This document shows, one piece after another, positions 1-64,000 of a DNA stretch of 64,000 nucleotides (its first letter is position 1; each line of letters begins with the position of its first letter). The stretch spans positions 4,540,501 to 4,604,500 of the forward strand of contig NC_019729.1 in assembly GCF_000317475.1 (NCBI RefSeq). Reading direction: 5' to 3'. Under the pieces are notes generated by a model that was not told the DNA's origin, did no database searches, and worked only from the letters and a program-made list of their open reading frames with translations. The DNA is from Oscillatoria nigro-viridis PCC 7112. GTDB lineage: Bacteria > Cyanobacteriota > Cyanobacteriia > Cyanobacteriales > Microcoleaceae. Made by a program: the position numbers and the translations under genes.

Positions 1-2
1 AG

Positions 3-593
3 CAAAATTTACGGAAGGAAGTGCTAGAAACAGTTTTGAAAAATGCGGGAATTGATGAGGCATGGAAATGGATAATTAACCACAAAGAAGTTAAATATTT
101 TGTCGAGGAAGTTCGCGGCAGTCAAAACTCTGCTGAAGGAGAACTAAAACAACTGGTTGACTATCGAAATAAAGCAGCACACGGCTCTGCAGACGAGATA
201 TTAGGAATTCAAGAACTGTTGGATTTAGCTGATTTTGTTGAGGCTTTATGTAAATCTCTTGCCGATTTAGTGACCTACAATATAATTTTACGCCAAATCG
301 ATCGAGGGCTGGTAAGCGAAATTGGCAAAATTACAGAATGGTTCAAAAAGCCACAAGCAGGGGTAGCCAAAGTTAAGGAAGTTACATTAACTGTAGGAGA
401 AGGTGTTTTTCTTGTTTTAGTTAATGATGAATTGTCGTACTGCTACTCTGCTAAAATTGAGAGCATTCAGCTTAATGATATTTCCCACAATCATGTGGAA
501 ATAACCTCGGAAGCAGAAGTAGGGTTAAAGTTCGATCGGGATGCCAGAATAGGATTGACTATTTATGTAACTAAATCAAACCCAGTTGACTGA
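3..593 (+). CDS. HEPN-domain protein, 5'-truncated by window edge
   Basis: The reading frame is open to the left edge. The first possible start, GTG at 21, has its purine-rich stretch only about 2 nt away, so the gene probably begins outside the window. The visible part (about 190 residues) carries an RX4H motif (R49/H54 counted from the GTG, in RNKAAH) in a helical context, which is the signature of HEPN ribonuclease-type domains, most like the RiboL-PSP-HEPN group common in cyanobacterial conflict systems. The C-terminal 80 residues look beta-rich and I do not recognise them. If the HEPN site is active, RNA cleavage in a toxin or defence role is likely; that is family knowledge, not shown here. 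A partner gene may lie upstream. Confidence 0.55.
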   Translation, partial: QNLRKEVLETVLKNAGIDEAWKWIINHKEVKYFVEEVRGSQNSAEGELKQLVDYRNKAAHGSADEILGIQELLDLADFVEALCKSLADLVTYNIILRQIDRGLVSEIGKITEWFKKPQAGVAKVKEVTLTVGEGVFLVLVNDELSYCYSAKIESIQLNDISHNHVEITSEAEVGLKFDRDARIGLTIYVTKSNPVD

Positions 594-697
594 ATCTTTC
601 GTTAACTGCGAACTGCGATCGCCAATTCCCCGCAAAATACTAACACAAGTGCCGTACAATTATCCCACCATCCGGCATCAACCAACCTGCTAACCCC

Positions 698-2209
698 ATG
701 CTTTGCGATTACCTAGTACAAATCCTCACCGCCCGCGTCTACGATGTTGCTCAAGAAACAGCCCTAGAATCCGCCCCGAATCTATCAGCACGGCTCAACA
801 ATAAACTTTTGCTAAAGCGAGAGGATATGCAGTCGGTGTTTTCCTTCAAACTGCGGGGTGCGTACAACAAAATGGCGCAACTGTCGCCGGATTTGCTAGC
901 ACAAGGTGTCATTGCAGCTTCCGCTGGGAACCACGCCCAAGGAGTCGCCCTCGCCGCCCGCCACCTGGGAACTCGCGCGATTATCGTCATGCCCGTAACG
1001 ACGCCGCAGGTGAAGGTAAATGCGGTGATATCCCGGGGCGGAGAGGTAGTTTTGCACGGGGATACCTACGACGATGCCTACGCCTTTGCGCGCCAATTAG
1101 AGGCCCAAAAAGGTTTAACTTTTATTCACCCTTTTGATGACCCGCACGTAATTGCGGGACAGGGTACGATCGGCATGGAAATTCTGCGGCAACATCAAAA
1201 ACCAATTCACGCGATTTTTGTGGCAATTGGCGGCGGCGGATTGATTTCGGGAATTGGGGCCTATGTCAAGCGGTTGCGGCCGGAAATAAAGATTATTGGC
1301 GTCGAACCGGTGGATTCCGATGCAATGAATCAATCGCTGAAAGCGGGTAAACGGGTGCGTTTGTCGCAGGTGGGTTTATTTGCTGACGGCGTTGCTGTGC
1401 GGGAAGTGGGGGAGGAAACTTTTCGGCTGTGTCAGGAGTATGTGGATGAGATTATTTTGGTGCATACGGATGATGTTTGCGCCGCGATTAAGGATGTTTT
1501 TGAAGATACGCGATCGATCTTAGAACCTGCTGGCGCTTTGGCGATCGCAGGTGCGAAAGCTTACGTGGAACGGGAACAAATCGCTGGACAAACATTAATT
1601 GCTGTTGCTTGCGGCGCGAACATGAATTTCGATCGGCTGCGTTTTGTAGCAGAAAGAGCCGAGTTTGGCGAACGCCGCGAAGCCATTTTTGCAGTCACAA
1701 TTCCCGAACAACCGGGAAGTCTCCGCAGGTTTTGCGAATGTCTGGGCAAACGCAATTTAACTGAATTTAGCTATCGAATTGCGGATGAGAAAGAGGCACA
1801 TATTTTTATCGGTGTACAAATTCAAAACCGTGCCGATGCGGTGAAGATAGCCGCAAGTTTTGAAGATTGCGGCTTCAAGACTTTGGATTTAACTGATGAT
1901 GAATTAACGAAACTGCACGTGCGGCATATGGTGGGCGGGCGTTCGATGCTGGCAAATCATGAATTGTTTTATCGCTTTGAATTTCCCGAACGTCCCGGTG
2001 CGTTGATGCAGTTTGTCGGTTCGATGAGCCCTAACTGGAATATCAGCGTTTTTCACTATCGAAATAACGGCGCAGATTACGGGCGAATTGTGGTGGGAAT
2101 TCAAGTACCGCCCGATGAGATGCAGGAATGGCAGGCTTTTTTGGATACGCTGGGCTATCAGTATGGGGATGAGAGTCAGAATCCGGCGTATAAGCTATTT
2201 TTAAGATAG
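698..2209 (+). CDS. ilvA: Threonine ammonia-lyase, biosynthetic (IlvA)
   Basis: 503 residues, close to the usual length of biosynthetic threonine deaminases. It converts threonine to 2-oxobutanoate and ammonia, the first step of isoleucine synthesis. The PLP lysine is K51 in SFKLRGAYN, the glycine-rich phosphate-binding loop GGGGL lies near residue 178, and SAGNHAQG near 76 is the usual fold-type II motif. The C-terminal part (about 325-503) holds two ACT-like regulatory repeats (ITIPEQPGSLRRF-like and FEFPERPGALMQF), which in this family bind isoleucine and valine for feedback control. It appears to be a single gene: the next gene starts 33 nt after the stop but has an unrelated role. A TACAAT box at 655-660 is a possible -10. 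Confidence 0.95.
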   Translation: MLCDYLVQILTARVYDVAQETALESAPNLSARLNNKLLLKREDMQSVFSFKLRGAYNKMAQLSPDLLAQGVIAASAGNHAQGVALAARHLGTRAIIVMPVTTPQVKVNAVISRGGEVVLHGDTYDDAYAFARQLEAQKGLTFIHPFDDPHVIAGQGTIGMEILRQHQKPIHAIFVAIGGGGLISGIGAYVKRLRPEIKIIGVEPVDSDAMNQSLKAGKRVRLSQVGLFADGVAVREVGEETFRLCQEYVDEIILVHTDDVCAAIKDVFEDTRSILEPAGALAIAGAKAYVEREQIAGQTLIAVACGANMNFDRLRFVAERAEFGERREAIFAVTIPEQPGSLRRFCECLGKRNLTEFSYRIADEKEAHIFIGVQIQNRADAVKIAASFEDCGFKTLDLTDDELTKLHVRHMVGGRSMLANHELFYRFEFPERPGALMQFVGSMSPNWNISVFHYRNNGADYGRIVVGIQVPPDEMQEWQAFLDTLGYQYGDESQNPAYKLFLR

Positions 2210-2242
2210 TTTGGTTTGTGGTCTAGAAACAAATTAATATTT

Positions 2243-3451
2243 ATGAACGCACTCAAAAAAATCTTGCCGTTTTTTTTGATGATTTTTGCTGTTGCTATTG
2301 TGGCAGCAGTTGCACATTTTGCGATCGAACAACTTCCCAGCCCAGTCAGTTATTTTCAACCTGTGGATACCAGAGATGGTGCAGAGTTGTACAAAAAACA
2401 ACTACCCAACGGAAATCTGGCTTATTTGCAAGTTATTAACGTCGAAAAAATGCAAATAGACCAGCTAATTGGAGAGGTCGATCGGATGGCTTTCAATAAA
2501 GGATTGTATTATCAGGGAGAAAACAAATATTACAGTCCTTTCTTTAAGAGCAAGTTATTCTCGGAAGTTACAGGTGAATACAAAAAGCTTTACGCTAACG
2601 ATGTTTTTTCCGTCATAAACTGTTCTTTTTTTGAACAATACGAACGCAGCACGCAGCTATCTTTTCCTATCAAATTTAACGGTCAAGTTATTACTGGCGG
2701 TAACGGCATCTACGGCCCCGTCAAGAAACCCAAAGATGGGCAGTATAAAAATGTTCGATTGAAAGCTTTGGTCTGGAACGATCGAGAAGCATATATCACA
2801 AATTACGAACCGCACACAGGAAAGCCATTGAATCAAAAAGCAGTCCAAAATGCAGTTGTTACTTACGAATACAAACACCATCCAGCTAAACTAATATCTA
2901 AAAATCCCGCAAATAGGTATCACGTCATCGGTACGCTGGATAAAGATGGTCGCAAGGGTAATGAATTGCTGGCAATTATCACAGTTAATGAAGCGACTTT
3001 AGATGCAGCAGCTAAGTTAATGCGAGAATTCGGAGTCAAAGGAGATATCGTGACGATCGACGGCGGACTCTCAACTTATCTATTCAATCCTAAAATCGGG
3101 GAGATTATGTTGCCTCAAGCAAATAATATTGCCACTCGCGAACTGCCGCACTATTTAGGGTTTAGGAATAGAAAATCTCAGACAGCTTCACCAAAAATAT
3201 TGGTGGCTCAACCAGCAGGAAAAGTGCAGGTGGAAGCAAATAAACCTTATTTGATTTTGTGGAGAGACAATATTCAGGATGAGGTCAAGATTGAGCTGTA
3301 TCAAGAGAATAAGTTGGTTGAAAGCATAGCCAACCGCGCGGCTAGCGATGGGGTTTATGAATGGAAACCTAAGATTGCTGTAAAATCAGGGTCTTTGATT
3401 CGGATTTCAAGTGTTAAAAATGCCAAGGTGTCTGGGACTTTGCAGTTGTGA
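2243..3451 (+). CDS. Phosphodiester glycosidase (NAGPA/DUF2233) family membrane-anchored protein
   Basis: The ATG at 2243 is preferred over an upstream in-frame codon at 2216 because it opens directly onto a hydrophobic segment (residues about 4-27) that anchors or exports the protein. The middle (about 90-300) resembles the NAGPA/DUF2233 phosphodiester glycosidase domain, with the typical signature VTIDGGLSTYLF late in the domain. About 90 C-terminal residues look like a small beta domain. In other bacteria the family removes N-acetylglucosamine-phosphodiester groups or acts on exopolysaccharide; the substrate here is unknown. It follows ilvA closely (33 nt) but no functional link is evident. 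The stop is followed at once by a palindromic repeat at 3457-3525 that may end the transcript. Confidence 0.75.
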   Translation: MNALKKILPFFLMIFAVAIVAAVAHFAIEQLPSPVSYFQPVDTRDGAELYKKQLPNGNLAYLQVINVEKMQIDQLIGEVDRMAFNKGLYYQGENKYYSPFFKSKLFSEVTGEYKKLYANDVFSVINCSFFEQYERSTQLSFPIKFNGQVITGGNGIYGPVKKPKDGQYKNVRLKALVWNDREAYITNYEPHTGKPLNQKAVQNAVVTYEYKHHPAKLISKNPANRYHVIGTLDKDGRKGNELLAIITVNEATLDAAAKLMREFGVKGDIVTIDGGLSTYLFNPKIGEIMLPQANNIATRELPHYLGFRNRKSQTASPKILVAQPAGKVQVEANKPYLILWRDNIQDEVKIELYQENKLVESIANRAASDGVYEWKPKIAVKSGSLIRISSVKNAKVSGTLQL

Positions 3452-3456
3452 TTATT

Positions 3457-3525
3457 AGACATCTCCAAAAAACATAGTCTTGAACAGGCAAGATGCCTGT
3501 TCCACAGTAATTATTGGAGATGTCT
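3457..3525. repeat. Nested inverted-repeat element
   Basis: Outer arms AGACATCTCCAA (3457-3468) and TTGGAGATGTCT (3514-3525) are perfect complements. Between them lies a second palindrome built on AACAGGCAAGATGCCTGTT (3483-3501). The same inner core (GGCATCTTGCC/GGCAAGATGCC) is found twice inside polA at 24989-25117, so this is one member of a dispersed palindromic family, perhaps a MITE or REP-like element. It lies just after a stop codon and could also act as a terminator hairpin. Confidence 0.7.
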
Positions 3526-3543
3526 ATTGTTGGCAAAGAAATC

Positions 3544-3620
3544 TCATTGCGATCGCAAATTCCGCACATCCTCAATACTGAGTCCCGTTGTTTGACTGAT
3601 AGTTGCATCGTCCAGGCGAG
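3544..3620 (-). pseudogene. 3' remnant of an unidentified gene (copy 1)
   Basis: Read on the minus strand, this short stretch gives RLDDATISQTTGLSIEDVR, then NLRSQ and a stop at 3544-3546. Nearly the same peptide is encoded at 6100-6179. The conserved reading frame in two places with synonymous differences suggests tails of a once-coding gene rather than chance. It resembles the helix-turn-helix-like tail of small cyanobacterial nuclease or antitoxin proteins, but I cannot assign it. Confidence 0.3.
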
Positions 3621-3642
3621 GAGAGTAAACCGTTACAACTCA

Positions 3643-3990
3643 TCATAAAGGGAGATACTGAATTTGTCCTGCCAATTCTCCCTCAAGGCTGCACTCCAAA
3701 AGTATCAGAACATCATCAATTACCCTACCAATTGGTGCATCGAAGGTAACTTCAACAACTCCTGACATTGGCTTACCTGCGGCCATACGTTCATAGGCAT
3801 AGCGCGTAATCGTAGCCACATCATGAGTCAGCAAAATTCGATTTTCTTGGGCGGCCCATTCCAGCACTATTGGGTCATCTTCACCGGATAAGCCCACATC
3901 TTGGACGCGAACAATATCAATATCTGGTTTGCGACGCATCAAACCTCTAACAATTGTATTGTCAAAGTTTTCATCAGCTAGGAATTTCAT
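3643..3990 (-). CDS. DUF5615 PIN-like toxin-type protein
   Basis: 115 residues, beginning MKFLADENFD, the hallmark of DUF5615, a PIN-like (Mut7-C/VapC-related) family. Acidic residues expected for a metal-binding nuclease site are visible: D6 and E7 near the start, ED near residue 37 and THDVA near 55. The start codon overlaps the stop of the upstream DUF433 gene by 4 bp (ATGA at 3987-3990), so the pair is translationally coupled. This is the standard DUF433/DUF5615 toxin-antitoxin-like arrangement, with the PIN-like protein as the probable toxin. Whether it cuts RNA has not been shown for most members. Confidence 0.85.
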   Translation of the reverse strand: MKFLADENFDNTIVRGLMRRKPDIDIVRVQDVGLSGEDDPIVLEWAAQENRILLTHDVATITRYAYERMAAGKPMSGVVEVTFDAPIGRVIDDVLILLECSLEGELAGQIQYLPL

Positions 3991-4322
3991 GCCGATCGCT
4001 CTTGTTTGCGGGCCATTAATCTGTCGCGCAATCCCTGCGGGTCAAATCTTGCTTCATTCGTCTTGCGAATCTCTTGTGCCTGTTGCTGTCGAAGCTGCAG
4101 ATACGTTTCGACTTCCTGCTGGTGATTGAGGTAAAAACCTATGGTGGCATACACATCAGCCAACCGGAGTGACGGATAACGATAAACTATTTCCTCTGCT
4201 GTACTTCCCTGCTTAAAGACTGCAATGACGGTATCTAAAGTCACGCGAGTTTTACCCACTCGCACCACACCGTCAGCATTAGTTTCTATGGGTGCAGGTT
4301 CAGCTACAACTACTAATGTCAT
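3987..4322 (-). CDS. DUF433 protein, probable antitoxin of the DUF5615 partner
   Basis: 111 residues. The segment RVGKTRVTLDTVIAVF, then GSTAEEIVYRYPSLRLADVY, is the DUF433 winged-helix-like core (about 20-65) that binds DNA or the partner in VapB-type pairs. A glutamine-rich, probably helical tail (about 70-111) would contact the toxin. It is first of the two-gene unit and overlaps the PIN-like gene. Autoregulation by the pair is expected from the family. A near-palindrome around 4397-4420 (AATACTT/AAGTATT) lies upstream. Confidence 0.85.
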   Translation of the reverse strand: MTLVVVAEPAPIETNADGVVRVGKTRVTLDTVIAVFKQGSTAEEIVYRYPSLRLADVYATIGFYLNHQQEVETYLQLRQQQAQEIRKTNEARFDPQGLRDRLMARKQERSA

Positions 4323-4408
4323 GGCAACCTCAACGTTCGCTGTCTTAATTGTATCAGAAGGTCGATCGAACTTGACGGGCGATCGCTCTTAAGCCTAATA
4401 CTTAGAAC

Positions 4409-4609
4409 TTAAAGTATTATATCAGCAGCGATTTCCTGGCGTACTATCTCAGCTAGACTATCCCACTGAGCGTCTGTTGTAGCTTCAAATTGAGCCTGCC
4501 ACGCCCGTTCATCACTGATATCCTCTTCCTCCACTAGAATGCGGATTAACTCTCGTTTCTCGATCGCAGACAGTTGTCTAATGGTAGGGAGTAATTCTGT
4601 TAGTGTCAT
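4409..4609 (-). CDS. Small antitoxin-like helical protein
   Basis: 66 residues, acidic and predicted all helical, beginning MTLTELLPTIRQLSAIEKR. Small proteins with this opening pattern (helix, then LSxxEKxxLIxxL) are common in cyanobacteria as antitoxin-type partners next to PIN- or MazF-like toxins; the 68-residue gene at 9342 has a comparable pattern. Here no separate toxin follows: the DUF433 gene starts 86 bp downstream on the same strand. It may be an orphan antitoxin or an extra member of the same operon. Confidence 0.55.
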   Translation of the reverse strand: MTLTELLPTIRQLSAIEKRELIRILVEEEDISDERAWQAQFEATTDAQWDSLAEIVRQEIAADIIL

Positions 4610-4694
4610 CGGTTGTTTTCCTACGATGCGTCTATGTTAACGGTAGTAGGTTAACGTAGTAATTGCAACTTCCAGGGGAGTTTTACAAAGAGTG

Positions 4695-4776
4695 GCGCGA
4701 TCGCAACTAAGATGCGATCGCGCGGCCGTATGATATTCCTAATGTTGAAACGATTTGGTAGTTGCGGGCGATCGCA
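4695..4776. repeat. 82-bp direct repeat, copy 1
   Basis: Positions 4695-4776 are repeated in the same orientation at 6185-6266 with only two substitutions that I can see. The unit begins and ends in HIP1-like octamers. The two copies enclose a hypothetical gene, the small regulator with its operators, the Uma2 gene and a gene remnant (4777-6184), which suggests a cassette boundary or a segmental duplication. Confidence 0.85.
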
Positions 4777-4829
4777 CGATTCCGAAACATCAGGTTGATG
4801 AAATGCGATCGCCCTACTTGTCAGTTGCT

Positions 4830-5075
4830 TCAATTCTTCTGCAACCATTTTGTCAGCACGCGCATCCACTGGGCGGTATTCGGTGCACGCTGCAAGTCGC
4901 TCCAGTCTGCCATTTGGGCAAAACCTAGTCGCACCAGCCAATTTACTACGGCGGTTATGCCTTGGCGGGAGCCAACAACCATGATACGCACGGGTTCCCG
5001 GTTTTCTCGATCGTCCGTGGGCTCTGCCTCTTGTTGGGTGTCGTTGGGTGGTTCGGTTAGAAAGTCTTTAGCCAT
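4830..5075 (-). CDS. Conserved hypothetical cyanobacterial protein
   Basis: 81 residues. After an acidic, polar N-terminus (1-27) comes a compact segment VRIMVVGSRQGITAVVNWLV, then RLGFAQMADWSDLQ. This resembles a small family of uncharacterised cyanobacterial proteins with a predicted beta-alpha fold. The function is unknown. It is divergent from the small HTH gene at 5200, and the two share an intergenic region with two palindromic operators, so its expression is probably controlled by that regulator. Confidence 0.65.
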   Translation of the reverse strand: MAKDFLTEPPNDTQQEAEPTDDRENREPVRIMVVGSRQGITAVVNWLVRLGFAQMADWSDLQRAPNTAQWMRVLTKWLQKN

Positions 5076-5107
5076 TGGAAAGTCCTCATCTTCAAAATCA
5101 ACTAATC

Positions 5108-5124
5108 ACTACATATTGTGTAGT
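5108..5124. promoter_or_regulatory. Palindromic operator 1 in divergent promoter region
   Basis: ACTACA-TATTG-TGTAGT, a perfect 6-bp inverted repeat with a 5-nt spacer. It matches the core of operator 2 (5146-5161). It lies 33 bp upstream of the start of the minus-strand hypothetical gene. Confidence 0.65.
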
Positions 5125-5140
5125 TAGTACAATCAGATCG

Positions 5141-5166
5141 CAATCACTACACATATGTAGTGATTG
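5141..5166. promoter_or_regulatory. Palindromic operator 2 in divergent promoter region
   Basis: CAATCACTAC (5141-5150) and GTAGTGATTG (5157-5166) are perfect 10-bp arms around ACATAT. The core ACTACA-N4-TGTAGT is shared with operator 1. Placed 34 bp before the HTH gene's ATG at 5200, it is the probable binding site of that regulator (inference). Confidence 0.7.
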
Positions 5167-5199
5167 ACAGTTGGGGCTTCCCTTGGCATCATGAGGTGC

Positions 5200-5472
5200 A
5201 TGGGAAAAACTGGTCGAGTTTTGAGAGATGTGCTGGACACCTATGGGATTAGCCAAAACAAATTGGCGAGCGCAATGGGTGTGCGAAGTTCTGTTGTCTA
5301 TCGTTGGTTTAATGAGTTGATAGATCCAACTGGAGAGACGCTTGTGAAGATGGTTGCGGCGTTAAAGTTGCTCGATATAGATGCAGCGCGGGAGTTTGTG
5401 CGGCGCTATTTGGGTGAGATTTTGGAGGATGAGAGTGAGGGTGAGGTCGATCGGTCTAAAAACACAGAATAG
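5200..5472 (+). CDS. Small XRE-type helix-turn-helix regulator
   Basis: 90 residues from the ATG at 5200; an in-frame ATG at 5191 and a TTG at 5164 are alternatives, but the TTG overlaps operator 2. Residues about 1-60 form an XRE/Cro HTH (DTYGISQNKLASAMGVRSS, then VVYRWFN), followed by a helical, acidic tail. It is probably a repressor of its own promoter and of the divergent gene at 4830-5075 through the two ACTACA/TGTAGT palindromes. The Uma2 gene follows 50 bp after its stop and may be co-transcribed. Confidence 0.8.
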   Translation: MGKTGRVLRDVLDTYGISQNKLASAMGVRSSVVYRWFNELIDPTGETLVKMVAALKLLDIDAAREFVRRYLGEILEDESEGEVDRSKNTE

Positions 5473-5522
5473 AGTTAATGATAAAATTATGGCAGAGTGG
5501 CAATGACACCGAATTCAAAGCG

Positions 5523-6086
5523 ATGACAGCAGCACTTCCCATTTCTCTCACTCTCGAAGCTTTCCTCAAACTACCGGAAACTCAACCTGCGAGTGAATTT
5601 ATTAACGGACGCATTCACCAAAAGATTATGCCTCAAGGCAAACATTCTCGTTTGCAACTCAAGTTTTGCAACGCTGTTAATCTAGTTGGGGAAACAGAAC
5701 GAATTGCTCTTGCTTTTCCTGAATTGCGGTGTACTTTTGGCGGGCGTTCTATTGTACCTGATGCTACAGTATTTGCTTGGGATAGAATCACTTTTGAAGC
5801 GGATGGCGAAGTTCCGAATTCTTTTGAAATTCATCCCGACTGGACAGTAGAAATTTTATCTCCAGACCAGAAAGCAACTAAGGTGATTAGTAATATTTTA
5901 CACTGTTTGAAATACGGGACTCAGCTCGGATGGTTAGTCGATCCAGAGGAACGGTTTATTTTAGCATTTATTCCCGGACGAGAACCAGTTGAGTTAACGG
6001 GACAAGATCGGTTGCCCGTGCCAAGTTTTTTAACATTAGATTTGACAGTGGAGCAGGTTTTTGGGTGGCTGAAAGCAGGTGGATAA
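5523..6086 (+). CDS. Uma2 family (DUF820) endonuclease-like protein
   Basis: About 187 residues from the ATG at 5523, where the usual Uma2 N-terminus (MTAALPISLTLEAFLKLPE) begins; an in-frame ATG at 5478 would add 15 atypical residues. Family features seen: YE/EFINGRI-type strand, PDATVFAWDRI with the catalytic-type aspartate, and WTVEILSPDQ with the acidic residue of the PD-(D/E)XK fold. Uma2 proteins are very abundant in cyanobacteria and presumed nucleases of unknown role. The gene lies between the two 82-bp direct repeats and behind the HTH regulator. Confidence 0.85.
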   Translation: MTAALPISLTLEAFLKLPETQPASEFINGRIHQKIMPQGKHSRLQLKFCNAVNLVGETERIALAFPELRCTFGGRSIVPDATVFAWDRITFEADGEVPNSFEIHPDWTVEILSPDQKATKVISNILHCLKYGTQLGWLVDPEERFILAFIPGREPVELTGQDRLPVPSFLTLDLTVEQVFGWLKAGG

Positions 6087-6099
6087 CTTGGCTCTAATT

Positions 6100-6179
6100 T
6101 CGAGCAGATCGCAACGCACATCCTCAATAGTGAGTCCGGTTGTTTGACTGATAGTTGCATCATCCAGGCGATCGAGCAA
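6100..6179 (-). pseudogene. 3' remnant of an unidentified gene (copy 2)
   Basis: The minus strand reads LDRLDDATISQTTGLTIEDV, then RCDLLEIRAKLS, close to the remnant at 3544-3620. It begins just inside the second 82-bp repeat and has no start or upstream coding part, so it is a fragment. Confidence 0.3.
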
Positions 6180-6184
6180 TTGCC

Positions 6185-6266
6185 GCGCGATCGCAACTAA
6201 GATGCGATCGCGCGGCGGTATGATATTCCTAATGTTGAAACGATTTGGTAGTTGCGGGCGATCACA
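6185..6266. repeat. 82-bp direct repeat, copy 2
   Basis: This is the second copy of the unit at 4695-4776 (same orientation, two substitutions seen). It lies downstream of the Uma2 gene and its attached remnant, and forms the right edge of the possible cassette. Confidence 0.85.
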
Positions 6267-6342
6267 CTTGGGTTTTCTGGTTAGGGCGATCGCCTTTGTA
6301 GTTACAAACTGTTTACTTTTAGCTTCTGGTTAGATAAGTATG

Positions 6343-7224
6343 CTACTTTTGAAGAACATAAATATAGTCACTTTTGTCGGACTTATCTGTCACAGTAAAT
6401 TCCACTTTGTATGTGGAAGCATTTGTGATGTCTATGTTTTCTCTCAATGCTTCACCACGATTTAAATCAATATTCTTTCGTAACTTTCCGTCAACGTATA
6501 TTTTAGCTACTATGCTATCCAATTCCGAATTTTCAGGTAAGGCATATGCTAAAGGAAGCTCACCAAAATTTTTCTGAATTTCACACACAATCGACCGAGG
6601 ACTGTTTCTAGTAATATAGAATCTTGATACTGGTTTTGCAGCTTTATTTGCAACAGGAATTATATCTGTGTATTCACCCTCATTGGCTAAGGTCCCACCA
6701 AAATTTTTACACTCGACTTTTGGTGGCTTCGGCTCCTTTGCAGAGATTTGAGTGGGTGAAAGTCCCGTAGGAGTAGCACCAACAGGGACTGGAGTTGGTT
6801 TATCAGCAGATATTGGCGGTGTTGAGAATGAGGTACTCTTTGAGGTACTCTTTAATATATATGCCTTTGCTACGACTGAACCTCCTTTTAGATCTACTAT
6901 CTCACTAATTGTTTCAAATCCCTCTTTCCTCAGCGTGATTTGTAAATCTCTTGTGCTAGGTATTTTCACCATGACGTAGCCATTTGACTCAGTAACTGCT
7001 GTCGCGGCTATTCCTCTCTGAGATGTGAATTCAACGTTAACACCTGCAAGAGGTGCTGAAGATTCAGTTCTAACGATGACAGGAACCTCTTTGATTTCAG
7101 CATCTTTAGAAGACTGATTAGTTTCAAATCCGAAAATTTGACGAACTTTGGGAGTGGTGACAGCTACTATAATAGCTAAAGTTGAGAGCAAAATACCAAT
7201 ATAAACAGTCCACCTAGAGTTCAT
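6343..7224 (-). CDS. Membrane-anchored protein with carboxypeptidase-regulatory-like (Ig-like) domain
   Basis: 293 residues. A single N-terminal membrane segment (about 8-26) is followed by a beta-sandwich like the CarboxypepD-regulatory/peg-like fold (about 45-120, VPVIVRTESSAPLAGVNVEF), a Pro/Ser/Thr-rich linker (about 128-168) and a C-terminal domain with two cysteines that I do not recognise. A Shine-Dalgarno AAGGAA lies about 9 nt before the ATG. The first 125 residues are nearly identical at DNA level to the N-terminal half of the next gene on the same strand, while the C-terminal domains differ. Probably faces the periplasm; function unknown. Confidence 0.65.
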   Translation of the reverse strand: MNSRWTVYIGILLSTLAIIVAVTTPKVRQIFGFETNQSSKDAEIKEVPVIVRTESSAPLAGVNVEFTSQRGIAATAVTESNGYVMVKIPSTRDLQITLRKEGFETISEIVDLKGGSVVAKAYILKSTSKSTSFSTPPISADKPTPVPVGATPTGLSPTQISAKEPKPPKVECKNFGGTLANEGEYTDIIPVANKAAKPVSRFYITRNSPRSIVCEIQKNFGELPLAYALPENSELDSIVAKIYVDGKLRKNIDLNRGEALRENIDITNASTYKVEFTVTDKSDKSDYIYVLQK

Positions 7225-7400
7225 AGAGTTATTTCCTTATAACTAATTTTTGATCGTGCCTTAAATATCCATACATCGGTGCAAACTGCATTTCCGAACA
7301 TTCCGATAATTAATTTGTTATACAGGAAAGTTATGGCTGCTGACGGGGCAACAAGTAGCGTAAAATCTAAGCTAGCAAAGGGTTTAATTAGATAGGCTTC
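6852..7400. repeat. Tandem duplication unit, copy 1 (partner 7838-8406)
   Basis: The segment covering the N-terminal half of the gene at 6343-7224 plus about 175 bp of its upstream region is repeated at 7838-8406 (offset about 986 bp). Coding parts match almost base for base over about 250 bp. Copy 2 has a 30-bp insertion that duplicates the KDAEIKEV segment. Upstream parts are more diverged. Confidence 0.8.
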
Positions 7401-7456
7401 ACAAACATAGAAGCAGTCGATCGCTCTTTAAAAAAACTAAGGGCGATCGACCATCT

Positions 7457-7837
7457 TTATTTGACCAAACCTGTGCATAGAGGCTCTTTTCCTGGACGAC
7501 TTACGCAAGCTCGAATATCTGTTATGTCTGCAGACAACATACCCGTAACTTGAGGTTCTGGATAATCATCTTGCATACGCAGAGGCTGGAATCGTTTTTT
7601 ATCTTTGCCCTCAAAGTAAATAGTTGCACCAGGCACGGTTGGCAGTTTGACCCAACGAGCATGACATTTAGCGGAGTATTTTATCTCAAGATTCAGATTC
7701 TTGAACTTTTCCCCTAACTCTGGAAAACTAACGAGTTCGGTAGTGTAAATACTCATATCTTGATCGCAAAGATTTTTTGGAGCACGTCCTGTGCAACTGT
7801 CTGCTTTGCAATTTCCTAAATCAGCTTGTTTTTTTTT
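7457..7837 (-). pseudogene. DUF2690-like domain, second half of a frameshifted gene
   Basis: The minus-strand frame is open from just after a TAA formed inside an A11 run (T11 on the plus strand, 7829-7839) down to the stop at 7457. There is no good start before ATG 7756, but the protein domain clearly begins earlier: NCKADSCTGRAPKNLCDQD precedes that ATG, followed by IKYSAKCHARWVKL and C-terminal cysteines. This cysteine pattern is typical of DUF2690. Removing one A from the run (11 to 10) would join it in frame to the N-terminal half at 7821-8243, giving one protein of about 260 residues. So this is half of one gene, not an independent one. Confidence 0.6.
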
Positions 7838-8243
7838 TTAATATATATGTCTTTGTTACGACTGAACCTCCTTTTAGATCTACTATCTCACTAATTGTTT
7901 CAAATCCCTCTTTCCTCAGCGTGATTTGTAAATCTCTTGTGCTAGGTATTTTCACCATGACGTAGCCATTTGACTCAGTAACTGCTGTCGCGGCTATTCC
8001 TCTCTGAGATGTGAATTCAACGTTAACACCTGCAAGAGGTGCTGAAGATTCAGTTCTAACGATGACAGGAACCTCTTTGATTTCAGCATCTTTAGGAGCA
8101 AGAACCTCTTTGATTTCAGCATTTTTAGGAGATGGATTAGTCTCAAGTCCCAAACCATAACGAACTTCGGGAGTGGTGACAGCTACTATAATAGCCAAGA
8201 CAGAGAGCAAAATACCGATATAAACAGTCCACTTAGATTTCAC
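7821..8243 (-). CDS. N-terminal half of frameshifted membrane-anchored protein (Ig-like domain)
   Basis: 140 residues from GTG at 8243. This start is chosen because it aligns with the ATG of the paralogue at 7224 and has the same Shine-Dalgarno (AAGGAAG) at the same distance; longer starts upstream lack support. It has one membrane segment, then the CarboxypepD-regulatory-like domain, with an extra copy of KDAEIKEV compared with the paralogue. The frame ends at TGA directly after an A11 run (codons TTA AAA AAA AAA ACA AGC TGA). The DUF2690 domain follows in another frame. Either a disruptive indel, a sequencing error, or slippage at the A run. Confidence 0.6.
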   Translation of the reverse strand: MKSKWTVYIGILLSVLAIIVAVTTPEVRYGLGLETNPSPKNAEIKEVLAPKDAEIKEVPVIVRTESSAPLAGVNVEFTSQRGIAATAVTESNGYVMVKIPSTRDLQITLRKEGFETISEIVDLKGGSVVTKTYILKKKTS

Positions 8244-8484
8244 AGAGTTGCTTCCTTCTAACGAATTTTTATCAGGCCTTAAATATCCATACATCGCCGC
8301 CAACTGCATTTCCGAACTTTTCGAGAGTTAATTTGTGGTACAGTAAAATCATGGTTGCTGACGAAGTAACAAGCAGCGTGAAGGCTTAGCTAGAAAATGG
8401 TTTAAGGTGATTTGCAAAAACTCTAGTAGGATGCTGATGGCAGACTCATCCATACTATACCGATCACCCAAAAATTGTCCATAA

Positions 8485-8569
8485 AAAAAGTTGGAAAAAG
8501 TGGGAACTTCCTAAAATTCGGATGCGCTGCCCCAAAAGTTGCAAAAAGTTGGAAAAAGTTTGCTATAGT
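8485..8569 (+). promoter_or_regulatory. Direct-repeat promoter region of the HTH gene
   Basis: The 17-mer AAAAAGTTGGAAAAAGT occurs at 8485-8501 and again, perfectly, at 8543-8559. A TATAGT -10 box at 8564-8569 lies 27 bp before the ATG at 8597. The second repeat overlaps the expected -35 position, so binding of a factor there would block or activate transcription. The encoded HTH protein is a candidate for that factor (inference). Confidence 0.5.
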
Positions 8570-8596
8570 AACTAAAATTATCTCACCATCCAACCT

Positions 8597-9109
8597 ATGG
8601 ACAGTCCTCAGATATTGCAATTTGTCGATGAAGCTGTCTGCGCCACGACAGGCAAACATCTAAACAACTTGCAGCGCAAAATTATCACGGGAATACTGAA
8701 TCGTAAAAAGTATACTGATGTTGCAGAAACTTATGGTTATAGTTCCCAGCACGTTAAAAAGGCTAGTCACGAGCTTTTGCAAATGTTATCTGAGGTGTTT
8801 AGCGAACCCGTTAAGAAAAGTAATCTTGAATCCGTTATAGAAAGACAGATAAATCAGAATATAAATCTGGGCAAAAATAATAATTTTCAAAATAACAGAA
8901 TTAGCTACGTCAATAATTGCCCTAATCCCTCTACTTCTACCCCAGATGAAACTCAGCCGGAAAATCGCGACTTGCAGGAGGAAACCATAAATCAAACTAA
9001 GATTGAAACAATAGATAAATTACGGCAGTTTGGCTTGAGCGACGAACAAATTGCAGAAGCGCTAGATATACCTTTAGAACAGGTTAAACAGGTGAACTTG
9101 GAGGAGTAA
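8597..9109 (+). CDS. Stand-alone vMAP-N-like HTH protein
   Basis: 170 residues. The first 85 (FVDEAVCATTGKHLNNLQRK, then SSQHVKKASHELLQMLSEVF) match the N-terminal HTH domain that introduces many large cyanobacterial NACHT/NB-ARC/WD40 and vWA-MoxR-associated conflict proteins. Here no effector follows; instead there is a low-complexity Asn/Pro/Ser/Thr-rich linker (about 95-130) and a short C-terminal helix-turn-helix-like tail (LRQFGLSDEQIAEALDIPLE). It may be the remnant of a larger protein or a stand-alone adaptor or regulator. It begins a co-oriented series with the HicB-like and MazEF-like genes. Confidence 0.65.
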   Translation: MDSPQILQFVDEAVCATTGKHLNNLQRKIITGILNRKKYTDVAETYGYSSQHVKKASHELLQMLSEVFSEPVKKSNLESVIERQINQNINLGKNNNFQNNRISYVNNCPNPSTSTPDETQPENRDLQEETINQTKIETIDKLRQFGLSDEQIAEALDIPLEQVKQVNLEE

Positions 9110-9162
9110 AGTCTCCTACAGTAATGAAAAGGTAAGTTTTGAAAAGAAATTAGGAGAATCAA

Positions 9163-9318
9163 TTGAAAATCAAAATTATTATTCACGAAGCAGAAGAAGG
9201 CGGATATTGGGCAGAAGTTCCTGCTATTCCTGGCTGTGCAACTGAGGGAGAAACTTTTGAGGAATTGCTGCAAAACCTCTATGAAGCGATCGAAGGTTGC
9301 CTTGTTGAAGTAAAATAA
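9163..9318 (+). CDS. HicB-like small antitoxin
   Basis: 51 residues from a TTG start, supported by AGGAGA at 9152-9157. The sequence KIIIHEAEEGGYWAEVPAIP, then GCATEGETFEELLQNLYEAIEG, is the HicB fold (RNase H-like). The usual HicA toxin, a 60-80 residue dsRBD-like protein, is not next to it: the following gene at 9342 is a different antitoxin type. It is therefore an orphan HicB-type protein or part of a mixed toxin-antitoxin cluster. Confidence 0.8.
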   Translation: MKIKIIIHEAEEGGYWAEVPAIPGCATEGETFEELLQNLYEAIEGCLVEVK

Positions 9319-9341
9319 AATATCCCCAGCTCTTTTCAGCG

Positions 9342-9548
9342 ATGAACACAAAACTCATTGAATCCTTAGTACAAATCATCCAGACACTCTCAGAAGACGA
9401 GCAATTGCTAATAAAAGCAAAACTATTTAATAACATCCCCTATCCTTCTACTGTCGAAATAACCCAGTTAGCCCAAAGCGGAGGAGCATTTCAATTCCTG
9501 GACGACGAACCTGATATTTACACCCTTGAAGATGGAGAGCCAATTTAG
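9342..9548 (+). CDS. Probable antitoxin of the MazF/PemK-type toxin
   Basis: 68 residues, acidic: NTKLIESLVQIIQTLSEDEQ, then helices and an acidic tail (FLDDEPDIYTLEDGEPI). It lies directly before the MazF-type gene, and its stop overlaps the next start (TAGTG at 9546-9550). Identity as the antitoxin rests mainly on size, composition and coupling. It belongs to the cyanobacterial small helical antitoxin type rather than the classic MazE fold. Confidence 0.7.
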   Translation: MNTKLIESLVQIIQTLSEDEQLLIKAKLFNNIPYPSTVEITQLAQSGGAFQFLDDEPDIYTLEDGEPI

Positions 9549-9895
9549 TGAAGCTAAAAAAAGGAGATATTGTTTTAGCTGAATTTCCCTTTACAGATTT
9601 GAGTCAGAAAAAGTTACGTCCGGCTTTAGTGCTGTGGGCAATTTCAACCATAGATGAAATTACGATCTGCTTCATTTCTTCGCAAAATGTCACTACCCTA
9701 AGTTTAGATGAATTTGCTTTAAATGCTTCAGATTCCGAATTTCCCAGCACGGGATTAAAAGTATCTTCTAAAGTAAGAGTGACTCGGATTGTCAGTCTTG
9801 AACAGAGATTAATACTGAGACGATTGGGCGAGTTAGGAAGTCAGCAAATGCAGGAATTGAATGCAACTATCATACAAGCATTTCAATTAGTATAG
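9548..9895 (+). CDS. Type II toxin, PemK/MazF family
   Basis: 115 residues from a GTG start overlapping the antitoxin stop. LKKGDIVLAEFPFTDLSQKK, then LRPALVL, is the typical MazF/PemK opening (conserved G-D-I and RP-VL). The STGLKVSSKVRVTRIVSLEQ stretch matches the second conserved strand with the S/T and R residues used in catalysis. Members are sequence-specific mRNA endoribonucleases inhibited by their antitoxin. The full length and motifs suggest it is intact. Confidence 0.85.
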   Translation: MKLKKGDIVLAEFPFTDLSQKKLRPALVLWAISTIDEITICFISSQNVTTLSLDEFALNASDSEFPSTGLKVSSKVRVTRIVSLEQRLILRRLGELGSQQMQELNATIIQAFQLV

Positions 9896-10107
9896 CCTTG
9901 TTTACTCTCGCGTGCTTGCCGGAAACGATCGCAAATCCCTGCAATAAAAGTTTCGCCATCAATCGGTGGAGTATGTTCGGACATGGCAACAGCAGCATCT
10001 ATCTTAACTCGTAGAGTATCTATCCACTGGCGATCGGCGCGATCGTACTCATCTAACAATCGCAAAGCAACTTCACAACACAAACTAGAATCATCGTGCA
10101 AACTCAT
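9883..10107 (-). CDS. Small conserved hypothetical protein
   Basis: 74 residues from ATG 10107 (MSLHDDSSLCCEVALRLLDE), ending at 9883 so that it overlaps the MazF gene's tail convergently by 13 bp. Upstream in-frame codons read through the 3' end of the DUF6544 gene in a wrong frame, so they are not used. The stretch IDAAVAMSEHTPPIDGETFI, then AGICDRFRQARE, looks like a conserved small cyanobacterial family of unknown function, perhaps antitoxin-like. It overlaps the end of the upstream DUF6544 gene by 17 bp and may be translated from its transcript. Confidence 0.5.
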   Translation of the reverse strand: MSLHDDSSLCCEVALRLLDEYDRADRQWIDTLRVKIDAAVAMSEHTPPIDGETFIAGICDRFRQARESKQGYTN

Positions 10108-10951
10108 AGGCAATATTCGTGATGCGGCCGCGCCAGTAGGGCAATAGCGAGCCATCAGGCAGTTGCCACGCCACCTCACCGGAGAGCGGAATCCGCATAC
10201 CGTCTCGCAATTTGTAGTCCCAGAAGCGGCCAATCCAGGGCGCAAACACCAGCCCCCCGTTAACTGTACGGGCGCGGGCTTCGGCGCGAATACTGGCGAT
10301 TAGCCCTGCTTCATCAAAGCGGAAATCCAGGGAAACAGGGGTGTCGCCATCCTGTAGCGTTGCTCTGGCCGAAGAATTGTCGATCGCCTCCCAGCGAACA
10401 CCTTGACTCGGCAGCAGTCTCGTCGGATACCAAGCCGCCTCCGCGAAAAAGCGCATCAGTTCCCCAAGTGCCGCTTCTGGAGTGCCGCGGATATCCGCCA
10501 GAGTCACCAGGCCCAGCAGCGCTGCATGGAGGATGCCTTCGCCAGAAATGTAGGCATCATGAACGAACGCATTGATACCGGGCATCATGGCAATTCGCCC
10601 GTCCCAGTCAAAGCCAGGGCGCTGAGTAATTACCAGTTGAGTTGAGGTGAAGGCGCTCCATTTTTCTGCGGTTTCGCTCATGTTAAACGTGCCTTCGTGG
10701 GAAACCCGCGCTGCTGCAATTAGCGGTTGTCCATCCTCGATCGCCGCGCGAAAGTAGCGCTGCACGGGCTGGGGTAAATCGGCGATTTCCCGCGCATCAA
10801 ATGTCAGAGGTTTAATCGGCAAGCGCGCAGCTTCCAGATTGGCTCGCAGTTCCTTGGTACCCAGATGCCAGCGGTATGCTCCCAGGGCGATCGCCCCAAC
10901 AATGCCAACTACCAGCGCCAGGATGATTAGTACGATCGGCGATCGCCACAC
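10091..10951 (-). CDS. DUF6544 (DUF6920) family membrane-anchored protein
   Basis: 286 residues. One N-terminal membrane segment (about 6-26) is followed by the DUF6544 fold: LPQPVQRYFRAAIEDGQPLI, then HEGTFNM, RPGFDWDGRIAMMPG and a C-terminal PYWRGRITNIAYEF. Family members are envelope-associated proteins of unknown function, likely lipid- or small-molecule binding. Its base composition is more GC-rich than the flanking toxin-antitoxin genes. The start at 10951 is followed by the hydrophobic segment, which supports it. Confidence 0.75.
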   Translation of the reverse strand: MWRSPIVLIILALVVGIVGAIALGAYRWHLGTKELRANLEAARLPIKPLTFDAREIADLPQPVQRYFRAAIEDGQPLIAAARVSHEGTFNMSETAEKWSAFTSTQLVITQRPGFDWDGRIAMMPGINAFVHDAYISGEGILHAALLGLVTLADIRGTPEAALGELMRFFAEAAWYPTRLLPSQGVRWEAIDNSSARATLQDGDTPVSLDFRFDEAGLIASIRAEARARTVNGGLVFAPWIGRFWDYKLRDGMRIPLSGEVAWQLPDGSLLPYWRGRITNIAYEFAR

Positions 10952-10997
10952 GGTGATTCCTCTTGATAGCTAAAAACGAGTTAATCCAGGGCGAGTC

Positions 10998-11372
10998 TTA
11001 AACCCATCGACCCACTACAACTCTCACCGTTCCATCTGCCAAAGTTTCCTCTTCTTCTACATGAAAACCCTCTGACTGCACCGCCGCCATCAAACTTTTG
11101 CGCGCGTATTTTTGACTAATTAAATTGACAAATTCCTGCTGGTTAATTCGAGCGCCCCAAAAATCCGCCACCAATTCGTAATCCTCTCCGCTGCGGCGAA
11201 AACCCAAATCGTAACCGTTGGATTGCCGAATCACGTACTCCGCATTAGTTTTGTCACCCCGATAACCCCGTACCTGCACATTGCACTCTACTTGATAACC
11301 CAACTCTTCCAACACTTGATGCAGCAGTTCGCCGTTCTTGATTTGAACCTTGATCGTTGTGAAGTGTGACAT
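10998..11372 (-). CDS. ycf35: Ycf35 / DUF1257 family protein
   Basis: 124 residues: MSHFTTIKVQIKNGELLHQV, GYRGDKTNAEYVIRQ, YDLGFRRSGEDYELVADFWG. This is the Ycf35/DUF1257 family, shared by cyanobacteria and red-algal plastids and of unknown biochemical function. Full length with good conservation across the whole chain. It is a single gene followed 46 bp later by the DUF6544 gene on the same strand. Confidence 0.9.
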   Translation of the reverse strand: MSHFTTIKVQIKNGELLHQVLEELGYQVECNVQVRGYRGDKTNAEYVIRQSNGYDLGFRRSGEDYELVADFWGARINQQEFVNLISQKYARKSLMAAVQSEGFHVEEEETLADGTVRVVVGRWV

Positions 11373-11485
11373 ATCACTTTCGGATTTTTGTGTGAAACGC
11401 TGATTTGATTATAATACTATAAACTGCAACAGTCAATAAGTTAGAAGTTGCGATATTAAACCAGGTTTGAGCGTCAGCGAAAGCA

Positions 11486-11542
11486 GCCAGGTTACAAGCC
11501 GCCGGATTCATCTGTGCAGAAATTTAAAACAGGGTATCCGAT
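11486..11542 (+). repeat. Dispersed ~58-bp repeat, copy A
   Basis: The sequence starting CAGGTTACAAGCCGCCGGAT and ending GTATCCGAT recurs at 60637-60695 (same strand) and at 32422-32480 (opposite strand). The copies are about 80-90% alike by eye. In copies A and 60637, a heptamer AAAATCT array follows about 40-60 bp later. Confidence 0.65.
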
Positions 11543-11600
11543 AACAATTGCCCCGATTTATCAGTGCGTGAGTTCGCTTTTTTTACTCATCCAATTCTTC

Positions 11601-11668
11601 AATCTAAAATCCAAAATCTAAAATCCAAAATCCAAAATCTAAAATCCAAAATCTAAAATCTAAAATCG
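11601..11668 (+). repeat. STRR heptamer array (AAAATCT/AAAATCC)
   Basis: About nine or ten tandem heptamers AAAATC[TC] end 2 bp before the WD40 gene's ATG. The array replaces the region where a ribosome-binding site would be expected. A reverse-complement array (TTTTAGA) lies at 12861-12889, right after the gene's stop. Confidence 0.9.
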
Positions 11669-11669
11669 T

Positions 11670-12866
11670 ATGATGTCCGACAATTCTAACCAACCCAGAG
11701 AATATGATGCCGTCCTCGGCGGTCAAAGTCAAATCCCGATCGCCGCCGCTGTTTTGGGAGGCATCGCCGGAGTCAAGCAGCGCTTCAACAGTCCTAGTAT
11801 CGAGTCGCGGATTGCCGCTGTTAAAGATGCTCCTAAATACGGAGGTGCTGGTTTAAATTTAGCAATTGAGGCGCTGCTTGATCCCGCAGCAGAAGTGCAG
11901 CGAGTTGCTTATTTAATTTTGCGATCGAGGACAGAACCTCTAGTGCGTCAAGCTTTAAAAGACTTCGTGCCTTACAAGCTTTTTGACTGTATCCGCACTG
12001 TCAAAACAGGCACAAATCTGGCGATTAGTCCCGGAGGATCTCGCACGGCGAGTTTGCACGGGAAAATAATTAGAATTTGCGATGTAGATACAGGAGAAAT
12101 ACTCTATACTGTTGACAAGTATCCCCGCGCTCAAGAAACTTTTGTCCTTTGCAAAGAAAGCGAAGTTTTTGTAAGGAGCAGAAATACTCCCAAACACCGT
12201 GCGATCGAAATTTGGCAGGGAGGAGAATTGCGGCATACTTCCCTCGGACATGAAGCGGAAATTAGCGCAATTGTCATCAGTCCCGACAGTCAAGTTATCG
12301 CCAGCGGTTCGGCCGATACTACTATCAAAATTTGGAATTTAGAGACGGGAAAGTTAATCTGTACTTTTGGCAATCTTTTAACTTGGGGAGCTCATAAAGC
12401 AGGAATTGTTAGTCTTGCTTTTAGCCCGATCGCACAAACTCTCGCTAGCAGCAGTTCTGACGGTACAATTAAACTGTGGAACCTCCGCAGCAGAGAATGC
12501 TCCCAAACAATTAAAGGTTGCGCGAATTGTCTGGCTTTGGGCCCAGACGGGCAGACTTTGGCGGCTGGCGGCTGGGACAGAAACATTCAACTGCGGCAGC
12601 TATCGAATCCAGATAGTTCAATCACTTTGGCAGGGCATTTTAACTCGATAAATGCGATCGCCTTTAGTCCCGACGGACTCACTGTTGTCAGTGCTAGTGC
12701 CGATGGTAATATCAAATTTTGGAATGCCAGTACCGGCGAACATATTCACACTCTCAGCGGACATCAAAACTCTATTACTTGTCTTACTTTTAGCAGCGAT
12801 GGTGAAACTATTATCAGCGGCAGTATAGACAAAACTGTCAAAATTTGGGGAGTTATACCATTTTAG
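11670..12866 (+). CDS. WD40 repeat protein with N-terminal HEAT-like segment
   Basis: 398 residues (ATGATG at 11670/11673). Residues about 10-100 (EYDAVLGGQSQIPIAAAVLG, then SIESRIAAVKDAPKYGGAGL) match a helical, HEAT-like N-terminus found in many cyanobacterial WD proteins. From about 110 to 398 there are WD40 repeats with recurring SPDxxxxxSGSADTTIKIWNL-type blades; the last four are clear (KLWNLRS, FWNASTG, KIWGV). Likely a seven-bladed propeller for protein contacts; the partner is unknown. The gene sits between inverted heptamer arrays, with no evident Shine-Dalgarno. Confidence 0.85.
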   Translation: MMSDNSNQPREYDAVLGGQSQIPIAAAVLGGIAGVKQRFNSPSIESRIAAVKDAPKYGGAGLNLAIEALLDPAAEVQRVAYLILRSRTEPLVRQALKDFVPYKLFDCIRTVKTGTNLAISPGGSRTASLHGKIIRICDVDTGEILYTVDKYPRAQETFVLCKESEVFVRSRNTPKHRAIEIWQGGELRHTSLGHEAEISAIVISPDSQVIASGSADTTIKIWNLETGKLICTFGNLLTWGAHKAGIVSLAFSPIAQTLASSSSDGTIKLWNLRSRECSQTIKGCANCLALGPDGQTLAAGGWDRNIQLRQLSNPDSSITLAGHFNSINAIAFSPDGLTVVSASADGNIKFWNASTGEHIHTLSGHQNSITCLTFSSDGETIISGSIDKTVKIWGVIPF

Positions 12867-13552
12867 ATTTTAGATTTTAGATTTTAAATTGAAGAATTGG
12901 GAATGACTGCTCGGCTATGGGTTGGCAGCAGGGTCTACTGTTGTATTTTTATTTACGGGTATTAATTGAAGTCTAGCGATCGCCCCACTGCAAAAAAAAT
13001 TATTCCGATGCCTGCGGAAAGGATATTATTATATTTTGGATCGCTCAACCCGAGCTTTTTTCGTATAAACCCGGTTTAGCAAGGCAAGCCTGCGTTCAGG
13101 ACTATTCTCATAAAACTCGATCGGACGGACTTCCTAACTACAAACACCTTTTATGACTGGTAATTGACCGGACATGATATTTTAAGAGTGCGTCCAGGAC
13201 TGTTTAATATGTCCCGATTCCCTCTTCCTCGGTGCGTGAATCTACGCAAACAAATATAATAAACTTACAATCCCAGTTCTTGTACAAGCCGAAGATTGCG
13301 GAACTTGTTTTTGCAATACTACAAATAGTGACCGTAAAAATACCGACTGGTAGGCCTTATTCAGCTTATTATCAAATTGTGAACTGTCGCCCGAAAGCCT
13401 GAGCGAGCCGCAATTTCTGAATCCTTTAAAGTAACTTGAAAATATCGCATCGCGGTCGGATGGGTATTCATGCTAATTGTAATATTTGACTTAAAAAGTT
13501 TATGCTTAAAAGATAGGCTGGGGTTAAATATAAAGTGCGCCCTAGAGTAACC
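12867..13552. other. Intergenic region, no gene seen
   Basis: About 690 bp between the WD40 gene and the PAS kinase. It starts with the TTTTAGA heptamer array (from 12861). A partial repeat (GCGTTCAGGACTATT and GCGTCCAGGACTGTT) occurs near 13090 and 13190. No convincing coding frame or tRNA was found. The promoter of the kinase-regulator operon must lie here; TTGACT at about 13488 is a possible -35 element. Confidence 0.5.
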
Positions 13553-15925
13553 ATGTCACACTGCAACCAATCCATCTGTCGTTCCCGCAATCTCGCAGAA
13601 ATGTGCGATACTGCTGCCAGTTGGCAGCAAAAAGCCGATCGACTAACGGTAGAATTAAACACCACCCAGGATCTGCTTCACGCAGAAATCGATCGGCTAA
13701 AACTTGCCAACGAAACCCTTCAGGCCGCCGTCAGTTGTGCCCCCGTTTTCCTGTGGGCAACCGACAGAGACGGCAAGTTAACTCTTGCAGCAGGGAAAGG
13801 ATTAGAAAATTTGGGACTCAAACCAGGTGCAACTGTCGGGCGATCGATTTTTGAAGTTTACAGCAGCCAGCCAGATGTCTTAGAAAATATTGCTGAGGTA
13901 ATAGCAGGAAACGATCGCACTTGGAACGTCCGAGAGAAGCATTTTATTCACGAAATTCGATCGGCAGCCCTGCGAGATGGAAACGGCGAAGTTGTCGGCG
14001 CAGTTGGTGTTTCTACTGAAATTACCGAGCGCGACCAGTCGATCGCAACTCTGGAAACAGCAAATCAAGAATTAGAAGAGAGACTGCAGCAGCAGACGGC
14101 AGTCTTCAATGCAGCACTTGCTGAAAGCGAAAAAAAGTACCGCAACCTCGTAGAAACCTCCCAAGAATTGATTTGGTCGATCGATATTGAAGGCCTCTTG
14201 ACTTTTGTCAATTCCGCCGCCAAACGCATCTACGGTTACGAACCGCCAGAAATGATCGGACGCAGCTTCACCGATTTTTTAGTTCCCGATCGAGAAAGCA
14301 GACCAAGAGAAATATTTGCCCAACTTTTAGCAAGAACCAGAATTCAGCCACACACCGCTAATTCTCCTTACGAAACAGTACACATTCGCAAAGACGGTAC
14401 TCCCGTTCACCTGCGCGTCAACAGCATCGTCAACCAAGCTGAAAACGGCGCTATTTTAGGCTTGTGCGGAACGGCGACAGATATTAGCGATCGCAAGCGA
14501 TCGGAAGAAGCACTCCAAGAAGCTACAGACCAACTTCGCGCCGTTTTGGATGCCGTACCCGGACTGATTTCTTGGATCGGTTCAGATTTGCGGTATATCG
14601 GAGTCAACCAGCACTTAGCAACCTCATTCAACCTGTCTCCTGAAAGCTTTGTCGGTCAAGAAATCAACTTTCTCGACAAAGGCTCGACTTTCGGAGAACT
14701 GATCCGAATTTTTTTTGATACTTCATCTCAGCAAACCTGCCAAGAAATAGAAATAGAAATTAACGGTTTCGTCCGCAACTATTTGATAGTAGCTCAGAAA
14801 TATCATCAGGGAACCGCAGCAGTTTCTGTAGGAATAGACATTACCGACCGCAAGCGTGCAGAAGCTCTCAAAAACCAATTGATCTGCTCGCTGCAAGAAT
14901 CAGAACACAAATTTCGCAGCCTTTATGAAGCCACCAGCGACGCAGTAATGTTGCTTGACGAAAAGGAGTTTTTTGACTGCAACCCCGCTACCTTAAAAAT
15001 ATTTGGCTGTAGCAACACCAAAGATTTTTACGGCAAGAAAATGAGCGACTTTTCCCCACAATTTCAGCCTAGCGGACAAGACTCATCCAGTCTAGCAATA
15101 CAGAGAATATCGACAGCAATGCAAACAGGTAGCTGTCGCTTTGACTGGGTACACAAACGACTCGACGGTTCAGAATTTCCTGCTGAAGTGCTGTTAAATG
15201 CAATGGAAATTAACGGACGAAAAGTAATTCAAGCAGTAGTGCGGGATATTACAGATCGCAAGCGCGACGAAGATGGCATCAAAGCATCCCTCGCAGAAAA
15301 AGAAGTTCTCCTCAAAGAAATTCACCACCGCGTCAAAAACAACCTCCAAGTTATTTCCAGTTTGCTCAAACTTCAGTCCCGCTACATCCAAGACAGCCGC
15401 GTTAGTGAAATGTTAAAAGAAAGTCAAAACCGAGTCAGATCGATGGCCCTGGTTCACGAACAATTGTATCAATCCAAAGACTTGTCAAACATTGACTTTG
15501 CTGAATACATCCAAAATCTAGCCCACAATTTATTCCAAGCTTATGAAAATCATGCAGAAGGCGTCAAGTTGCAAACAAATATTGCGCCGTGTTCTCTCAA
15601 TATTGATACGGCAGTTCCTTGCGGGTTAATTATCAACGAGCTTGTGACAAATGCCCTCAAATATGCTTTTAAAGGGCAAGTGAAAGGTAAAATTAACATA
15701 GATTTCACTTTAGATAATAACAGAGTTTGCGTGCTAACCGTGAGCGACAGCGGAATTGGTTTTCCTCAAGATTTAGATTATCGCAAAGCCCGAACCTTGG
15801 GTTTGCGACTGGTAGGGTCTTTAGTCAAGCAACTTCGAGGGGGAATAGAACTCTTAGAAACTGCTGGCACGACTTTTAGAATAACCTTTTCTCAACCAAA
15901 ATTGCACTCTGAGGAGAAAATTTAG
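13553..15925 (+). CDS. Multi-PAS sensor histidine kinase (HisKA_2 type)
   Basis: 790 residues from ATG 13553; a GTG at 13535 is also in frame. No membrane segment, so it is cytoplasmic. It begins with a coiled coil, followed by four PAS/PAC modules (about 60-160, 195-320, 325-440, 450-570; each ends in a DITDRKR-type junction). The HisKA_2 phosphoacceptor is H592 in LKEIHHRVKNNLQVISSLLK, and the HATPase has NELVTNALKYAF, DSGIGF and a final GLRLVGSLVKQL. This is the light/energy-type kinase architecture common in cyanobacteria. The stop overlaps the GTG of the REC-EAL gene (TAGTG), so the two form a coupled operon and probably a phosphorelay. Confidence 0.92.
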   Translation: MSHCNQSICRSRNLAEMCDTAASWQQKADRLTVELNTTQDLLHAEIDRLKLANETLQAAVSCAPVFLWATDRDGKLTLAAGKGLENLGLKPGATVGRSIFEVYSSQPDVLENIAEVIAGNDRTWNVREKHFIHEIRSAALRDGNGEVVGAVGVSTEITERDQSIATLETANQELEERLQQQTAVFNAALAESEKKYRNLVETSQELIWSIDIEGLLTFVNSAAKRIYGYEPPEMIGRSFTDFLVPDRESRPREIFAQLLARTRIQPHTANSPYETVHIRKDGTPVHLRVNSIVNQAENGAILGLCGTATDISDRKRSEEALQEATDQLRAVLDAVPGLISWIGSDLRYIGVNQHLATSFNLSPESFVGQEINFLDKGSTFGELIRIFFDTSSQQTCQEIEIEINGFVRNYLIVAQKYHQGTAAVSVGIDITDRKRAEALKNQLICSLQESEHKFRSLYEATSDAVMLLDEKEFFDCNPATLKIFGCSNTKDFYGKKMSDFSPQFQPSGQDSSSLAIQRISTAMQTGSCRFDWVHKRLDGSEFPAEVLLNAMEINGRKVIQAVVRDITDRKRDEDGIKASLAEKEVLLKEIHHRVKNNLQVISSLLKLQSRYIQDSRVSEMLKESQNRVRSMALVHEQLYQSKDLSNIDFAEYIQNLAHNLFQAYENHAEGVKLQTNIAPCSLNIDTAVPCGLIINELVTNALKYAFKGQVKGKINIDFTLDNNRVCVLTVSDSGIGFPQDLDYRKARTLGLRLVGSLVKQLRGGIELLETAGTTFRITFSQPKLHSEEKI

Positions 15926-17625
15926 TGTCCAACAAAAAAATTCTGATAGTTGAAGACGAGAGTATCATTGCGGAAGACATTTCCGACTGTTTAATATCTC
16001 TAGGATATAGAATAACTGGCATGGTCTATTCGGGAGAAGAAGCGATTGAATCGGCAGCCAAGTTGCGCCCGGATTTAGTTTTAATGGATGTTAACCTGCA
16101 AGGAGAAATCGACGGCATTGCAGCAGCCGAAGAAATTCGCTTGCGCTTTCAAATTCCGGTAGTTTATCTGACAGCTTATGCAGATGAAACTACTTTGCGG
16201 CGAGTCAATAGTACAAAACCGTTCGGCTATATTGTCAAGCCATTTGAAGAAAAAAACTTGCACACAACTATTCAACTGGCATTTTACCGACATCAGTATG
16301 ACAGCTTGACCAACCTGCCGAATCGTTCATTTTTGCGAGAAAAGTTAAGTCTAGTATTAGATGGTCAAAAAGAATTGTCAGGAGTCGTTCCAGTTGTCAC
16401 GCTTAGCTTAGATAAAATCAACCGCATTAACAGTACCTGGGGACACGATATCGGCGACTCAGTGCTTTGCACCATCGCCCAGCGACTAACTAACTGCATG
16501 GAAAACATTAATATTGTTGCTCGTTTGGAAGCGGCAGAATTCGCGCTGATTCTCAAACCAGTTGCAGACAAACAGGATGTGGCTAAGATTGCTCAAAACA
16601 TTTTAGATATTGTATCCCAAGGTATGATTGTCAAAGATTGCGAAGTCTATGTCACTGCTAGTATGGGGATCTGCTTGTATCCCGGGGACGGCACCGACGG
16701 AGATGAAATGCTGAAAAATGCTTATATAGCAATGTATCAATCTCAGCAGAAAGGCGGCAATACTTATCATTTTTATACAGCAAAGAATGCTAATTTTTTT
16801 ATCAATACACTTCTTCAAGAAACTTGCTTGCGCCAGGCTTTAAAAAGCTCAGAGTTTGAAATATACTATCAGCCGCAAATAGAAATAAAAACAGGTAAAA
16901 TCATTGGGGCTGAAGCTTTGGTGCGCTGGAATCATCCAGAACGGGGGCGAGTTTCTCCCGGAGAATTTATTCCAATGGCTGAAGAAATGGGCTTGATTGC
17001 ACCGTTGGGTGAATGGGTATTAGAGACTGCTTGCAGGCAAAATAAAACATGGCAAAGAGCAGGTTTATCGCCCCTGCGAGTGGCAGTTAATGTGTCAGCC
17101 CGTCAATTTGAGCGCAAAAATTTCACGGAAAGAGTCAGGGAGATATTAACAGAAACCGATCTCGATCCCAAGTGTTTGGAATTAGAACTGACGGAAAGTC
17201 TGGTTTTGCAAGACGAAATTGCAGCAGCTAAAGCTTTGATGGTGTGGAGAGATATGGGGATTAGGATAGCAATTGATGATTTTGGGACTGGATATTCTTC
17301 TTTGAGTTATCCGAAACGCTTTCCGTTTGATGCGATCAAAATTGACAAGAGTTTTATTCGCGATATTGCAGACGATCGCCAAAATGCAGCGATTACAATA
17401 GCGATTATTCAAATGGCACACTGCATGAACATGACGGTGGTGGCTGAGGGGGTAGAAAATAAGCAGGAACTTGATTTTTTGTGCGAGCACGAATGCGACG
17501 AAATTCAAGGCTATCTTTTCAGTCAGGCTTTGCCAAGGGCTGAGTTTGAAGCGCTGCTGAAAAGCGATAAGTGCTGGAATTTAGATCGATTCCGGTTGCA
17601 ATCCTCCGGAATAGTTGACTGTTGA
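15925..17625 (+). CDS. Response regulator with degenerate GGDEF and intact EAL domains
   Basis: 566 residues from GTG 15925, overlapping the kinase stop. REC domain (1-125) with phosphoacceptor D55 in LMDVN and K in VKPFEE. GGDEF-like domain (about 130-290) with a decayed signature: LEAAEFAL stands where GGDEF is expected, so cyclase activity is unlikely. EAL domain (about 305-550) with the full set GAEALVRW, NVSARQ, ELTES, DDFGTGYSS, KIDKSF, AEGVE and QGYLFS, so it should hydrolyse c-di-GMP. Probably activated by the upstream PAS kinase. The last codons (IVDC and stop) lie inside a TTGACTG heptamer array. Confidence 0.92.
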   Translation: MSNKKILIVEDESIIAEDISDCLISLGYRITGMVYSGEEAIESAAKLRPDLVLMDVNLQGEIDGIAAAEEIRLRFQIPVVYLTAYADETTLRRVNSTKPFGYIVKPFEEKNLHTTIQLAFYRHQYDSLTNLPNRSFLREKLSLVLDGQKELSGVVPVVTLSLDKINRINSTWGHDIGDSVLCTIAQRLTNCMENINIVARLEAAEFALILKPVADKQDVAKIAQNILDIVSQGMIVKDCEVYVTASMGICLYPGDGTDGDEMLKNAYIAMYQSQQKGGNTYHFYTAKNANFFINTLLQETCLRQALKSSEFEIYYQPQIEIKTGKIIGAEALVRWNHPERGRVSPGEFIPMAEEMGLIAPLGEWVLETACRQNKTWQRAGLSPLRVAVNVSARQFERKNFTERVREILTETDLDPKCLELELTESLVLQDEIAAAKALMVWRDMGIRIAIDDFGTGYSSLSYPKRFPFDAIKIDKSFIRDIADDRQNAAITIAIIQMAHCMNMTVVAEGVENKQELDFLCEHECDEIQGYLFSQALPRAEFEALLKSDKCWNLDRFRLQSSGIVDC

Positions 17626-17669
17626 CTGTTGACTGTTGACTGATGACTGATGACTGATGACTGATGACT
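17613..17669 (+). repeat. STRR heptamer array (TTGACTG then ATGACTG)
   Basis: Four TTGACTG units followed by about four ATGACTG units. The first unit supplies the final residues and stop codon of the EAL gene, so the array defines its C-terminus. It ends 3 bp before the stop of the convergent J-domain gene. Confidence 0.9.
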
Positions 17670-17672
17670 AAT

Positions 17673-18998
17673 TTAAAAGATACGATCGCCCAACCAACTT
17701 CCCAGCCACAGCCCAAAACCGGAAGTAGCCACCAACAGGATAAACGTATAAAGCCCGCTGGAGTTGTGGCTCAACCTTTCTGCAGCTACCATCCGCGCCA
17801 CAACTCCAGCAATAATCCCGATCGCAGCCCAAGCCCCATAAACAGTCTTAGACCCGGCGATAGCCAAGGCTTGGACGATCGCCCCCGAACCCGCCCCAGC
17901 AAAAGCCCCCGCCCACGCCCCGATCCCCAGCCCGATCGCACCAGAGAGCCCGACGGGGCCGCCAGAATTCACGCCTACTTCCGTCGCCAGCCCGCACGTC
18001 AAGCCGACAATCGCCCAACACACGGCCGCCACCAACGCCTTAACCCAATTCCCAGAACCCGTTCCCGCCAGCAATCCCACCACTGTCACCACTCCCCCTA
18101 CAGCCAACACAGCAGCCACAGCCCGAGACTCTGCGTCGGAACTGGCGATCGCCCCCAAACCAGCACCAACTGCGCCCCAAGCAGCCCCTGTTACCATTCC
18201 TCCCGCCTGAAAACCGGCGATCGATCCCCCTACCGCCCCAGCCAAAACTAACGCCGCCAGCCACACTCTAGGCGTTGCCGAACCCTCCGCCAGCAAAATC
18301 GCGGCCCACAGCCAATCTGCACCGCAGATTAAAGCCCACATCCACAGCGGGGCGACTGATACCGTCAAAATCCAACCCGTCAAAGCGTAACTCGCCACGG
18401 CGATTGCCAGCGGCCACCCAGGGAAGCTGGAATAGTGTTGAGATGGCCGCACTTCCCTCGGCGCGCTTCGCGGTTTTGAGTATTGAGTTGAAAATTCTGT
18501 TTTCCTTTTCGAGGTAAGCTTTCGATAGTTTTGAGATGGCCGTGCTTCCCTCGCAACGCTTCGCCCAGGTTGCTTTGTGCCCCGCCACGCTTGGCGATTT
18601 TGAGTGGTAAATCGTTTCTTGCTGGAAGAGTTTTTTTGAGTGAGAAATTTTTTGGAGGCGGCTTTTGGGCGGGTTTGACGGCGCTGGGAACCAGGGCTGG
18701 CGGCTGATTTTCCAGAACGCCTTCTCAGCGGTTTTTCCGGCGCAGGCGGCGGTGGCTGCTGAAACTGTTTTTCGATCGACCTCGATGATTCAGGCTGACT
18801 CAGAAACAACACCAACTGCTGGTAAGCTTCATTAATTTCTGTTAATCGCTGTTGAGCTTTTTGTTGCAGGCGATCGTTGTGGGCAAAGCGATCGGGATGC
18901 CACACAAACGCTAAATCCCTGTAAGCGCGCTTAATTTCTTCTAGGGAACTTCCCGGCTCAATTTCGAGGATTTCGTAGCATCGATTAATGTCAGCCAT
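17673..18998 (-). CDS. J-domain (DnaJ-like) membrane protein
   Basis: 441 residues from ATG 18998 (MADINRCYEILEIEPGSSLE), where the J-domain begins; longer in-frame starts include repeat-derived sequence. J-domain (1-70) with the essential HPD in VWHPDRF. Then a basic, Ser/Arg-rich linker (about 85-215) with internal similarity (REVRPSQHY and REARPSQNY). The C-terminal half is very Gly/Ala-rich with several hydrophobic, membrane-spanning stretches. Likely a membrane-tethered co-chaperone that recruits Hsp70; client unknown. Convergent with the EAL gene. Confidence 0.8.
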   Translation of the reverse strand: MADINRCYEILEIEPGSSLEEIKRAYRDLAFVWHPDRFAHNDRLQQKAQQRLTEINEAYQQLVLFLSQPESSRSIEKQFQQPPPPAPEKPLRRRSGKSAASPGSQRRQTRPKAASKKFLTQKNSSSKKRFTTQNRQAWRGTKQPGRSVAREARPSQNYRKLTSKRKTEFSTQYSKPRSAPREVRPSQHYSSFPGWPLAIAVASYALTGWILTVSVAPLWMWALICGADWLWAAILLAEGSATPRVWLAALVLAGAVGGSIAGFQAGGMVTGAAWGAVGAGLGAIASSDAESRAVAAVLAVGGVVTVVGLLAGTGSGNWVKALVAAVCWAIVGLTCGLATEVGVNSGGPVGLSGAIGLGIGAWAGAFAGAGSGAIVQALAIAGSKTVYGAWAAIGIIAGVVARMVAAERLSHNSSGLYTFILLVATSGFGLWLGSWLGDRIF

Positions 18999-19024
18999 AG
19001 GCTTGGGGCAGGTGTTTGTAAATT

Positions 19025-19055
19025 CGCGTGAAGCGAAGCTATCCCGTAGGGAATC
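19025..19055. repeat. Dispersed repeat GCGTGAAGCG...GGGAATCG, copy 1
   Basis: The element (core AGCTATCCCGTAGGGAATCG) is also found inverted at 37488-37517 and inside a coding region at 58269-58302. It lies upstream of the J-domain start. Confidence 0.75.
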
Positions 19056-19100
19056 GTACTTAACATCTTGTACTATTCTCAGCCAAGCTGCACAGTAAGC

Positions 19101-19129
19101 CGATTTGAGATTTGAGATTTGAGATTTGG
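19101..19129. repeat. STRR heptamer array (GATTTGA)
   Basis: Four tandem GATTTGA units upstream of the J-domain gene. A similar GATTTGA run occurs at 61171-61188. Confidence 0.8.
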
Positions 19130-19245
19130 ACTTACGCATCACAACCTTCAGAAACCGGGTTTTTTACCGTTTCTGCAAGCTGTAACGAAGTATGATGCAA
19201 AAAACTCGGTTTCTGACCACCCGTGCGTTTACCGCTTGCGAGTCA

Positions 19246-19367
19246 TAGAAGATAACATCCAAGATTTCTCTCTTTGACTGAGTAGGCGGTCTGGTTTTCT
19301 TGTTTCGGGGTCATAATGGCTCGATGAGTTCCCACTCTCGATCGGTTAAGCTGCCGGAGTACGACAT
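19246..19367 (-). pseudogene. 5' remnant of an IS5-type transposase
   Basis: On the minus strand, ATG at 19367 opens MSYSGSLTDREWELIEPL, followed by an in-frame TGA and then PRNKKTRPPTQSKREILDV with IFY. This is the well-known N-terminus of IS5-family transposases. The frame then loses similarity near 19246, so only about 40 codons remain, with one premature stop. It is a dead insertion remnant. Confidence 0.65.
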
Positions 19368-19535
19368 TTTTTTTCCGATCTTAGCCGATCGTCAGAAAGC
19401 CCAAATAGGTTCTATAAGCTTTACAGCTATTTAGCTGTACCTCACCCAACTCTGAAGTGCTATATACTGGAGAAGAAAAATCGCCCTCAAAGGCAAATGT
19501 CAGCATTGTACTATTGAACTAAGAATAAATGGCTC

Positions 19536-19871
19536 ATGCTTCCTTTTGCATCTCGTATTGTATGCCAAACCTTACTTTTATTGAGTCTGTTAAATACCCC
19601 TGCCACAGCAACCCAAGTCTGGATTGGTGCTGGACGAATTACTGATGGTATTGGACAAGGAGGCTCGGTTAAACTGAAACTAGAAATTGAGGGCAATCAT
19701 GTCAGATCTATATACGGGTTTCATTTGAATGGTGCTATCTCTAATGGAACGATTAGTACAAAATTGGCTCATTGGCGGTTTAGAAAGTGTTCACAAGATT
19801 TGTGTGTAACTTTAAACCGAATCCGACCCAAGCAAACAATTTTCTATCGGCTGCACAGAACAAATAAATAA
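19536..19871 (+). CDS. Small exported hypothetical protein
   Basis: 111 residues. A signal peptide is likely (hydrophobic LLLLSLLN, then TPATA|TQ). The mature part is beta-rich (WIGAGRITDGIGQGGSVKLK) with two cysteines. I do not recognise the family. It stops 12 bp before the CHASE2 kinase on the same strand, so the two are probably one transcript and the small protein may act with the sensor's periplasmic domain (inference from position). Confidence 0.55.
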   Translation: MLPFASRIVCQTLLLLSLLNTPATATQVWIGAGRITDGIGQGGSVKLKLEIEGNHVRSIYGFHLNGAISNGTISTKLAHWRFRKCSQDLCVTLNRIRPKQTIFYRLHRTNK

Positions 19872-19883
19872 TGGAAAGATAGA

Positions 19884-21863
19884 ATGAACACTGTCAGATA
19901 TCGTCCAGCAATAGGTCTTTGCTTAATAACTGTTTGGAGCTTATTTTACTGTGCAGTATCTAGCAACTTACCTATTCTCAATAAAATGGAGCTGGACATT
20001 CAGGATAGTCTAATAAGACTGCATAAACCAAGGCGTCTGCCCGAGGAAATTCTCCTGCTTAAAATCAAGCAGCCTGCAATTTTAGGATATAACTTTCATA
20101 ACTTATATAAACTGAATATTTTCTATGCAAATTTAGTGAAAACCTTAATCAACAGTGGTGCAAAGCTTGTAGTCATAAATTTGCCAGATCAAATGAGCCA
20201 GTACATTGATGTTGATACAGCTCCTCAGTTAGAACATCCCTTTCAAGAGTTGATTAGTAAATATTCAAACCAGATTGTTTTGGTGGCTCGTTCAAGCAAC
20301 TTGCCATCCGAAAATTCCGTGCTAAATAATTATAATAATTTACTTCCTTTCGACAATGAAAGTATCAATCCTTCTATTCGCCCAGAGCAGATAGTAAGTT
20401 ACTTCAGATATGCAGCACATCCACAAAGCTTAGACAGCCCAGCTCGAAAAGCCGAGCTATTTTCCAATTTTAGCTATGAAGACGATCCAGATATTAATAT
20501 ACATCATAAGGTTAAATCTGTGGCAACGATGGCATTAGAAAAATTCTATATGAACTCAGGAAATATCAGAGGTTTTCAAAATATCACCAATTTACAAACT
20601 CTTGTATCTTTTCAAATAAACTTCTGGGGTTCGGGTGATAGATTTCCTAGTATTGAGCTTGATTTTCAATGTCCTTCCTCTCAGCTAGAGAGAGAACACT
20701 GTCATCCTTCTTTTGACCGCCAATCTCTTCAGAAGCTCCATGATAAACTTGTATTAATCGATCTTCCCGAAGGGAAAGGATCTGAAACCTATCGAGAACT
20801 ATCTCCTTTTGGGGAGATGTCTGTTGCAGAAGTAGAAGCTAATCAAATAGCTAGTTTGATGACCCATTCATTTCTGACAAGAATCCCGAATTGGTATGAC
20901 TACATCATCACAACTTTGGGTCTTGACTCGATCGGCCTATATATACTTAGCCAAGGCAAAAAGCATAAACTTATACCTGTTTATAGGCTGGTTGGCGGGT
21001 TTCTTACGATCTTGGTAGGAAGCTATGTAGGTTTAAGTTTTATCTTGTTCTATCGAGGGTTAATTATTCCATTATCCATCCCAATTTTAGGTTGGGTAGG
21101 AACAGGTTCAGGTGTAGCCATTTATTCAATTATCAGGCAGTCTATCCAACAACAGCAGAAATTAGCTGAGCGACAAGCTATTCTGTTGCAATCGCGGAAA
21201 CTCCTCCATCGAGTTGCAACAGACATTCATGATGGCCCACTTCAAGAACTCAAATTGGCTATGGATAGTATTGAACTTCTAGCCCTCAGTCATCCATCTC
21301 CCCTGATGAACTCAATCTTAGATCGATTAGAAGCAGTTGGGCTTGCGCTTCGCAATCAGCTCAGCAGCACACGGACAATTGCAGAAAAGCTAGAGATTAC
21401 ACCAGAATTGCAAGATGGACTCGATCGGGGGATACACCAATGGCTCCAAAAACTGATTAACTCAAGAGAATTAACCTTGAGTGTCAAAGAGCATCTACAA
21501 CCCCTGCGAGAACCCAAATCTGATAGTGCTTGGATTGATTCGAGAGAGGATATATTTCGCTTTTTTCGAGAAGCGATCGCTAATGTGATTCGTCATGCCC
21601 AACCTCCAAACGGATCGGCAACGCAAGTTTCAGTCTCGCTTACTCAAAAAGATCATCAGTGCCGATTAGCGATCGAGAATAATGGAACTAGCCTCACCCC
21701 TATCTTATTAGATATTCCTCACAAGAAACGTCGTAGTGGTGGATATGGCACTAAACTGATGAAAACTATTGCCGCTGAGATCCCAAATGGGGCTTGGCAA
21801 AGGGTTCAATTAGAAGAAGGTGGGATGCGGGTAACACTAGAATGGACGATTGACACCCCATAA
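19884..21863 (+). CDS. CHASE2-domain sensor histidine kinase (NarL-type partner)
   Basis: 659 residues; GGAAAG lies about 7 nt before the ATG. One membrane segment near 10-27, then an extracytoplasmic CHASE2 domain (about 40-320), three closely spaced membrane segments (about 335-415), then a HisKA_3-like dimerisation helix with H449 in TDIHDGPLQELKLAMD and an HATPase with FREAIANVIRHAQ and GGYGTKLMKTI. The HDGxxQ motif is typical of kinases that phosphorylate NarL/LuxR-type regulators. Such a regulator is encoded tail to tail, 23 bp away, at 21887-22546. The stimulus is unknown. Confidence 0.88.
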   Translation: MNTVRYRPAIGLCLITVWSLFYCAVSSNLPILNKMELDIQDSLIRLHKPRRLPEEILLLKIKQPAILGYNFHNLYKLNIFYANLVKTLINSGAKLVVINLPDQMSQYIDVDTAPQLEHPFQELISKYSNQIVLVARSSNLPSENSVLNNYNNLLPFDNESINPSIRPEQIVSYFRYAAHPQSLDSPARKAELFSNFSYEDDPDINIHHKVKSVATMALEKFYMNSGNIRGFQNITNLQTLVSFQINFWGSGDRFPSIELDFQCPSSQLEREHCHPSFDRQSLQKLHDKLVLIDLPEGKGSETYRELSPFGEMSVAEVEANQIASLMTHSFLTRIPNWYDYIITTLGLDSIGLYILSQGKKHKLIPVYRLVGGFLTILVGSYVGLSFILFYRGLIIPLSIPILGWVGTGSGVAIYSIIRQSIQQQQKLAERQAILLQSRKLLHRVATDIHDGPLQELKLAMDSIELLALSHPSPLMNSILDRLEAVGLALRNQLSSTRTIAEKLEITPELQDGLDRGIHQWLQKLINSRELTLSVKEHLQPLREPKSDSAWIDSREDIFRFFREAIANVIRHAQPPNGSATQVSVSLTQKDHQCRLAIENNGTSLTPILLDIPHKKRRSGGYGTKLMKTIAAEIPNGAWQRVQLEEGGMRVTLEWTIDTP

Positions 21864-21886
21864 CATGATAACAAAGAAGGGTATAA

Positions 21887-22546
21887 CTATCCGATCAACC
21901 TACGTTTAATTGCCTCCATGCAAACTGCGATTCGGGTATTAGTAAGTTGACCGTCAAGCTGATCGACATTCAGTTTTGCTTTGAGACTCTGGACGTAGTT
22001 CTGAGCTGTTTTGAGGGATATGTGCATCCGATCTGCAATTGCCTGATCCGTAAGGGCTTGGTTGCATAACAAGTCCAGTACCGTTCTATCCTTATCAGTC
22101 AAGGGCATTTCGTTCATTAAATTACGAGGAATCTTACACTGTCCGGCTAAAGCACTACGACCTCCTTCTAGAAAAGCATTCCGTCTTTCCATTTTATTAA
22201 CGACAGCAAATCCCCCTTGATGTTCAAATATTTGCTTGAGGACTTGCCTTAAATAGCTTGGTTCGCTGGTATAGACGAGAACATTTAACAGAGGGTGATG
22301 CTCAAAAATGTGGTTTAGTAGCGCTAAACCAGGCTTGGCTGACTCCTCGCCTGTCAAAGTCCCAAATTGTAAGTCAACTACTACTAAATCTATGTTCTCT
22401 TGCTTGAGTTGCTCAATCCCCTCTTCAGGGGTTTCCTGAATAATGCAGGAACACTGAGGCTCTATCATCCTCAAAAATTCACAATTATTTTGACCGACTT
22501 CAGGGTGATCCTCAATGACCAGAAAGCGTTGTGTTTGAGAACTCAT
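21887..22546 (-). CDS. NarL/LuxR-type response regulator
   Basis: 219 residues. REC domain (about 7-130) with phosphoacceptor D58 in LVVVDLQFG and acidic pair E12/D13. C-terminal LuxR HTH (about 150-212): LTDKDRTVLDLLCNQALTDQ, then AIADRMHISLKTAQNYV. Probable partner of the CHASE2 kinase encoded convergently. An IS200/IS605-type remnant starts about 12 bp upstream of its ATG, so the original promoter may have been lost or replaced. Confidence 0.88.
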   Translation of the reverse strand: MSSQTQRFLVIEDHPEVGQNNCEFLRMIEPQCSCIIQETPEEGIEQLKQENIDLVVVDLQFGTLTGEESAKPGLALLNHIFEHHPLLNVLVYTSEPSYLRQVLKQIFEHQGGFAVVNKMERRNAFLEGGRSALAGQCKIPRNLMNEMPLTDKDRTVLDLLCNQALTDQAIADRMHISLKTAQNYVQSLKAKLNVDQLDGQLTNTRIAVCMEAIKRRLIG

Positions 22547-22558
22547 AGTTTGACCGCC

Positions 22559-23010
22559 TTGACACTCGCCAACCTAAAGGATGGGGATTCTTAATTCAGC
22601 GACTGACCTTTAAGTGTTGCGTCCTTACGGCAATACTCAAACCTTTTAACCGTAGAAATCCTACCAATTAACGAGTCTGATTCGCACCCGCCCCAGAGGG
22701 TCTATCTCCAAAAGCGTACTAGGATATTGACCTAGAGTTTGGGTATGCCCTACCCTACCTAACAAAAGTAAATTGTTTGTTTTTCTGGTTGTGAGACTTT
22801 ATTAAGCCTCTAGCTGTTTTAAGAGTTTTCGCCGCTCTTTGTCCCCCGGTTTACGCCTAAAAGTGTGTCTGAGTCCCTGTTTCACGATGGCGAAGGAGTT
22901 TAACCTTGACTATTCTAGTATACCACAAATACCAGGAATTCCCTAATTTTTAGGAATGGATTTAAGAAATTGAAGCCGTCCTTTTAGGACGGGGTTTTCA
23001 ACCCAGTTTT
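22559..23010 (-). mobile_element. IS200/IS605-family remnant or non-autonomous derivative
   Basis: Read on the minus strand, the left part ends in GAATCCCCATCCTTTAGG (22592 down), then TTGGCGAGTGTCAA, which has the shape of IS200/IS605 right ends (hairpin followed by TGTCAA). The preceding 110 bp could be decayed tnpB 3' sequence or omega-RNA. At the other side a hairpin CCGTCCTTTTAGGACGG (about 22978-22994) could be the left-end stem. No transposase is left. The region has no other gene. It separates the NarL-type regulator from the small secreted protein genes. Confidence 0.5.
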
Positions 23011-23104
23011 TTGATAACTATTTTATCATTTCTTCAGCAGACTCGTTTTCGCGACTATTTAGACTGGCTGTATAACGCGAGGTGTTACTGATAATGATAA
23101 TCGT

Positions 23105-23150
23105 GAGGGAGGGGAAAGGCGAGTGCTACTCGCCTTTTCTCTCCCTCCTC
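23105..23150 (-). terminator. Strong hairpin downstream of small secreted protein genes
   Basis: AAAGGCGAGT (23115-23124) and ACTCGCCTTT (23128-23137) are perfect arms with a GCT loop. Outside them GAGGGAGG and TCTCTCCCTC extend the stem. It lies 13 bp beyond the stop at 23163 of the minus-strand gene. There is no long T-run, so termination efficiency is uncertain. Confidence 0.6.
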
Positions 23151-23162
23151 TATTGTGTAAGC

Positions 23163-23429
23163 CTACAGAGTTACAATTTTGGCTTTATAACCTTTATGCT
23201 CTAGTTTTTGAACCTCTTTGTTAGCAGCTACACGATCTCGGAAAGTTCCAGCATTTATCCATTTTTCTTGATTGGCGCGGTGATACTGGACGCGGTATTC
23301 ATGGTGACGTTGGGATTCAAGCGCAACTTTTGTTGTTGGCTTCATAGGCTGAGCATTGGCTTGGAGGGGAACAGCAATGCCTAGCCCAAGGGTAGCTAGA
23401 GAGATCAGCGCAACCATTACCTTATTCAT
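23163..23429 (-). CDS. Small secreted SPOR-like protein, copy 1
   Basis: 88 residues. Signal peptide ends in LQANAQP (cleavage expected after ANA, about residue 26). The mature part HEYRVQYHRANQEKWINAGT, then F, and ANKEVQKLEHKGYKAKIVTL, resembles the SPOR-like beta-alpha-beta pattern, though very short. Nearly identical to the gene at 23616 (7 or so residue changes). Both genes carry their own copied upstream regions. Confidence 0.6.
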   Translation of the reverse strand: MNKVMVALISLATLGLGIAVPLQANAQPMKPTTKVALESQRHHEYRVQYHRANQEKWINAGTFRDRVAANKEVQKLEHKGYKAKIVTL

Positions 23430-23615
23430 GATTCAGACCTGTTTGTAAAGTTGATAGTTTGATTCTGTCATTCAAGTCTTTCGGTAGATAGGGGAGTAAG
23501 CGCAAATAATATTGCGTGTTTACGCAAGTCCGTCTCAGAAGAAGAAAACTCGACCTCCACTCTGGACAAAGCGGCAAATTATTAATGGCATATTTTCTCC
23601 CTCTATTGTGTAAGA

Positions 23616-23882
23616 CTACAGAGTTACAATTCTGGCTTTATAACCTTTATGCTCTAGTTTTTGAACCTGTTTGTTAGCAGATACACGAGTTCGGAAAGTT
23701 CCAGCATTGATCCATTTTTTTTGATTGGCGCGGTGATACTGGACGCGGTATTCATGGTGACGTTGGGATTGAAGCGCAACTTTTGTTGTTGGCTTCGTAG
23801 GCTGAGCATTGGCTTGGAGGGGAACAGCAATGCCAAGCCCAAGGGTAGCTAGAGAGATCAGCGCAACCATTACCTTCTTCAT
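23616..23882 (-). CDS. Small secreted SPOR-like protein, copy 2
   Basis: 88 residues, tandem paralogue of 23163-23429. Same signal peptide and same YRVQYHRANQ...KGYKARIVTL core. The duplicated block includes about 110 bp upstream, so promoters are also duplicated. Periplasmic or secreted; function unknown. Confidence 0.6.
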   Translation of the reverse strand: MKKVMVALISLATLGLGIAVPLQANAQPTKPTTKVALQSQRHHEYRVQYHRANQKKWINAGTFRTRVSANKQVQKLEHKGYKARIVTL

Positions 23883-23990
23883 GATTCAGACCTGTTTGTA
23901 AAGTTGATAGTTTGATTCTGTCATTCAAGTCTTCCGGTTGATAGGGGAGTAAGCGCAAATAATATTGCGTGTTTACGCAAGTCCGTCTTC
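23616..23990. repeat. Tandem duplication unit (partner 23163-23537)
   Basis: About 375 bp containing gene plus upstream region, repeated with a period of 453 bp and about 95% identity by eye. The upstream parts share GGGGAGTAAGCGCAAATAAT and TTGCGTGTTTACGCAAGTCC. The high identity suggests a recent duplication or gene conversion. Confidence 0.85.
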
Positions 23991-24034
23991 TGCTATAGCT
24001 ACAATGAGAAAATACTTTCGCGCGATCGGGATCT

Positions 24035-27000
24035 GTGTCTGTGTCGGAAAATCAAGCTCCCACCTTCATCCTAGTTGACGGTCACTCTCTGGCCTTCCGC
24101 TCCTACTTCGCCTTTGCCAAAAGTCGAGACGGAGGCTTGCGAACTACGACGGGCATTCCCACCAGCGTCTGTTTTGGCTTTCTCAAGTCGCTGCTGGAAG
24201 TCATGGCCGCCCACGACCCCCAGTACATGGCGATCGCCTTTGACCTCGCCACGCCCACTTTTCGCCACGAAGCCGACGAAACTTACAAAGCCGGTCGTGC
24301 GGAAACTCCCGAAGATTTTATCCCAGATATCAAAAACCTGCAAGAATTGCTCAGCTATTTGAATTTACCTGCCATAACTGCTCCGGGCTACGAGGCGGAC
24401 GATGTTTTGGGAACTTTGGCAAACAAAGCCAGCGCGGCCGGTTATCAGGTCAAAATCCTCACGGGCGATCGAGATTTGTTTCAATTAGTAGAAACCGAAA
24501 AACAAATCAGCGTATTGTATTTGAGTACCGATGAGCTCAGGCGATCGGGCAAAGGCAAATCCCAAGAATACGGCCCGGAAGAAGTCAAAGCCAAACTCGG
24601 TATTTTGCCCGAACAAGTAATAGATTACAAAGCTTTGTGTGGCGACAAATCCGATAACATCCCCGGAGTCAAAGGCATCGGCGACAAAACCGCCCTGCAA
24701 TTGCTGGAAGCTTACAATTCCCTCGACGGCATTTATGCAGCCATCGACGAGATTAAAGGAGCAACTAAGAAAAAGCTAGAAGAAGGCAAAGAAGCTGCTT
24801 ATCATTCTCAACGCATGGCGACAATTGTCCAAGACGTGCCATTAGAAATCAACTTAGAAGATTGCCAGCTTATAGGTTTTGACGAATCAGCCTTGATTCC
24901 CATGCTGGAAAAATTGGAATTTAAGACATTTTTAGGGAAAGTAAAACAAATTCAAAAGCGTTTTGGTGGCACAGAAGAGCCATTGACAGACAGTGGAACA
25001 GGCATCTTGCCTGTGGCAAAGGGCGGGCAAGATGCCCGCCCCACAATCAATTCAACCGACAGTGGCACAGGCATCTTGCCTGTGGCAAAGGGCGGGCAAG
25101 ATGCCCACCCCACAATAGATAAGTCACCTCAAACTTCTAAAAGTTCAGAAGACGAAGACGATGACTTGTGGTTTTTTAGTCCCGAAGAAACCCTAGCCGC
25201 CCAGCAGCAAAATAAACTGCCAATTAAACCCCGAATAATTCAAACAACCGAACAGTTAAACGAATTAGTCCAACTCCTGCAAACATACACCGACAAAGCC
25301 TCACCCGTGGCGTGGGATACCGAAACTACCGCCATCGAGCCGCGAGACGCCGAATTAGTCGGAATTGGCTGCTGTTGGGGAACTGGTGAACAAGATGTAG
25401 CTTATATCCCAACCGGACACAAAACGGGCAAAAACTTAGACAAAGCCACAGTTTTAAATGCTTTGCGTCCGATTTTGGAAAGCGAGAATTATCCCAAGGC
25501 GCTGCAAAATGCTAAGTTCGATCGATCGATCCTGCGCTGTCAGGGAATCAAACTAGCCGGAGTCGTCTTCGACACCATGCTAGCCAGTTACGTACTCGAT
25601 CCAGAAAATAGCCACAGCCTCAGCGAATTGTCAAGGAAATACTTAGGCATTGTCGCCAAAAGTTACAATGAATTAGTACCGAAAAACAAAACAATTGCTG
25701 ACATCAGTATTCTGGCGGTAGCCGACTACTGCGGCATGGATGTTTACACTACATTTCAGTTAGTAGGTAAACTTAGAGCAGAATTGAAGGAAGCTGATAA
25801 AACTAGCTTTCCCGAAAAAACTTTGGAGGGGTTGCTGCTGGAAGTAGAACAGCCCCTAGAACCAGTTTTAGCAGAAATGGAATACTGCGGAATTCGCATT
25901 GATTCAGCTTACCTGCAACAACTGTCGCAGCAGCTAGAAAAGAGCTTAAAAGAAATAGAAGAAAAAACTTATCAAGCAGCGGGGAGAAAGTTTAATTTAG
26001 GTTCCCCAAAACAACTCAGCGAAATCTTGTTAGAAAAAATCCCCGATGAGTTTCAGAAAAAGTCTCGCAAAACTAAGACGGGATACTCTACAGACGCGGC
26101 TGTATTGGATAAATTGCAAGGAGACCACCCGATTGTAGACGATTTATTAGAACACCGAACATTATCCAAGTTGAAATCAACTTATGTGGATGCTTTGCCG
26201 CAGTTAGTGCGTGCGGATACCGGGCGAGTGCATACAGATTTCAACCAAACTGCAACGGGTACGGGAAGGCTTTCTTCTTCTAATCCAAATTTACAAAATA
26301 TTCCCATCCGTACCGAGTTTTCGCGGCAAATTCGCAAGGCTTTTTTGCCGGAAGAAGGTTGGCTGATGGTGTCGGCTGACTATTCTCAAATTGAACTGCG
26401 AATTTTGGCTCATTTGAGTCAGGAACCTGTGTTAATTGAAGCTTATCAAAATAACCGAGATGTGCATACCGTGACGGCTCAACTGTTGTTTGAAAAGGAA
26501 GAAATAACTCCAGACGAGCGCAGGTTTGGCAAAACGATTAATTTTGGGGTAATTTACGGTATGGGGGCGATCAAGTTTGGGCGATCGATGGGCAAAACTT
26601 CAGCAGACGGTAAAAAGTTTATTGAACGATTTAACCAGCGTTACAGTAAAGTATTTGAATATTTGGAGAAAGTAAAAAAAGAGGCGATCGCCCTCGGATA
26701 CGTTACCACAATACTCGGCCGCCGTCGCTACTTGAACTTCGAGAGCGAAAGCCTCCGGGACTTAAAAGGTCGCAATCCCCAAGACATTCACTCCGATCGA
26801 CTTAAATCTCTCAGCAGAGATGACGCCCAATCTTTGCGGGCGGCAGCCAACGCTCCCATTCAAGGCTCTAGTGCTGATATCATTAAACTTGCCATGATTG
26901 AGGTACACAAAATTTTGCAAAACTATCAGGCGCGGCTGCTGCTGCAAGTTCACGACGAATTAATCTTTGAAGTGCCTCCCGATGAATGGGGAGAATTGCA

Positions 27001-27097
27001 ACCGAAAATTAGAACTGCGATGGAAAATGCTCTGCCACTTAGCGTACCGCTGATAGTTGACATCCACGCTGGGCAAAATTGGATGGAAACTAAATAA
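24035..27097 (+). CDS. polA: DNA polymerase I (PolA)
   Basis: 1020 residues from GTG 24035 (a second GTG follows at 24041). 5'-3' exonuclease domain at about 8-295. The 3'-5' proofreading domain (about 395-600) keeps its acidic residues: DTETT near 428, NAKFDRS and the YCGMD motif. Polymerase domain (about 610-1020) with motif A DYSQIELR near 780, motif B RRFGKTINFGVIYG near 828 and motif C VHDELIFEV near 971. Between the first two domains (about 318-361) are two in-frame copies of a 23-residue palindromic-repeat product (SGTGILPVAKGGQDA), making the protein longer than usual. Upstream it is divergent from the small secreted protein genes. Confidence 0.97.
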   Translation: MSVSENQAPTFILVDGHSLAFRSYFAFAKSRDGGLRTTTGIPTSVCFGFLKSLLEVMAAHDPQYMAIAFDLATPTFRHEADETYKAGRAETPEDFIPDIKNLQELLSYLNLPAITAPGYEADDVLGTLANKASAAGYQVKILTGDRDLFQLVETEKQISVLYLSTDELRRSGKGKSQEYGPEEVKAKLGILPEQVIDYKALCGDKSDNIPGVKGIGDKTALQLLEAYNSLDGIYAAIDEIKGATKKKLEEGKEAAYHSQRMATIVQDVPLEINLEDCQLIGFDESALIPMLEKLEFKTFLGKVKQIQKRFGGTEEPLTDSGTGILPVAKGGQDARPTINSTDSGTGILPVAKGGQDAHPTIDKSPQTSKSSEDEDDDLWFFSPEETLAAQQQNKLPIKPRIIQTTEQLNELVQLLQTYTDKASPVAWDTETTAIEPRDAELVGIGCCWGTGEQDVAYIPTGHKTGKNLDKATVLNALRPILESENYPKALQNAKFDRSILRCQGIKLAGVVFDTMLASYVLDPENSHSLSELSRKYLGIVAKSYNELVPKNKTIADISILAVADYCGMDVYTTFQLVGKLRAELKEADKTSFPEKTLEGLLLEVEQPLEPVLAEMEYCGIRIDSAYLQQLSQQLEKSLKEIEEKTYQAAGRKFNLGSPKQLSEILLEKIPDEFQKKSRKTKTGYSTDAAVLDKLQGDHPIVDDLLEHRTLSKLKSTYVDALPQLVRADTGRVHTDFNQTATGTGRLSSSNPNLQNIPIRTEFSRQIRKAFLPEEGWLMVSADYSQIELRILAHLSQEPVLIEAYQNNRDVHTVTAQLLFEKEEITPDERRFGKTINFGVIYGMGAIKFGRSMGKTSADGKKFIERFNQRYSKVFEYLEKVKKEAIALGYVTTILGRRRYLNFESESLRDLKGRNPQDIHSDRLKSLSRDDAQSLRAAANAPIQGSSADIIKLAMIEVHKILQNYQARLLLQVHDELIFEVPPDEWGELQPKIRTAMENALPLSVPLIVDIHAGQNWMETK
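24989..25117 (+). repeat. Tandem in-frame palindromic repeats inside polA
   Basis: Two copies of a 60-bp unit (24989-25048 and 25058-25117) spaced 69 bp apart, an exact multiple of three. Each contains GGCATCTTGCC and GGGCGGGCAAGATGCCC, the same palindrome core as at 3483-3501. Translation gives SGTGILPVAKGGQDARPT and SGTGILPVAKGGQDAHPT. Confidence 0.9.
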
Positions 27098-27108
27098 AAC
27101 AGAGAAAT

Positions 27109-27681
27109 ATGAGCAAACCTAAAATCGGGATTTTCCCAACAATAAAAACCTTAAGTGCAGTTGCTATGCTATTGCTACTATTCGGGTGTCCGCAAAAATT
27201 AGCGCCCAACAACTATGCTGTCAAGCGAGTCAGCGACGGCGATACCCTTGTTGCTAGCGATGCCGCCGGGAAAGATATCAAAGTGCGTTTTGCCTGTGTA
27301 GATGCACCGGAAATCGCGCACACAAATGCTGAAAAAAATAGCAAAGCAGCAGCACTAAAAAATCAATTTAAGTGGGGAAATCTAGCGCACCAAAGAATGC
27401 AGCAGCTAGTCAAACAAGGGGGCGGTCGCGTTGTTTTGACCGTCACCGATACTGACCGCTACGGCCGCAAAGTTAGCGAAGTTCGGTTGCCAAACGGCAC
27501 ATTTGCCCAAGAAGTTTTGATCCGCGAAGGATTAGCAATGGTTTACCGTCCTTACTTGAAAAATTGTCCGAGTGCAAGTGTTCTGGAACAAGCCGAAGCC
27601 GAAGCTAAGAAAAATCGCCGCGGCGTTTGGGGAGATTCCAAGTTTGTGCCAGCTTGGCAATTTCGGAAGAGCGATAAATGA
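27109..27681 (+). CDS. Thermonuclease (SNase-like) lipoprotein
   Basis: 190 residues, starting 11 bp after polA. Lipoprotein signal with lipobox LLFGC (Cys about residue 27). SNase fold (about 35-185): VSDGDTLVAS, VRFACVDAPE with catalytic-type Arg and Asp, DTDRYGRKVSEVRL with the second Arg, and EAEAKKNRRGVWGD at the end. Expected to be a Ca2+-dependent envelope-bound nuclease that degrades external DNA or RNA. May be co-transcribed with polA, but no joint function is clear. Confidence 0.88.
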   Translation: MSKPKIGIFPTIKTLSAVAMLLLLFGCPQKLAPNNYAVKRVSDGDTLVASDAAGKDIKVRFACVDAPEIAHTNAEKNSKAAALKNQFKWGNLAHQRMQQLVKQGGGRVVLTVTDTDRYGRKVSEVRLPNGTFAQEVLIREGLAMVYRPYLKNCPSASVLEQAEAEAKKNRRGVWGDSKFVPAWQFRKSDK

Positions 27682-28234
27682 GGGGAAGAAGGCCCTTCGA
27701 CTTCGCGATCGGGTAAAAAGAAGGAAAATGGTAGGAGTACGAGCTAACTCTTGCCTTCGGAGTTTTGTTAGTCGAGTATAGCCACAAGTTTCAACCGATT
27801 TGTAGATTGACAGGGACAAGATTATGTTGTTGGCGTGGAATATGGGAACCTGTATCAGATATTTACAGTCTTGGACTTACTCAGGTTTTGTTAAACCCCG
27901 TCTATACTATAAATTTTAGGTTTAGCTGCTCCCCATCGGCCCAGAAAGCGGGTTTCTAGATACCGATGCCGATCGCCCTAATTTAGCTAGCCAGACGGGA
28001 ATCCCCACACGCTTGTCGCTTCGATTAGTGTGGGATGAAAGTCGCGTTTCGCTGTGGATTCCACCGCCCACTGTTCAAAACTATGTTTTGAACAGTGGGC
28101 GGGTGGATGACGAGACAAACAAACTCTTTATTCAATGGGTCTATTTTGTCCTTTGTACTTGACAGTAAATAACGCATTCTGGTACATTAACACTAATTGA
28201 TGCGTACCGACTGCTATCCAATATTTGTCACTCA
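27682..28234. other. Intergenic region with large hairpins upstream of tnpB
   Basis: About 550 bp with no supported gene. Contains the paired palindromes at 28001-28106 and a possible promoter for tnpB: TTGACA at about 28159 with TACATT 17-18 bp later. May include the left end of the IS200/IS605-type unit whose only gene is tnpB. Confidence 0.45.
28001..28106. repeat. Two strong palindromes in front of tnpB
   Basis: First: ATCCCCACAC ... GTGTGGGAT (about 28003-28036), one bulge, shaped like an IS200/IS605 end hairpin. Second: GCCCACTGTTCAAAAC (28066-28081), loop TAT, GTTTTGAACAGTGGGC (28085-28100), perfect 16-bp arms that extend outward (CCACC/GGTGG) with one bulge. No T-run follows, so a simple terminator is unlikely. 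Confidence 0.7.
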
Positions 28235-29464
28235 ATGAGAACGGCTTACCAGTACAAACTACGTCCAACAAAACAGCAGGTCATTGAACTAGACAGATGG
28301 CTATCCATGCTATGCGCCCAGTACAATTACCTGTTGGCTGATAGATTTAATTGGTACGAACAAAATCGCTCTCCTGTTAACGCCTGCCATCTCGTCTGTT
28401 ACCTACCTGAACTGCGAGAAAATCCCGATTATTACTCGCAAAAGAAAACGTTACCTCAACTCAAGAAAACACATCTTTGGTATAGCGAAATATATTCGCA
28501 AGTCCTTCAGGATGTAGTTAAGCGAGTTAAGACAACATTTGACCGTTTCCTAAAAGGTGATAGCAGCGGAAAACGCAGCGGTAAACCTCGATACAAAGCT
28601 CGCAGTCGCTATCGCACCTTTACTTATCCGCAAATGAAAGAGGGATGCTTGCATGGCAACTTGATTAACTTGCCGATGTTTGGGAAAGTTAAAGTTGTCT
28701 TGCACCGCCCTATCCCTGATGGGTTCAAAATCAAAACCGCATCTGTCACCAAGAAAGCTGATGGTTATTACCTTACGCTCTTCCTAGAAGACAAGACGGT
28801 TCCAGAGATAAAGCCAGACTTTAATCCTCGTTCAATAACAGGTATTGACGTAGGACTGAAGGAGTTTTTGACAACATCTGAAGGCGAAACAGTTGCTATT
28901 CCCCAGTATTATCGTAAAGAGCAAAAACGCTTACGAACTATTCAAAAGCGAGTGTCACGTCGCAAAAAGGGGAGCAATAACAGGCTTAAAGCTATTAAGC
29001 AACTGGGCAGACAACACAAGAAGGTTACAGATAAAAGAAAAGATTTCCACTTCAAGACAGCTAATTGGCTGCTGTCAAAATATGACGTAATCGCACACGA
29101 GGATTTAAACATAAAAGGTCTAGCTCGTACAAGGTTGGCTAAATCTGTGTTGGACGCTGGGTGGTCAAGTTTTCTGTCGATACTGACAAACAAAGCCGAA
29201 AACGCGGGTTTGTTGGTTGTCCCAGTAAGTGCCCATAATACTTCACAAGATTGTTCTAATTGCGGCGAGAAAGTACCAAAAAAGCTGCATATTCGTTGGC
29301 ATGACTGTCCTCACTGTGGGTGCAGTCTAGACCGTGACCATAATGCCGCAGTTAATATCAAAAATAGAGCGGTGGGGCAACCCGTTCTTAAAGCTCAGTT
29401 AATGTCCTATGCAATAGCAGGAGTCACTGAGAAGCCTACACCATACTGTACTCATTTGGTGTAG
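28235..29464 (+). CDS. tnpB: RNA-guided endonuclease TnpB (IS200/IS605 accessory protein)
   Basis: 409 residues, near full length. N-terminal HTH/OrfB region ([20 protein letters not shown]). RuvC-like nuclease residues all appear present: D205 in [11 protein letters not shown]289 in [12 protein letters not shown], zinc finger CSNCGEKV...CPHCGCSL, and final D in [12 protein letters not shown]. TnpB proteins cut DNA guided by an omega-RNA from the element's right end. No tnpA lies nearby, so this is a lone tnpB. The last codons lie in the right-end-like hairpin at 29435-29465. It may be an active guide-dependent nuclease or a stranded element. Confidence 0.93.
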
Positions 29465-29473
29465 GAGTTGTCA
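29435..29473 (+). ncRNA. Right-end hairpin / probable omega-RNA 3' end overlapping tnpB stop
   Basis: CCTACACCA (29435-29443) and TGGTGTAGG (29457-29465) form a perfect stem that includes the tnpB stop codon, followed by AGTTGTCAC. The layout (hairpin then TGTCA) matches right ends of this family, where the omega-RNA scaffold ends and the guide begins. The RNA would start inside the tnpB coding region; its 5' end cannot be seen. Confidence 0.5.
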
Positions 29474-29700
29474 CTACAATACAATCAGGACGAGGTTTGG
29501 CTCCTACCGTCCGCAATCTGTGGAGTTTCGGCGATAGCTGACGCCAGATTCATCTAAAACCAGACATGAGTTCGATTGCACTTTTCTCCGACCTGTTTTT
29601 TAGGAAAAGTCAACAAATGTGATAGGCTCCAGATAAACTAATAGACTGCTGACAAAAGCGGTCTATTGCAATCACCCAAAATTAACTTTAAGGGACATCA

Positions 29701-30222
29701 ATGAATTTCAAACATCTGGTTATTTCCGGCATTGCCCTGATCCTCGGTACTGCAATTGTAGGAAATGCGATTGCTCAAGAACTGACCGACGACCAAAAAA
29801 CGGTTGTTTGTCGCTTGAAAACAGAAGTTGAGCAGCGGAAAGGCAACGGTCAAAAATTAGTATTTGTGCCGTTGCTGGGCCAAGTTCGCAAACAAGTTTC
29901 ATCTCCTTTTAGAGCCACGCTGCATCCTAATGTGGAGTATGTTTTTGTTGCCACTTGCGACGGAAATTGCCAGGATTTAAACTTATCTCTCAAGGATGCA
30001 AGCGGCCAGGAAATCGCTGTGAGTCAAAAAACAGGTGAACTGGCGTCAATCTCTTTTACTCCCCCATCCCAAGGGGAATATCAAATCAGTGCTAAGCCTG
30101 GGGAATGCAAGAAGGCAGAGGGTTGCAATTTCGGCATGGGAATCTTCGTTCCTGCCTCTGCAAATGTACCTAATGCTTCAAAAATTCCTGCTGAGATAGC
30201 ACAATTTCGACTTTGCCAGTAG
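29701..30222 (+). CDS. Exported hypothetical protein
   Basis: 173 residues. Signal peptide (hydrophobic 5-22, cleavage after NAIA at about 25). Mature part with beta-rich pattern and six or so cysteines (ATCDGNCQDLNLSL, PGECKKAEGCNFGMG). Probably periplasmic with disulfides; similar small secreted proteins occur in filamentous cyanobacteria, but I cannot name the family. Confidence 0.6.
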   Translation: MNFKHLVISGIALILGTAIVGNAIAQELTDDQKTVVCRLKTEVEQRKGNGQKLVFVPLLGQVRKQVSSPFRATLHPNVEYVFVATCDGNCQDLNLSLKDASGQEIAVSQKTGELASISFTPPSQGEYQISAKPGECKKAEGCNFGMGIFVPASANVPNASKIPAEIAQFRLCQ

Positions 30223-30230
30223 AGGAGAAC

Positions 30231-30297
30231 TTACAAGTTGTGAGTTGTGAGTAGAGTTAAGTTGTGAATAACCAATCTAACTCATAACTTGCAACTT
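30231..30297. repeat. Imperfect inverted repeat with AGTTGTG heptamers
   Basis: Left part holds tandem AGTTGTG units, right part the near complement (AACTCATAACTTGCAACTTA). It lies just after the stop of the exported protein gene and may act as its terminator hairpin; otherwise it is an STRR-type array. Confidence 0.5.
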
Positions 30298-30481
30298 ATA
30301 ACTCGTAAATTTTAATTAGTTATTCACAAATTAGCCAAACTGTCAAGCAGAGAAATCAGTGGAACCCTGCACAGACCCGAAAGTGCCGAAATTTGGTTGG
30401 GCATGAAAAACTCTATTTACCCTCACGCAGGCATCAATTAGAATATAGATAGTGCCTCTCAGGGTGACGAGTATATTGCCC

Positions 30482-32197
30482 ATGTCTTCAACCTTAGCCT
30501 CGAAAAATCAACCCCATAACCCCCCTCAAACAGATTTGAGAAATCTGTTCAGTCGCTTGGGTATCAGGCAGAAAATCGGCTGCGGATACGCCTTGGTCAT
30601 TTGTATTGCCATTGTGGGTGCTGTGGCGGGACGGGGAGTAGAATTTTATTACAAACAGCAGGTGCGGGAAAAACTGGCCCTGGATAGAGATAAAGGGGAA
30701 ATCCTGACTAACCTCAATAACACCGTGCAGGAAGTCAGAATTCAGCAGCAAAAGCTGGCGAGTCTGACGGCAAAACCGCAAATTTTCGATCGCGAACGCT
30801 CGGAATTCCTGACTCGCGTTGCTCAGATGAGCGGCATCCTCGAACAACTGCAAACCTTTCCACCGACGAAGAATCCCGAGGTGGCCAAAGACTACGAAAT
30901 CCTTCAACAGTTCGTTCAAGTCAACGGCAAAACTGTAGAATCATACTTTCAAGAAGTACAAAAGTTGTTGGCGACTGCGAAATTATCTGGTTTAAATCCG
31001 AGGCAGCAGAAGGCTTTCGAGCGGAACTTGAACAATTTTGCGGTTGGCAAAACCGCTTTGAAACTCGAACAGTTTTCGCACGATTCAGCCAAACTGGCCG
31101 GCAGCTTTAGCGAGAAAGCAGACGAGGCATTGAGTACCTACGACAAAGCAGAAAAACTCGGAACTCTGATTCTCGTTTGCTCTCTCTTGATATCAGCGGC
31201 GATCGCAGCAATTCTAGCAGCATACACCAGCGGGGCGATCGCTCGCTCCTTAGAAGCCACCACCCTCATCGCTCAGCGAGTGACAGAAGAATCTAACTTT
31301 GACCTGCAAGTACCAGTCACTACTTCCGACGAAGTGGGAATGCTAGCACTTTCCCTCAACGAACTAATCCAAAGAGTAGCCGAATACACAGAAGAATTGC
31401 ACGAAGCAAAAGTAGCCGCCGAAGCTGCCAACCGCTCGAAAAGTGCATTTCTCGCCAACATGAGCCACGAACTACGCACCCCCCTCAACGCCATCATTAA
31501 CTACAGCGAAATGCTGCAAGAAGATGCTCAAGATTCGGGTTCAGAAGACTTTCTCCCGGACTTAGAAAAAATTCAAACCGCAGGCAAACACCTGTTAGAT
31601 ATGATTAGCGACATCCTCGACATTTCCAAAATAGAAGCAGGTCACGTCACCCTTTATTTGGAAAACTTCGACGTGGCAACGATGATTGAAGAAGTGATGA
31701 CTACGGCTCAACCGCTAGTAGAAAAAAAAGGCAATTCTTTAGCACTGAAAACCAAAGGCGAACTCGGCACAATGTACGCAGATCAACCGAAAGTGCGGCA
31801 AATTCTCCTCAATTTGCTCAGCAATGCTGCCAAATTTACCGAAAAAGGCGTCATTACTATCGGCGTCGAAAGAATGAAAATTGAAAAATCAAGACCGGCG
31901 AAACTTAATAAAAATAATGATTTTCAGTCGGGTTCAAACTACACTTCTCAAGTTTTAATGTTTCGAGTCAGCGACACCGGCATCGGCATGACAAACGAGC
32001 AATTAGAGCAGATATTTAAACCTTTTACCCAAGCTGATGCTTCGACTACCCGCAAGTACGGAGGGACGGGTTTGGGATTGACAATTAGCCAGCGTTTGTG
32101 TCAAATTCTCGGCGGCGAAATTAGCGTCGAAAGTGAAGACGGTAAAGGTTCAACTTTTATTGTCAGTCTCCCGGAACGGGTGGTGATGCAGGCATGA
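30482..32197 (+). CDS. HAMP-containing sensor histidine kinase
   Basis: 571 residues from ATG 30482; a GTG at 30452 would add 10 residues. Membrane segments at about 34-52 and 227-250 bracket a helical periplasmic sensor region. HAMP (about 250-305) leads into HisKA with H329 in [16 protein letters not shown], then HATPase_c with [18 protein letters not shown] (near 496) and [12 protein letters not shown] (near 524). There is no receiver domain and no adjacent regulator gene, so the partner is elsewhere. Confidence 0.92.
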
Positions 32198-32293
32198 AGT
32201 CAATCGATTTTAGATTTTAGATTTGAGATTTGAGATTAAAGAATTGAAGCATTGACCCAGCCCAAAAACGGATACGCTGCCACGTACTTAAGT

Positions 32294-32346
32294 CGTGGAA
32301 AGATAAAAATTTTAGACTAAGGTTCAAGATCCCAGATTTATCTGTG
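32294..32346 (+). repeat. Dispersed 53-bp repeat (inverted partner at 61192-61245)
   Basis: CGTGGAAAGATAAAAATTTT and onward matches the reverse complement of 61192-61245 with about 90% identity by eye. In both places it sits next to AAAATCT or GATTTGA heptamers. Confidence 0.7.
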
Positions 32347-32421
32347 GGGTAAATCTAAAATCTAAAATCTAAAATCTAAAATCGACTGACTTGCGCGAGA
32401 TAAATACGTTCGGCAAGTTTC

Positions 32422-32480
32422 ATCGGATACAGGTTTTTTATTTCTGGACGGATCGATCCGGGGGCTGGTATCCTGGATGC
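32422..32480 (-). repeat. Dispersed ~58-bp repeat, copy B
   Basis: Reverse complement begins GCATCCAGGATACCAGCCCC and ends CCTGTATCCGATG, matching copies at 11486-11542 and 60637-60695. Confidence 0.65.
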
Positions 32481-32732
32481 TTTCGGTGAGGCAAGATATG
32501 GATTTTGACACGGATAGACGGATTAATTATTGAGCATTCGTCAATAGTCAGGAGGCAGATATTCAAGGAAAAAGAAAGAGGGAGGAAGGAAGAGGGAAAT
32601 TTAAAAATGTATTGATATATCAATTATCAAAATAAAGAATAATTAACAACCAGATCCGGACTAACGCACAGACTCTATCTGTAGGTGCGCCGTGTGCACC
32701 TTACATATAGGGGTTCTGCGTAAGTCCTGATA

Positions 32733-32756
32733 ATTCCCAGGTCAAAACCTGGGAAT
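32733..32756 (-). terminator. Terminator-like hairpin of the DUF2259 gene
   Basis: ATTCCCAGGT and ACCTGGGAAT are perfect 10-bp arms with loop CAAA, 10 bp beyond the stop of the minus-strand gene. No strong T-run. Confidence 0.6.
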
Positions 32757-32765
32757 ATAGCAAGT

Positions 32766-33458
32766 CTAAAGAACAAAGCCTTGTACAAAAGTAGTTTTCA
32801 AAACTCCTTCAAAAGTGCGTTCTGTCTTGTCCAGCAGGACAACGACATTGCGCCCGTTCGGAGACAAACGAACTTCTCGGATTGAATAAGAGAACACCCA
32901 ATCTTGAAAATTGTTCAGCGTTCCGAGGACACGCTGCCGACCGTTATGATTAATTACAAGACGCATTGCCGCGCTTTCTTTGCCAGCAGAAGCATTTTTT
33001 TGCCGCTGTTCCAGGCGAATTTGTAAAGGCTTTCCTGTATTGAGTTTGACGGCAACTGTCTCGCTTCCATTGGCTCCGGGAGTACGAGAAATAATGTTCA
33101 GTTTAGTTCCAGCGTGAGGAGGAGTTAACTTCAAAGTTTGCCTGTTATTCCAACTTTTTTTAAGCAAGTCATCTTCTGCCATTTTAGTGCTTTTATTGGA
33201 GTCTGGCTCGCCATATTTAGTTTCGATACACCCATTTTTGATGCAGGAATTTGCAGCAACTTGGACAATTTGCAATTCTGCTTTGGGAATTCCCGCTCCT
33301 GTATCTCTGGAACTTTCTAGATACAAGTAGTAATTGCTGTCGGCGGAAAAACCCGACATCCGGTGTGCGGCACGCCAGGTATTTGCCAAAGCTTCAGGGG
33401 CTACTGCGATCGCGGCACTTGCTATAATACCTAACGAAATTAAAGGTAAAATTTTCAT
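32766..33458 (-). CDS. Secreted DUF2259-family protein
   Basis: 230 residues. Signal peptide with cleavage after ALA (about 25). The mature start RMSGFSADSNYYLYLESSRD, then TGAGIPKAELQIVQV, is the DUF2259 pattern (predicted secreted protein family). The C-terminus contains YSIREVRLSPNGRNVVVLLD, WD-like in feel. Biochemical role unknown; periplasmic location expected. A single gene with its own hairpin downstream. Confidence 0.7.
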   Translation of the reverse strand: MKILPLISLGIIASAAIAVAPEALANTWRAAHRMSGFSADSNYYLYLESSRDTGAGIPKAELQIVQVAANSCIKNGCIETKYGEPDSNKSTKMAEDDLLKKSWNNRQTLKLTPPHAGTKLNIISRTPGANGSETVAVKLNTGKPLQIRLEQRQKNASAGKESAAMRLVINHNGRQRVLGTLNNFQDWVFSYSIREVRLSPNGRNVVVLLDKTERTFEGVLKTTFVQGFVL

Positions 33459-33868
33459 AAATATATTTTCCAGGTGTGAGAGTTATAGCGGCTGTTATTG
33501 ATGAGTAAAACAATAACGCTTCGGGTTTAGCTATAGGACTGTGACGCTTCTCAAGTCCTCTCTCCTATTTACATGAGTTTTTCTCCATTTTCCGCAGCAG
33601 GAGACTGTTTAAGAATGTGCCGTTTTTTCAAGTGGCACTAGAAAGCATTTTTAATGTGAGATTTGGTCTTATCCAAGAGTCCAACTTTTAGGGGCGAGAG
33701 TTTGCTTTTCCTTGCGAGATACTGCTACACAGGACGGAAATACCTATCTCAAGATAGGGGAACACCGATCCGCCCCCCCTCCGCAACTCCCTACAATGAC
33801 AATTGTACGGGCGATCGAGCAATTGCCTCTACAGCAGCGATCATTTTTAATGCAGGGAATTAAAATTT
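33459..33868. other. Intergenic promoter region of clpB
   Basis: About 410 bp between the divergent DUF2259 and clpB genes. No CIRCE-type inverted repeat was recognised. TACAAT at about 33792 is a possible -10 for clpB. No coding frame is supported. Confidence 0.45.
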
Positions 33869-36484
33869 ATGCAACCGAATAATCCGAACCAATTTACTGA
33901 AAAAGCTTGGGAAGCCCTCGCCCGCACCCCCGAAATCGTCAAAGCAGGTCAGCAGCAGCAGCTAGAAAGCGAACATTTGATGAAAGCTTTGCTGGAACAA
34001 GAATCTGGACTTGCTAGCAGCTTATTTAACAAAGCAGGCGTGTCTGTACCAAAATTGCGCGATCGCACTGATGAGTTTATCAGTCGCCAGCCGAAAATTA
34101 CTGGAAGCGGCGGCAACGTTTATCTCGGTCGTTCTCTCGACACCCTGCTAGACCGCGCCGAAACTTATCGCAAAGACTACGGCGATGAATTTATTTCGAT
34201 CGAGCATTTGATACTAGGTTACGTTAAGGACGATCGTTTTGGCAAAAATCTACTACAAGAATTTAAACTAGATGAAGCCAAGCTCAAAGATATCATTACC
34301 CAAGTCCGGGGGAAGAACAAAGTGACCGATCAAAATCCAGAAGGCAAATACGAAGCGCTGGAAAAATACGGCCGAGATTTGACAGAAGCCGCGCGTCAAG
34401 GCAAACTCGATCCGGTAATCGGACGGGATGACGAAATCCGCCGCACGATTCAAATTTTGAGCCGCCGCACCAAAAACAACCCCGTACTGATTGGGGAACC
34501 GGGAGTAGGAAAAACTGCGATCGCCGAAGGACTCGCCCAGCGAATTATCACCGGAGATGTGCCGCAATCTCTCAAAGACCGACAATTAATTAGCTTAGAT
34601 ATGGGCGCGTTAATTGCCGGTGCAAAATTCCGGGGAGAATTTGAAGAACGCTTGAAAGCAGTGCTCAAAGAAGTTACCGACAGCAACGGCAAAGTCATCT
34701 TATTTATCGATGAAATTCACACCGTTGTCGGTGCCGGTGCCACTCAAGGCTCGATGGATGCCGGCAACTTGCTCAAACCCATGTTAGCGAGGGGAGAATT
34801 GCGCTGTATCGGCGCTACAACTCTCGACGAATACCGCAAGTACCTCGAAAAAGATGCGGCACTAGAACGCCGTTTTCAACAAGTTTATGTTGACCAACCG
34901 ACAGTTGAAGATACTGTCTCGATTTTGCGGGGCTTGAAAGAACGGTACGAAGTTCACCACGGGGTAAAAATTTCCGACAGCGCCCTAGTGGCGGCGGCTA
35001 CTTTGTCTACTCGATATATTAGCGATCGCTTCCTTCCAGACAAAGCCATTGACTTAGTGGACGAAGCAGCGGCTAAACTCAAAATGGAGATTACCTCCAA
35101 GCCGGAAGAACTAGACGAAATCGACCGCAGGATTTTGCAGCTAGAAATGGAAAGACTGTCGCTGCAAAAAGAAAGTAACGTTGCTTCGATCGAACGTTTG
35201 GAAAGACTGGAAAAAGACTTAGCCAATCTTAAGGAACAGCAAAGCGCTTTGAATGCTCAGTGGCAATCGGAAAAAGGTGTCATCGGCAGCATTCAAAAGA
35301 TTAAAGAACAGATTGATAAGGTCAATATTGAAATTCAACAAGCTGAATTAAAATATGACCTGAACCGCGCTGCTGAGTTGAAATATAGCAAGTTAACCGA
35401 ATTGCAAAAACAACTGCAACAAGCTGAATCTCAACTGTCAGCAACTCAAACCACAGGTAAAACTTTGCTGCGGGAAGAAGTTACAGAAGGTGACATTGCC
35501 GAGATTATTTCCAAGTGGACGGGAATTCCGATCAGCAAGTTGGTTGAATCGGAAATGCAGAAACTTCTGCACTTGGAAGATGAACTGCACAAGCGGGTAA
35601 TTGGACAGGATGAAGCGGTGACGGCGGTTGCAGATGCAATTCAGCGATCGCGCGCGGGTTTAGCCGATCCAAATCGTCCGGTGGCGAGTTTTATCTTCCT
35701 CGGCCCCACGGGTGTTGGTAAAACTGAGTTGGCGAAAGCATTAGCGGCTTATCTGTTCGACACCGAAGAAGCGATCGTCCGAATTGATATGTCGGAATAC
35801 ATGGAGAAACACGCGGTTTCGCGGTTAATTGGTGCGCCTCCGGGATACGTCGGCTACGATGAAGGCGGACAATTAACTGAGGCCGTGCGCCGCCGTCCTT
35901 ACTCAGTGATTCTATTTGATGAAATCGAGAAAGCGCACCCGGATGTATTCAATATCATGCTGCAAATTTTGGATGACGGCCGCGTTACCGATGCTCAAGG
36001 TCACACAGTAGACTTTAAGAATTCTGTGATTATTATGACATCGAATGTCGGCTCTCAATACATCTTAGATGTGGCGGGAGATAACGAACTAATGCGGAGT
36101 CGGGTGATGGAAGCGATGCGGGGAACTTTCCGCCCGGAATTCCTGAACCGGATTGATGAAATGATTATCTTCCACGGTTTGAGTAAGACGGAACTGCGGC
36201 AGATTGTGCTGTTGCAAGTTAAGCGCTTGGAAAAACGGTTAGCCGATCGCAAAATGTCTCTGAAATTGTCGGAATCTGCGATCGACTTTTTAGCAGAAAT
36301 TGGTTACGATCCGGTTTACGGTGCGCGGCCTTTGAAGCGGGGAATTCAACGCGAGTTGGAAACGCAAATGGCGAAGGGTATTTTGCGGGGAGATTTTGCT
36401 GACGGCGATACCATTTTTGTGGATATCGAGAATGAAAGGTTGGCGTTTAAGCGGCTGCCGGCGGGGTTGGTGACTGCGAAATAG
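33869..36484 (+). CDS. clpB: ATP-dependent disaggregase ClpB
   Basis: 871 residues, the usual ClpB length. N-terminal Clp-N repeats (1-150, [16 protein letters not shown]), NBD1 with Walker A GEPGVGKT near 208 and arginine-finger region, the coiled-coil M-domain (about 410-530) that marks ClpB rather than ClpC, and NBD2 with GPTGVGKT near 611 and Walker [15 protein letters not shown]. Rescues aggregated proteins with DnaK. No ClpP-binding loop is expected. A strong rho-independent terminator follows 10 bp after the stop. Confidence 0.97.
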
Positions 36485-36493
36485 TTTGAGTAG

Positions 36494-36521
36494 GGTGGGC
36501 TGCGGCCCACCTTATTTTTTT
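36494..36521 (+). terminator. Rho-independent terminator of clpB
   Basis: GGTGGGC (36494-36500), loop TGCG, GCCCACC (36505-36511), then TTATTTTTTT. The classical stem plus T-run. Confidence 0.85.
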
Positions 36522-36601
36522 GACGCGGTGGTTATTTTTTTTACCGCAGATGTAGGCGGATGGACGCGGATGGACGCGGATGGGATTGCGGGCGATCGTT
36601 C

Positions 36602-36778
36602 TTAAGAGCGATCGCTTTCTGATTTATCTTTTTTCTGCTCTTGGCGCTCTCTAACAGATTTAGTCAGCAGGTACGTTGCCAAACTGCTAACGGATCTGCT
36701 GTCTTCTTCTGCCCATTCTTCGAGAGCTTTTTGAATCTCTTCTGGCAAGTATGCGGTAACTCGTCCCCGTGAAGCCAT
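36602..36778 (-). CDS. Ribbon-helix-helix protein, paralogue 2
   Basis: 58 residues from ATG 36778 (MASRGRVTAYLPEEIQKALE). RHH/CopG pattern: beta strand RVTAYL, then two helices with EEWAEEDSRSVSSLATYLL. Likely a dimeric DNA-binding repressor or antitoxin without an obvious toxin. Same length as the upstream gene at 36832-37008 and identical in its last residues (RERQEQKKDKSESDR). Confidence 0.7.
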   Translation of the reverse strand: MASRGRVTAYLPEEIQKALEEWAEEDSRSVSSLATYLLTKSVRERQEQKKDKSESDRS

Positions 36779-36831
36779 TTGTTGCATTGCAAAACATTTC
36801 AGCACAGTCCATCTTACGCCGTGGTCATCGC

Positions 36832-37008
36832 TTAAGGGCGATCGCTTTCTGATTTATCTTTTTTCTGCTCTTGGCGTTCTCTGACTGCCTTAGCTGCCAC
36901 ATGGGAAAGCAGGTTTGCGAGCGTTCTATCTTCCTCTTCGGCCCATTCGGACAAGGCTTGATGAACGTCTTCTGGCAGTGTAACTGTGACTCGCATACGT
37001 GAAGGCAT
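36832..37008 (-). CDS. Ribbon-helix-helix protein, paralogue 1
   Basis: 58 residues from ATG 37008 (MPSRMRVTVTLPEDVHQALS). RHH fold as in its neighbour. The 3' 50 bp of both genes are almost identical at DNA level (36602-36653 and 36832-36883), which points to a tandem duplication with divergence of the DNA-contact strand, so the two may recognise different sites. Confidence 0.7.
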   Translation of the reverse strand: MPSRMRVTVTLPEDVHQALSEWAEEEDRTLANLLSHVAAKAVRERQEQKKDKSESDRP

Positions 37009-37213
37009 TGGCCGGCATGGTTTTACTTCAATTGTCTTCAATCTTACACTCCAACACCCTTTGATAGCTTTTTGCGTCATTTGATGTCATTGACATCAAA
37101 TTATGCTATTAGTGTATATAAGGCTCAGGCCTTAAACAGTCAAAAGCCAGCCCCTTACTGTCCAAGGTTCCGGGCTGGCTCTGGCTCCAAAAATATCAAT
37201 GGAGACGAGTTCT

Positions 37214-37447
37214 ATGTTGACATACAAAGACCGCTTGTACTGTTGGGCGATCGCCCGTTTGTTACCCTCTGAGCAATGGATGATTGTCGCCCGCTTCCGC
37301 AGTTGTTCTGACGCAGACGGGCATTTTCAGTTTTTGCGACAAACTATACCTCACTTCAAGTTTGAGGTTGTGTTCGATCGCAGTGGGGACAGTCACCGTT
37401 TATCCGCGACCTGCCGCCCTTCCAATTATGTCAGCAGCGCGTTATAA
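37214..37447 (+). CDS. Small conserved hypothetical protein
   Basis: 77 residues from ATG 37214 (MLTYKDRLYCWAIARLLPSE). Compact pattern QWMIVARFRSCSDADGHFQF, then LRQ and FEVVFD, with aromatic and Arg-rich strands. It resembles small proteins found across filamentous cyanobacteria; function unknown. Followed by a copy of the dispersed GGGAATCG repeat at 37488-37517. Confidence 0.55.
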   Translation: MLTYKDRLYCWAIARLLPSEQWMIVARFRSCSDADGHFQFLRQTIPHFKFEVVFDRSGDSHRLSATCRPSNYVSSAL

Positions 37448-37487
37448 ATGGTAATTTTCGGGGCGGTTTCAGTTAACTAAACATTTG

Positions 37488-37517
37488 CGATTCCCTACGG
37501 GATAGCTTCGCACGCGC
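37488..37517. repeat. Dispersed repeat, copy 2 (inverted)
   Basis: CGATTCCCTACGGGATAGCT and onward is the reverse complement of the elements at 19025-19055 and 58269-58302. Confidence 0.75.
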
Positions 37518-37675
37518 GTACTTTTTTTGATAAGTGCGTGAAGCCGTACCATCTTAGCCAAATCAGAATTTACACTGGAGTGGCCTCAAAACTAAAATTC
37601 TCCGCACAGGACTTTATCAACCTTGGGCTGTGGTAAAATTATTATATCCACACCACTTTCTCGTTACTTAAAAAT

Positions 37676-38209
37676 ATGCGATCGCAACTAGAACAAATTA
37701 CGCTTCAAGACAGAAATGCTGCTGAAATGGAAATTCGCGATAATCGGCAGCAAATTAATTACGACACCAAACAGTATCCCGTCGAAATACTCGTTCAAAA
37801 ATATATGGAAGGAATTGACGATGATACTAATAAGTTGTTTATTCCTGACTACCAACGTGAAATGACTTGGGATGAAGCAAGGCAATCAAAGTTTATCGAA
37901 TCTGTAATTTTGGGGCTACCAATACCTTATCTATTCGTTGCCGATCTCGGTGATGATGAAAATGATGAATCACGTTTAGAGATCGTAGACGGTGCAGAAC
38001 GCATTCGTACTCTAACCAGATTTGTCAACAACGAATTAACCTTAAGTGGACTGAAAAAATTAGAGCATTTGAATGGATTTAAGTTTAGTGATTTACTCAT
38101 GCCTCGTCAGAGGCATTTCAATCGAACTACACTTCGGGTAATCCAACTAAGCAAAACTGCAAATGAGGAATTCCGAAGAGATTTATTTGAGCGGCTACAA
38201 TCATTTTAA
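37676..38209 (+). pseudogene. DUF262 (GmrSD-like) N-terminal fragment
   Basis: 177 residues. The DUF262 core is clear: KLFIPDYQREMTWDEARQSK, then FIESVILGLPIPYLFVAD and LEIVDGAERIRTLTRF with the D-G-x-x-R motif used for nucleotide or DNA-backbone chemistry. The frame stops at RRDLFERLQSF, exactly where the family normally continues (DLFERINTG-like motif and a further helical part). No continuation is found in other frames before 38322. So the gene has lost its 3' part. It forms a unit with the broken HEPN gene that follows. Confidence 0.65.
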
Positions 38210-38321
38210 TAGCAAAGTAAATACATTTGAAATAGAGCCAAAAATCTCTGGGTATTAGTGTGAGAAATCAAAAAATTGTTGTGTGTATTGAATATGTCTG
38301 CGATCGACGGCTAGGATAATC

Positions 38322-39014
38322 ATGGAAACTGTACTCTTCGACTTTAATACACGCGCTAAAGATGTGGATGATTACTTCATTTTTCTGGAGAGCTTGGAAA
38401 AACAGACAACGAAGTTAGCTGTATTCGATCCTGCTGGCACATACAAAATACAAAGTCTCGATCCTGAGTTAGCAAAAACTCTGAGAGCCAATGGTTTTTT
38501 GTTACTGTATAACTTAGTTTAACCCACTATGCGAAATGCGATTGAAGCCATATTCCAGGAGTTCAAAAATAAAGGAATCTCCTTTGACCGACTAAAACCC
38601 AAAATCAAAGTGATTGTCCTCCAAAATCTGAAAAACCGTTCTCCTCAGAAAATTCATTTAACAATCAATCAAATCTCTACAGATATCATCACAGCTACAT
38701 TTGAACGCGAAGAACTATTTTCAGGGAATGTGGATGCTAGGTTGATTAAAGAAATAGCAGAAAAATACGGTTTTTCATATCAAACAGACTTTGCTAAGAC
38801 AAAGAACGGGCAAAACCTTGTAGTTATTAAACGCAACAGGAACGACTTAGCCCACGGAGTTAAGTCTTTTGAGGAAGTGGGGCGAGATCAGACTATTGAT
38901 GAACTTTTAGAGATTAAGAAGGAAGTCATAGAGTACCTACGTCAAATACTGCACAATATTAAAATTTATCTTGACAATCAAGAGTATTTGGACATAACTA
39001 CAGGTACTCCTTAA
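38322..39014 (+). pseudogene. MAE_28990/MAE_18760-type HEPN nuclease with premature stop
   Basis: Two open stretches (38322-38522 and 38529-39014) lie in the same frame, separated by one TAA codon at 38520-38522. Reading through it gives one 231-codon protein: GFLLLYNLV-stop-PTMRNAIEAIF. A GAA-to-TAA change (E in LVEPTMRNA) would explain it. The second part holds the HEPN RX4H motif RNDLAH (R173/H178), then KSFEEVGRDQTIDELL, typical of this family, which often sits behind a DUF262 gene. An internal ATG at 38529 could still yield the HEPN-containing part. Confidence 0.7.
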
Positions 39015-39023
39015 TTTTAGCCT

Positions 39024-39093
39024 AAGAAACCGGGTTTCTCGGATGATTTAGGTTGGGTGGCGAGATATCTCGGAAGAAACCCGGTTTCTGGGA
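39024..39093. repeat. Inverted repeat AGAAACCGGGTTTCT / AGAAACCCGGTTTCT
   Basis: Both arms lie around an imperfect loop of about 35 bp. The motif is a dispersed palindrome seen also at 19150, 46040, 50839 and, as AGAAACAGGGTTTTT, inside a ParB-like gene at 52842. Confidence 0.7.
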
Positions 39094-39105
39094 ATCATGT
39101 GAAGG

Positions 39106-39768
39106 CTACTTCCGCACCATAACAGAGCGAATCACAGCATTCGGCTGATATTTATTAGTCTGATAAAATCCCCCTTGACCGGCCCCGTAAACCCCCGCAA
39201 ACTGCTTCCCATCAGCCTTGGGAACAAACATAATTTTTCTAGTGGGTTGCTTGGCAAATACAACCCCTTCTCTCATTTCATTATCCACGTTATAAGATAA
39301 AGTAGCTTTGCCGTAAATGGCCTCGGCTTTTTTGAGAGTCATTCCCGGCCCGACGCCCTGAACTGTTTTATAATTAGAATTGTCAGTCATCAAAAGTTCA
39401 ATGACATCCGTATCTTTCAGCTTTGTACCCGCAGCGTAAATAATCCGATATTGCACTTTTCGCGACTGGCTGACAGCCACAGCATCAAAGTCTACCATAA
39501 AAGGAGACTCTACTTTAAACTGCGCCGTGGAACCCAGAGCCTTTTTCAATTGTCCGAAAGTCATCCCCACCTTCGCCGCTCCAATTGTGCGATCGGAAAT
39601 TGTTAAACTTGCAGAAGGTGTTTTTTGAGCAACATTTGCCGCTTCTCCCAACTTATTTGTAGCCCCAGGCGCAACAGCGGAACCGGGATCTGAAATTAAG
39701 GTGAGGTAACTGCCGATCGCCAGCAAAACAGCTATCATTGATCCAGACAAAATTTTAAGATTCAACAT
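39106..39768 (-). CDS. Exported hypothetical protein
   Basis: 220 residues. The N-terminal hydrophobic segment (about 8-26) is a signal or anchor. The folded part (about 55-220) starts IGAAKVGMTFGQLKKALGST and contains a second similar motif GVGPGMTLKKAEAIYGKATL, so it may be two SmpA/OmlA-like or DUF-type repeats. AGGAG about 9 nt before the ATG supports the start. Function unknown; an envelope role is likely. Confidence 0.65.
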   Translation of the reverse strand: MLNLKILSGSMIAVLLAIGSYLTLISDPGSAVAPGATNKLGEAANVAQKTPSASLTISDRTIGAAKVGMTFGQLKKALGSTAQFKVESPFMVDFDAVAVSQSRKVQYRIIYAAGTKLKDTDVIELLMTDNSNYKTVQGVGPGMTLKKAEAIYGKATLSYNVDNEMREGVVFAKQPTRKIMFVPKADGKQFAGVYGAGQGGFYQTNKYQPNAVIRSVMVRK

Positions 39769-39790
39769 GACTAATTCTCCTAGATTTCAA

Positions 39791-39955
39791 ATGCGACTAT
39801 CTACCCGCATCTTTTTGACTATCCTGGGCCTCACCCTCCTAGTTTGGATTCTTAGAGGCGTTGGGATCTTGACCTTCATTCCCGGTGGTGTCATTTGGAT
39901 ACTGATTTTGCTGTCTTTTGTTGCGGGTATCCTCAGCACTTTACTCCGTCGGTAA
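39791..39955 (+). CDS. Small two-helix membrane protein
   Basis: 54 residues from ATG 39791 (MRLSTRIFLTILGLTLLVWI). Two hydrophobic helices separated by GGV turns. An in-frame ATG at 39767 overlaps the divergent gene's start codon and is less likely. Small membrane proteins of this type are common in cyanobacteria; no function known. Confidence 0.55.
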   Translation: MRLSTRIFLTILGLTLLVWILRGVGILTFIPGGVIWILILLSFVAGILSTLLRR

Positions 39956-39999
39956 GCCAGCATCCGGCAAATAACAAATAAGAATTAACAAATAACAAA

Positions 40000-41025
40000 T
40001 CATTTTAATTTGGATTGTTTCATTGCCTTTCCAACTGTCACATTTAACTGAGCTCCTATCAGCATCACCAAAGAAGAAAAATCGAGCCACAGCAGCAACA
40101 CAATAAAAGTTCCGATCGTGCCGTAAGTCCAACTGAAATTGCCCCAATGCCAAACATAAAACCGAAATAAAGCTGAAAGCAACGCCCACAAAATAGCAGC
40201 AAAAACGGCTCCAGACAAAATAGGAATATCTGGTTGACGGCGGCTCGGCCCGTAGCGGTAAATAAAGGCAAAGGCAAGTGATACAATTCCCAAAGAAATC
40301 GGCCACCGCCACAGCCGCCAAGCACCTAAGAGTTGCGACTCCAAAGGGCAATTGTCGGCGAGCAGCAAGCAATTTTCAACATCTTTTAAATCGCAATTGG
40401 CGACGGACTCCAGCAGGCAACTATGGCGGGCAATAGCTTGCACAATTAAGTCGCTGACAAATACTACTCCCGATGCTAGAATTAATAGTATAATTGTGCC
40501 GATACTCAGCGCCAGAGAAATGAGTTTTGCTTTCCAAAATGGTCGAGTTCGAGCGCTGGGGATTTCATGGATGCGATCGAGTGCAGCCATCGTCGCGCTC
40601 ATTACTCCAGAAAATACCCAAATCGCCCCAAGAAAGCTCACCGAAAACAGCCCTTTACTGCGAGTTAACAGAATTTCTTTGATTAAGCCACCAATCAAAT
40701 TCCGAACGTTATCGGGTATAACTTCGCCCAAAAGACGGGCGATTTGATAAAGTGTTGACTGCAAAGGTTCAAACAGAGCGATCGCAGATAAGATAGCCAA
40801 CAGCCCCGGAAACAGCGCCAGCATAGAATTGTAGGCCATTTCCGCAGACAGCCCCGGCAAGCGCTGTTCTCCTGCCTTCGCGCCGACTTCCTTGAGCGTT
40901 CCCCAAGTCAAACACCGACAAAACAGCCAAAAACCCCCAAATTTCCGTTTGAGAGCTCGAAGCAGCCTCAAAAATGCCTTAAACAAAGCTAAAATCAGGT
41001 AGCGCAACCAGTAAAAAATGTTCAT
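40000..41025 (-). CDS. YihY/virulence factor BrkB family membrane protein
   Basis: 341 residues from ATG 41025 (MNIFYWLRYLILALFKAF). Six membrane segments with family motifs LSAEMAYNSMLALFPGLLAI, WVFSGVMSATMAALDRIH, and YGTIGTFIVLLLWLDFSSLV. A cysteine-containing loop of about 40 residues (about 205-245) is an insertion. Role unresolved; formerly misnamed RNase BN. Inner membrane expected. Confidence 0.9.
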   Translation of the reverse strand: MNIFYWLRYLILALFKAFLRLLRALKRKFGGFWLFCRCLTWGTLKEVGAKAGEQRLPGLSAEMAYNSMLALFPGLLAILSAIALFEPLQSTLYQIARLLGEVIPDNVRNLIGGLIKEILLTRSKGLFSVSFLGAIWVFSGVMSATMAALDRIHEIPSARTRPFWKAKLISLALSIGTIILLILASGVVFVSDLIVQAIARHSCLLESVANCDLKDVENCLLLADNCPLESQLLGAWRLWRWPISLGIVSLAFAFIYRYGPSRRQPDIPILSGAVFAAILWALLSALFRFYVWHWGNFSWTYGTIGTFIVLLLWLDFSSLVMLIGAQLNVTVGKAMKQSKLK

Positions 41026-41092
41026 AGCGCACAGGAAACGGGGCGAAAGATGAGGTAACACAATTCATTAATTAATTAAGCCATTATCAACT

Positions 41093-41171
41093 CGCAATTG
41101 CCAATTCCCAATTCCCAATTCCCAATTCCCAATTCCCCAATCTAAAATCTAAAATCTAAAATCTAAAATCA
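41093..41171 (+). repeat. Two adjoining STRR arrays (CAATTCC and AAAATCT)
   Basis: About six CAATTCC units (41093-41138) run directly into about four AAAATCT units (41139-41171), ending 2 bp before the next ATG at 41174. The same arrangement, array then ATG, is seen at 11670 and 50999. Confidence 0.9.
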
Positions 41172-41173
41172 AT

Positions 41174-41806
41174 ATGGCTCAGGATGTCAGACAGTGGTTA
41201 GATGAAATCAAGCGGCTGCAACAGCAGTTAACAGAAGTTTCGCGCGATCGCGATGAGGCAGGTGAAAGTGCCGCTCAGTGGCGCCAACTCTACAATACCG
41301 AAGCCGAGCAGCGGCGGAATGATGCCAAATTAACTCAGCAAACCATTGCTTCTCTGGAAGCACAAATAGAGCAATTACAAAATTTTTCCCCCCTTGTACC
41401 CGAAGGCGACGATGCTGGAGTTGCCCGTCAGCAGGAAGTGGAACAACTGCAAACTGTAGGCGAACTTAAAGCTAAATTAGCAGAAGTTCTCCAAGAGCGC
41501 GATCGGGCGATCGAACAAGTTAAACAACTCACTCAAGCCCTCAAACAAGAAGAAGCCCGTCACGCCGAAACTAGCAAAAATTTAACTAGCGCCCTCGGAG
41601 ATGCCGTTGACTTGCTCACGAAAGCCCAAAATCCTGCCCCTGCAAAAACCGAGACAGTATATTCTTTAGAAATAGTACCTACTCGCACTGCAAATCCCGG
41701 CGAAACTGCTCTGGAAATCCGCCAAACTTCTGCCCCAGGCAAAAATACCGCCCAACTTCCACCTTCTAAAAATCAGTTACTCGATTTACCGCCCTTTGGG
41801 AATTAG
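41174..41806 (+). CDS. Coiled-coil protein
   Basis: 210 residues. Residues 1-60 and 75-145 are strong coiled coils (VRQWLDEIKRLQQQLTEVSR; LQTVGELKAKLAEVLQERDR), followed by a disordered Pro/Thr-rich tail. No enzymatic motif. Probably a structural or scaffold protein; unknown function. An AAAATCT array sits where a Shine-Dalgarno would be. Confidence 0.65.
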   Translation: MAQDVRQWLDEIKRLQQQLTEVSRDRDEAGESAAQWRQLYNTEAEQRRNDAKLTQQTIASLEAQIEQLQNFSPLVPEGDDAGVARQQEVEQLQTVGELKAKLAEVLQERDRAIEQVKQLTQALKQEEARHAETSKNLTSALGDAVDLLTKAQNPAPAKTETVYSLEIVPTRTANPGETALEIRQTSAPGKNTAQLPPSKNQLLDLPPFGN

Positions 41807-42221
41807 GAGCTAAAAATTCAGGAATTATCGGCATGGCAAGTCCCCTTGCAGGTGGGATTTAGTCAGCGATTCCTTGTTTTTGTTTTTCCTGCAATTAGGT
41901 GGCATTAATTCATCTGCTTCTTGATTATTCGGCATCTAGGGATGTTTTATATCGTTTCCGGTTGCATCGGAATGATTTAACCGCAGAGGGCGCTCCAGAA
42001 CGCAGAGGGAGAGAATACAGAGAGGAATAATTCCGATGCTACCGGATTTGATATTACTAATCGATGTAACTGTACTATATCTCAACCTATAATCTGCATT
42101 CAAAATTTTGAGGACGGCCACCAAATCTTCCTCGCGTCGTACCAACCTACAGTCTTTAGATAGAACTTAACCCAGCTAAATTTTAGTAATATCGACAACG
42201 ACTGATACGCGAGGAAACTTC
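41807..42221. other. Intergenic region, no gene seen
   Basis: About 415 bp before the MscS-type gene. Nothing coding recognised. The stretch just before the ATG at 42222 (GCGAGGAAACTTC) contains a plausible Shine-Dalgarno, GAGG/AGGAAA. Confidence 0.4.
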
Positions 42222-43208
42222 ATGAAGGCAGAGATATCCGCAGTCTGGGTAAAGATTCAGAGCATGATCGACGGCTTGATTATCCTGTTGCCCAATATTG
42301 TGCTGGCGTTAATTGTCTTTGCAATCTTTTTATTTTTTGGCAGGGCAATTAAGAGAACGGTCAGGCAGCTTACTCGCAACCACCACCAAGCACGAAATTT
42401 GGGGCTGGTGTTAGGACGGTTGGCGCAGGGTACGATCGTTCTAGTTGGTCTGTTTGTTGCTCTTTCGATTGTAATTCCCACATTTAAAGCTGGGGATTTG
42501 ATTCAATTGCTTGGAATTAGCGGGGTGGCGATCGGTTTTGCCTTTCGCGATATCTTGCAAAACTTCTTAGCCGGTATCCTAATTCTGTTAACTGAACCGT
42601 TCCGAATCGATGACCAAATTGTGTTTAAAAACTTTGAGGGAACGGTAGAAAATATTGAGACCCGCGCTACAACAATCCGAACCTATGATGGTCGCCGGAT
42701 TGTCATTCCCAATGCCGAATTGTTTACGAATTCGGTGACAGTGAATACTGCTTTCGATAAACGCCGCACGGAATACGATTTTAGTATTGGTTACGGCGAC
42801 GATATTGACCGCGCCAAGCAGTTAATGCTGGAAGTATTGTACAGCATAAATGAGGTGTTGAAAGATCCTGCACCGGATGCGCTGGTGGTTGAGCTAGCAG
42901 AAAGTACCGTCAATATCCGGGTTCGGTGGTGGATTGCTCCGCCGCGCCGAATTGACGATATGCGATCGCGCGACAAGGTAATTTGTGCTATTAAAAAAAA
43001 GCTTGTGGAAAACGGCATCGATTTGCCTTATCCCACGCGGCAAATTTTGTTTCACGACCAAACCGAAGAAACCGACGGCGATCGCTCCCTGCAGCGCGAA
43101 GGATGGCCCGCAGGCAAAAGTAAAGTTCCGAAACCTCGCCCTATTGGCGGATCTGTGGGAACAGTGGCTCAAGGGCGATCGCCACAAGACGACAACGGAA
43201 AATCTTAA
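42222..43208 (+). CDS. MscS-type mechanosensitive channel
   Basis: 328 residues. Membrane segments near 17-40 and 62-85, then the pore helix region (GISGVAIGFAFRDILQNFLA), followed by the MscS beta domain (FRIDDQIVFKNFEGTVENIE, then RATTIRTYDGRRIVIPNAEL) and the alpha/beta C-terminal vestibule. Protects against hypo-osmotic shock. C-terminal 45 residues are disordered. A MITE starts 4 bp after the stop. Confidence 0.92.
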   Translation: MKAEISAVWVKIQSMIDGLIILLPNIVLALIVFAIFLFFGRAIKRTVRQLTRNHHQARNLGLVLGRLAQGTIVLVGLFVALSIVIPTFKAGDLIQLLGISGVAIGFAFRDILQNFLAGILILLTEPFRIDDQIVFKNFEGTVENIETRATTIRTYDGRRIVIPNAELFTNSVTVNTAFDKRRTEYDFSIGYGDDIDRAKQLMLEVLYSINEVLKDPAPDALVVELAESTVNIRVRWWIAPPRRIDDMRSRDKVICAIKKKLVENGIDLPYPTRQILFHDQTEETDGDRSLQREGWPAGKSKVPKPRPIGGSVGTVAQGRSPQDDNGKS

Positions 43209-43211
43209 GGC

Positions 43212-43319
43212 GTTGCTGAATACAGGTATGAATTCAAGATTTCCCAATGGCTATAGGCACTCGTAGGGTGAGTTTTGTAACATCAAGCGAAAAGGTGATT
43301 CATACCGCGAATCAGCAAC
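43212..43319 (+). mobile_element. MITE with ~23-bp terminal inverted repeats, copy 1
   Basis: Starts GTTGCTGAATACAGGTATGA and ends TCATACCGCGAATCAGCAAC, which are imperfect inverted repeats. A 109-bp copy in opposite orientation lies at 46275-46383. The GGCGTTGCTGA-type end resembles IS5-family termini. GGC flanks both sides here. Confidence 0.8.
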
Positions 43320-43408
43320 GGCACAAATTGGTTGTTTGAGGCAAGCGATCTCAAAGTCTATTCAACCGCAGGCTGTGGAGCAATCCCTACAGAATTAAAA
43401 TCAAGCAA

Positions 43409-45133
43409 TTAGTGAGCAGCAGGTGCTTTGGCTCCAGCGCCTCCCTTGCCGAGAAACAGCAGCAATGGCAGCGAGCAGAGAAAGACTATGCCGACAAAGC
43501 GAAAAATGTCTGCGTAGGATAGAACGGCTGCCTGCGTATTGACTAATTGGGAGAGCGCGGCGAGGGCTTGTTGTTGGGCAGTTGCGGCATCAGAACCGCG
43601 ACTCTGAAACACACCAGTGAGTGCACTGAGCCGCTCCGTTGTTTCTGGATCGTAAGGCGTTAACTTTGCCAACAAAATGGCTCGATGAAAAGCTTCTCGT
43701 TGAGCCAGTAATGAGGTCAGAATGGCAATGCCAATACTACCGCCGAGCTGACGAGTCAAGTTATAGAAGCCAGATCCAGCCGATACATCTTCTTTGGGGA
43801 TGGAACCCAATGTTGCCAAACTCAGGGGCAGGAACATCAAAACCGTAGTTGCACCGCGCCAGATTAAGGGCCAAAACAAATCATCAGTTCCGGTTTGGGG
43901 CGTGATTTTTGCCAGATCGAACATGACGGCTGCCGTTCCACCTGCTCCCAGGGCAATTAAAATGCGGGCATCCACCTTAGTCGAAATTTTCCCCAGTAAA
44001 ACCATTACGATGGCGGACGCTAAAGCTCCAGGAGCGAGTAGAAATCCGGTTTGCGTTGCCGAAAAGCGCAGCACGCCTTGAGCAAACAGCGGTACAGCAA
44101 ACAAGGCTCCGTACAAGCCCATGCCCAAAATACCAGAGTAAAGGCTACCGGCTGCCAGGGATTTATGCCGCAGAACCCGCAAGTCAACTGCTGGTGCTTT
44201 TGTGCTGAGTTCTCGCCAGATGAACAGAAACAGCCCCATCACCGCCACAAAGGCCAGGAACGTAATGAAACCGGATTCAAACCAGTTTTCTTTTTCCCCT
44301 TCTTCCAAAAATGCTTGCAAACTACCTACCGCAATACACAGCAGTACAATTCCTGTCCAGTCTACTTTCTGCTGGCTCCGTCCGTGTTGCTTCGAGTCTG
44401 GTCGGAGAAACACGATCGCCATGATGACAGCCACAATGCCGACGGGCAAATTGATAAAGAAAATCCAGCGCCAGCCTAATGTATCGGTCAGATAGCCGCC
44501 TAGCGTGGGACCAACAGCCGGGCCTGCAATCACCCCAACTCCAAACACCGCCTGCGCTAACCCCTGTTCTGCAGGGGGAAAAGTTTCAAACAGAATCGCT
44601 TGCGCTTTTGCCAACAATCCGCCCCCGCAGAAGCCTTGAAGAATTCGAGCTACCACCAGCACCGGCAGGTTGATGGATAAACCGCATAACATCGATGCGG
44701 CTGTGAACCCGATCGTGGAAAAGACAAAGTAGGTTTTCTTGCCGAAGAAGTCCCCCAACCAAGCAGAGAGCGGAATCATCACAACGTTGGCGATCGCGTA
44801 ACCCGTTACGACCCAAGCAATTTCGGTCACGGTTGCGCCTAATGTCGCCTGCATATCTGTTAAAGCAACATTCACAATGCTGGTATCAATCACTTCTAGA
44901 ATGGCTCCCAGAGCAGCCGTCAGGGCGATCGCCCACTTGAGCGGTCCCTGCACGTACCCGGCTGCATCGTAGGCAGATTGTTTCAATTTTTTTAATGGTT
45001 TTTCTCGCTTTTGTTGAGCGTTTTGTTGAGCGTTTTGCTGGTCTTGAGCCTCTGACTCTTCCTTATCGGTAAAAGCCTGAATATCAATCGAATCTGGTTC
45101 AGTTGCATGACTCTGTATTAGAGGGCGTTTCAT
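43409..45133 (-). CDS. MFS multidrug efflux protein, DHA2 family (EmrB/QacA type)
   Basis: 574 residues with 14 predicted membrane helices. Cytoplasmic N-terminal tail of about 60 residues with a Gln/Asn repeat (QQNAQQNAQQ). Motif D1 (EVIDTSIVNVALTDMQATLG), motif A (LGDFFGKKTYFVF) and motif C (GVGVIAGPAVGPTLGGYLTD) mark a drug:H+ antiporter. Export of toxic compounds; substrate unknown. It lies 111 bp behind a TetR-family gene on the same strand, so it is probably induced through that regulator. Confidence 0.92.
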   Translation of the reverse strand: MKRPLIQSHATEPDSIDIQAFTDKEESEAQDQQNAQQNAQQKREKPLKKLKQSAYDAAGYVQGPLKWAIALTAALGAILEVIDTSIVNVALTDMQATLGATVTEIAWVVTGYAIANVVMIPLSAWLGDFFGKKTYFVFSTIGFTAASMLCGLSINLPVLVVARILQGFCGGGLLAKAQAILFETFPPAEQGLAQAVFGVGVIAGPAVGPTLGGYLTDTLGWRWIFFINLPVGIVAVIMAIVFLRPDSKQHGRSQQKVDWTGIVLLCIAVGSLQAFLEEGEKENWFESGFITFLAFVAVMGLFLFIWRELSTKAPAVDLRVLRHKSLAAGSLYSGILGMGLYGALFAVPLFAQGVLRFSATQTGFLLAPGALASAIVMVLLGKISTKVDARILIALGAGGTAAVMFDLAKITPQTGTDDLFWPLIWRGATTVLMFLPLSLATLGSIPKEDVSAGSGFYNLTRQLGGSIGIAILTSLLAQREAFHRAILLAKLTPYDPETTERLSALTGVFQSRGSDAATAQQQALAALSQLVNTQAAVLSYADIFRFVGIVFLCSLPLLLFLGKGGAGAKAPAAH

Positions 45134-45244
45134 TTTTAGTCTCTACTTCTGCGATCGCCAAGGGCAGGTGCTTCGCACCACCGCAACGGCTTAGGGTGCT
45201 TCAATCGGAAAATGCCAAATTCATAGGAAAATTGTCAGAAACCT

Positions 45245-45880
45245 TTATTCTGAAGACGAAGTACGGCTTACAGAAGACGCTGCTGTGCTAACTCCCCGCA
45301 CCCATAAATCCACACACCCTTCGATGTATCGTTTACGGCTGTAGCCCCGGTTTACTTGAGAAACATGGCGGCGGATCATACCAGACAGCAGCATTCCAGT
45401 TAATTGATCCACTGCTAGTGGCAGGTCAACATTCGGACGAATACTGCCGCGTTCAACACAGGTTTGTAGATAGGAAATTAGTTTTTCACGCAGCGGTAAA
45501 AATGATTGCTGAAGCACCTCCAGCGCTTCTGTCGGATGCCGGTGAGCTTCACCAATAAACATCCGAAATAGAGCTTCGTACTCCTCCAGCATCTCGTCGT
45601 GGAGCTTTGCATAATGCAGGAGATCGCGGCGCAGGTCATAAGTCCATTCGTCTTGATGCGCCAACGCCTCCGTCCGCAATGCTGTGATGTGGTGGGCAAC
45701 CGCACTCAACACTTGCTCTTTGCTCTGAAAGCGGCGAAATAAAGTAACTTCACTCACATCTGCAACACGAGCAATTTCACGAGTTGTCGCTCCAACGTAG
45801 CCTTCTGTAGAGAAAACTTCGATCGCGGCTTTCAACAGGCGATCGCGGGTTTCTGCTGCACTTCGATTCGTTCTACTCAT
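45245..45880 (-). CDS. TetR-family transcriptional regulator
   Basis: 211 residues from ATG 45880 (MSRTNRSAAETRDRLLKAAI); a longer start would run into the operator. N-terminal HTH: FSTEGYVGATTREIARVADV, then SEVTLFRRFQSK. The ligand-binding C-terminal part is helical. Probable repressor of its own gene and of the downstream MFS efflux gene, acting at the palindrome at 45889-45908. Confidence 0.9.
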   Translation of the reverse strand: MSRTNRSAAETRDRLLKAAIEVFSTEGYVGATTREIARVADVSEVTLFRRFQSKEQVLSAVAHHITALRTEALAHQDEWTYDLRRDLLHYAKLHDEMLEEYEALFRMFIGEAHRHPTEALEVLQQSFLPLREKLISYLQTCVERGSIRPNVDLPLAVDQLTGMLLSGMIRRHVSQVNRGYSRKRYIEGCVDLWVRGVSTAASSVSRTSSSE

Positions 45881-45888
45881 CTCAATTA

Positions 45889-45908
45889 ATGTAAGCACTA
45901 ACTTACAT
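45889..45908. promoter_or_regulatory. TetR-type operator palindrome
   Basis: ATGTAAG-CACTAA-CTTACAT, perfect 7-bp arms, 8 bp upstream of the regulator's ATG. The half-site and its TTAGTGCTTAC reading (minus strand) look like operators of AcrR/TetR-type repressors. Confidence 0.7.
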
Positions 45909-45910
45909 AT

Positions 45911-46492
45911 TCTAGATCGCCAAAGGGCTGTAACTTGAGCAGAAAGACGGATTTTTGAGACAGGAGGGTGGGATTGACGCTGATCTAGCGGGAAACTAGG
46001 AAAAATCTTGGCGCCAGGAAACTAGAGTTCGCAGCAAGAAACCCGGTTTGTAGGGTAGAGTTGAGGGAGTGTTGCTACTCCACCCCCTCAGTTCCGAAAC
46101 CATGCTTGCGATTGTTCACTGCACAGGTTGACGGGGTGACAATTCCGTCAAAAGCCTTACCTGTAGCCTAGGAGCGAAACTCGCAGCTCAAAAAAGATGA
46201 GCCAAAATTCACTCATTCGCCCTATTCAGTAATTCTGTGCGTGCCGAGGTGTGCGATCGCGTTAAGAATTTGGCATTGCTGATTCGCGGTATGAATCACC
46301 TTTTCGCTGGATGTTACAAAACTCACCCTCAAGCAGGCCTATAGCCATTGGGAAATCGTGAATTCATACCTGTATTCAGCAACGCCGAGAAAACTTTGGG
46401 GTTCGCTGCACTGCGATCGTGCAACCGGAATTTATATTAATCACCGAGCGATCGCAGGATTAACAAACCAGGATTGATATGATGCCTAATTT
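45911..46492. other. Intergenic region with MITE copy 2
   Basis: About 580 bp between purU and the TetR gene. Apart from the MITE (46275-46383) and one AGAAACCCGGTTT motif near 46040, I see no coding frame. A GC-rich hairpin-like stretch near 46065-46095 is unassigned. Confidence 0.45.
46275..46383 (-). mobile_element. MITE with terminal inverted repeats, copy 2 (inverted)
   Basis: The reverse complement matches 43212-43319 over its whole length (about 90% by eye). Together the two inverted copies bracket the TetR-MFS operon (2.9 kb). Confidence 0.8.
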
Positions 46493-47347
46493 TCAAGCAA
46501 AAACCACAGTCCGATTGCCGTAAACTAAAACACGATTTTGTAAATGATATCGCACCGCTCTTGCTAACACAACTCTTTCTAAATCTTTACCTTTGCGAAC
46601 CAGATCGGACACTTCATCGCGGTGACTCACGCGCACAACGTCTTGTTCGATAATCGGCCCAGCATCTAAATCGGGTGTAACGTAGTGGGCTGTTGCACCG
46701 ATAATTTTTACCCCTCTTTCATAAGCCCTTTCGTAGGGATTTGCCCCCACAAACGCGGGCAAAAATGAATGGTGAATATTAATCACATTGGGAAATTTTC
46801 TGATAAAGTCTTGACTCAAAATTTGCATATATTTAGCCAAAACTACTAAATCAATATTATATTTTTTAAGAAGTTCTAACTGTTGTGCTTCTTGAATAGC
46901 TTTATTGTCTTTAGTAATGGGAATATACTCAAAGTCGATACCGTATTGTGCGGCAATGGGCTTTAAATTTTCATGGTTGCTGATTATCAGCGGAATTTCA
47001 CCTCTCATTTCTTGCGCTCGCTGTCGCCAAATCAAGTCTAATAAACAGTGATCTTGACGGCTTACCCAGATTGCGATGCGTGGAATTTTATGAGATAAAT
47101 GCAATTGCCAATTGGCTTGTAAATCCTTGGCAATTTCACTAAAAGCAGGTGTTATTTCTTCAGTTGTTAAGTCAAAACCGTCTAATTGCCATTCTAGCCG
47201 GCTCAGAAATAATCCAGCGGTAAAATCTGTATGGTGATCCGCGTGGATGATATTGCCGTTGTGGGAGGCGATAAAATTGGCAAGTAAGGCGACGAGTCCT
47301 TTGCGATCGGGGCAGGCAATTAACAGGGTTGCAGTAGGGCTAGTCAT
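46493..47347 (-). CDS. purU: Formyltetrahydrofolate deformylase (PurU)
   Basis: 284 residues, usual length. N-terminal ACT domain (about 5-80, LLIACPDRKGLVALLANFIA) and a C-terminal formyltransferase-like domain (about 90-284) with the catalytic triad context VINIHHSFLPAFVGANPY and TPDLDAGPIIEQDVVRVSHR. Hydrolyses 10-formyl-THF to formate and THF; supplies formate for PurT-type purine synthesis and balances one-carbon pools. Single gene here. Confidence 0.95.
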   Translation of the reverse strand: MTSPTATLLIACPDRKGLVALLANFIASHNGNIIHADHHTDFTAGLFLSRLEWQLDGFDLTTEEITPAFSEIAKDLQANWQLHLSHKIPRIAIWVSRQDHCLLDLIWRQRAQEMRGEIPLIISNHENLKPIAAQYGIDFEYIPITKDNKAIQEAQQLELLKKYNIDLVVLAKYMQILSQDFIRKFPNVINIHHSFLPAFVGANPYERAYERGVKIIGATAHYVTPDLDAGPIIEQDVVRVSHRDEVSDLVRKGKDLERVVLARAVRYHLQNRVLVYGNRTVVFA

Positions 47348-47828
47348 AATATAATCACAAAATTGTCTCGCTCAGTTTATTGATAAAAAAGTGATATCAC
47401 AGGAGTTTATTGATACTAACTCCGATCGTAAATTGTTATCTCATCCGGATTTTTGGGGTGCATGGATATCTCAGGGGGAAATGTAGGATGTCGCGTTTAG
47501 GCACGGATTTTTCGGCCCACCACACAAGAGATTTTAACTAAAAGTGGAACAGGCCGGAAAGCCTGTTTCTTATATTGGTGCAAGATGTGAATTTAAACTG
47601 ATATCTTGCAACAATATCACTCGATGACTTTCGCGCGGGGTGGGGGCGGGCTTTTTAGTCTTTTGGTATCCTTGAAAGCTATTGGGGAAGCAGCCCCTGA
47701 TATCTTAAAAGAGGTATAGCCTTTCTCAAAAAGGTGAGGTACGAATTTTGACCTAGAAAGCTTGACAGTACAAGGTTTCTGTATACCTCATTTATCTGAG
47801 AACCGCTATAGATTGCGATTTACTGTTG

Positions 47829-47893
47829 GGTGGGGGCGGGTTTATTCAGATTGTTGGTACTTGTTAGATATTGTTGGTGAACCCGCCCCTACA
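47829..47893. repeat. Small element with GGGGCGGGTT/AACCCGCCCC ends
   Basis: TGGGGGCGGGTT at 47830-47842 and AACCCGCCCCTA at about 47879-47891 form inverted ends around an AT-rich, TTGTT-rich centre. A diverged version starts at about 47640. Possibly a MITE. Confidence 0.5.
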
Positions 47894-47952
47894 GGTTGTT
47901 GACCGCCGGTGCAATATCTTAGTTTAAATGAACCACAGAGGACACAAAGAAC

Positions 47953-47985
47953 ACAACTGACAACTGACAACTGACAACTGTCAAC
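47953..47985. repeat. STRR heptamer array (AACTGAC)
   Basis: About four AACTGAC units, ending 7 bp from the thrC stop codon. Same family as the TTGACTG array at 17613. Confidence 0.85.
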
Positions 47986-47992
47986 TAACTTC

Positions 47993-49138
47993 TTAAAATC
48001 CCATCGCCCCAGCTACTGCATCCAAACTCGGAGCAATGCCGCTTTTAAATTGATTGTTGCTGTGATTAATTGCCGTATCCGGGTCTTTCAAACCGTTACC
48101 AGTTAGCACGCAAACCACCGTCGCCCCCGTCGGAACTTGGTCTTTTACCTTCAGCAAGCCGGCCACCGAAGCTGCACTCGCCGGTTCGCAGAAAATCCCT
48201 TCCTGCGATGCTAACAAACGGTAAGCGTCGAGAATTTCGGCGTCGGTGACTGCTGCAAAACTGCCTCGGCTGGCTTCGGAAGCTGCGATCGCCTGTTTCC
48301 AGCTAGCGGGGTTGCCGATCCGAATCGCCGTCGCCAGGGTTTCTGGGTGCGATACCGGTGAGCCCGTTACCAGCGGTGCAGCCCCGGCGGCTTGAAATCC
48401 CATCATCTGCGGCAAGCGCGAACATTTTTTGGCTTGGTGGTATTGACAAAAACCCATCCAGTATGCTGTGATGTTTCCCGCATTTCCCACGGGAATGCAC
48501 AGCCAGTCGGGGGCGTCGCCCAAGGCGTCAACGACTTCAAAAGCACCGGTTTTTTGGCCTTCCAAGCGGTAAGGATTGACGGAGTTGACCAATGTCACCG
48601 GATAATTGACAGCCATTTCGCGGACAATTTCTAGGGCTCGATCGAAATTTCCCCCAATCGAAATTACTTCCGCACCGTAAAGCAAAGCTTGCGCCAACTT
48701 GCCCAAAGCCACGTAACCTTCGGGAATCAACACGAAAGCTCGCATCCCCCCGCGTCGGGCGTAGGCGGCGGCGGCGGCCGAAGTATTGCCGGTACTGGCG
48801 CAAATTACAGCTTCGGCACCAGCTTCCTTCGCCTTGGAAATCGCCATTGTCATCCCCCGGTCTTTGAAACTACCAGTGGGGTTGAGGCCGTCGTATTTTA
48901 CCAAGACGCGCACGTCTCGACCGATAACAGAGGCGATCGCAGGTGCTGGAATCAAGGGAGTATTGCCCTCTTGGAGGGTCACTACCGGCGTGGTTTCCGT
49001 CACCGGCAGGTAGGGGCGATAAGCTTCGATCAAGCCGGGCCAGCCGTAGCGTTTCGGCTCGGCGGCGCGGGCAGCGGAGTTAGCAGCAGAGTCAGTAGCA
49101 GGTAGGATCAGGGTCACGATGTCAATGGTTTGAGGCAA
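47993..49138 (-). CDS. thrC: Threonine synthase (ThrC)
   Basis: 381 residues. PLP lysine K92 in [13 protein letters not shown], substrate loop [20 protein letters not shown] phosphate site [12 protein letters not shown] and late motif GNGLKD. Converts O-phosphohomoserine to threonine, the precursor that IlvA (698-2209) then deaminates. The N-terminus (to about 30) carries a short non-conserved extension, so a later start is possible but no better site was seen. Confidence 0.93.
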
Positions 49139-49237
49139 TGGCTAAGGAATTTACACTAATTTTAGCTCGATCGGTTAATTTGATGTTTAATACGATCGGT
49201 TCAGGTTAAAGTAACTTAATGGTGTGAATGTGTAGAT

Positions 49238-49519
49238 ATGTCTACCCAATTACTAATGTCAAATAATTCATCCACTCTTTCCCGGCCTCAAGTCACCGCG
49301 AGCCACCCCGAAATGGCTAGTTCTTCTACCCTATCGACCAGTTTTGCCCGCAAAGTAGATTCGGTGAAGTGCCCCTACCAAGCCGACCAGCAAGTTAAGT
49401 TCCTGCACTTGCAAGCGGAAATCGAATCCTTGCTGCTGGAAGTGCAAAGCCTCAAACAGCAACGGTCGATCGCTGGCTTGGCGGCTCTCGACCCGATTTC
49501 TGGTAGCAACAGCAATTAG
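49238..49519 (+). CDS. Conserved hypothetical cyanobacterial protein
   Basis: 93 residues. Disordered Ser/Thr-rich N-terminus (1-33), then the conserved block VDSVKCPYQADQQVKFLHLQ, then AEIESLLLEVQSLKQQ, predicted helical or coiled coil. Small proteins with this block occur widely in cyanobacteria; function unknown. Divergent from thrC with 99 bp between. Confidence 0.65.
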   Translation: MSTQLLMSNNSSTLSRPQVTASHPEMASSSTLSTSFARKVDSVKCPYQADQQVKFLHLQAEIESLLLEVQSLKQQRSIAGLAALDPISGSNSN

Positions 49520-49763
49520 CAGACAACAGCCGCTAATGCTAACTGTGCTGCCCCTGTGTTATAAAAACAAAGGTTTTGCTACCCGCAGTATTTTTTGCCA
49601 AAAGTGCTAGAAATTCCTAACTGCGGATAGCTATCGCTAGCATTTGCTAAAACGCGCTTGCCTACTGCTCAACTCGTCTGCCACAAGCTGGCAACGAGCT
49701 GACATTTTATTGCGCTAATTTGTTAAGCCATGCTCATGGCATACGGAGAATCGAAATCTATTT

Positions 49764-50816
49764 ATGACAGCATCGATCGAAAAACCACTAAATTTGACAT
49801 CCGCAAGTGACACTTCCAACCTGCGCCTCAAAGATATTCTCAAAACCCTGCCGCGGGAAGTATTCGTCAAAAACCCCCGCAAAGCTTGGACAAAAGTAAT
49901 CGTCAACGTTCTTTTAGTTGCTGTCGGTTACTGGGGCATAGCAGTCTCTCCTTGGTTTCTACTACCTCTAATGTGGATTTTCACAGGAACCGGATTAACC
50001 GGTTTTTTTGTGATCGGCCACGACTGCGGGCACCGGTCATTTGCTAACCGCCGCTGGGTAAACGATTTAGTCGGACATATTGCATTTCTGCCGTTAATTT
50101 ATCCGTTTCACGCATGGCGGCACGGACACAATTACCACCACAAGCACACCAATAAAATTGGTGAGGATAATGCTTGGCACCCGATGACAGCAGCAGACTA
50201 CACTGGCGCGCCCAAGGCTTTACAAATAGCTTATAGTTTAATATTCGGTCGGATGTGGTGGATTGGCTCGATCGCCCACTGGGCAAAAGTACACTTTATG
50301 TGGTGGCGCTTCAACGGTAAACAGAAACAAGAACAAGTGCGGTTTTCAGTTTTTGTCGTTTTAATCGGTGCTGCGATCGGATTTCCGCTTTTAATTGCAA
50401 CCACAGGCATTTGGGGATTTGTCAAATTTTGGTTTGTGCCTTGGATGGTTTACCATTTCTGGATGAGCACTTTTACGATCGTCCACCACACAGCACCAGA
50501 CATTTCATTTAAAGAACCCGAAGAATGGAACGAAGCCCAAGCGCAACTATCAGGAACAGTTCACTGCGATTATCCCCGCTGGGTAGAGTTTCTGTGCCAC
50601 GACATTAACGTGCACGTTCCCCACCACCTTTCAACTGCTATTCCCTGGTACAATTTGCGCCTCGCCCACAGCAGCTTAAAGGAAAATTGGCAAGATCATC
50701 TCTACGAAACAGAATTTTCTTGGTCTTTAATGAAGCGGATTGCCGACAACTGTCACTTGTACAATCCCGCTGGTGGCTATCAAACATTGCAGGAATTTAA
50801 CGCTAAAACCAAGTAA
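49764..50816 (+). CDS. desA: Fatty acid desaturase, delta-12 (DesA type)
   Basis: 350 residues, length and opening (SNLRLKDILKTLPREVFVKN) as in cyanobacterial DesA. Three histidine boxes: HDCGH (86-90), HGHNYHH (120-126) and HVPHH (about 288), plus four or so membrane helices. Introduces the delta-12 double bond in membrane-lipid acyl chains using ferredoxin, important for cold acclimation. Delta-12 specificity is by resemblance. A terminator-like hairpin follows. Confidence 0.93.
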   Translation: MTASIEKPLNLTSASDTSNLRLKDILKTLPREVFVKNPRKAWTKVIVNVLLVAVGYWGIAVSPWFLLPLMWIFTGTGLTGFFVIGHDCGHRSFANRRWVNDLVGHIAFLPLIYPFHAWRHGHNYHHKHTNKIGEDNAWHPMTAADYTGAPKALQIAYSLIFGRMWWIGSIAHWAKVHFMWWRFNGKQKQEQVRFSVFVVLIGAAIGFPLLIATTGIWGFVKFWFVPWMVYHFWMSTFTIVHHTAPDISFKEPEEWNEAQAQLSGTVHCDYPRWVEFLCHDINVHVPHHLSTAIPWYNLRLAHSSLKENWQDHLYETEFSWSLMKRIADNCHLYNPAGGYQTLQEFNAKTK

Positions 50817-50838
50817 GTTTTAAACGCGATAAATGCCA

Positions 50839-50874
50839 GAAAAACCCGGTTTGTCAAACAAAACCGGGTTTTTC
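50839..50874 (+). terminator. Terminator-like hairpin after desA
   Basis: GAAAAACCCGGTTT (50839-50852) and AAACCGGGTTTTTC (50861-50874) are perfect arms; the T-run is part of the second arm. It is also a member of the AGAAACCCGGTTTCT-type dispersed palindromes. Confidence 0.7.
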
Positions 50875-50966
50875 GATATTACAATCCGTAGCTTTTGTAA
50901 GGTGCGGAATGCGCGCCCTACTGTGAACATCACAATTCGTACCATTATTAAATCAGTCATTCCCCA

Positions 50967-50997
50967 TCTAAAATCTAAAATCTAAAATCTAAAATCG
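50967..50997 (+). repeat. STRR heptamer array (AAAATCT)
   Basis: About four AAAATCT units ending 1-2 bp before the ATG at 50999. It occupies the ribosome-binding region of the nuclease-ParA gene. Confidence 0.9.
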
Positions 50998-50998
50998 A

Positions 50999-52501
50999 AT
51001 GACTTTCAATCCCAATAACTGTCGTAACGAAAGCGAAGTAGAAAGCAAACTTATTGTCAGCTATCTGCTACCAAAACTAGGCTATACCCCCGACACTTGG
51101 CATCAAGAAGTCACTTTTGGGAATATTCGTCTAGACTTCCTCTCATTTGGCACCCAAGTTATTCCCCTAGTTCTCGATGCAGACTCGCCGATGAGTGTGA
51201 TAATTGAGGCGAAACATCCCAAGGAAAATTTAGACCGCCACGTCAGGAGACTGAAGCGTTACTTAACAAGTTTAAGTATTCGCTACGGATTGATTACCAA
51301 TGCTAAAGAAATTAGAATCTACCAAAGAGTCGCCTCAGAAATTCAGCTAGTATTTAAGTGTGCTGGACAAGACGTGGAAACTAGAATTGATGAAATTCGA
51401 GGTTTAATTGGCAGAGATAATTTAAAATATATAAAAATTCCACATAATCTTCAACTTAAAGAACATCAAAATAATTTGGTAACTCCTGAGTTAATTAGTA
51501 CAGTACCCTTACAAAAAAACAATCCCGTCCCTGCAGAACCGGAGCCAAGTCAAATTTCAGAACCGGAACAAATACCTGAAAATTATCCAGTTAAGCCTCA
51601 AGTTAAATCCGATGTAATCGTTCCCCAAAAAAGGCAAAATACTATGAAAATCATTGCAGTTTACCACAATAAAGGCGGCGTTGGCAAAACTACAACCGTA
51701 GTCAATTTAGCCGCAGCGCTGAGCAAGCAAGGTAAAAGAGTCTTGGTAATCGACTTAGACAGTCAGGCAAATACAACCTTTGCGACTGGTCTAGTAAAAT
51801 TTGAGGATGAAGAACAAGATGATTTGAAAGATTGCAACATTCGTCACGTTTTGGAGTCAGAAGATGGTTACTCGATAGGCGAAGTAGCACGCAAATCAAG
51901 TTTTTGCCATCCCGCAATTGATGTGATTCCTTCCCACATTGATTTAATGCAATATGAAACGGAACTCAATCAACTAGATTACAGCCGCATGATTGTAATT
52001 CACAAACTAGCAGAAGTACAGGATAAATATGATATTGTACTGCTCGATACGCCGCCATCTTTGAATCTTTACGCCAGAATTGCCCTGATTACGGCAGATT
52101 ATTTAATTATTCCTTCGGACTTAAAACCTTTTGCCAATCAAGGACTGATTAATGTCAAGGATTTTATCAAAAAAGTTAACGGATTCAAAAAACAAATCGG
52201 CAAACAGCCGATCGCAATTTTAGGCGTCCTCCCTTGCAAAATCTCAGCTAATGCTAAATTTGTACAGTATAGTTTGCCTAAGCGGAGGGAGACAATTCCC
52301 AAACGCTACGGCCTTGAAATCATGGACAGCGTAATTTACGAGAGAGACGATTTGGCAAAGTGTGCAGAACAATTTCAAATCGTGGGAAATATGGAAATCG
52401 CCGATCCGATTTCAGTGCTGGACTTTAAGCCTGATTCCATCGCCTCCCAAGAATTTGAAATGCTAGCAATCGAAGTTTTGGAAAAAATAGGTAAAAACTA
52501 A
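50999..52501 (+). CDS. Restriction-type PD-(D/E)XK nuclease domain fused to a ParA/Soj ATPase
   Basis: 500 residues. Residues 1-145 match the N-terminal domain of type I restriction R subunits: [16 protein letters not shown] with D46, and SVIIEAKHP with E70/K72, followed by [21 protein letters not shown] Pro/Glu-rich linker (about 170-215) leads to a full ParA domain that starts with its own Met216 ([20 protein letters not shown], Walker A K230), with [16 protein letters not shown] and later helices. The stop overlaps the next gene's ATG (52499-52501), so it is coupled to a ParB-like gene. The fusion is unusual. It could couple DNA sensing or cutting to ParA-type positioning; this is inference. 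An internal start at 51644 could make ParA alone. Confidence 0.85.
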
Positions 52502-53430
52502 TGAAAAAATTATTTCCGTCACTGGTTGCAGTGAAAAGAATTACGTCCGCAGTTCCCCGTTCCAATTTTGCAGAGCCTGAGTTGGAGAAATTAGCGAGAC
52601 TGATTTTAGATTCAGGAGGATTGATTAATCCGATAATTGTCCGCCGCAAAGGTATGGATGCTTACGAGATAGTAGACGGAGATTTTGAATACTACGCGGC
52701 GGCGAGAGCAAAGGAAATAGAACCTCTCAAAGGCGAGACAATCGGAGCATTCATCCTGGAAGAAGAAAATGAAAAAATTCTACTGGAGCAACTTGAAATT
52801 CTCAGAAAAACCGCAATCACTGAGAATTTAGTTGAGAACCCAGAAACAGGGTTTTTCTACGAAAATACTTCGTCGCAGCCCGCAGATTTAATAAAAAACC
52901 CTGTTTCTTTGGTCGAAGTCCATAATTTATGTGAAAATGAAACTCCCCAAGAGCCATCTAGTTTAGAACAGCGACTAACAAATATTGAAGCCCAGTTTGC
53001 AAATCAAATTAATGAACTAAAAGCCGAGTACGCCCGCGAACAAAAAGTTTTAGCCCAGAGTATACAAGAGCTTGAAAACCGACTCTTACAACAAGTACCT
53101 CTGTTAGTTGAAGCTGGGATAGCAAACAGAATTAATGAGTTGAAATCAGAGTCGCTACCCGAAAAACAAGCGGTGGTAGAGAGGATACCCGAAGTTGAAA
53201 ACTTAGCTTCCGAATCAATGTCGCTGTTGGAAGCACTCAATACTTTAGATAAAAATCAACTGTCGGCTAATTTGAAAGATGCTGGCTTGAAGCTTCCAAT
53301 AATCCAAATAATACTCAAAGAGCGAGATGTGCGGCCGTTTGTCTCATTTGCAAATGTGGTGGAACGTGTTAAAGGGTTAGCCGACAAAACAATGATTAAA
53401 ATAATTGATAAGTGGCACAAATACTCATAA
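52501..53430 (+). CDS. ParB-like N-domain coiled-coil protein
   Basis: 309 residues, ATG overlapping the upstream stop. Residues about 10-90 look like a ParB/sulfiredoxin N-terminal domain (ELEKLARLILDSGGLINPII, then VRRKGMDAYEIVDGDFEYYA; the usual GERR motif is replaced by GDFEYYAA). Then a variable part with an in-frame palindromic repeat (about 114-136), a coiled coil (about 155-215) and a helical C-terminus resembling a helix-hairpin-helix. No ParB HTH was recognised. Probable partner of the ParA fusion. Confidence 0.7.
   Translation: MKKLFPSLVAVKRITSAVPRSNFAEPELEKLARLILDSGGLINPIIVRRKGMDAYEIVDGDFEYYAAARAKEIEPLKGETIGAFILEEENEKILLEQLEILRKTAITENLVENPETGFFYENTSSQPADLIKNPVSLVEVHNLCENETPQEPSSLEQRLTNIEAQFANQINELKAEYAREQKVLAQSIQELENRLLQQVPLLVEAGIANRINELKSESLPEKQAVVERIPEVENLASESMSLLEALNTLDKNQLSANLKDAGLKLPIIQIILKERDVRPFVSFANVVERVKGLADKTMIKIIDKWHKYS
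52842..52908. repeat. Palindromic repeat inserted in the ParB-like gene
   Basis: AGAAACAGGGTTTTT (52842-52856) and AAAAACCCTGTTTCT (52894-52908) are perfect 15-bp arms. The frame is kept, adding about 23 residues (PETGFFYENTS...IKNPVS). Same family as the AGAAACCCGGTTTCT palindromes. Confidence 0.8.
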
Positions 53431-53474
53431 CTCGCAATTCCTGTCGCCACTGGCAACTTTGACTCAGTGAGTCT

Positions 53475-53711
53475 CTACTCCAAAATAAGTAAAGATGAGT
53501 AAAGCAGTGGATCGTTGGTGTCCCACAGCCAGTTAAACTCATCACAGTCGCTTTTTTTAGGAATTGCAGTAACTTTTGCCGTAGCACGGGCTTCCGGCCC
53601 GACGCCATCGCCCGGGCTGTCACCGCACAGCCAGCCGCACAGGTACAGCAGCAACGCGATATCTCCCCCAGATAACCGAGTTCGATCGCAGACTTGGAAG
53701 ACTGAGGCCAA
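53475..53711 (-). CDS. Possible small hypothetical protein
   Basis: 78 residues on the minus strand inside an otherwise empty 450-bp gap. The composition is protein-like (GDGVGPEARATAKVTAIPKK, then SDCDEFNWLWDTNDPLLYSS). No motif, no clear Shine-Dalgarno. It could be a real small gene or a remnant. Confidence 0.3.
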   Translation of the reverse strand: MASVFQVCDRTRLSGGDIALLLYLCGWLCGDSPGDGVGPEARATAKVTAIPKKSDCDEFNWLWDTNDPLLYSSLLILE

Positions 53712-53880
53712 GAAGCCCTTTAACTTACCACAGTCTGGGTAAGGTGTTTGTCTCGCACCTTACAATACAATTAGAGTTCTTGGGTTAGTCCTGCATCCGT
53801 TAAAACGCAGGCTGTAAAGTGCAAACATACATAAATACCCAAACACCAGATTTTAATGACAAAAGGGGACTTGTAACAAG

Positions 53881-54969
53881 ATGGATCGATCGTCCGATCA
53901 AAACCGAATAGTTGAATATTTGCGGATTAAGCCCATTAGTCACAGTCAGATTTACACTTCCCAAATTGCAGTACCAGAGCCTCAGCGGGGCGAAATTCCC
54001 CGCGAACGCCGCGAAGATATCAGGAGAAGTCTGATCGAGCAAGGCAGCAACTTGATTCCATTAATTGTACGTCGCACTGAAGCTTACAGCAACGAAGAAG
54101 AATATGAAGTTGTCTGCGGCTCAGATTGGTGTATTGTTGCTAAAGAACTCGGCATCGAGCAAATGTGGGCGTGGGTATTTGAAATGACCGACGAGGAGGT
54201 AGCTGTTGCTCAAGCAGAAATGGAACATTTAGCTTCGCAACCGACTCATAAAACAGCACAAATTGAGACTCTACTGCAACAATTTGAGCTATCATTTCAA
54301 AAAAAGGTAGATAGTCTAACAAAACAAATAGAACAATCAGTTAAAAAAAATGAAGATCTGCTAAAAAAGCACGTAAAAGCTCTAACTGAGCAGAACTTTG
54401 AGCGCAACCAAATAGAACAGATTAAGCATTTGCTGGAACAAGTGGAAAAAGCATTTCAGGAAAAGGTAGATAAAATGGCGAAAAAAATTGAACAATCGAG
54501 CAGCAACCGTCCGCCGACATCTGCTGTTATTTCTGAGGTGAATCTTGAAGCCGCTTTGAGACAGTTGGATGAACTGGAAAAGTTGCTGTCAAGAAAACTA
54601 GAACGCACAGTCCAAACAATTAATCTGTTTGTTTCCGACGCGATTGAAGACGTAGAAAATGACCTGAAAAATCAAATTGAAACGCTCCGTCGCCAACTCG
54701 GAGGCGCAGCGACGCACTCAGAAATACAGCCCGAGGCACAACCTAAAAGGCCGTCAAAAACGCAGCCCAAGAAGCAGTCGAAACCACAGCAGAAACCTCA
54801 GCTACCGCAGTTGCAGTTGGAGTTGCCGTTTCCGTCCCCAGAGGCAGACTACGAAAGTCTCTCGCTGAGACGGTTGAAGGCGATCGGCAAAGACAGGAAA
54901 GTCCGGGGCTACGCGCGCATGAAACGGCCGGAAATTATCGTGGCTCTCAGACAAACTGACGACCAATAA
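53881..54969 (+). CDS. ParB-like N-domain coiled-coil protein with Rho_N/SAP-like C-terminus
   Basis: 362 residues. Residues about 15-95 resemble a ParB N-domain (GEIPRERREDIRRSLIEQGS, then NLIPLIVRR and VVCGSDWCIVAKELG). Then long coiled coils (about 115-210 and 230-280), a Lys/Pro/Gln-rich linker (about 285-315) and a C-terminal helix pair LSLRRLKAIGKDRKVRGYAR, then MKRPEIIVAL, like Rho_N or SAP DNA-binding motifs. It follows the previous ParB-like gene by 450 bp, on the same strand. Two ParB-like partners for one ParA is uncommon. DNA tethering is a plausible role. Confidence 0.65.
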   Translation: MDRSSDQNRIVEYLRIKPISHSQIYTSQIAVPEPQRGEIPRERREDIRRSLIEQGSNLIPLIVRRTEAYSNEEEYEVVCGSDWCIVAKELGIEQMWAWVFEMTDEEVAVAQAEMEHLASQPTHKTAQIETLLQQFELSFQKKVDSLTKQIEQSVKKNEDLLKKHVKALTEQNFERNQIEQIKHLLEQVEKAFQEKVDKMAKKIEQSSSNRPPTSAVISEVNLEAALRQLDELEKLLSRKLERTVQTINLFVSDAIEDVENDLKNQIETLRRQLGGAATHSEIQPEAQPKRPSKTQPKKQSKPQQKPQLPQLQLELPFPSPEADYESLSLRRLKAIGKDRKVRGYARMKRPEIIVALRQTDDQ

Positions 54970-55258
54970 AACGATAATTGCTAATAGTTAAATGCGTTAA
55001 TCTGTGTTTATCTGCCCTCATCTGCGGTGAAAAAAAGAGAATTTCAGCAAGCGCAGATGAGAAGGGATTGACGCAGATTCACGCAGATGAAGATCGGAGA
55101 TATCTGAATAATTCCGATACTAACAGATTTCATATTGTTCGGTATTCGATCGCGTGTTTCCGCACAAAGCGCGATCGGGCTTTCAGAATAGTCCTCGGCA
55201 GAGATATGAAAAGCTTGCTAAAATAGACACACAACCTCTTACTCCTCACCCAGCAGCC

Positions 55259-55990
55259 ATGTCCGCAACCGCAGAATTAGCTACTACCCAAGAGATACTA
55301 GAACAAGAGATACCAGAACAAGAGATACCGGAAAATGTTATTTTTCCGCCCGGCGATTTATACAGTGACGAACCTCCCGTGGAAACAGAACTGCATCTCC
55401 GACAAATAATCCTACTCCTCAACTGTCTAGAATGGCTGTGGCGAGATAGAAACAATTTCTATGCTGCTGGGAACCTCACCATTTATTACAGTCCCAAGCA
55501 ACTCAAATCGAAAGACTTCCGAGGCCCAGACTTTTTTGTTGTACTCGGAACAGAACGAAAAACTCGGAAAAGCTGGGTAGTTTGGGATGAAGAGGGAAAG
55601 TACCCCAATATTATCGTAGAAATCCTGTCTCCCAAAACAGCGGATACAGACAAAAACTTTAAGAAACAACTCTATCAAGATACTTTTCGCACTCACGACT
55701 ACTTTTGGTTTGACCCAGAAACTTTAGAATTAGCTGGGTTTCATTTAGTTGACGGGGAATATGAAGCAATCGCACCCAACGAATTCGGCCATCTGCGGAG
55801 TCAGCAGCTCGATTTGAGTCTCGGAATTTGTGGCGGAAAATTGCGTTTCTTTACAGCAGAAGGAGAGCTTGTCCCTACTCCTGAAGAGGTTGCAGAATGC
55901 GAGACTCAACGGGCAGAGCAAGAGGCTCAACGAGCCGATCGCCTGGCCGCGAAATTGCGAGAATTAAATATTGACCCCGATACAATTTAG
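55259..55990 (+). CDS. Uma2 family (DUF820) endonuclease-like protein, long type
   Basis: 243 residues from ATG 55259. After a Glu-rich repeat (ILEQEIPEQEIPEN) comes the Uma2 core with GPDFFVVLGTERKTRKSWVV (the PD motif) and YPNIIVEILSPKTADTDK (E-x-x motif), then DTFRTHDYFWFDPETLELAG. The tail is an acidic coil (AECETQRAEQEAQRADRLAA). Presumed nuclease; belongs to the larger Uma2 subgroup. Confidence 0.85.
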   Translation: MSATAELATTQEILEQEIPEQEIPENVIFPPGDLYSDEPPVETELHLRQIILLLNCLEWLWRDRNNFYAAGNLTIYYSPKQLKSKDFRGPDFFVVLGTERKTRKSWVVWDEEGKYPNIIVEILSPKTADTDKNFKKQLYQDTFRTHDYFWFDPETLELAGFHLVDGEYEAIAPNEFGHLRSQQLDLSLGICGGKLRFFTAEGELVPTPEEVAECETQRAEQEAQRADRLAAKLRELNIDPDTI

Positions 55991-56031
55991 CGATCGTCCT
56001 TTCATTCAAGTTTCCTGTATTGTAAGCTGGT

Positions 56032-56367
56032 TTAGGCGATCGCATATCCCGTATGCTGCCGAACGTGATACGGATGAAACCCTAAAACTATCTTGTCTTT
56101 AGGCACTCCTAATTCTACAAGTTCTGCGGTAATTCCCGTTTCTATACCATCTTGTTGAATCCAGATTTTGCCGTCGATAATTTCCACATGGACGATACAC
56201 CCGTGAATTCTTTGAGGCCCTTGCCAGCCTTCGTGCATCAATAAAAAATTGTTTTGTTCGCTATCAACAATAACGCTGTTTTTAACTTGTCCGTAACAGT
56301 TAGGAATCCTGGCATAACTATCTAAAACAGTGCGAACAATTTGGCGATATTCATCTAGTCTATCCAT
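56032..56367 (-). CDS. xisI: XisI-like protein
   Basis: 111 residues: MDRLDEYRQIVRTVLDSYAR, then LLMHEGWQGPQRIHGCIVHV and DKIVLGFHPYHVRQHTGYAI are XisI signatures. First described as an excision-controlling factor of the fdxN element in Nostoc; XisHI pairs are abundant in cyanobacteria without any such element, and a toxin-antitoxin-like role has been proposed. The start overlaps the xisH stop region by 13 bp. Confidence 0.9.
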   Translation of the reverse strand: MDRLDEYRQIVRTVLDSYARIPNCYGQVKNSVIVDSEQNNFLLMHEGWQGPQRIHGCIVHVEIIDGKIWIQQDGIETGITAELVELGVPKDKIVLGFHPYHVRQHTGYAIA

Positions 56368-56771
56368 CTGATAATTATCTCCCTTGATGAATCAAAAACA
56401 ATTAGTTTTAGTCTTTTTTTTCGTAACAAAAGTTGCCCCAGTGGCTCCGAGAAAATATCTAGATAAACTTCTTCCCGAACAGCTAGATAGATATTACGTT
56501 CTGGTTCCGAAAGCTCTAGAATATCTTCATAGACAATATACTGTCCAACAGCTTCTTCTAAGTCATGAACGGGTGAAATACTTAAAAAACTTTTTACTTC
56601 TACAGCAATTTTGCGACCTTGCTTTTCGGCAGCCAGTATTTTTTCTGCACCCAAATCGACGAAGAGTGAACGATCGCCAATTTCTAGGGTTAGCGGATCG
56701 TTTGTTATCGTCCACCCGTCTTTTTCTAGAGCTGTTCTGACAGTATTGTGGTAGATGTCTTTTGCTGGCAT
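56355..56771 (-). CDS. xisH: XisH-like protein (PD-(D/E)XK nuclease fold)
   Basis: 138 residues: MPAKDIYHNTVRTALEKDGW, then VDLGAEKILAAEKQGRKIAV and EVKSFLSISPVHDLEEAVGQ. The D...ExK residues (VDLGAE, AVEVKSF) fit an endonuclease-like fold. Pairs with XisI. No excision target (attachment site or interrupted gene) is visible nearby. Confidence 0.9.
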   Translation of the reverse strand: MPAKDIYHNTVRTALEKDGWTITNDPLTLEIGDRSLFVDLGAEKILAAEKQGRKIAVEVKSFLSISPVHDLEEAVGQYIVYEDILELSEPERNIYLAVREEVYLDIFSEPLGQLLLRKKRLKLIVFDSSREIIIRWID

Positions 56772-56856
56772 ATTCTAAGCTGAACCATCAAATGTCACCC
56801 TAATTATAGAATAACACAAGACTTTTGAAAACTGATAGCTCATCAATTCAAACTAC

Positions 56857-58410
56857 TTATTGCCGCGTGTATCGGTGCTTCACCCCAATCGGAAAATACT
56901 CCGCATCGCCCGTCGCAGTTAATGTCACCACAGGTAACTGATATTCTGGCGGCACGTAATTAGCAAATTCGCTGTTTAGCCGCCGCAATTGCGCGAGAAT
57001 TGAAGATGCGATCGCCTGCTTCATCTCCTCGTCGCCCTCCACCCCCGCTGCTAATTCCACAACCACCGATAAACAACGATTTTGATCCGCATCTTCCTTG
57101 ACTTGCAGTACAAATTTTCCCGTCACCCATTCCCGTATGGTGGGAACTTCTAAACCTACGGTGACATTTTCCGGGTAAATGTTAGCACCGAAGTAGGAAA
57201 CGGTAAAGTGCGATCGCCCAAATACATAGACAAATGGCAAGCAGCGAATTCCTCTGGGGAAATCAGAAACTTTCATACCTGCTGCTTGCTGCAAACGTGC
57301 CACAGGGTTAAATCCCCATTCAGCCAAAAAATTGAGCATGGCTTCGTAAGAAATTAAACCGCCGTTATCCGAGATGTGATAGCGTATTAGCGGGATGCCA
57401 TTGTCGCCAGAAAATAATAGCGTGCCGTCATTATTCACTTCAAAAAAGCGGCTTTTCGGATCGTACTGCACCAGCGTTGGCAACCGCGATTCCCCGAATA
57501 AATTGCGGGAAGCTTCGGGATTGTTTGCTAAAAAGCGGCGGATGCAAATGCTCAGCGGTGTTTCGTTGCCCAAAACGCCCGCATCTGCAGTACCGTAAAG
57601 GCTCGCAGAGTTGTAATATAGATTGTCAGAATTAGTGCGATCGCTCACCAAACTCCGCCATTCTTCGCTAAACACTTCCCCCGCAAACACCATCTTAATT
57701 CGATATTTTTGCCATTCCACACCCCCAGCAATTCCGCTATCAATCACGTCCTTGATAAACGGCGGATATCCCAACAAAACTACTTGCTCAAAATGCTCCC
57801 CAAGTTCCTGCACAACTCGAAATATTTCAGTCTTATTATTCCCAGGCGTCACAACTGTAACTGGATAGCCCTTACTCGCTAGATAGCGGCAGCAATTTGC
57901 CGTGTACATTCCGCCTACCCAAGTTCCCAAGGCAAAGCAAATCACAGCTAAAGTTGAACGATTGTCGGCGTAAAAACTGTCGTGAAATATTTGTTCAAAA
58001 CGAGCTGCTATTTGCAACTCGTCGCTGATAAAACGCGGCCAAAATGTCGGCTTTCCTGTCGATCCCGATGAAACAGCAATGAAATCGCAAGTTTCTAATT
58101 TGCCCTGGTAGCACAACTGAGGTAGCGGGTGACAGCGTAAATAATTCTCTTTGGTAATTAGCGGCAATTTTTGGAAGTCTTCAAAGGTTTGAATTGAGGC
58201 GGGATTGATGTTATGTTCAGCTAGGAAAGTCTGGTAAGCTGGTACTGTGGCCGCGACTTTTTGAAAAAGCGCGTGAAGCGCAGCTATCCCGTAGGGAATC
58301 GCCCCCGCTTCGGCAACTCGATTCTGCTGGTGTTGCAATCGTTCCTCAAGCGGCGCCCTCAAAAACTCTTCAAACACCCCAATTGCTCGCTGACGCTGTT
58401 CTGGCTGCAT
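56857..58410 (-). CDS. Phenylacetate-CoA ligase-like (ANL superfamily) protein
   Basis: 517 residues from ATG 58410, which has AAGGAG 8 nt upstream (minus strand); a start at 58440 is less likely. ANL features: FIAVSSGSTGKPTFWPRFIS (P-loop-like AMP-binding motif), YGTADAGVLG and a late IYPENV. It resembles coenzyme F390 synthetase/phenylacetate-CoA ligase relatives with unknown acid substrate. Residues about 34-55 (AEAGAIPYGIAALHALF) come from an in-frame dispersed repeat at 58269-58302. Confidence 0.8.
   Translation of the reverse strand: MQPEQRQRAIGVFEEFLRAPLEERLQHQQNRVAEAGAIPYGIAALHALFQKVAATVPAYQTFLAEHNINPASIQTFEDFQKLPLITKENYLRCHPLPQLCYQGKLETCDFIAVSSGSTGKPTFWPRFISDELQIAARFEQIFHDSFYADNRSTLAVICFALGTWVGGMYTANCCRYLASKGYPVTVVTPGNNKTEIFRVVQELGEHFEQVVLLGYPPFIKDVIDSGIAGGVEWQKYRIKMVFAGEVFSEEWRSLVSDRTNSDNLYYNSASLYGTADAGVLGNETPLSICIRRFLANNPEASRNLFGESRLPTLVQYDPKSRFFEVNNDGTLLFSGDNGIPLIRYHISDNGGLISYEAMLNFLAEWGFNPVARLQQAAGMKVSDFPRGIRCLPFVYVFGRSHFTVSYFGANIYPENVTVGLEVPTIREWVTGKFVLQVKEDADQNRCLSVVVELAAGVEGDEEMKQAIASSILAQLRRLNSEFANYVPPEYQLPVVTLTATGDAEYFPIGVKHRYTRQ
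58269..58302. repeat. Dispersed repeat inside the CoA-ligase-like gene, copy 3
   Basis: GCGCGTGAAGCGCAGCTATC and CCGTAGGGAATCG match elements at 19025 and 37488. The repeat encodes part of AIPYGIAALHALF without breaking the frame. Confidence 0.8.
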
Positions 58411-58714
58411 GATTTGCTCCTTAAAATGCGTATTTTGCACCTCGATCGCTCAAGATTCAATTAGTAGCGCGGCGCGACCCGATCGCACATTGGGCTGGAC
58501 ACTAAAAATTTGAACACATTTTGAGGTCGATCGAAAATATGGCGCAGTAGATAAACTTCCATAGCACGAAACCGCTGTTTTCACAATAACCACACGGGAT
58601 AGCCAAGCTGCCGATCGACTAATAAACACTGACACACTATGGCAAGATTAATTCAGCGATCGCCCAAAACTCGTAGTCTCAGTCAAGCGTGAAAATCCGA
58701 CGCAGCAAGTTCCA

Positions 58715-60619
58715 ATGAACAATCCCATCTACCCCGGCATAACTCTCCACAATCACTACCGCATCGTCCGCGAATTGGGACACGGAGGCTTCGGGCGCAC
58801 CTACCTCGCTGAAGATGCCCACCGATTTAACGAACCCTGCGTTTTAAAAGAATTTGCACCCCAAGTACACGGAAGTTACGCTTTACAAAAATCCGAGGAA
58901 CTGTTCGAGCGGGAAGCAGGAGTTCTCTACAAGCTGCAACACAATCAAATCCCGCGCTTTCGCGAACTCTTCCGCGTCAGTATCAGCGATCGAGGCTACC
59001 TATTTCTCGTCCAAGACTACGTACCCGGTCAAACTTACCGCTTCCTGCTAGACGCCCGCAAGCGTCAGGGTTTGCGGTTTATAGAAGCAGAAATCAATCA
59101 ACTGCTGCAGCAGATTTTGCCCGTGCTCGAATACATTCACTCTTTGGGAGTGATTCACCGCGACATCTCCCCGGACAACCTGATTCTGCGGAGTTCTGAC
59201 GGGATGCCCGTGCTGATCGACTTTGGCGGAGTCAAACAAGTCGCCGCCACCGTAGAGTCTCTGTTTGCTGAGGCTAACGGCACTCCCGCCCCCGCGACTC
59301 GCATCGGCAAGCTCGGCTATGCTCCCGTCGAACAGATGCAGATGGGAATCGTCTCTCCCCACAGCGATTTGTACGCTCTGGCGGCCACGGTTTTGGTGTT
59401 GCTGACGGGGAAGGAACCGCATCAATTGCTCGAGGGCCAGACGCTGAATTGGAACTGGCGGGCGGAATGTTCTCTGTCTCCGAATTTGTCCCTGGTGCTG
59501 GATAAAATGCTTGCTCAGCAGCCGAGCCAGCGTTACTCCTCGGCTCGCGAAGTAATGCTCGCTCTCTCCGGCAATCCGCCTTTACAGCCGCCTTTGCCGC
59601 CAGCCCCGGATTTTGGGATGACGCAGCCGCCGGATTTCTCGCCTATACCAGTGCCCGCCCCCGTGCCAAAACTGCCGGGAACTCCGGTGCGAATTGCTGC
59701 TATTGGCAATCAGCAAAAGATGCCTGCTTGGAAAATGGTTTTGTTCGTGGTGGCGGTGCTCTTAAGTATGGGGGGAGTTGGCTGGTTTGCGGGCAATTCT
59801 TTGTTAAATCTGCAATCAAAAGTGCAGAAAGTTCCCCAGCCTTCAAGCCCGAAGCAGGAGCAAGAAGATGCTTTGCAAGATCGCTTTGTCAAGCTCAAAA
59901 TTGCCGATCGATTTTATAACGGTTACGTCAACCTTGTGGACGAGACTTTCTATGCCAAATACCCGGAATTGGGGGGACGATTGTTAAAAGAAGGCGAGGA
60001 AGATCGCCAGTGGCGCGAAAGGTGGCAGAAAATCGGCGACGAGTTGCTCGACAAGCTGGAAAATCTCAGCAGCGACGCTAGAGCGCGGTTGGGCAGTTAC
60101 GACACCAGTGATATCGATCGCTGGAAAACTGAGGTTAACAAGCTGAATTTGAGCAGTCGGGCTCTGTACGATTTGGCTGATGCTAAGTTCTTTTATTGGT
60201 TTCCAGAACAGCCGCGCGATCGCAATCTCATCGGTTTGCCGATCGGACAAATTTGGCAAGCAATTACCGCCGACGAACTCGAAGCCTTACAAGCTGGAGC
60301 AAATGTCGAAAGCGTTGAATTTGACCGCCTATCGAAGAGCAAAAGCCTCACAGGCAATCTCAAACCAGGAGAAGGGAAAGCTTACATTGCCAGGTTCGCT
60401 CAAAATCAAACTTTGCGCGTGAATTTGCAAGCACCGCGCAAATCTACTCTACTGTCAATTTATACTCCGGGGCGGACAAAGGGCGCGCGAGCTTTGCTGG
60501 AAGATGCAGAGGGACTTAGTTGGTCTGGATTGCTGGATGATGCTGGTTATTATGAATTCGTGGTAGTTTCTCAAGCATCTGAGCCGATCGCTTACGAGTT
60601 GAACCTGACTGCGGAATAA
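58715..60619 (+). CDS. Membrane-bound Ser/Thr protein kinase (Hanks type)
   Basis: 634 residues. Kinase domain (about 15-285): glycine loop LGHGGFGRTYL, K45 in VLKEF, catalytic IHRDISPDNLIL, DFGG and SPHSDLYALAATVLVLLTG. The HRDISPDN form is typical of cyanobacterial kinases. A Pro-rich linker (about 290-330), one membrane segment (about 342-362) and a C-terminal extracytoplasmic part (about 370-634) with no domain I recognise. Sensor input may be on the outer part. Single gene. Confidence 0.92.
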   Translation: MNNPIYPGITLHNHYRIVRELGHGGFGRTYLAEDAHRFNEPCVLKEFAPQVHGSYALQKSEELFEREAGVLYKLQHNQIPRFRELFRVSISDRGYLFLVQDYVPGQTYRFLLDARKRQGLRFIEAEINQLLQQILPVLEYIHSLGVIHRDISPDNLILRSSDGMPVLIDFGGVKQVAATVESLFAEANGTPAPATRIGKLGYAPVEQMQMGIVSPHSDLYALAATVLVLLTGKEPHQLLEGQTLNWNWRAECSLSPNLSLVLDKMLAQQPSQRYSSAREVMLALSGNPPLQPPLPPAPDFGMTQPPDFSPIPVPAPVPKLPGTPVRIAAIGNQQKMPAWKMVLFVVAVLLSMGGVGWFAGNSLLNLQSKVQKVPQPSSPKQEQEDALQDRFVKLKIADRFYNGYVNLVDETFYAKYPELGGRLLKEGEEDRQWRERWQKIGDELLDKLENLSSDARARLGSYDTSDIDRWKTEVNKLNLSSRALYDLADAKFFYWFPEQPRDRNLIGLPIGQIWQAITADELEALQAGANVESVEFDRLSKSKSLTGNLKPGEGKAYIARFAQNQTLRVNLQAPRKSTLLSIYTPGRTKGARALLEDAEGLSWSGLLDDAGYYEFVVVSQASEPIAYELNLTAE

Positions 60620-60636
60620 CTGCTATTGACGATCGA

Positions 60637-60695
60637 GCATCCAGGATACAAGCCCCCGGATTCATCCGTCCAGAAATAAAAAACCTGTCTCCGAT
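60637..60695 (+). repeat. Dispersed ~58-bp repeat, copy C
   Basis: CATCCAGGATACAAGCCCCC, then GGATTCATCCGTCCAGAAAT, and on to TCTCCGAT. Closest to copy B (32422-32480, inverted). An AAAATCT array follows at 60731-60758. Confidence 0.65.
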
Positions 60696-60730
60696 AAAGA
60701 GCCGAACGTATTTATCCGTGGGGTCGCCTC

Positions 60731-60758
60731 TAAAATCTAAAATCTCAAATCTAAAATC
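60731..60758 (+). repeat. STRR heptamer array (AAAATCT)
   Basis: About four heptamers with one CAAATCT variant, 85 bp before the next gene. Confidence 0.8.
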
Positions 60759-60842
60759 GCGCAATCGATTGACGCTCTCTATCCACCCAGGCAATAATAA
60801 GGTAATACCGATCGGGTAAGTTTTCCTGTTCAAACAAAGAAT

Positions 60843-61112
60843 ATGCTGAGATTCGCGATCGTAGCTTTAGTGACTTTTGGATTAGTATTAGTGACTGCAC
60901 TAGGTTTACATCCGGCCAATGCGACAGTCAGCACTCCCGAATTTTATGCTTGGAACTTTGCCTCTGTAGGCAGTAGCGAGCTTGTTTGTAAAAAGACCGT
61001 GGTTGTTCCGCAAGACCTGATAATTCCGTCATCATCAATGCACGCTGTCAGTATCACTTCTGCAATTGTAGATGAAAAGTTTTGCGCGAATTCCACTAAG
61101 CCTGTGAATTAA
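60843..61112 (+). CDS. Small exported hypothetical protein
   Basis: 89 residues. Signal peptide ends HPANA|TV (about 29). The mature part of about 60 residues has two cysteines (ELVCKKTVVVPQDLIIPSSS; EKFCANSTK) that could form one disulfide. I do not recognise it. TAATAAGG around 60796 may be part of its promoter or ribosome-binding context. Confidence 0.55.
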   Translation: MLRFAIVALVTFGLVLVTALGLHPANATVSTPEFYAWNFASVGSSELVCKKTVVVPQDLIIPSSSMHAVSITSAIVDEKFCANSTKPVN

Positions 61113-61687
61113 GGCAGCGCATCGTAGGATTTCCGGTTAGAGAACCATAATTAAGTTCTCCGTTAGTCCATTTGAGATTTGAGATTTACTTCACAGATAA
61201 ATCTGGTAGATTGAACCTTAATCTAAAATTTTTATCTCTCCACGGCTGTTGTCTGAAAGCAAGTATCCTTTTTTGGATGAATCAGAACCCAGCGTCCTGA
61301 TTCATCCATTGATAGAAAACTCTAGTTGTCAGTACAAACACGGACTAATTATGAACAATTAACCCGACATCATATAAGTCATAGCCTGAGTAATTTCCGC
61401 CATCGGCGCACTGAAACTGTTGGCTAATTTTTTTTATGAGAAATATAGAGGCTTTTGTAATAAAAGTTTATCAAACGAGTCGGGCGCAGCAGTTTTTTGC
61501 TCTTGAAAAAGATCGAAATCTTCCCAATTTGGGCAGTTCTTTGATTGTGACTTAAGAACCGAGGGAAAGTATTCAGCCATTTGGCTAATCATTTATTGGC
61601 TAATTGGCCCAATTATTAATTGGCTAGTTTGAGTATGCTAGAGTTAGTCAGGTTCAGATATATAGTGCCATCTGTTATCTAATTATC
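61113..61687. other. Intergenic region upstream of the REC-EAL gene
   Basis: About 575 bp. GATTTGA heptamers at 61171-61188, then the inverted partner of the 53-bp dispersed repeat (61192-61245). Near 61375-61430 the minus strand shows a short frame of about 25 codons ending SAPMAEITQAMTYMMSG, perhaps a decayed gene end. The AT-rich stretch 61580-61680 (TTGGCTAATT repeats) probably holds the promoter. Confidence 0.45.
61192..61245 (-). repeat. Dispersed 53-bp repeat, inverted partner of 32294-32346
   Basis: The reverse complement reads CCGTGGAGAGATAAAAATTT and onward, like 32294-32346 with about 90% identity. Confidence 0.7.
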
Positions 61688-63022
61688 ATGCTCAAAATTT
61701 TGGTGATTGAAGACGACGAATTAATCCGGGAAACTCTTCTGCAACTCCTGGAATCTCACAGCTACCGGGTCATTGCGGCCGAAAACGGTCGAGCTGGGGT
61801 GCAGATGGCACTTTCGGAGATACCAGATTTAATTTTGTGCGACGTGCAGATGCCGGAACTCGACGGTTATGACGTGTTGCGGACGCTGCGGCAAAACTCC
61901 CTAGCTGCTACAATTCCATTTATTTTCCTCACGGCTCAAAGTGAAAAAACCGATTTTCGTCGCGGGATGGAATTGGGGGCAGACGATTACTTGACAAAGC
62001 CGTTTACCAAGGCTGAATTGCTGGGCTCCATTGCTTCTCGCGTCTTGAAACGGCAAACTATTACTCAACCGCTGACAGTCGCGCTTCACCAAGCAGAAGC
62101 CAGACTCAAAGATTTAGTTAACGACTCCACCAAGGTTACAACCCTCTCTCCTGAAAAGTTTGCTCTCGAAGCTTTGCTGCGCCACGCTTTGGCACAAGGT
62201 GAGTTTCAGGTATACTATCAGCCGCAAGTGAATATTGCTACCGGCAAAGTTATCGGCGCCGAGGCTTTAGTGCGGTGGCAAAATCCCGATCGAGGTATAA
62301 TTTCTCCCTGCGAATTTATTCCATTAGCAGAAGAAACAGGTTTAATTATTCAGATTGGCGAGTGGGTACTGCTTTCAGCTTGCGCTCAAGCCGCTAGTTG
62401 GCTGGCGGCGGGGTTTTCGCCTTTTACAATATCAGTAAACTTGTCGGCCCGGCAGTTGTCCGACCCGGAACTCAAGGCGCGAATCGTTCAAATATTGGAA
62501 ACTACAGGCTTGGAGCCTGCTAATTTAGAATTAGAAATGACCGAAAGCGCTTTGGTGGAAAATGCGACAGTAGCAGGCGCTACTTTAAACCAACTAAAAG
62601 CTCTAGGAATTCGGATTGCTATTGACGACTTCGGCACCGGTTACGCTACTTTAGGATATCTCAAGCAATTTGCTTTTGACAGTTTAAAGATCGATCGAAT
62701 TTTCGTCCGCAATGCCAACGAAGATACTCAAAATGCTGCTATTACTACAGCAGTAATTTTACTGGGTCACAGTTTGAACATGACTGTCATTGCTGAGGGA
62801 GTGGAAACAGAAGCAGAACTAGATTTTTTGAAACAACATCAGTGCGATATCATGCAGGGGTATCTGTTCAGTCGCCCCGAACCAGCAGCGATAATTGAAA
62901 GTATGTTGGTTGCCGCCCCGAGTTTGTTCGCGCCGCCCCCAGCAGCACCTGGTCGCGTTGTCCCTTTTGTACCTGTGTCCGAACCAGAAAAATCTAAAAA
63001 CCTTTCAATGTCGGGTCTATGA
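61688..63022 (+). CDS. Response regulator with EAL phosphodiesterase domain
   Basis: 444 residues. REC domain (1-125) with D52 in LILCDVQMPELDG, D9/D10 and K in LTKPFT. EAL domain (about 160-405) with complete motifs GAEALVRW, NLSARQ, EMTES, DDFGTGYATL, KIDRIF, AEGVE and QGYLFSR, so c-di-GMP hydrolysis is expected. Pro/Ala-rich tail. No GGDEF domain, unlike the protein at 15925-17625. Its kinase is not adjacent. Confidence 0.92.
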   Translation: MLKILVIEDDELIRETLLQLLESHSYRVIAAENGRAGVQMALSEIPDLILCDVQMPELDGYDVLRTLRQNSLAATIPFIFLTAQSEKTDFRRGMELGADDYLTKPFTKAELLGSIASRVLKRQTITQPLTVALHQAEARLKDLVNDSTKVTTLSPEKFALEALLRHALAQGEFQVYYQPQVNIATGKVIGAEALVRWQNPDRGIISPCEFIPLAEETGLIIQIGEWVLLSACAQAASWLAAGFSPFTISVNLSARQLSDPELKARIVQILETTGLEPANLELEMTESALVENATVAGATLNQLKALGIRIAIDDFGTGYATLGYLKQFAFDSLKIDRIFVRNANEDTQNAAITTAVILLGHSLNMTVIAEGVETEAELDFLKQHQCDIMQGYLFSRPEPAAIIESMLVAAPSLFAPPPAAPGRVVPFVPVSEPEKSKNLSMSGL

Positions 63023-63344
63023 ATAGTTTGAGTGTCACCAATATTTCTGTATAATACGATAAAATTATTTCTTTTACCTTCTATTTTTTGCATAAAAGTT
63101 GACGCTTCCTCGTAAAAACTGGTAGCTTTTGATGATAGGCGAATCAAAGACGGATATTGTTCCCCATATTGCTCTACTGCTTCCCCTTTTATGCGCGAGG
63201 CGATCCTAATTGGACTATTTGAGAAAGTGTGGGGTCTTGAAATTGCGAGCTTTTATCAAGTGACAGCAGGTAAACTCAATTAAGTTCCTACTTTGGGACT
63301 GACAGTTTCAAGAACTGTCCAACTGGAATTGGTGCAAGCCTGTC
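63023..63344. promoter_or_regulatory. Promoter region of the last regulator gene
   Basis: About 320 bp. TTGAGT (63028-63033), 16-bp spacer, TATAAT (63050-63055) is a good sigma-70-type promoter pointing right. A perfect hairpin GACAGTT-TCAAG-AACTGTC (63301-63319) lies in the predicted leader, 25 bp before the ATG, and may affect translation. No gene seen. Confidence 0.5.
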
Positions 63345-64000
63345 ATGGAAAGAATATTAGTGGTTGACGACGAAGCAGACTGTCAAACAGTCTTAGCAAT
63401 GTACCTGGAAAGCCAAGGATATCGGGTGCAATGCGCTACTTCAGGGGTTGAGGCGCTCTCGATTTTTGAAAATGCCCCCCCAGATTTGGTAATTTCAGAT
63501 GTCATGATGCCGGAAATGGACGGGTTTGAGTTTTGTCGCCGTTTGCGAACTACCCGTTTGGGACAATTAGTCCCCTTTATATTTTTGTCGGGTCAAGGCG
63601 AGTTGGAGTCAAAAGTTGAAGGTCATTCGATCGGCGGTGACGATTATCTGGTAAAACCTTTTCAGTCTGAAGAAATTTTAGCTAAGGTAAAGGCGCAGTT
63701 AGAGCGCTCTCACCGCATTCACGCCGAGATTGTCCGACTGCTTCAAACTTCTAGCGGTAGGGCCGTGGAACCACAATTTGTGGCAGTATTGCCAGCACCT
63801 GCACCTTTGCCTTTAACACCAGCCGAGGAAAGAGTTTTTTGGGAGGTTATCCAGGGTTATACTAACAAACAAATTAGCGATCGGCTGTTTATTAGCCCCC
63901 GGACTGTGCAAGCTCATTTAGGCAGCATTTTCAGCAAATTACAGTTAGAAAATCGTGCCCAGCTTGTGAGATTTGCCCTAGAAAGAGGATACAAACCACC
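63345..64000 (+). CDS. REC-LuxR (NarL-type) response regulator, 3' end beyond window
   Basis: 218 codons visible from ATG 63345; the frame is still open at the window edge. REC domain (about 1-125) with D8/D9, D52 in LVISDVMMPEMDG and K in YLVKPFQ. C-terminal LuxR HTH (about 160-215): LTPAEERVFWEVIQGYTNKQ, then ISDRLFISPRTVQAHL and RAQLVRFALERGY. Similar to cyanobacterial NarL-type regulators; target unknown. The end is probably near. Confidence 0.88.
   Translation, partial: MERILVVDDEADCQTVLAMYLESQGYRVQCATSGVEALSIFENAPPDLVISDVMMPEMDGFEFCRRLRTTRLGQLVPFIFLSGQGELESKVEGHSIGGDDYLVKPFQSEEILAKVKAQLERSHRIHAEIVRLLQTSSGRAVEPQFVAVLPAPAPLPLTPAEERVFWEVIQGYTNKQISDRLFISPRTVQAHLGSIFSKLQLENRAQLVRFALERGYKP

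Follow-up and report, generated by a model that had tools for sequence, protein, structure and literature searches.

Pairs of ParA and ParB proteins are known as movers of DNA or cargo, and in the type Ia layout the ParA protein carries a regulatory helix-turn-helix (HTH) at its N-terminus. An ATPase-controlled nuclease acting on plasmids is the idea that our locus shares with MksBEFG, reportedly a plasmid-directed nuclease defence; MksBEFG consists of SMC-type proteins, unrelated to the NucParA protein described here. In the available portion of PMC12704722, the only fusion named as lying consistently next to parA is a DUF3850 fusion, and the available portions of PMC12839542 and PMC13190303 contain no nuclease–ParA fusion. 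None was found in the literature searched, a scope outside which most subscription papers and preprints lie. In this study, more than 100 cyanobacterial ParA proteins are seen to carry an apparently working (predicted) nuclease domain.

The window is a stretch of 64,000 nucleotides from Oscillatoria nigro-viridis PCC 7112. ORF analysis gives a single 500-residue reading frame, NucParA (50999-52501), then PB2 (52501-53430) and a third gene, PB3. The first-pass annotation had described a one-base overlap between the first two genes, and PB2 does start at the last base of NucParA. The features are as follows.

50999..51433, + strand: PD-(D/E)XK (HsdR_N-like) nuclease domain, NucParA residues 1-145; HSDR_N_2 match of 26.6 bits (Pfam cut-off 25) over residues 18-113; key residues E11, D46, E70, K72, Y88
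51434..51634, + strand: disordered linker, NucParA residues 146-212; pLDDT <50 across most of 146-211; dN/dS 0.54
51638..52498, + strand: ParA ATPase domain, NucParA residues 214-500; deviant Walker A KGGVGKTT at 225-232
52501..52830, + strand: PB2 N-terminal ParB/Srx-fold domain, residues 1-110; ParB_N 33.3 bits (Pfam cut-off 26.3), Foldseek matches to ParB and Noc
52960..53151, + strand: PB2 long helix, probable coiled coil, residues 154-217 (helix 154-217 in the AlphaFold2 model)
53224..53424, + strand: PB2 helix-hairpin-helix-like tail, residues 242-308; DUF655 and HHH_6 matches below cut-off, helical module in AlphaFold2
53881..54234, + strand: ParB_N-like domain at the N-terminus of PB3, of the type that partners subfamily B; ParB_N 21.5 bits, under the cut-off of 26.3; aligns with subfamily-B partners
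54235..54846, + strand: PB3 coiled-coil-like, basic linker region; weak SMC and designed-coiled-coil profile matches, composition only
54847..54954, + strand: PB3 Rho_N/SAP-like tail, residues 323-358; Rho_N 25.2 bits, just over the cut-off of 24.9

That one protein joins a nuclease to a complete ParA, as first proposed, is borne out by the HSDR_N_2 match, by an AAA_31/ParA match of 189.8 bits over residues 216-395, and by an AlphaFold2 model with two mostly confident domains (1-145 and 215-500) on either side of a disordered linker (146-211). Within the nuclease domain, pLDDT is 88-97 per 10-residue block except in a weak loop at about 51-70 (58 for residues 51-60 and 73 for 61-70). D46 lies on strand 43-50, E70 on strand 66-71 and K72 just past that second strand, a placement that matches PD-(D/E)XK folds; the Pfam matches, model strands and residues together give the core fold with its D..(D/E)xK signature. 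No PDB sequence matched the nuclease-domain profile, and in the structure search with the full model, the PDB matches shown were all filled by the ParA part. The latter has the fold of a Soj-type ParA; its Walker A motif is of the deviant kind (KGGxGKT), and the catalytic Asp, the Walker B motif and every further ATPase residue checked agree with that family too. The ParA part had also been noted to keep its own Met; this is usual in Microcoleus, but several relatives have Val there, so it is no family feature.

Both domains are held in 125 distinct ORFs, so the fusion is not a chance event; the 115 ORFs of at least 430 residues are hereafter called intact. Invariance of D46, E70 and K72 across homologues was a check named beforehand, and the triad is present in all 114 intact members that cover the three positions (singly, E70, K72 and Y88 in 115/115, D46 in 114 and E11 in 113). 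The six ParA residues checked are likewise unchanged in 115/115. Identity between subfamily B and the window NucParA is no more than 24-28%, yet D/E/K is kept across subfamilies A and B, and the nuclease domain has a dN/dS of 0.14, indicating purifying selection. From these sequence comparisons, catalysis, beyond the fold alone, seems to be selected. In subfamily C, whose nuclease domain is matched by 443 proteins, D..ExK can be discerned by eye; in subfamily D the catalytic Asp is uncertain, its aligned position being shifted. The likeness to the N-terminal PD-(D/E)XK domains of HsdR and of type I and IIG restriction enzymes extends to 52/54 members, which match HSDR_N_2 at E<=1e-3. In 10 plasmid records, a tblastn search with the nuclease domain aligned up to 71% of it to N-6 methylases and to proteins annotated as HsdR_N. 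Unlike those systems, the domain in NucParA is fused to ParA, in an operon lacking a helicase, methylase or specificity subunit.

The gene order, parA followed by a parB-like gene, is that of ParABS. As first annotated, PB2 has a ParB-like N-domain with no HTH: the ParB_N match is accompanied by no Pfam match to HTH_ParB, and Foldseek aligns the N-domain with ParB (6sdk, E 2e-5) and Noc (7ol9, E 2e-5). The resemblance to the ParB-CTPase/sulfiredoxin-fold proteins ParB, Noc, PadC and KorB lies in this fold, whereas a long helix and a helix-hairpin-helix-like, Rho_N or third tail module replace the HTH. ParB_N is present in 38/39 subfamily-A partners, which share the ParB/Srx fold, and matches three tested subfamily-B partners weakly (E 0.017-0.1). 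The second gene was expected to co-occur with the fusion, and a ParB-like partner does adjoin it downstream in 113/115 intact loci, each matching one of three partner-built models at E<=0.01; the partner start is offset by -1 or -4 in 74 of the 113. In contrast to canonical ParABS, simple pattern searches found LG[RK]GL (first 60 residues) and the CTPase boxes GxRRxxA and ENxQR in none of the 113 partners, and QPR in two. We assigned the helix-hairpin-helix-like module to 79/113, and tails have been swapped in 13 changes, so to speak the putative DNA-binding end being exchanged like a specificity module. Tails of all three modules are basic (median +5 to +7 over the last 60 residues) and form the least constrained partner region (dN/dS 0.52); the median dN/dS exceeds 1 in none of the regions, and diversifying selection is thus not demonstrated.

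PB3 had been proposed to repeat the PB2 design, with a Rho_N/SAP-like tail; its Rho_N match lies just over the cut-off and its ParB_N match stays under it. N-domains of the PB3 type are the adjacent partner in subfamily B. Of 29 Microcoleus genomes, 25 have PB3, with stops interrupting the match in two of them. Among ten fetched stretches around subfamily-A loci outside Microcoleus (Nostoc loci excluded), it is found in two, 6-9 kb off and once broken. PB3 is no strict companion, so the three-gene system first envisaged is not sustained and a three-gene operon was rejected as the unit.

Strong matches occur in 54/292 cyanobacterial genomes, by a count from the match listing, which is a patchy distribution. 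The same flanks (thrC, orf93 and a desaturase) surround the cassette in 20/20 Microcoleus loci fetched, which gives no support to a mobile island or prophage in the window. Most genes next to the cassette are of housekeeping or glycosyltransferase-like type, the latter recognised by eye. At fixed chromosomal sites, divergent whole cassettes swap with one another. For a Planktothrix-type pair (L136/L052), identity is 96% for thrC and 89% for the desaturase, against 32% for NucParA and 28% for the partner; for a second pair (L166/L156), the values are 97-98 for the flanks, 72 for NucParA and 35 for the partner. Across 18 Nostoc-type loci (153 pairs), the medians are 90-95, 71 and 41, respectively. 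Replacement of whole versions at fixed sites points to conflict between DNA elements more than to routine chromosome handling, although the exchange could also reflect incompatibility-type specificity. Copies at 11 loci are broken, and part of these may be assembly errors; the breaks differ in place and kind, and a programmed frameshift in the ParA part was rejected.

Searches of plasmids and phages with the window protein alone had suggested a chromosomal-only family, an idea rejected after searches with subfamilies C and D, which are distant and found on plasmids. At 80% coverage, no plasmid record was found for subfamily B and no phage record for subfamily D. On one 12.6-kb plasmid, the cassette holds the only annotated ParA, and an array of an 8-bp repeat, TGTAACAG, lies just beyond the partner gene. 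Three Nostoc plasmids that carry the cassette also have ParM and/or ParA or ParAB genes apart from it. A PB2-type N-domain of 101 residues (50% identical) stands alone on one viral contig, between two 146-nt units that are 98% identical; this one instance looks as a decoy would be expected to look. In the known-phage collection, the only matches were four weak, ParB-like ones over half the domain, the phage gene itself had no match there, and viral scans with the nuclease, C/D nuclease and PB3-type proteins gave no relative.

Our tentative reading, which we hold at somewhat below even chances, is that a par-type operon has been converted into an ATP-gated nuclease that serves in replicon conflict. 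The domains, residues, co-occurrence, tail swapping, cassette exchange and plasmid copies it builds on were all computed. NucParA would be a Soj-like ParA carrying a flexibly tethered PD-(D/E)XK domain, and PB2 an adaptor that combines a ParB/Srx fold, a long helix and a basic tail resembling a helix-hairpin-helix. On binding ATP, NucParA would dimerise on DNA and bring two nuclease domains together; a partner anchored on DNA through its tail would contact the ParA part and set the lifetime of the nuclease-competent state. DNA with the wrong balance, such as that of a plasmid or phage entering the cell or of a competing copy of the element, would then be cut. Cleavage, dimer gating, partner control, target and biological role are what we infer here. 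Chromosomal A and B copies may defend or compete, and plasmid C and D copies may serve their own element. Invariant nuclease and ParA residues, the adjacent partner, tail swaps, cassette exchange, patchiness, broken copies and the phage N-domain all argue for such a device. The defence role first suggested, with ParA-type switching in control of a nuclease, may apply; cassette exchange and the one phage-borne partner domain speak for it indirectly. A more far-reaching version, which we consider rather unlikely, is a hitherto undescribed system against plasmids or phages: ParA ATP switching, via an interchangeable ParB-fold sensor, would license the tethered nuclease, self would be told from non-self by ParA–partner dynamics and by neither sequence nor methylation, and a lone partner N-domain would be the phage decoy. 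Gating of the nuclease by ParA dimerisation, if true, would add a new means of controlling DNA cleavage and would tie partition systems to conflict between elements. D46, E70, K72 and K230 are clear mutation targets, and natural allele pairs exist at identical sites.

Against the gated nuclease, no full-length defence model matches (PADLOC 2023; the best, PDC-M28B, covers only residues 210-254 of the ParA part), no defence island is evident among the neighbours, and a cassette that is kept in 27/29 Microcoleus genomes, and at one site in all 20 of the loci fetched, looks vertically inherited. The phage gene is one case, and exchange has the alternative explanation given above. Plasmid copies fit partition equally well, and partition proper is a serious rival that we regard as quite possible: NucParA would carry DNA cargo over the nucleoid, a partner attached to that cargo through its tail would trigger ATP hydrolysis, and the N-terminal domain would be an accessory, for example one that binds DNA or processes dimers or catenanes, at the position of the type Ia HTH. 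The 12.6-kb plasmid, with its sole annotated ParA and repeat array, suits this well. The initial view that plasmid partition is not the obvious role therefore needs weakening, as the distant subfamilies are plasmid-borne. Its observation of no parS-like cluster stands for the window locus (50600-55300), and this speaks against partition, as do the absent ParB motifs and HTH, the cassette-to-dnaA distances of 2.89, 2.0 and 0.24 Mb in three chromosomes, and the Nostoc plasmids already equipped with other partition genes. Partition also leaves D/E/K retention and same-site cassette alternation unexplained.

A nuclease fold that serves only DNA binding or operon autoregulation would sit naturally where type Ia ParA proteins have their HTH, and the modest Pfam score and lack of a PDB sequence match are compatible with it; we nonetheless judge it improbable, as loss of the catalytic residues would be expected, whereas they are kept across A and B and discernible in C. 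Least probable is housekeeping chromosome segregation by a substitute for a missing chromosomal ParABS. HTH_ParB (PF17762) matches of this genome fall only on contigs C5 (300 kb) and C6 (74 kb), presumably plasmids, with none on C1, and the cassette is nearly constant in Microcoleus, both of which suit that role. However, 238/292 genomes of the phylum have no strong match, alternative and broken versions occupy one site, and the distance to dnaA varies.

No ncRNA was found near the window locus. Four 7-bp ATCTAAA repeats lie at 50966-50993, and a block of about 95 nt upstream of PB3 is conserved in 16 Microcoleus loci.

The nuclease–ParA fusion proposed in the first-pass annotation, here called NucParA (window 50999–52501), is a real, widespread and conserved architecture, and a new variant of par-type modules. 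A search with the nuclease domain gave matches at E ≤ 1e-6 in 63 of 292 genomes across the phylum. By count of the listing, 54 of the 292 matched strongly (E ≤ 2e-16), and these comprise 49 open frames of 449–532 aa, counted as fusions by their length with some opened individually, and five frames of 212–299 aa. The cassette, meaning NucParA with its adjacent partner gene, occurs in divergent subfamilies, A (the window type) to D. Subfamily C is undercounted in this search, because a genome with a C-type fusion (G253, locus L216) scored only 6.5e-9. A scan of named genomes returned 245 relatives, of which 80 were kept, all titled as cyanobacteria. Both domains were then sought in 158 loci (L039–L078 and L109–L226, with some genomes counted twice), and 146 carry nuclease and ParA in a single stop-to-stop frame; 125 of these are distinct and 115 are at least 430 aa long. 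Subfamily B shares 24–28% identity with the window NucParA. The subfamily C nuclease domain matches 443 proteins at E ≤ 1e-3; of the 120 that were listed, those with a name come from cyanobacteria.

Residues E70, K72 and Y88 of the nuclease are kept in all 115 intact proteins, D46 in 114 (the exception, L048, has a frame break ahead of D46) and E11 in 113. Comparing 18 Microcoleus loci in pairs gave median dN/dS values of 0.14 in the nuclease, 0.11 in ParA and 0.54 in the linker; for PB2, the window partner (52501–53430), it was 0.18 in the N-domain, 0.30 in the middle and 0.52 in the tail. No region of either protein had a median above 1 in these pairs, as diversifying selection would give. 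On these sequence comparisons, both enzyme domains are clearly under purifying selection, and we infer that the nuclease is very probably functional.

With the partner defined as the nearest ORF of 120 aa or more in the 600 nt downstream of NucParA, one is present at 113 of 115 intact loci; of the other two, the locus sequence ends at that point in L145, and L197 has no qualifying ORF. Each of the 113 fits one of three models made from the partners, and 74 of them start at −1 or −4 as counted from the NucParA stop. The Pfam family ParB_N matches 38/39 subfamily A partners but three from subfamily B only weakly (E 0.017–0.1). By models built in this analysis, 79 tails are helix-hairpin-helix-like and 19 are Rho_N/SAP-like; nine belong to a third module that has no name in Pfam, and six are unassigned. 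The tails change 13 times on a quick tree, an approximate figure because several branches are long. The LG[RK]GL ParA-binding motif and the GxRRxxA and ENxQR boxes occur in none of the 113 partners. According to a section heading of PMC12704722, nucleotide binding cannot be predicted from sequence.

The cassette occupies fixed sites. In Microcoleus, the order thrC, orf93, desaturase, cassette was seen in 20/20 loci fetched. At this site, L136 (Planktothrix rubescens) and L052, both of group code g3, carry one an A and the other a B cassette, with identities of 96 and 89% in the flanks, 32% in NucParA and 28% in the partner. In 18 loci from Nostoc and near relatives, the cassette lies between a kinase (C8) followed by a zinc-ribbon gene (C7) and a glycosyltransferase-like gene (C2); the names ‘nblS’ for C8 and ‘GT2’ for C2 were given by eye. 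Median identities over 153 pairs were 95% (C8), 90% (C7), 71% (NucParA), 41% (partner) and 92% (C2). In Nostocaceae, the 30 zinc-ribbon loci with the best scores comprise three with NucParA within 1.5 kb and 27 with none at that distance, so this site is probably often empty. Eleven broken-frame loci were inspected.

With one fixed position, alleles that replace each other, positions that are probably empty and decayed copies, the cassette resembles restriction and other conflict loci. Replicon conflict is the role that we tentatively favour, at somewhat less than even confidence. Partition is a serious rival, at lower confidence; its strongest evidence is the plasmid relatives, together with a repeat array on one of them. 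Subfamily C and D cassettes were found on the plasmids below; subfamily D, searched for in plasmid and phage sets, was seen on plasmids alone.

Plasmids carrying subfamily C or D cassettes
Nostoc sp. UHCC 0870: 35.7, 55 and 30.7 kb
Pseudanabaena ABRG53g: 12.6 kb
P. galeata pPg_01: 225 kb, seen in part
Leptolyngbya boryana pLBA: 77.8 kb, two strains

The gene tables of ABRG53g and pLBA, themselves incomplete, list no further annotated ParA or ParM. Among the Nostoc plasmids, those of 35.7 and 55 kb carry ParM as well, the 35.7-kb plasmid has a further segregation-type ATPase, and the 30.7-kb plasmid has a ParA–ParB pair. A terminase is encoded on pLBA (L268/L270), which may therefore be a phage-plasmid. 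The ABRG53g array (L263 411–713) consists of 8-bp TGTAACAG-like repeats and follows the partner gene of the NucParA operon; it may act as a centromere or represent iterons for replication.

Two further links to PB2 are leads only. One 55.8-kb viral contig (L261 4998–5303 / L262 5852–7048) has a lone 101-aa PB2-type N-domain gene (50% identity to PB2; ParB_N 30 bits), located after a gene that by eye resembles thyX and flanked by two 146-nt units that are 98% identical. A small coiled-coil-like ORF follows it. According to section 7 of PMC12704722, phages in general have ParB-fold proteins of about 100 aa, but the viral protein is close to PB2. In PDB 9k3a, residues 1343–1405 of chain B (1717 aa, named ‘Tail protein’) match the PB2 N-domain profile (E 1e-8); a literature search found no paper with this entry code.

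The third gene, PB3 (window 53881 to about 54954), belongs to the partner type that subfamily B has next to its NucParA and is likely a leftover of, or a capture from, a subfamily B cassette. It is present in 25/29 Microcoleus genomes, with stops inside the match in two, and in 6/30 other relatives. Between PB2 and PB3 (within 53431–53880), a block of about 95 nt is highly conserved across 16 aligned Microcoleus loci and has no Rfam match. In 23 of the 125 distinct loci (e.g. L174, L166 and L191), a separate ParA of about 300 aa lies on the opposite strand up to 6 kb upstream of NucParA, adjoining an ileS-like gene in several. Other neighbours in the window are as follows.

55154–55990: Uma2 family putative nuclease gene
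56032–56771, minus strand: genes with strong Pfam matches to XisI and XisH

The XisI/XisH genes adjoin the cassette locus in the window and in several Microcoleus loci, and relatives have one to three copies or a remnant of the Uma2 gene in the same place.
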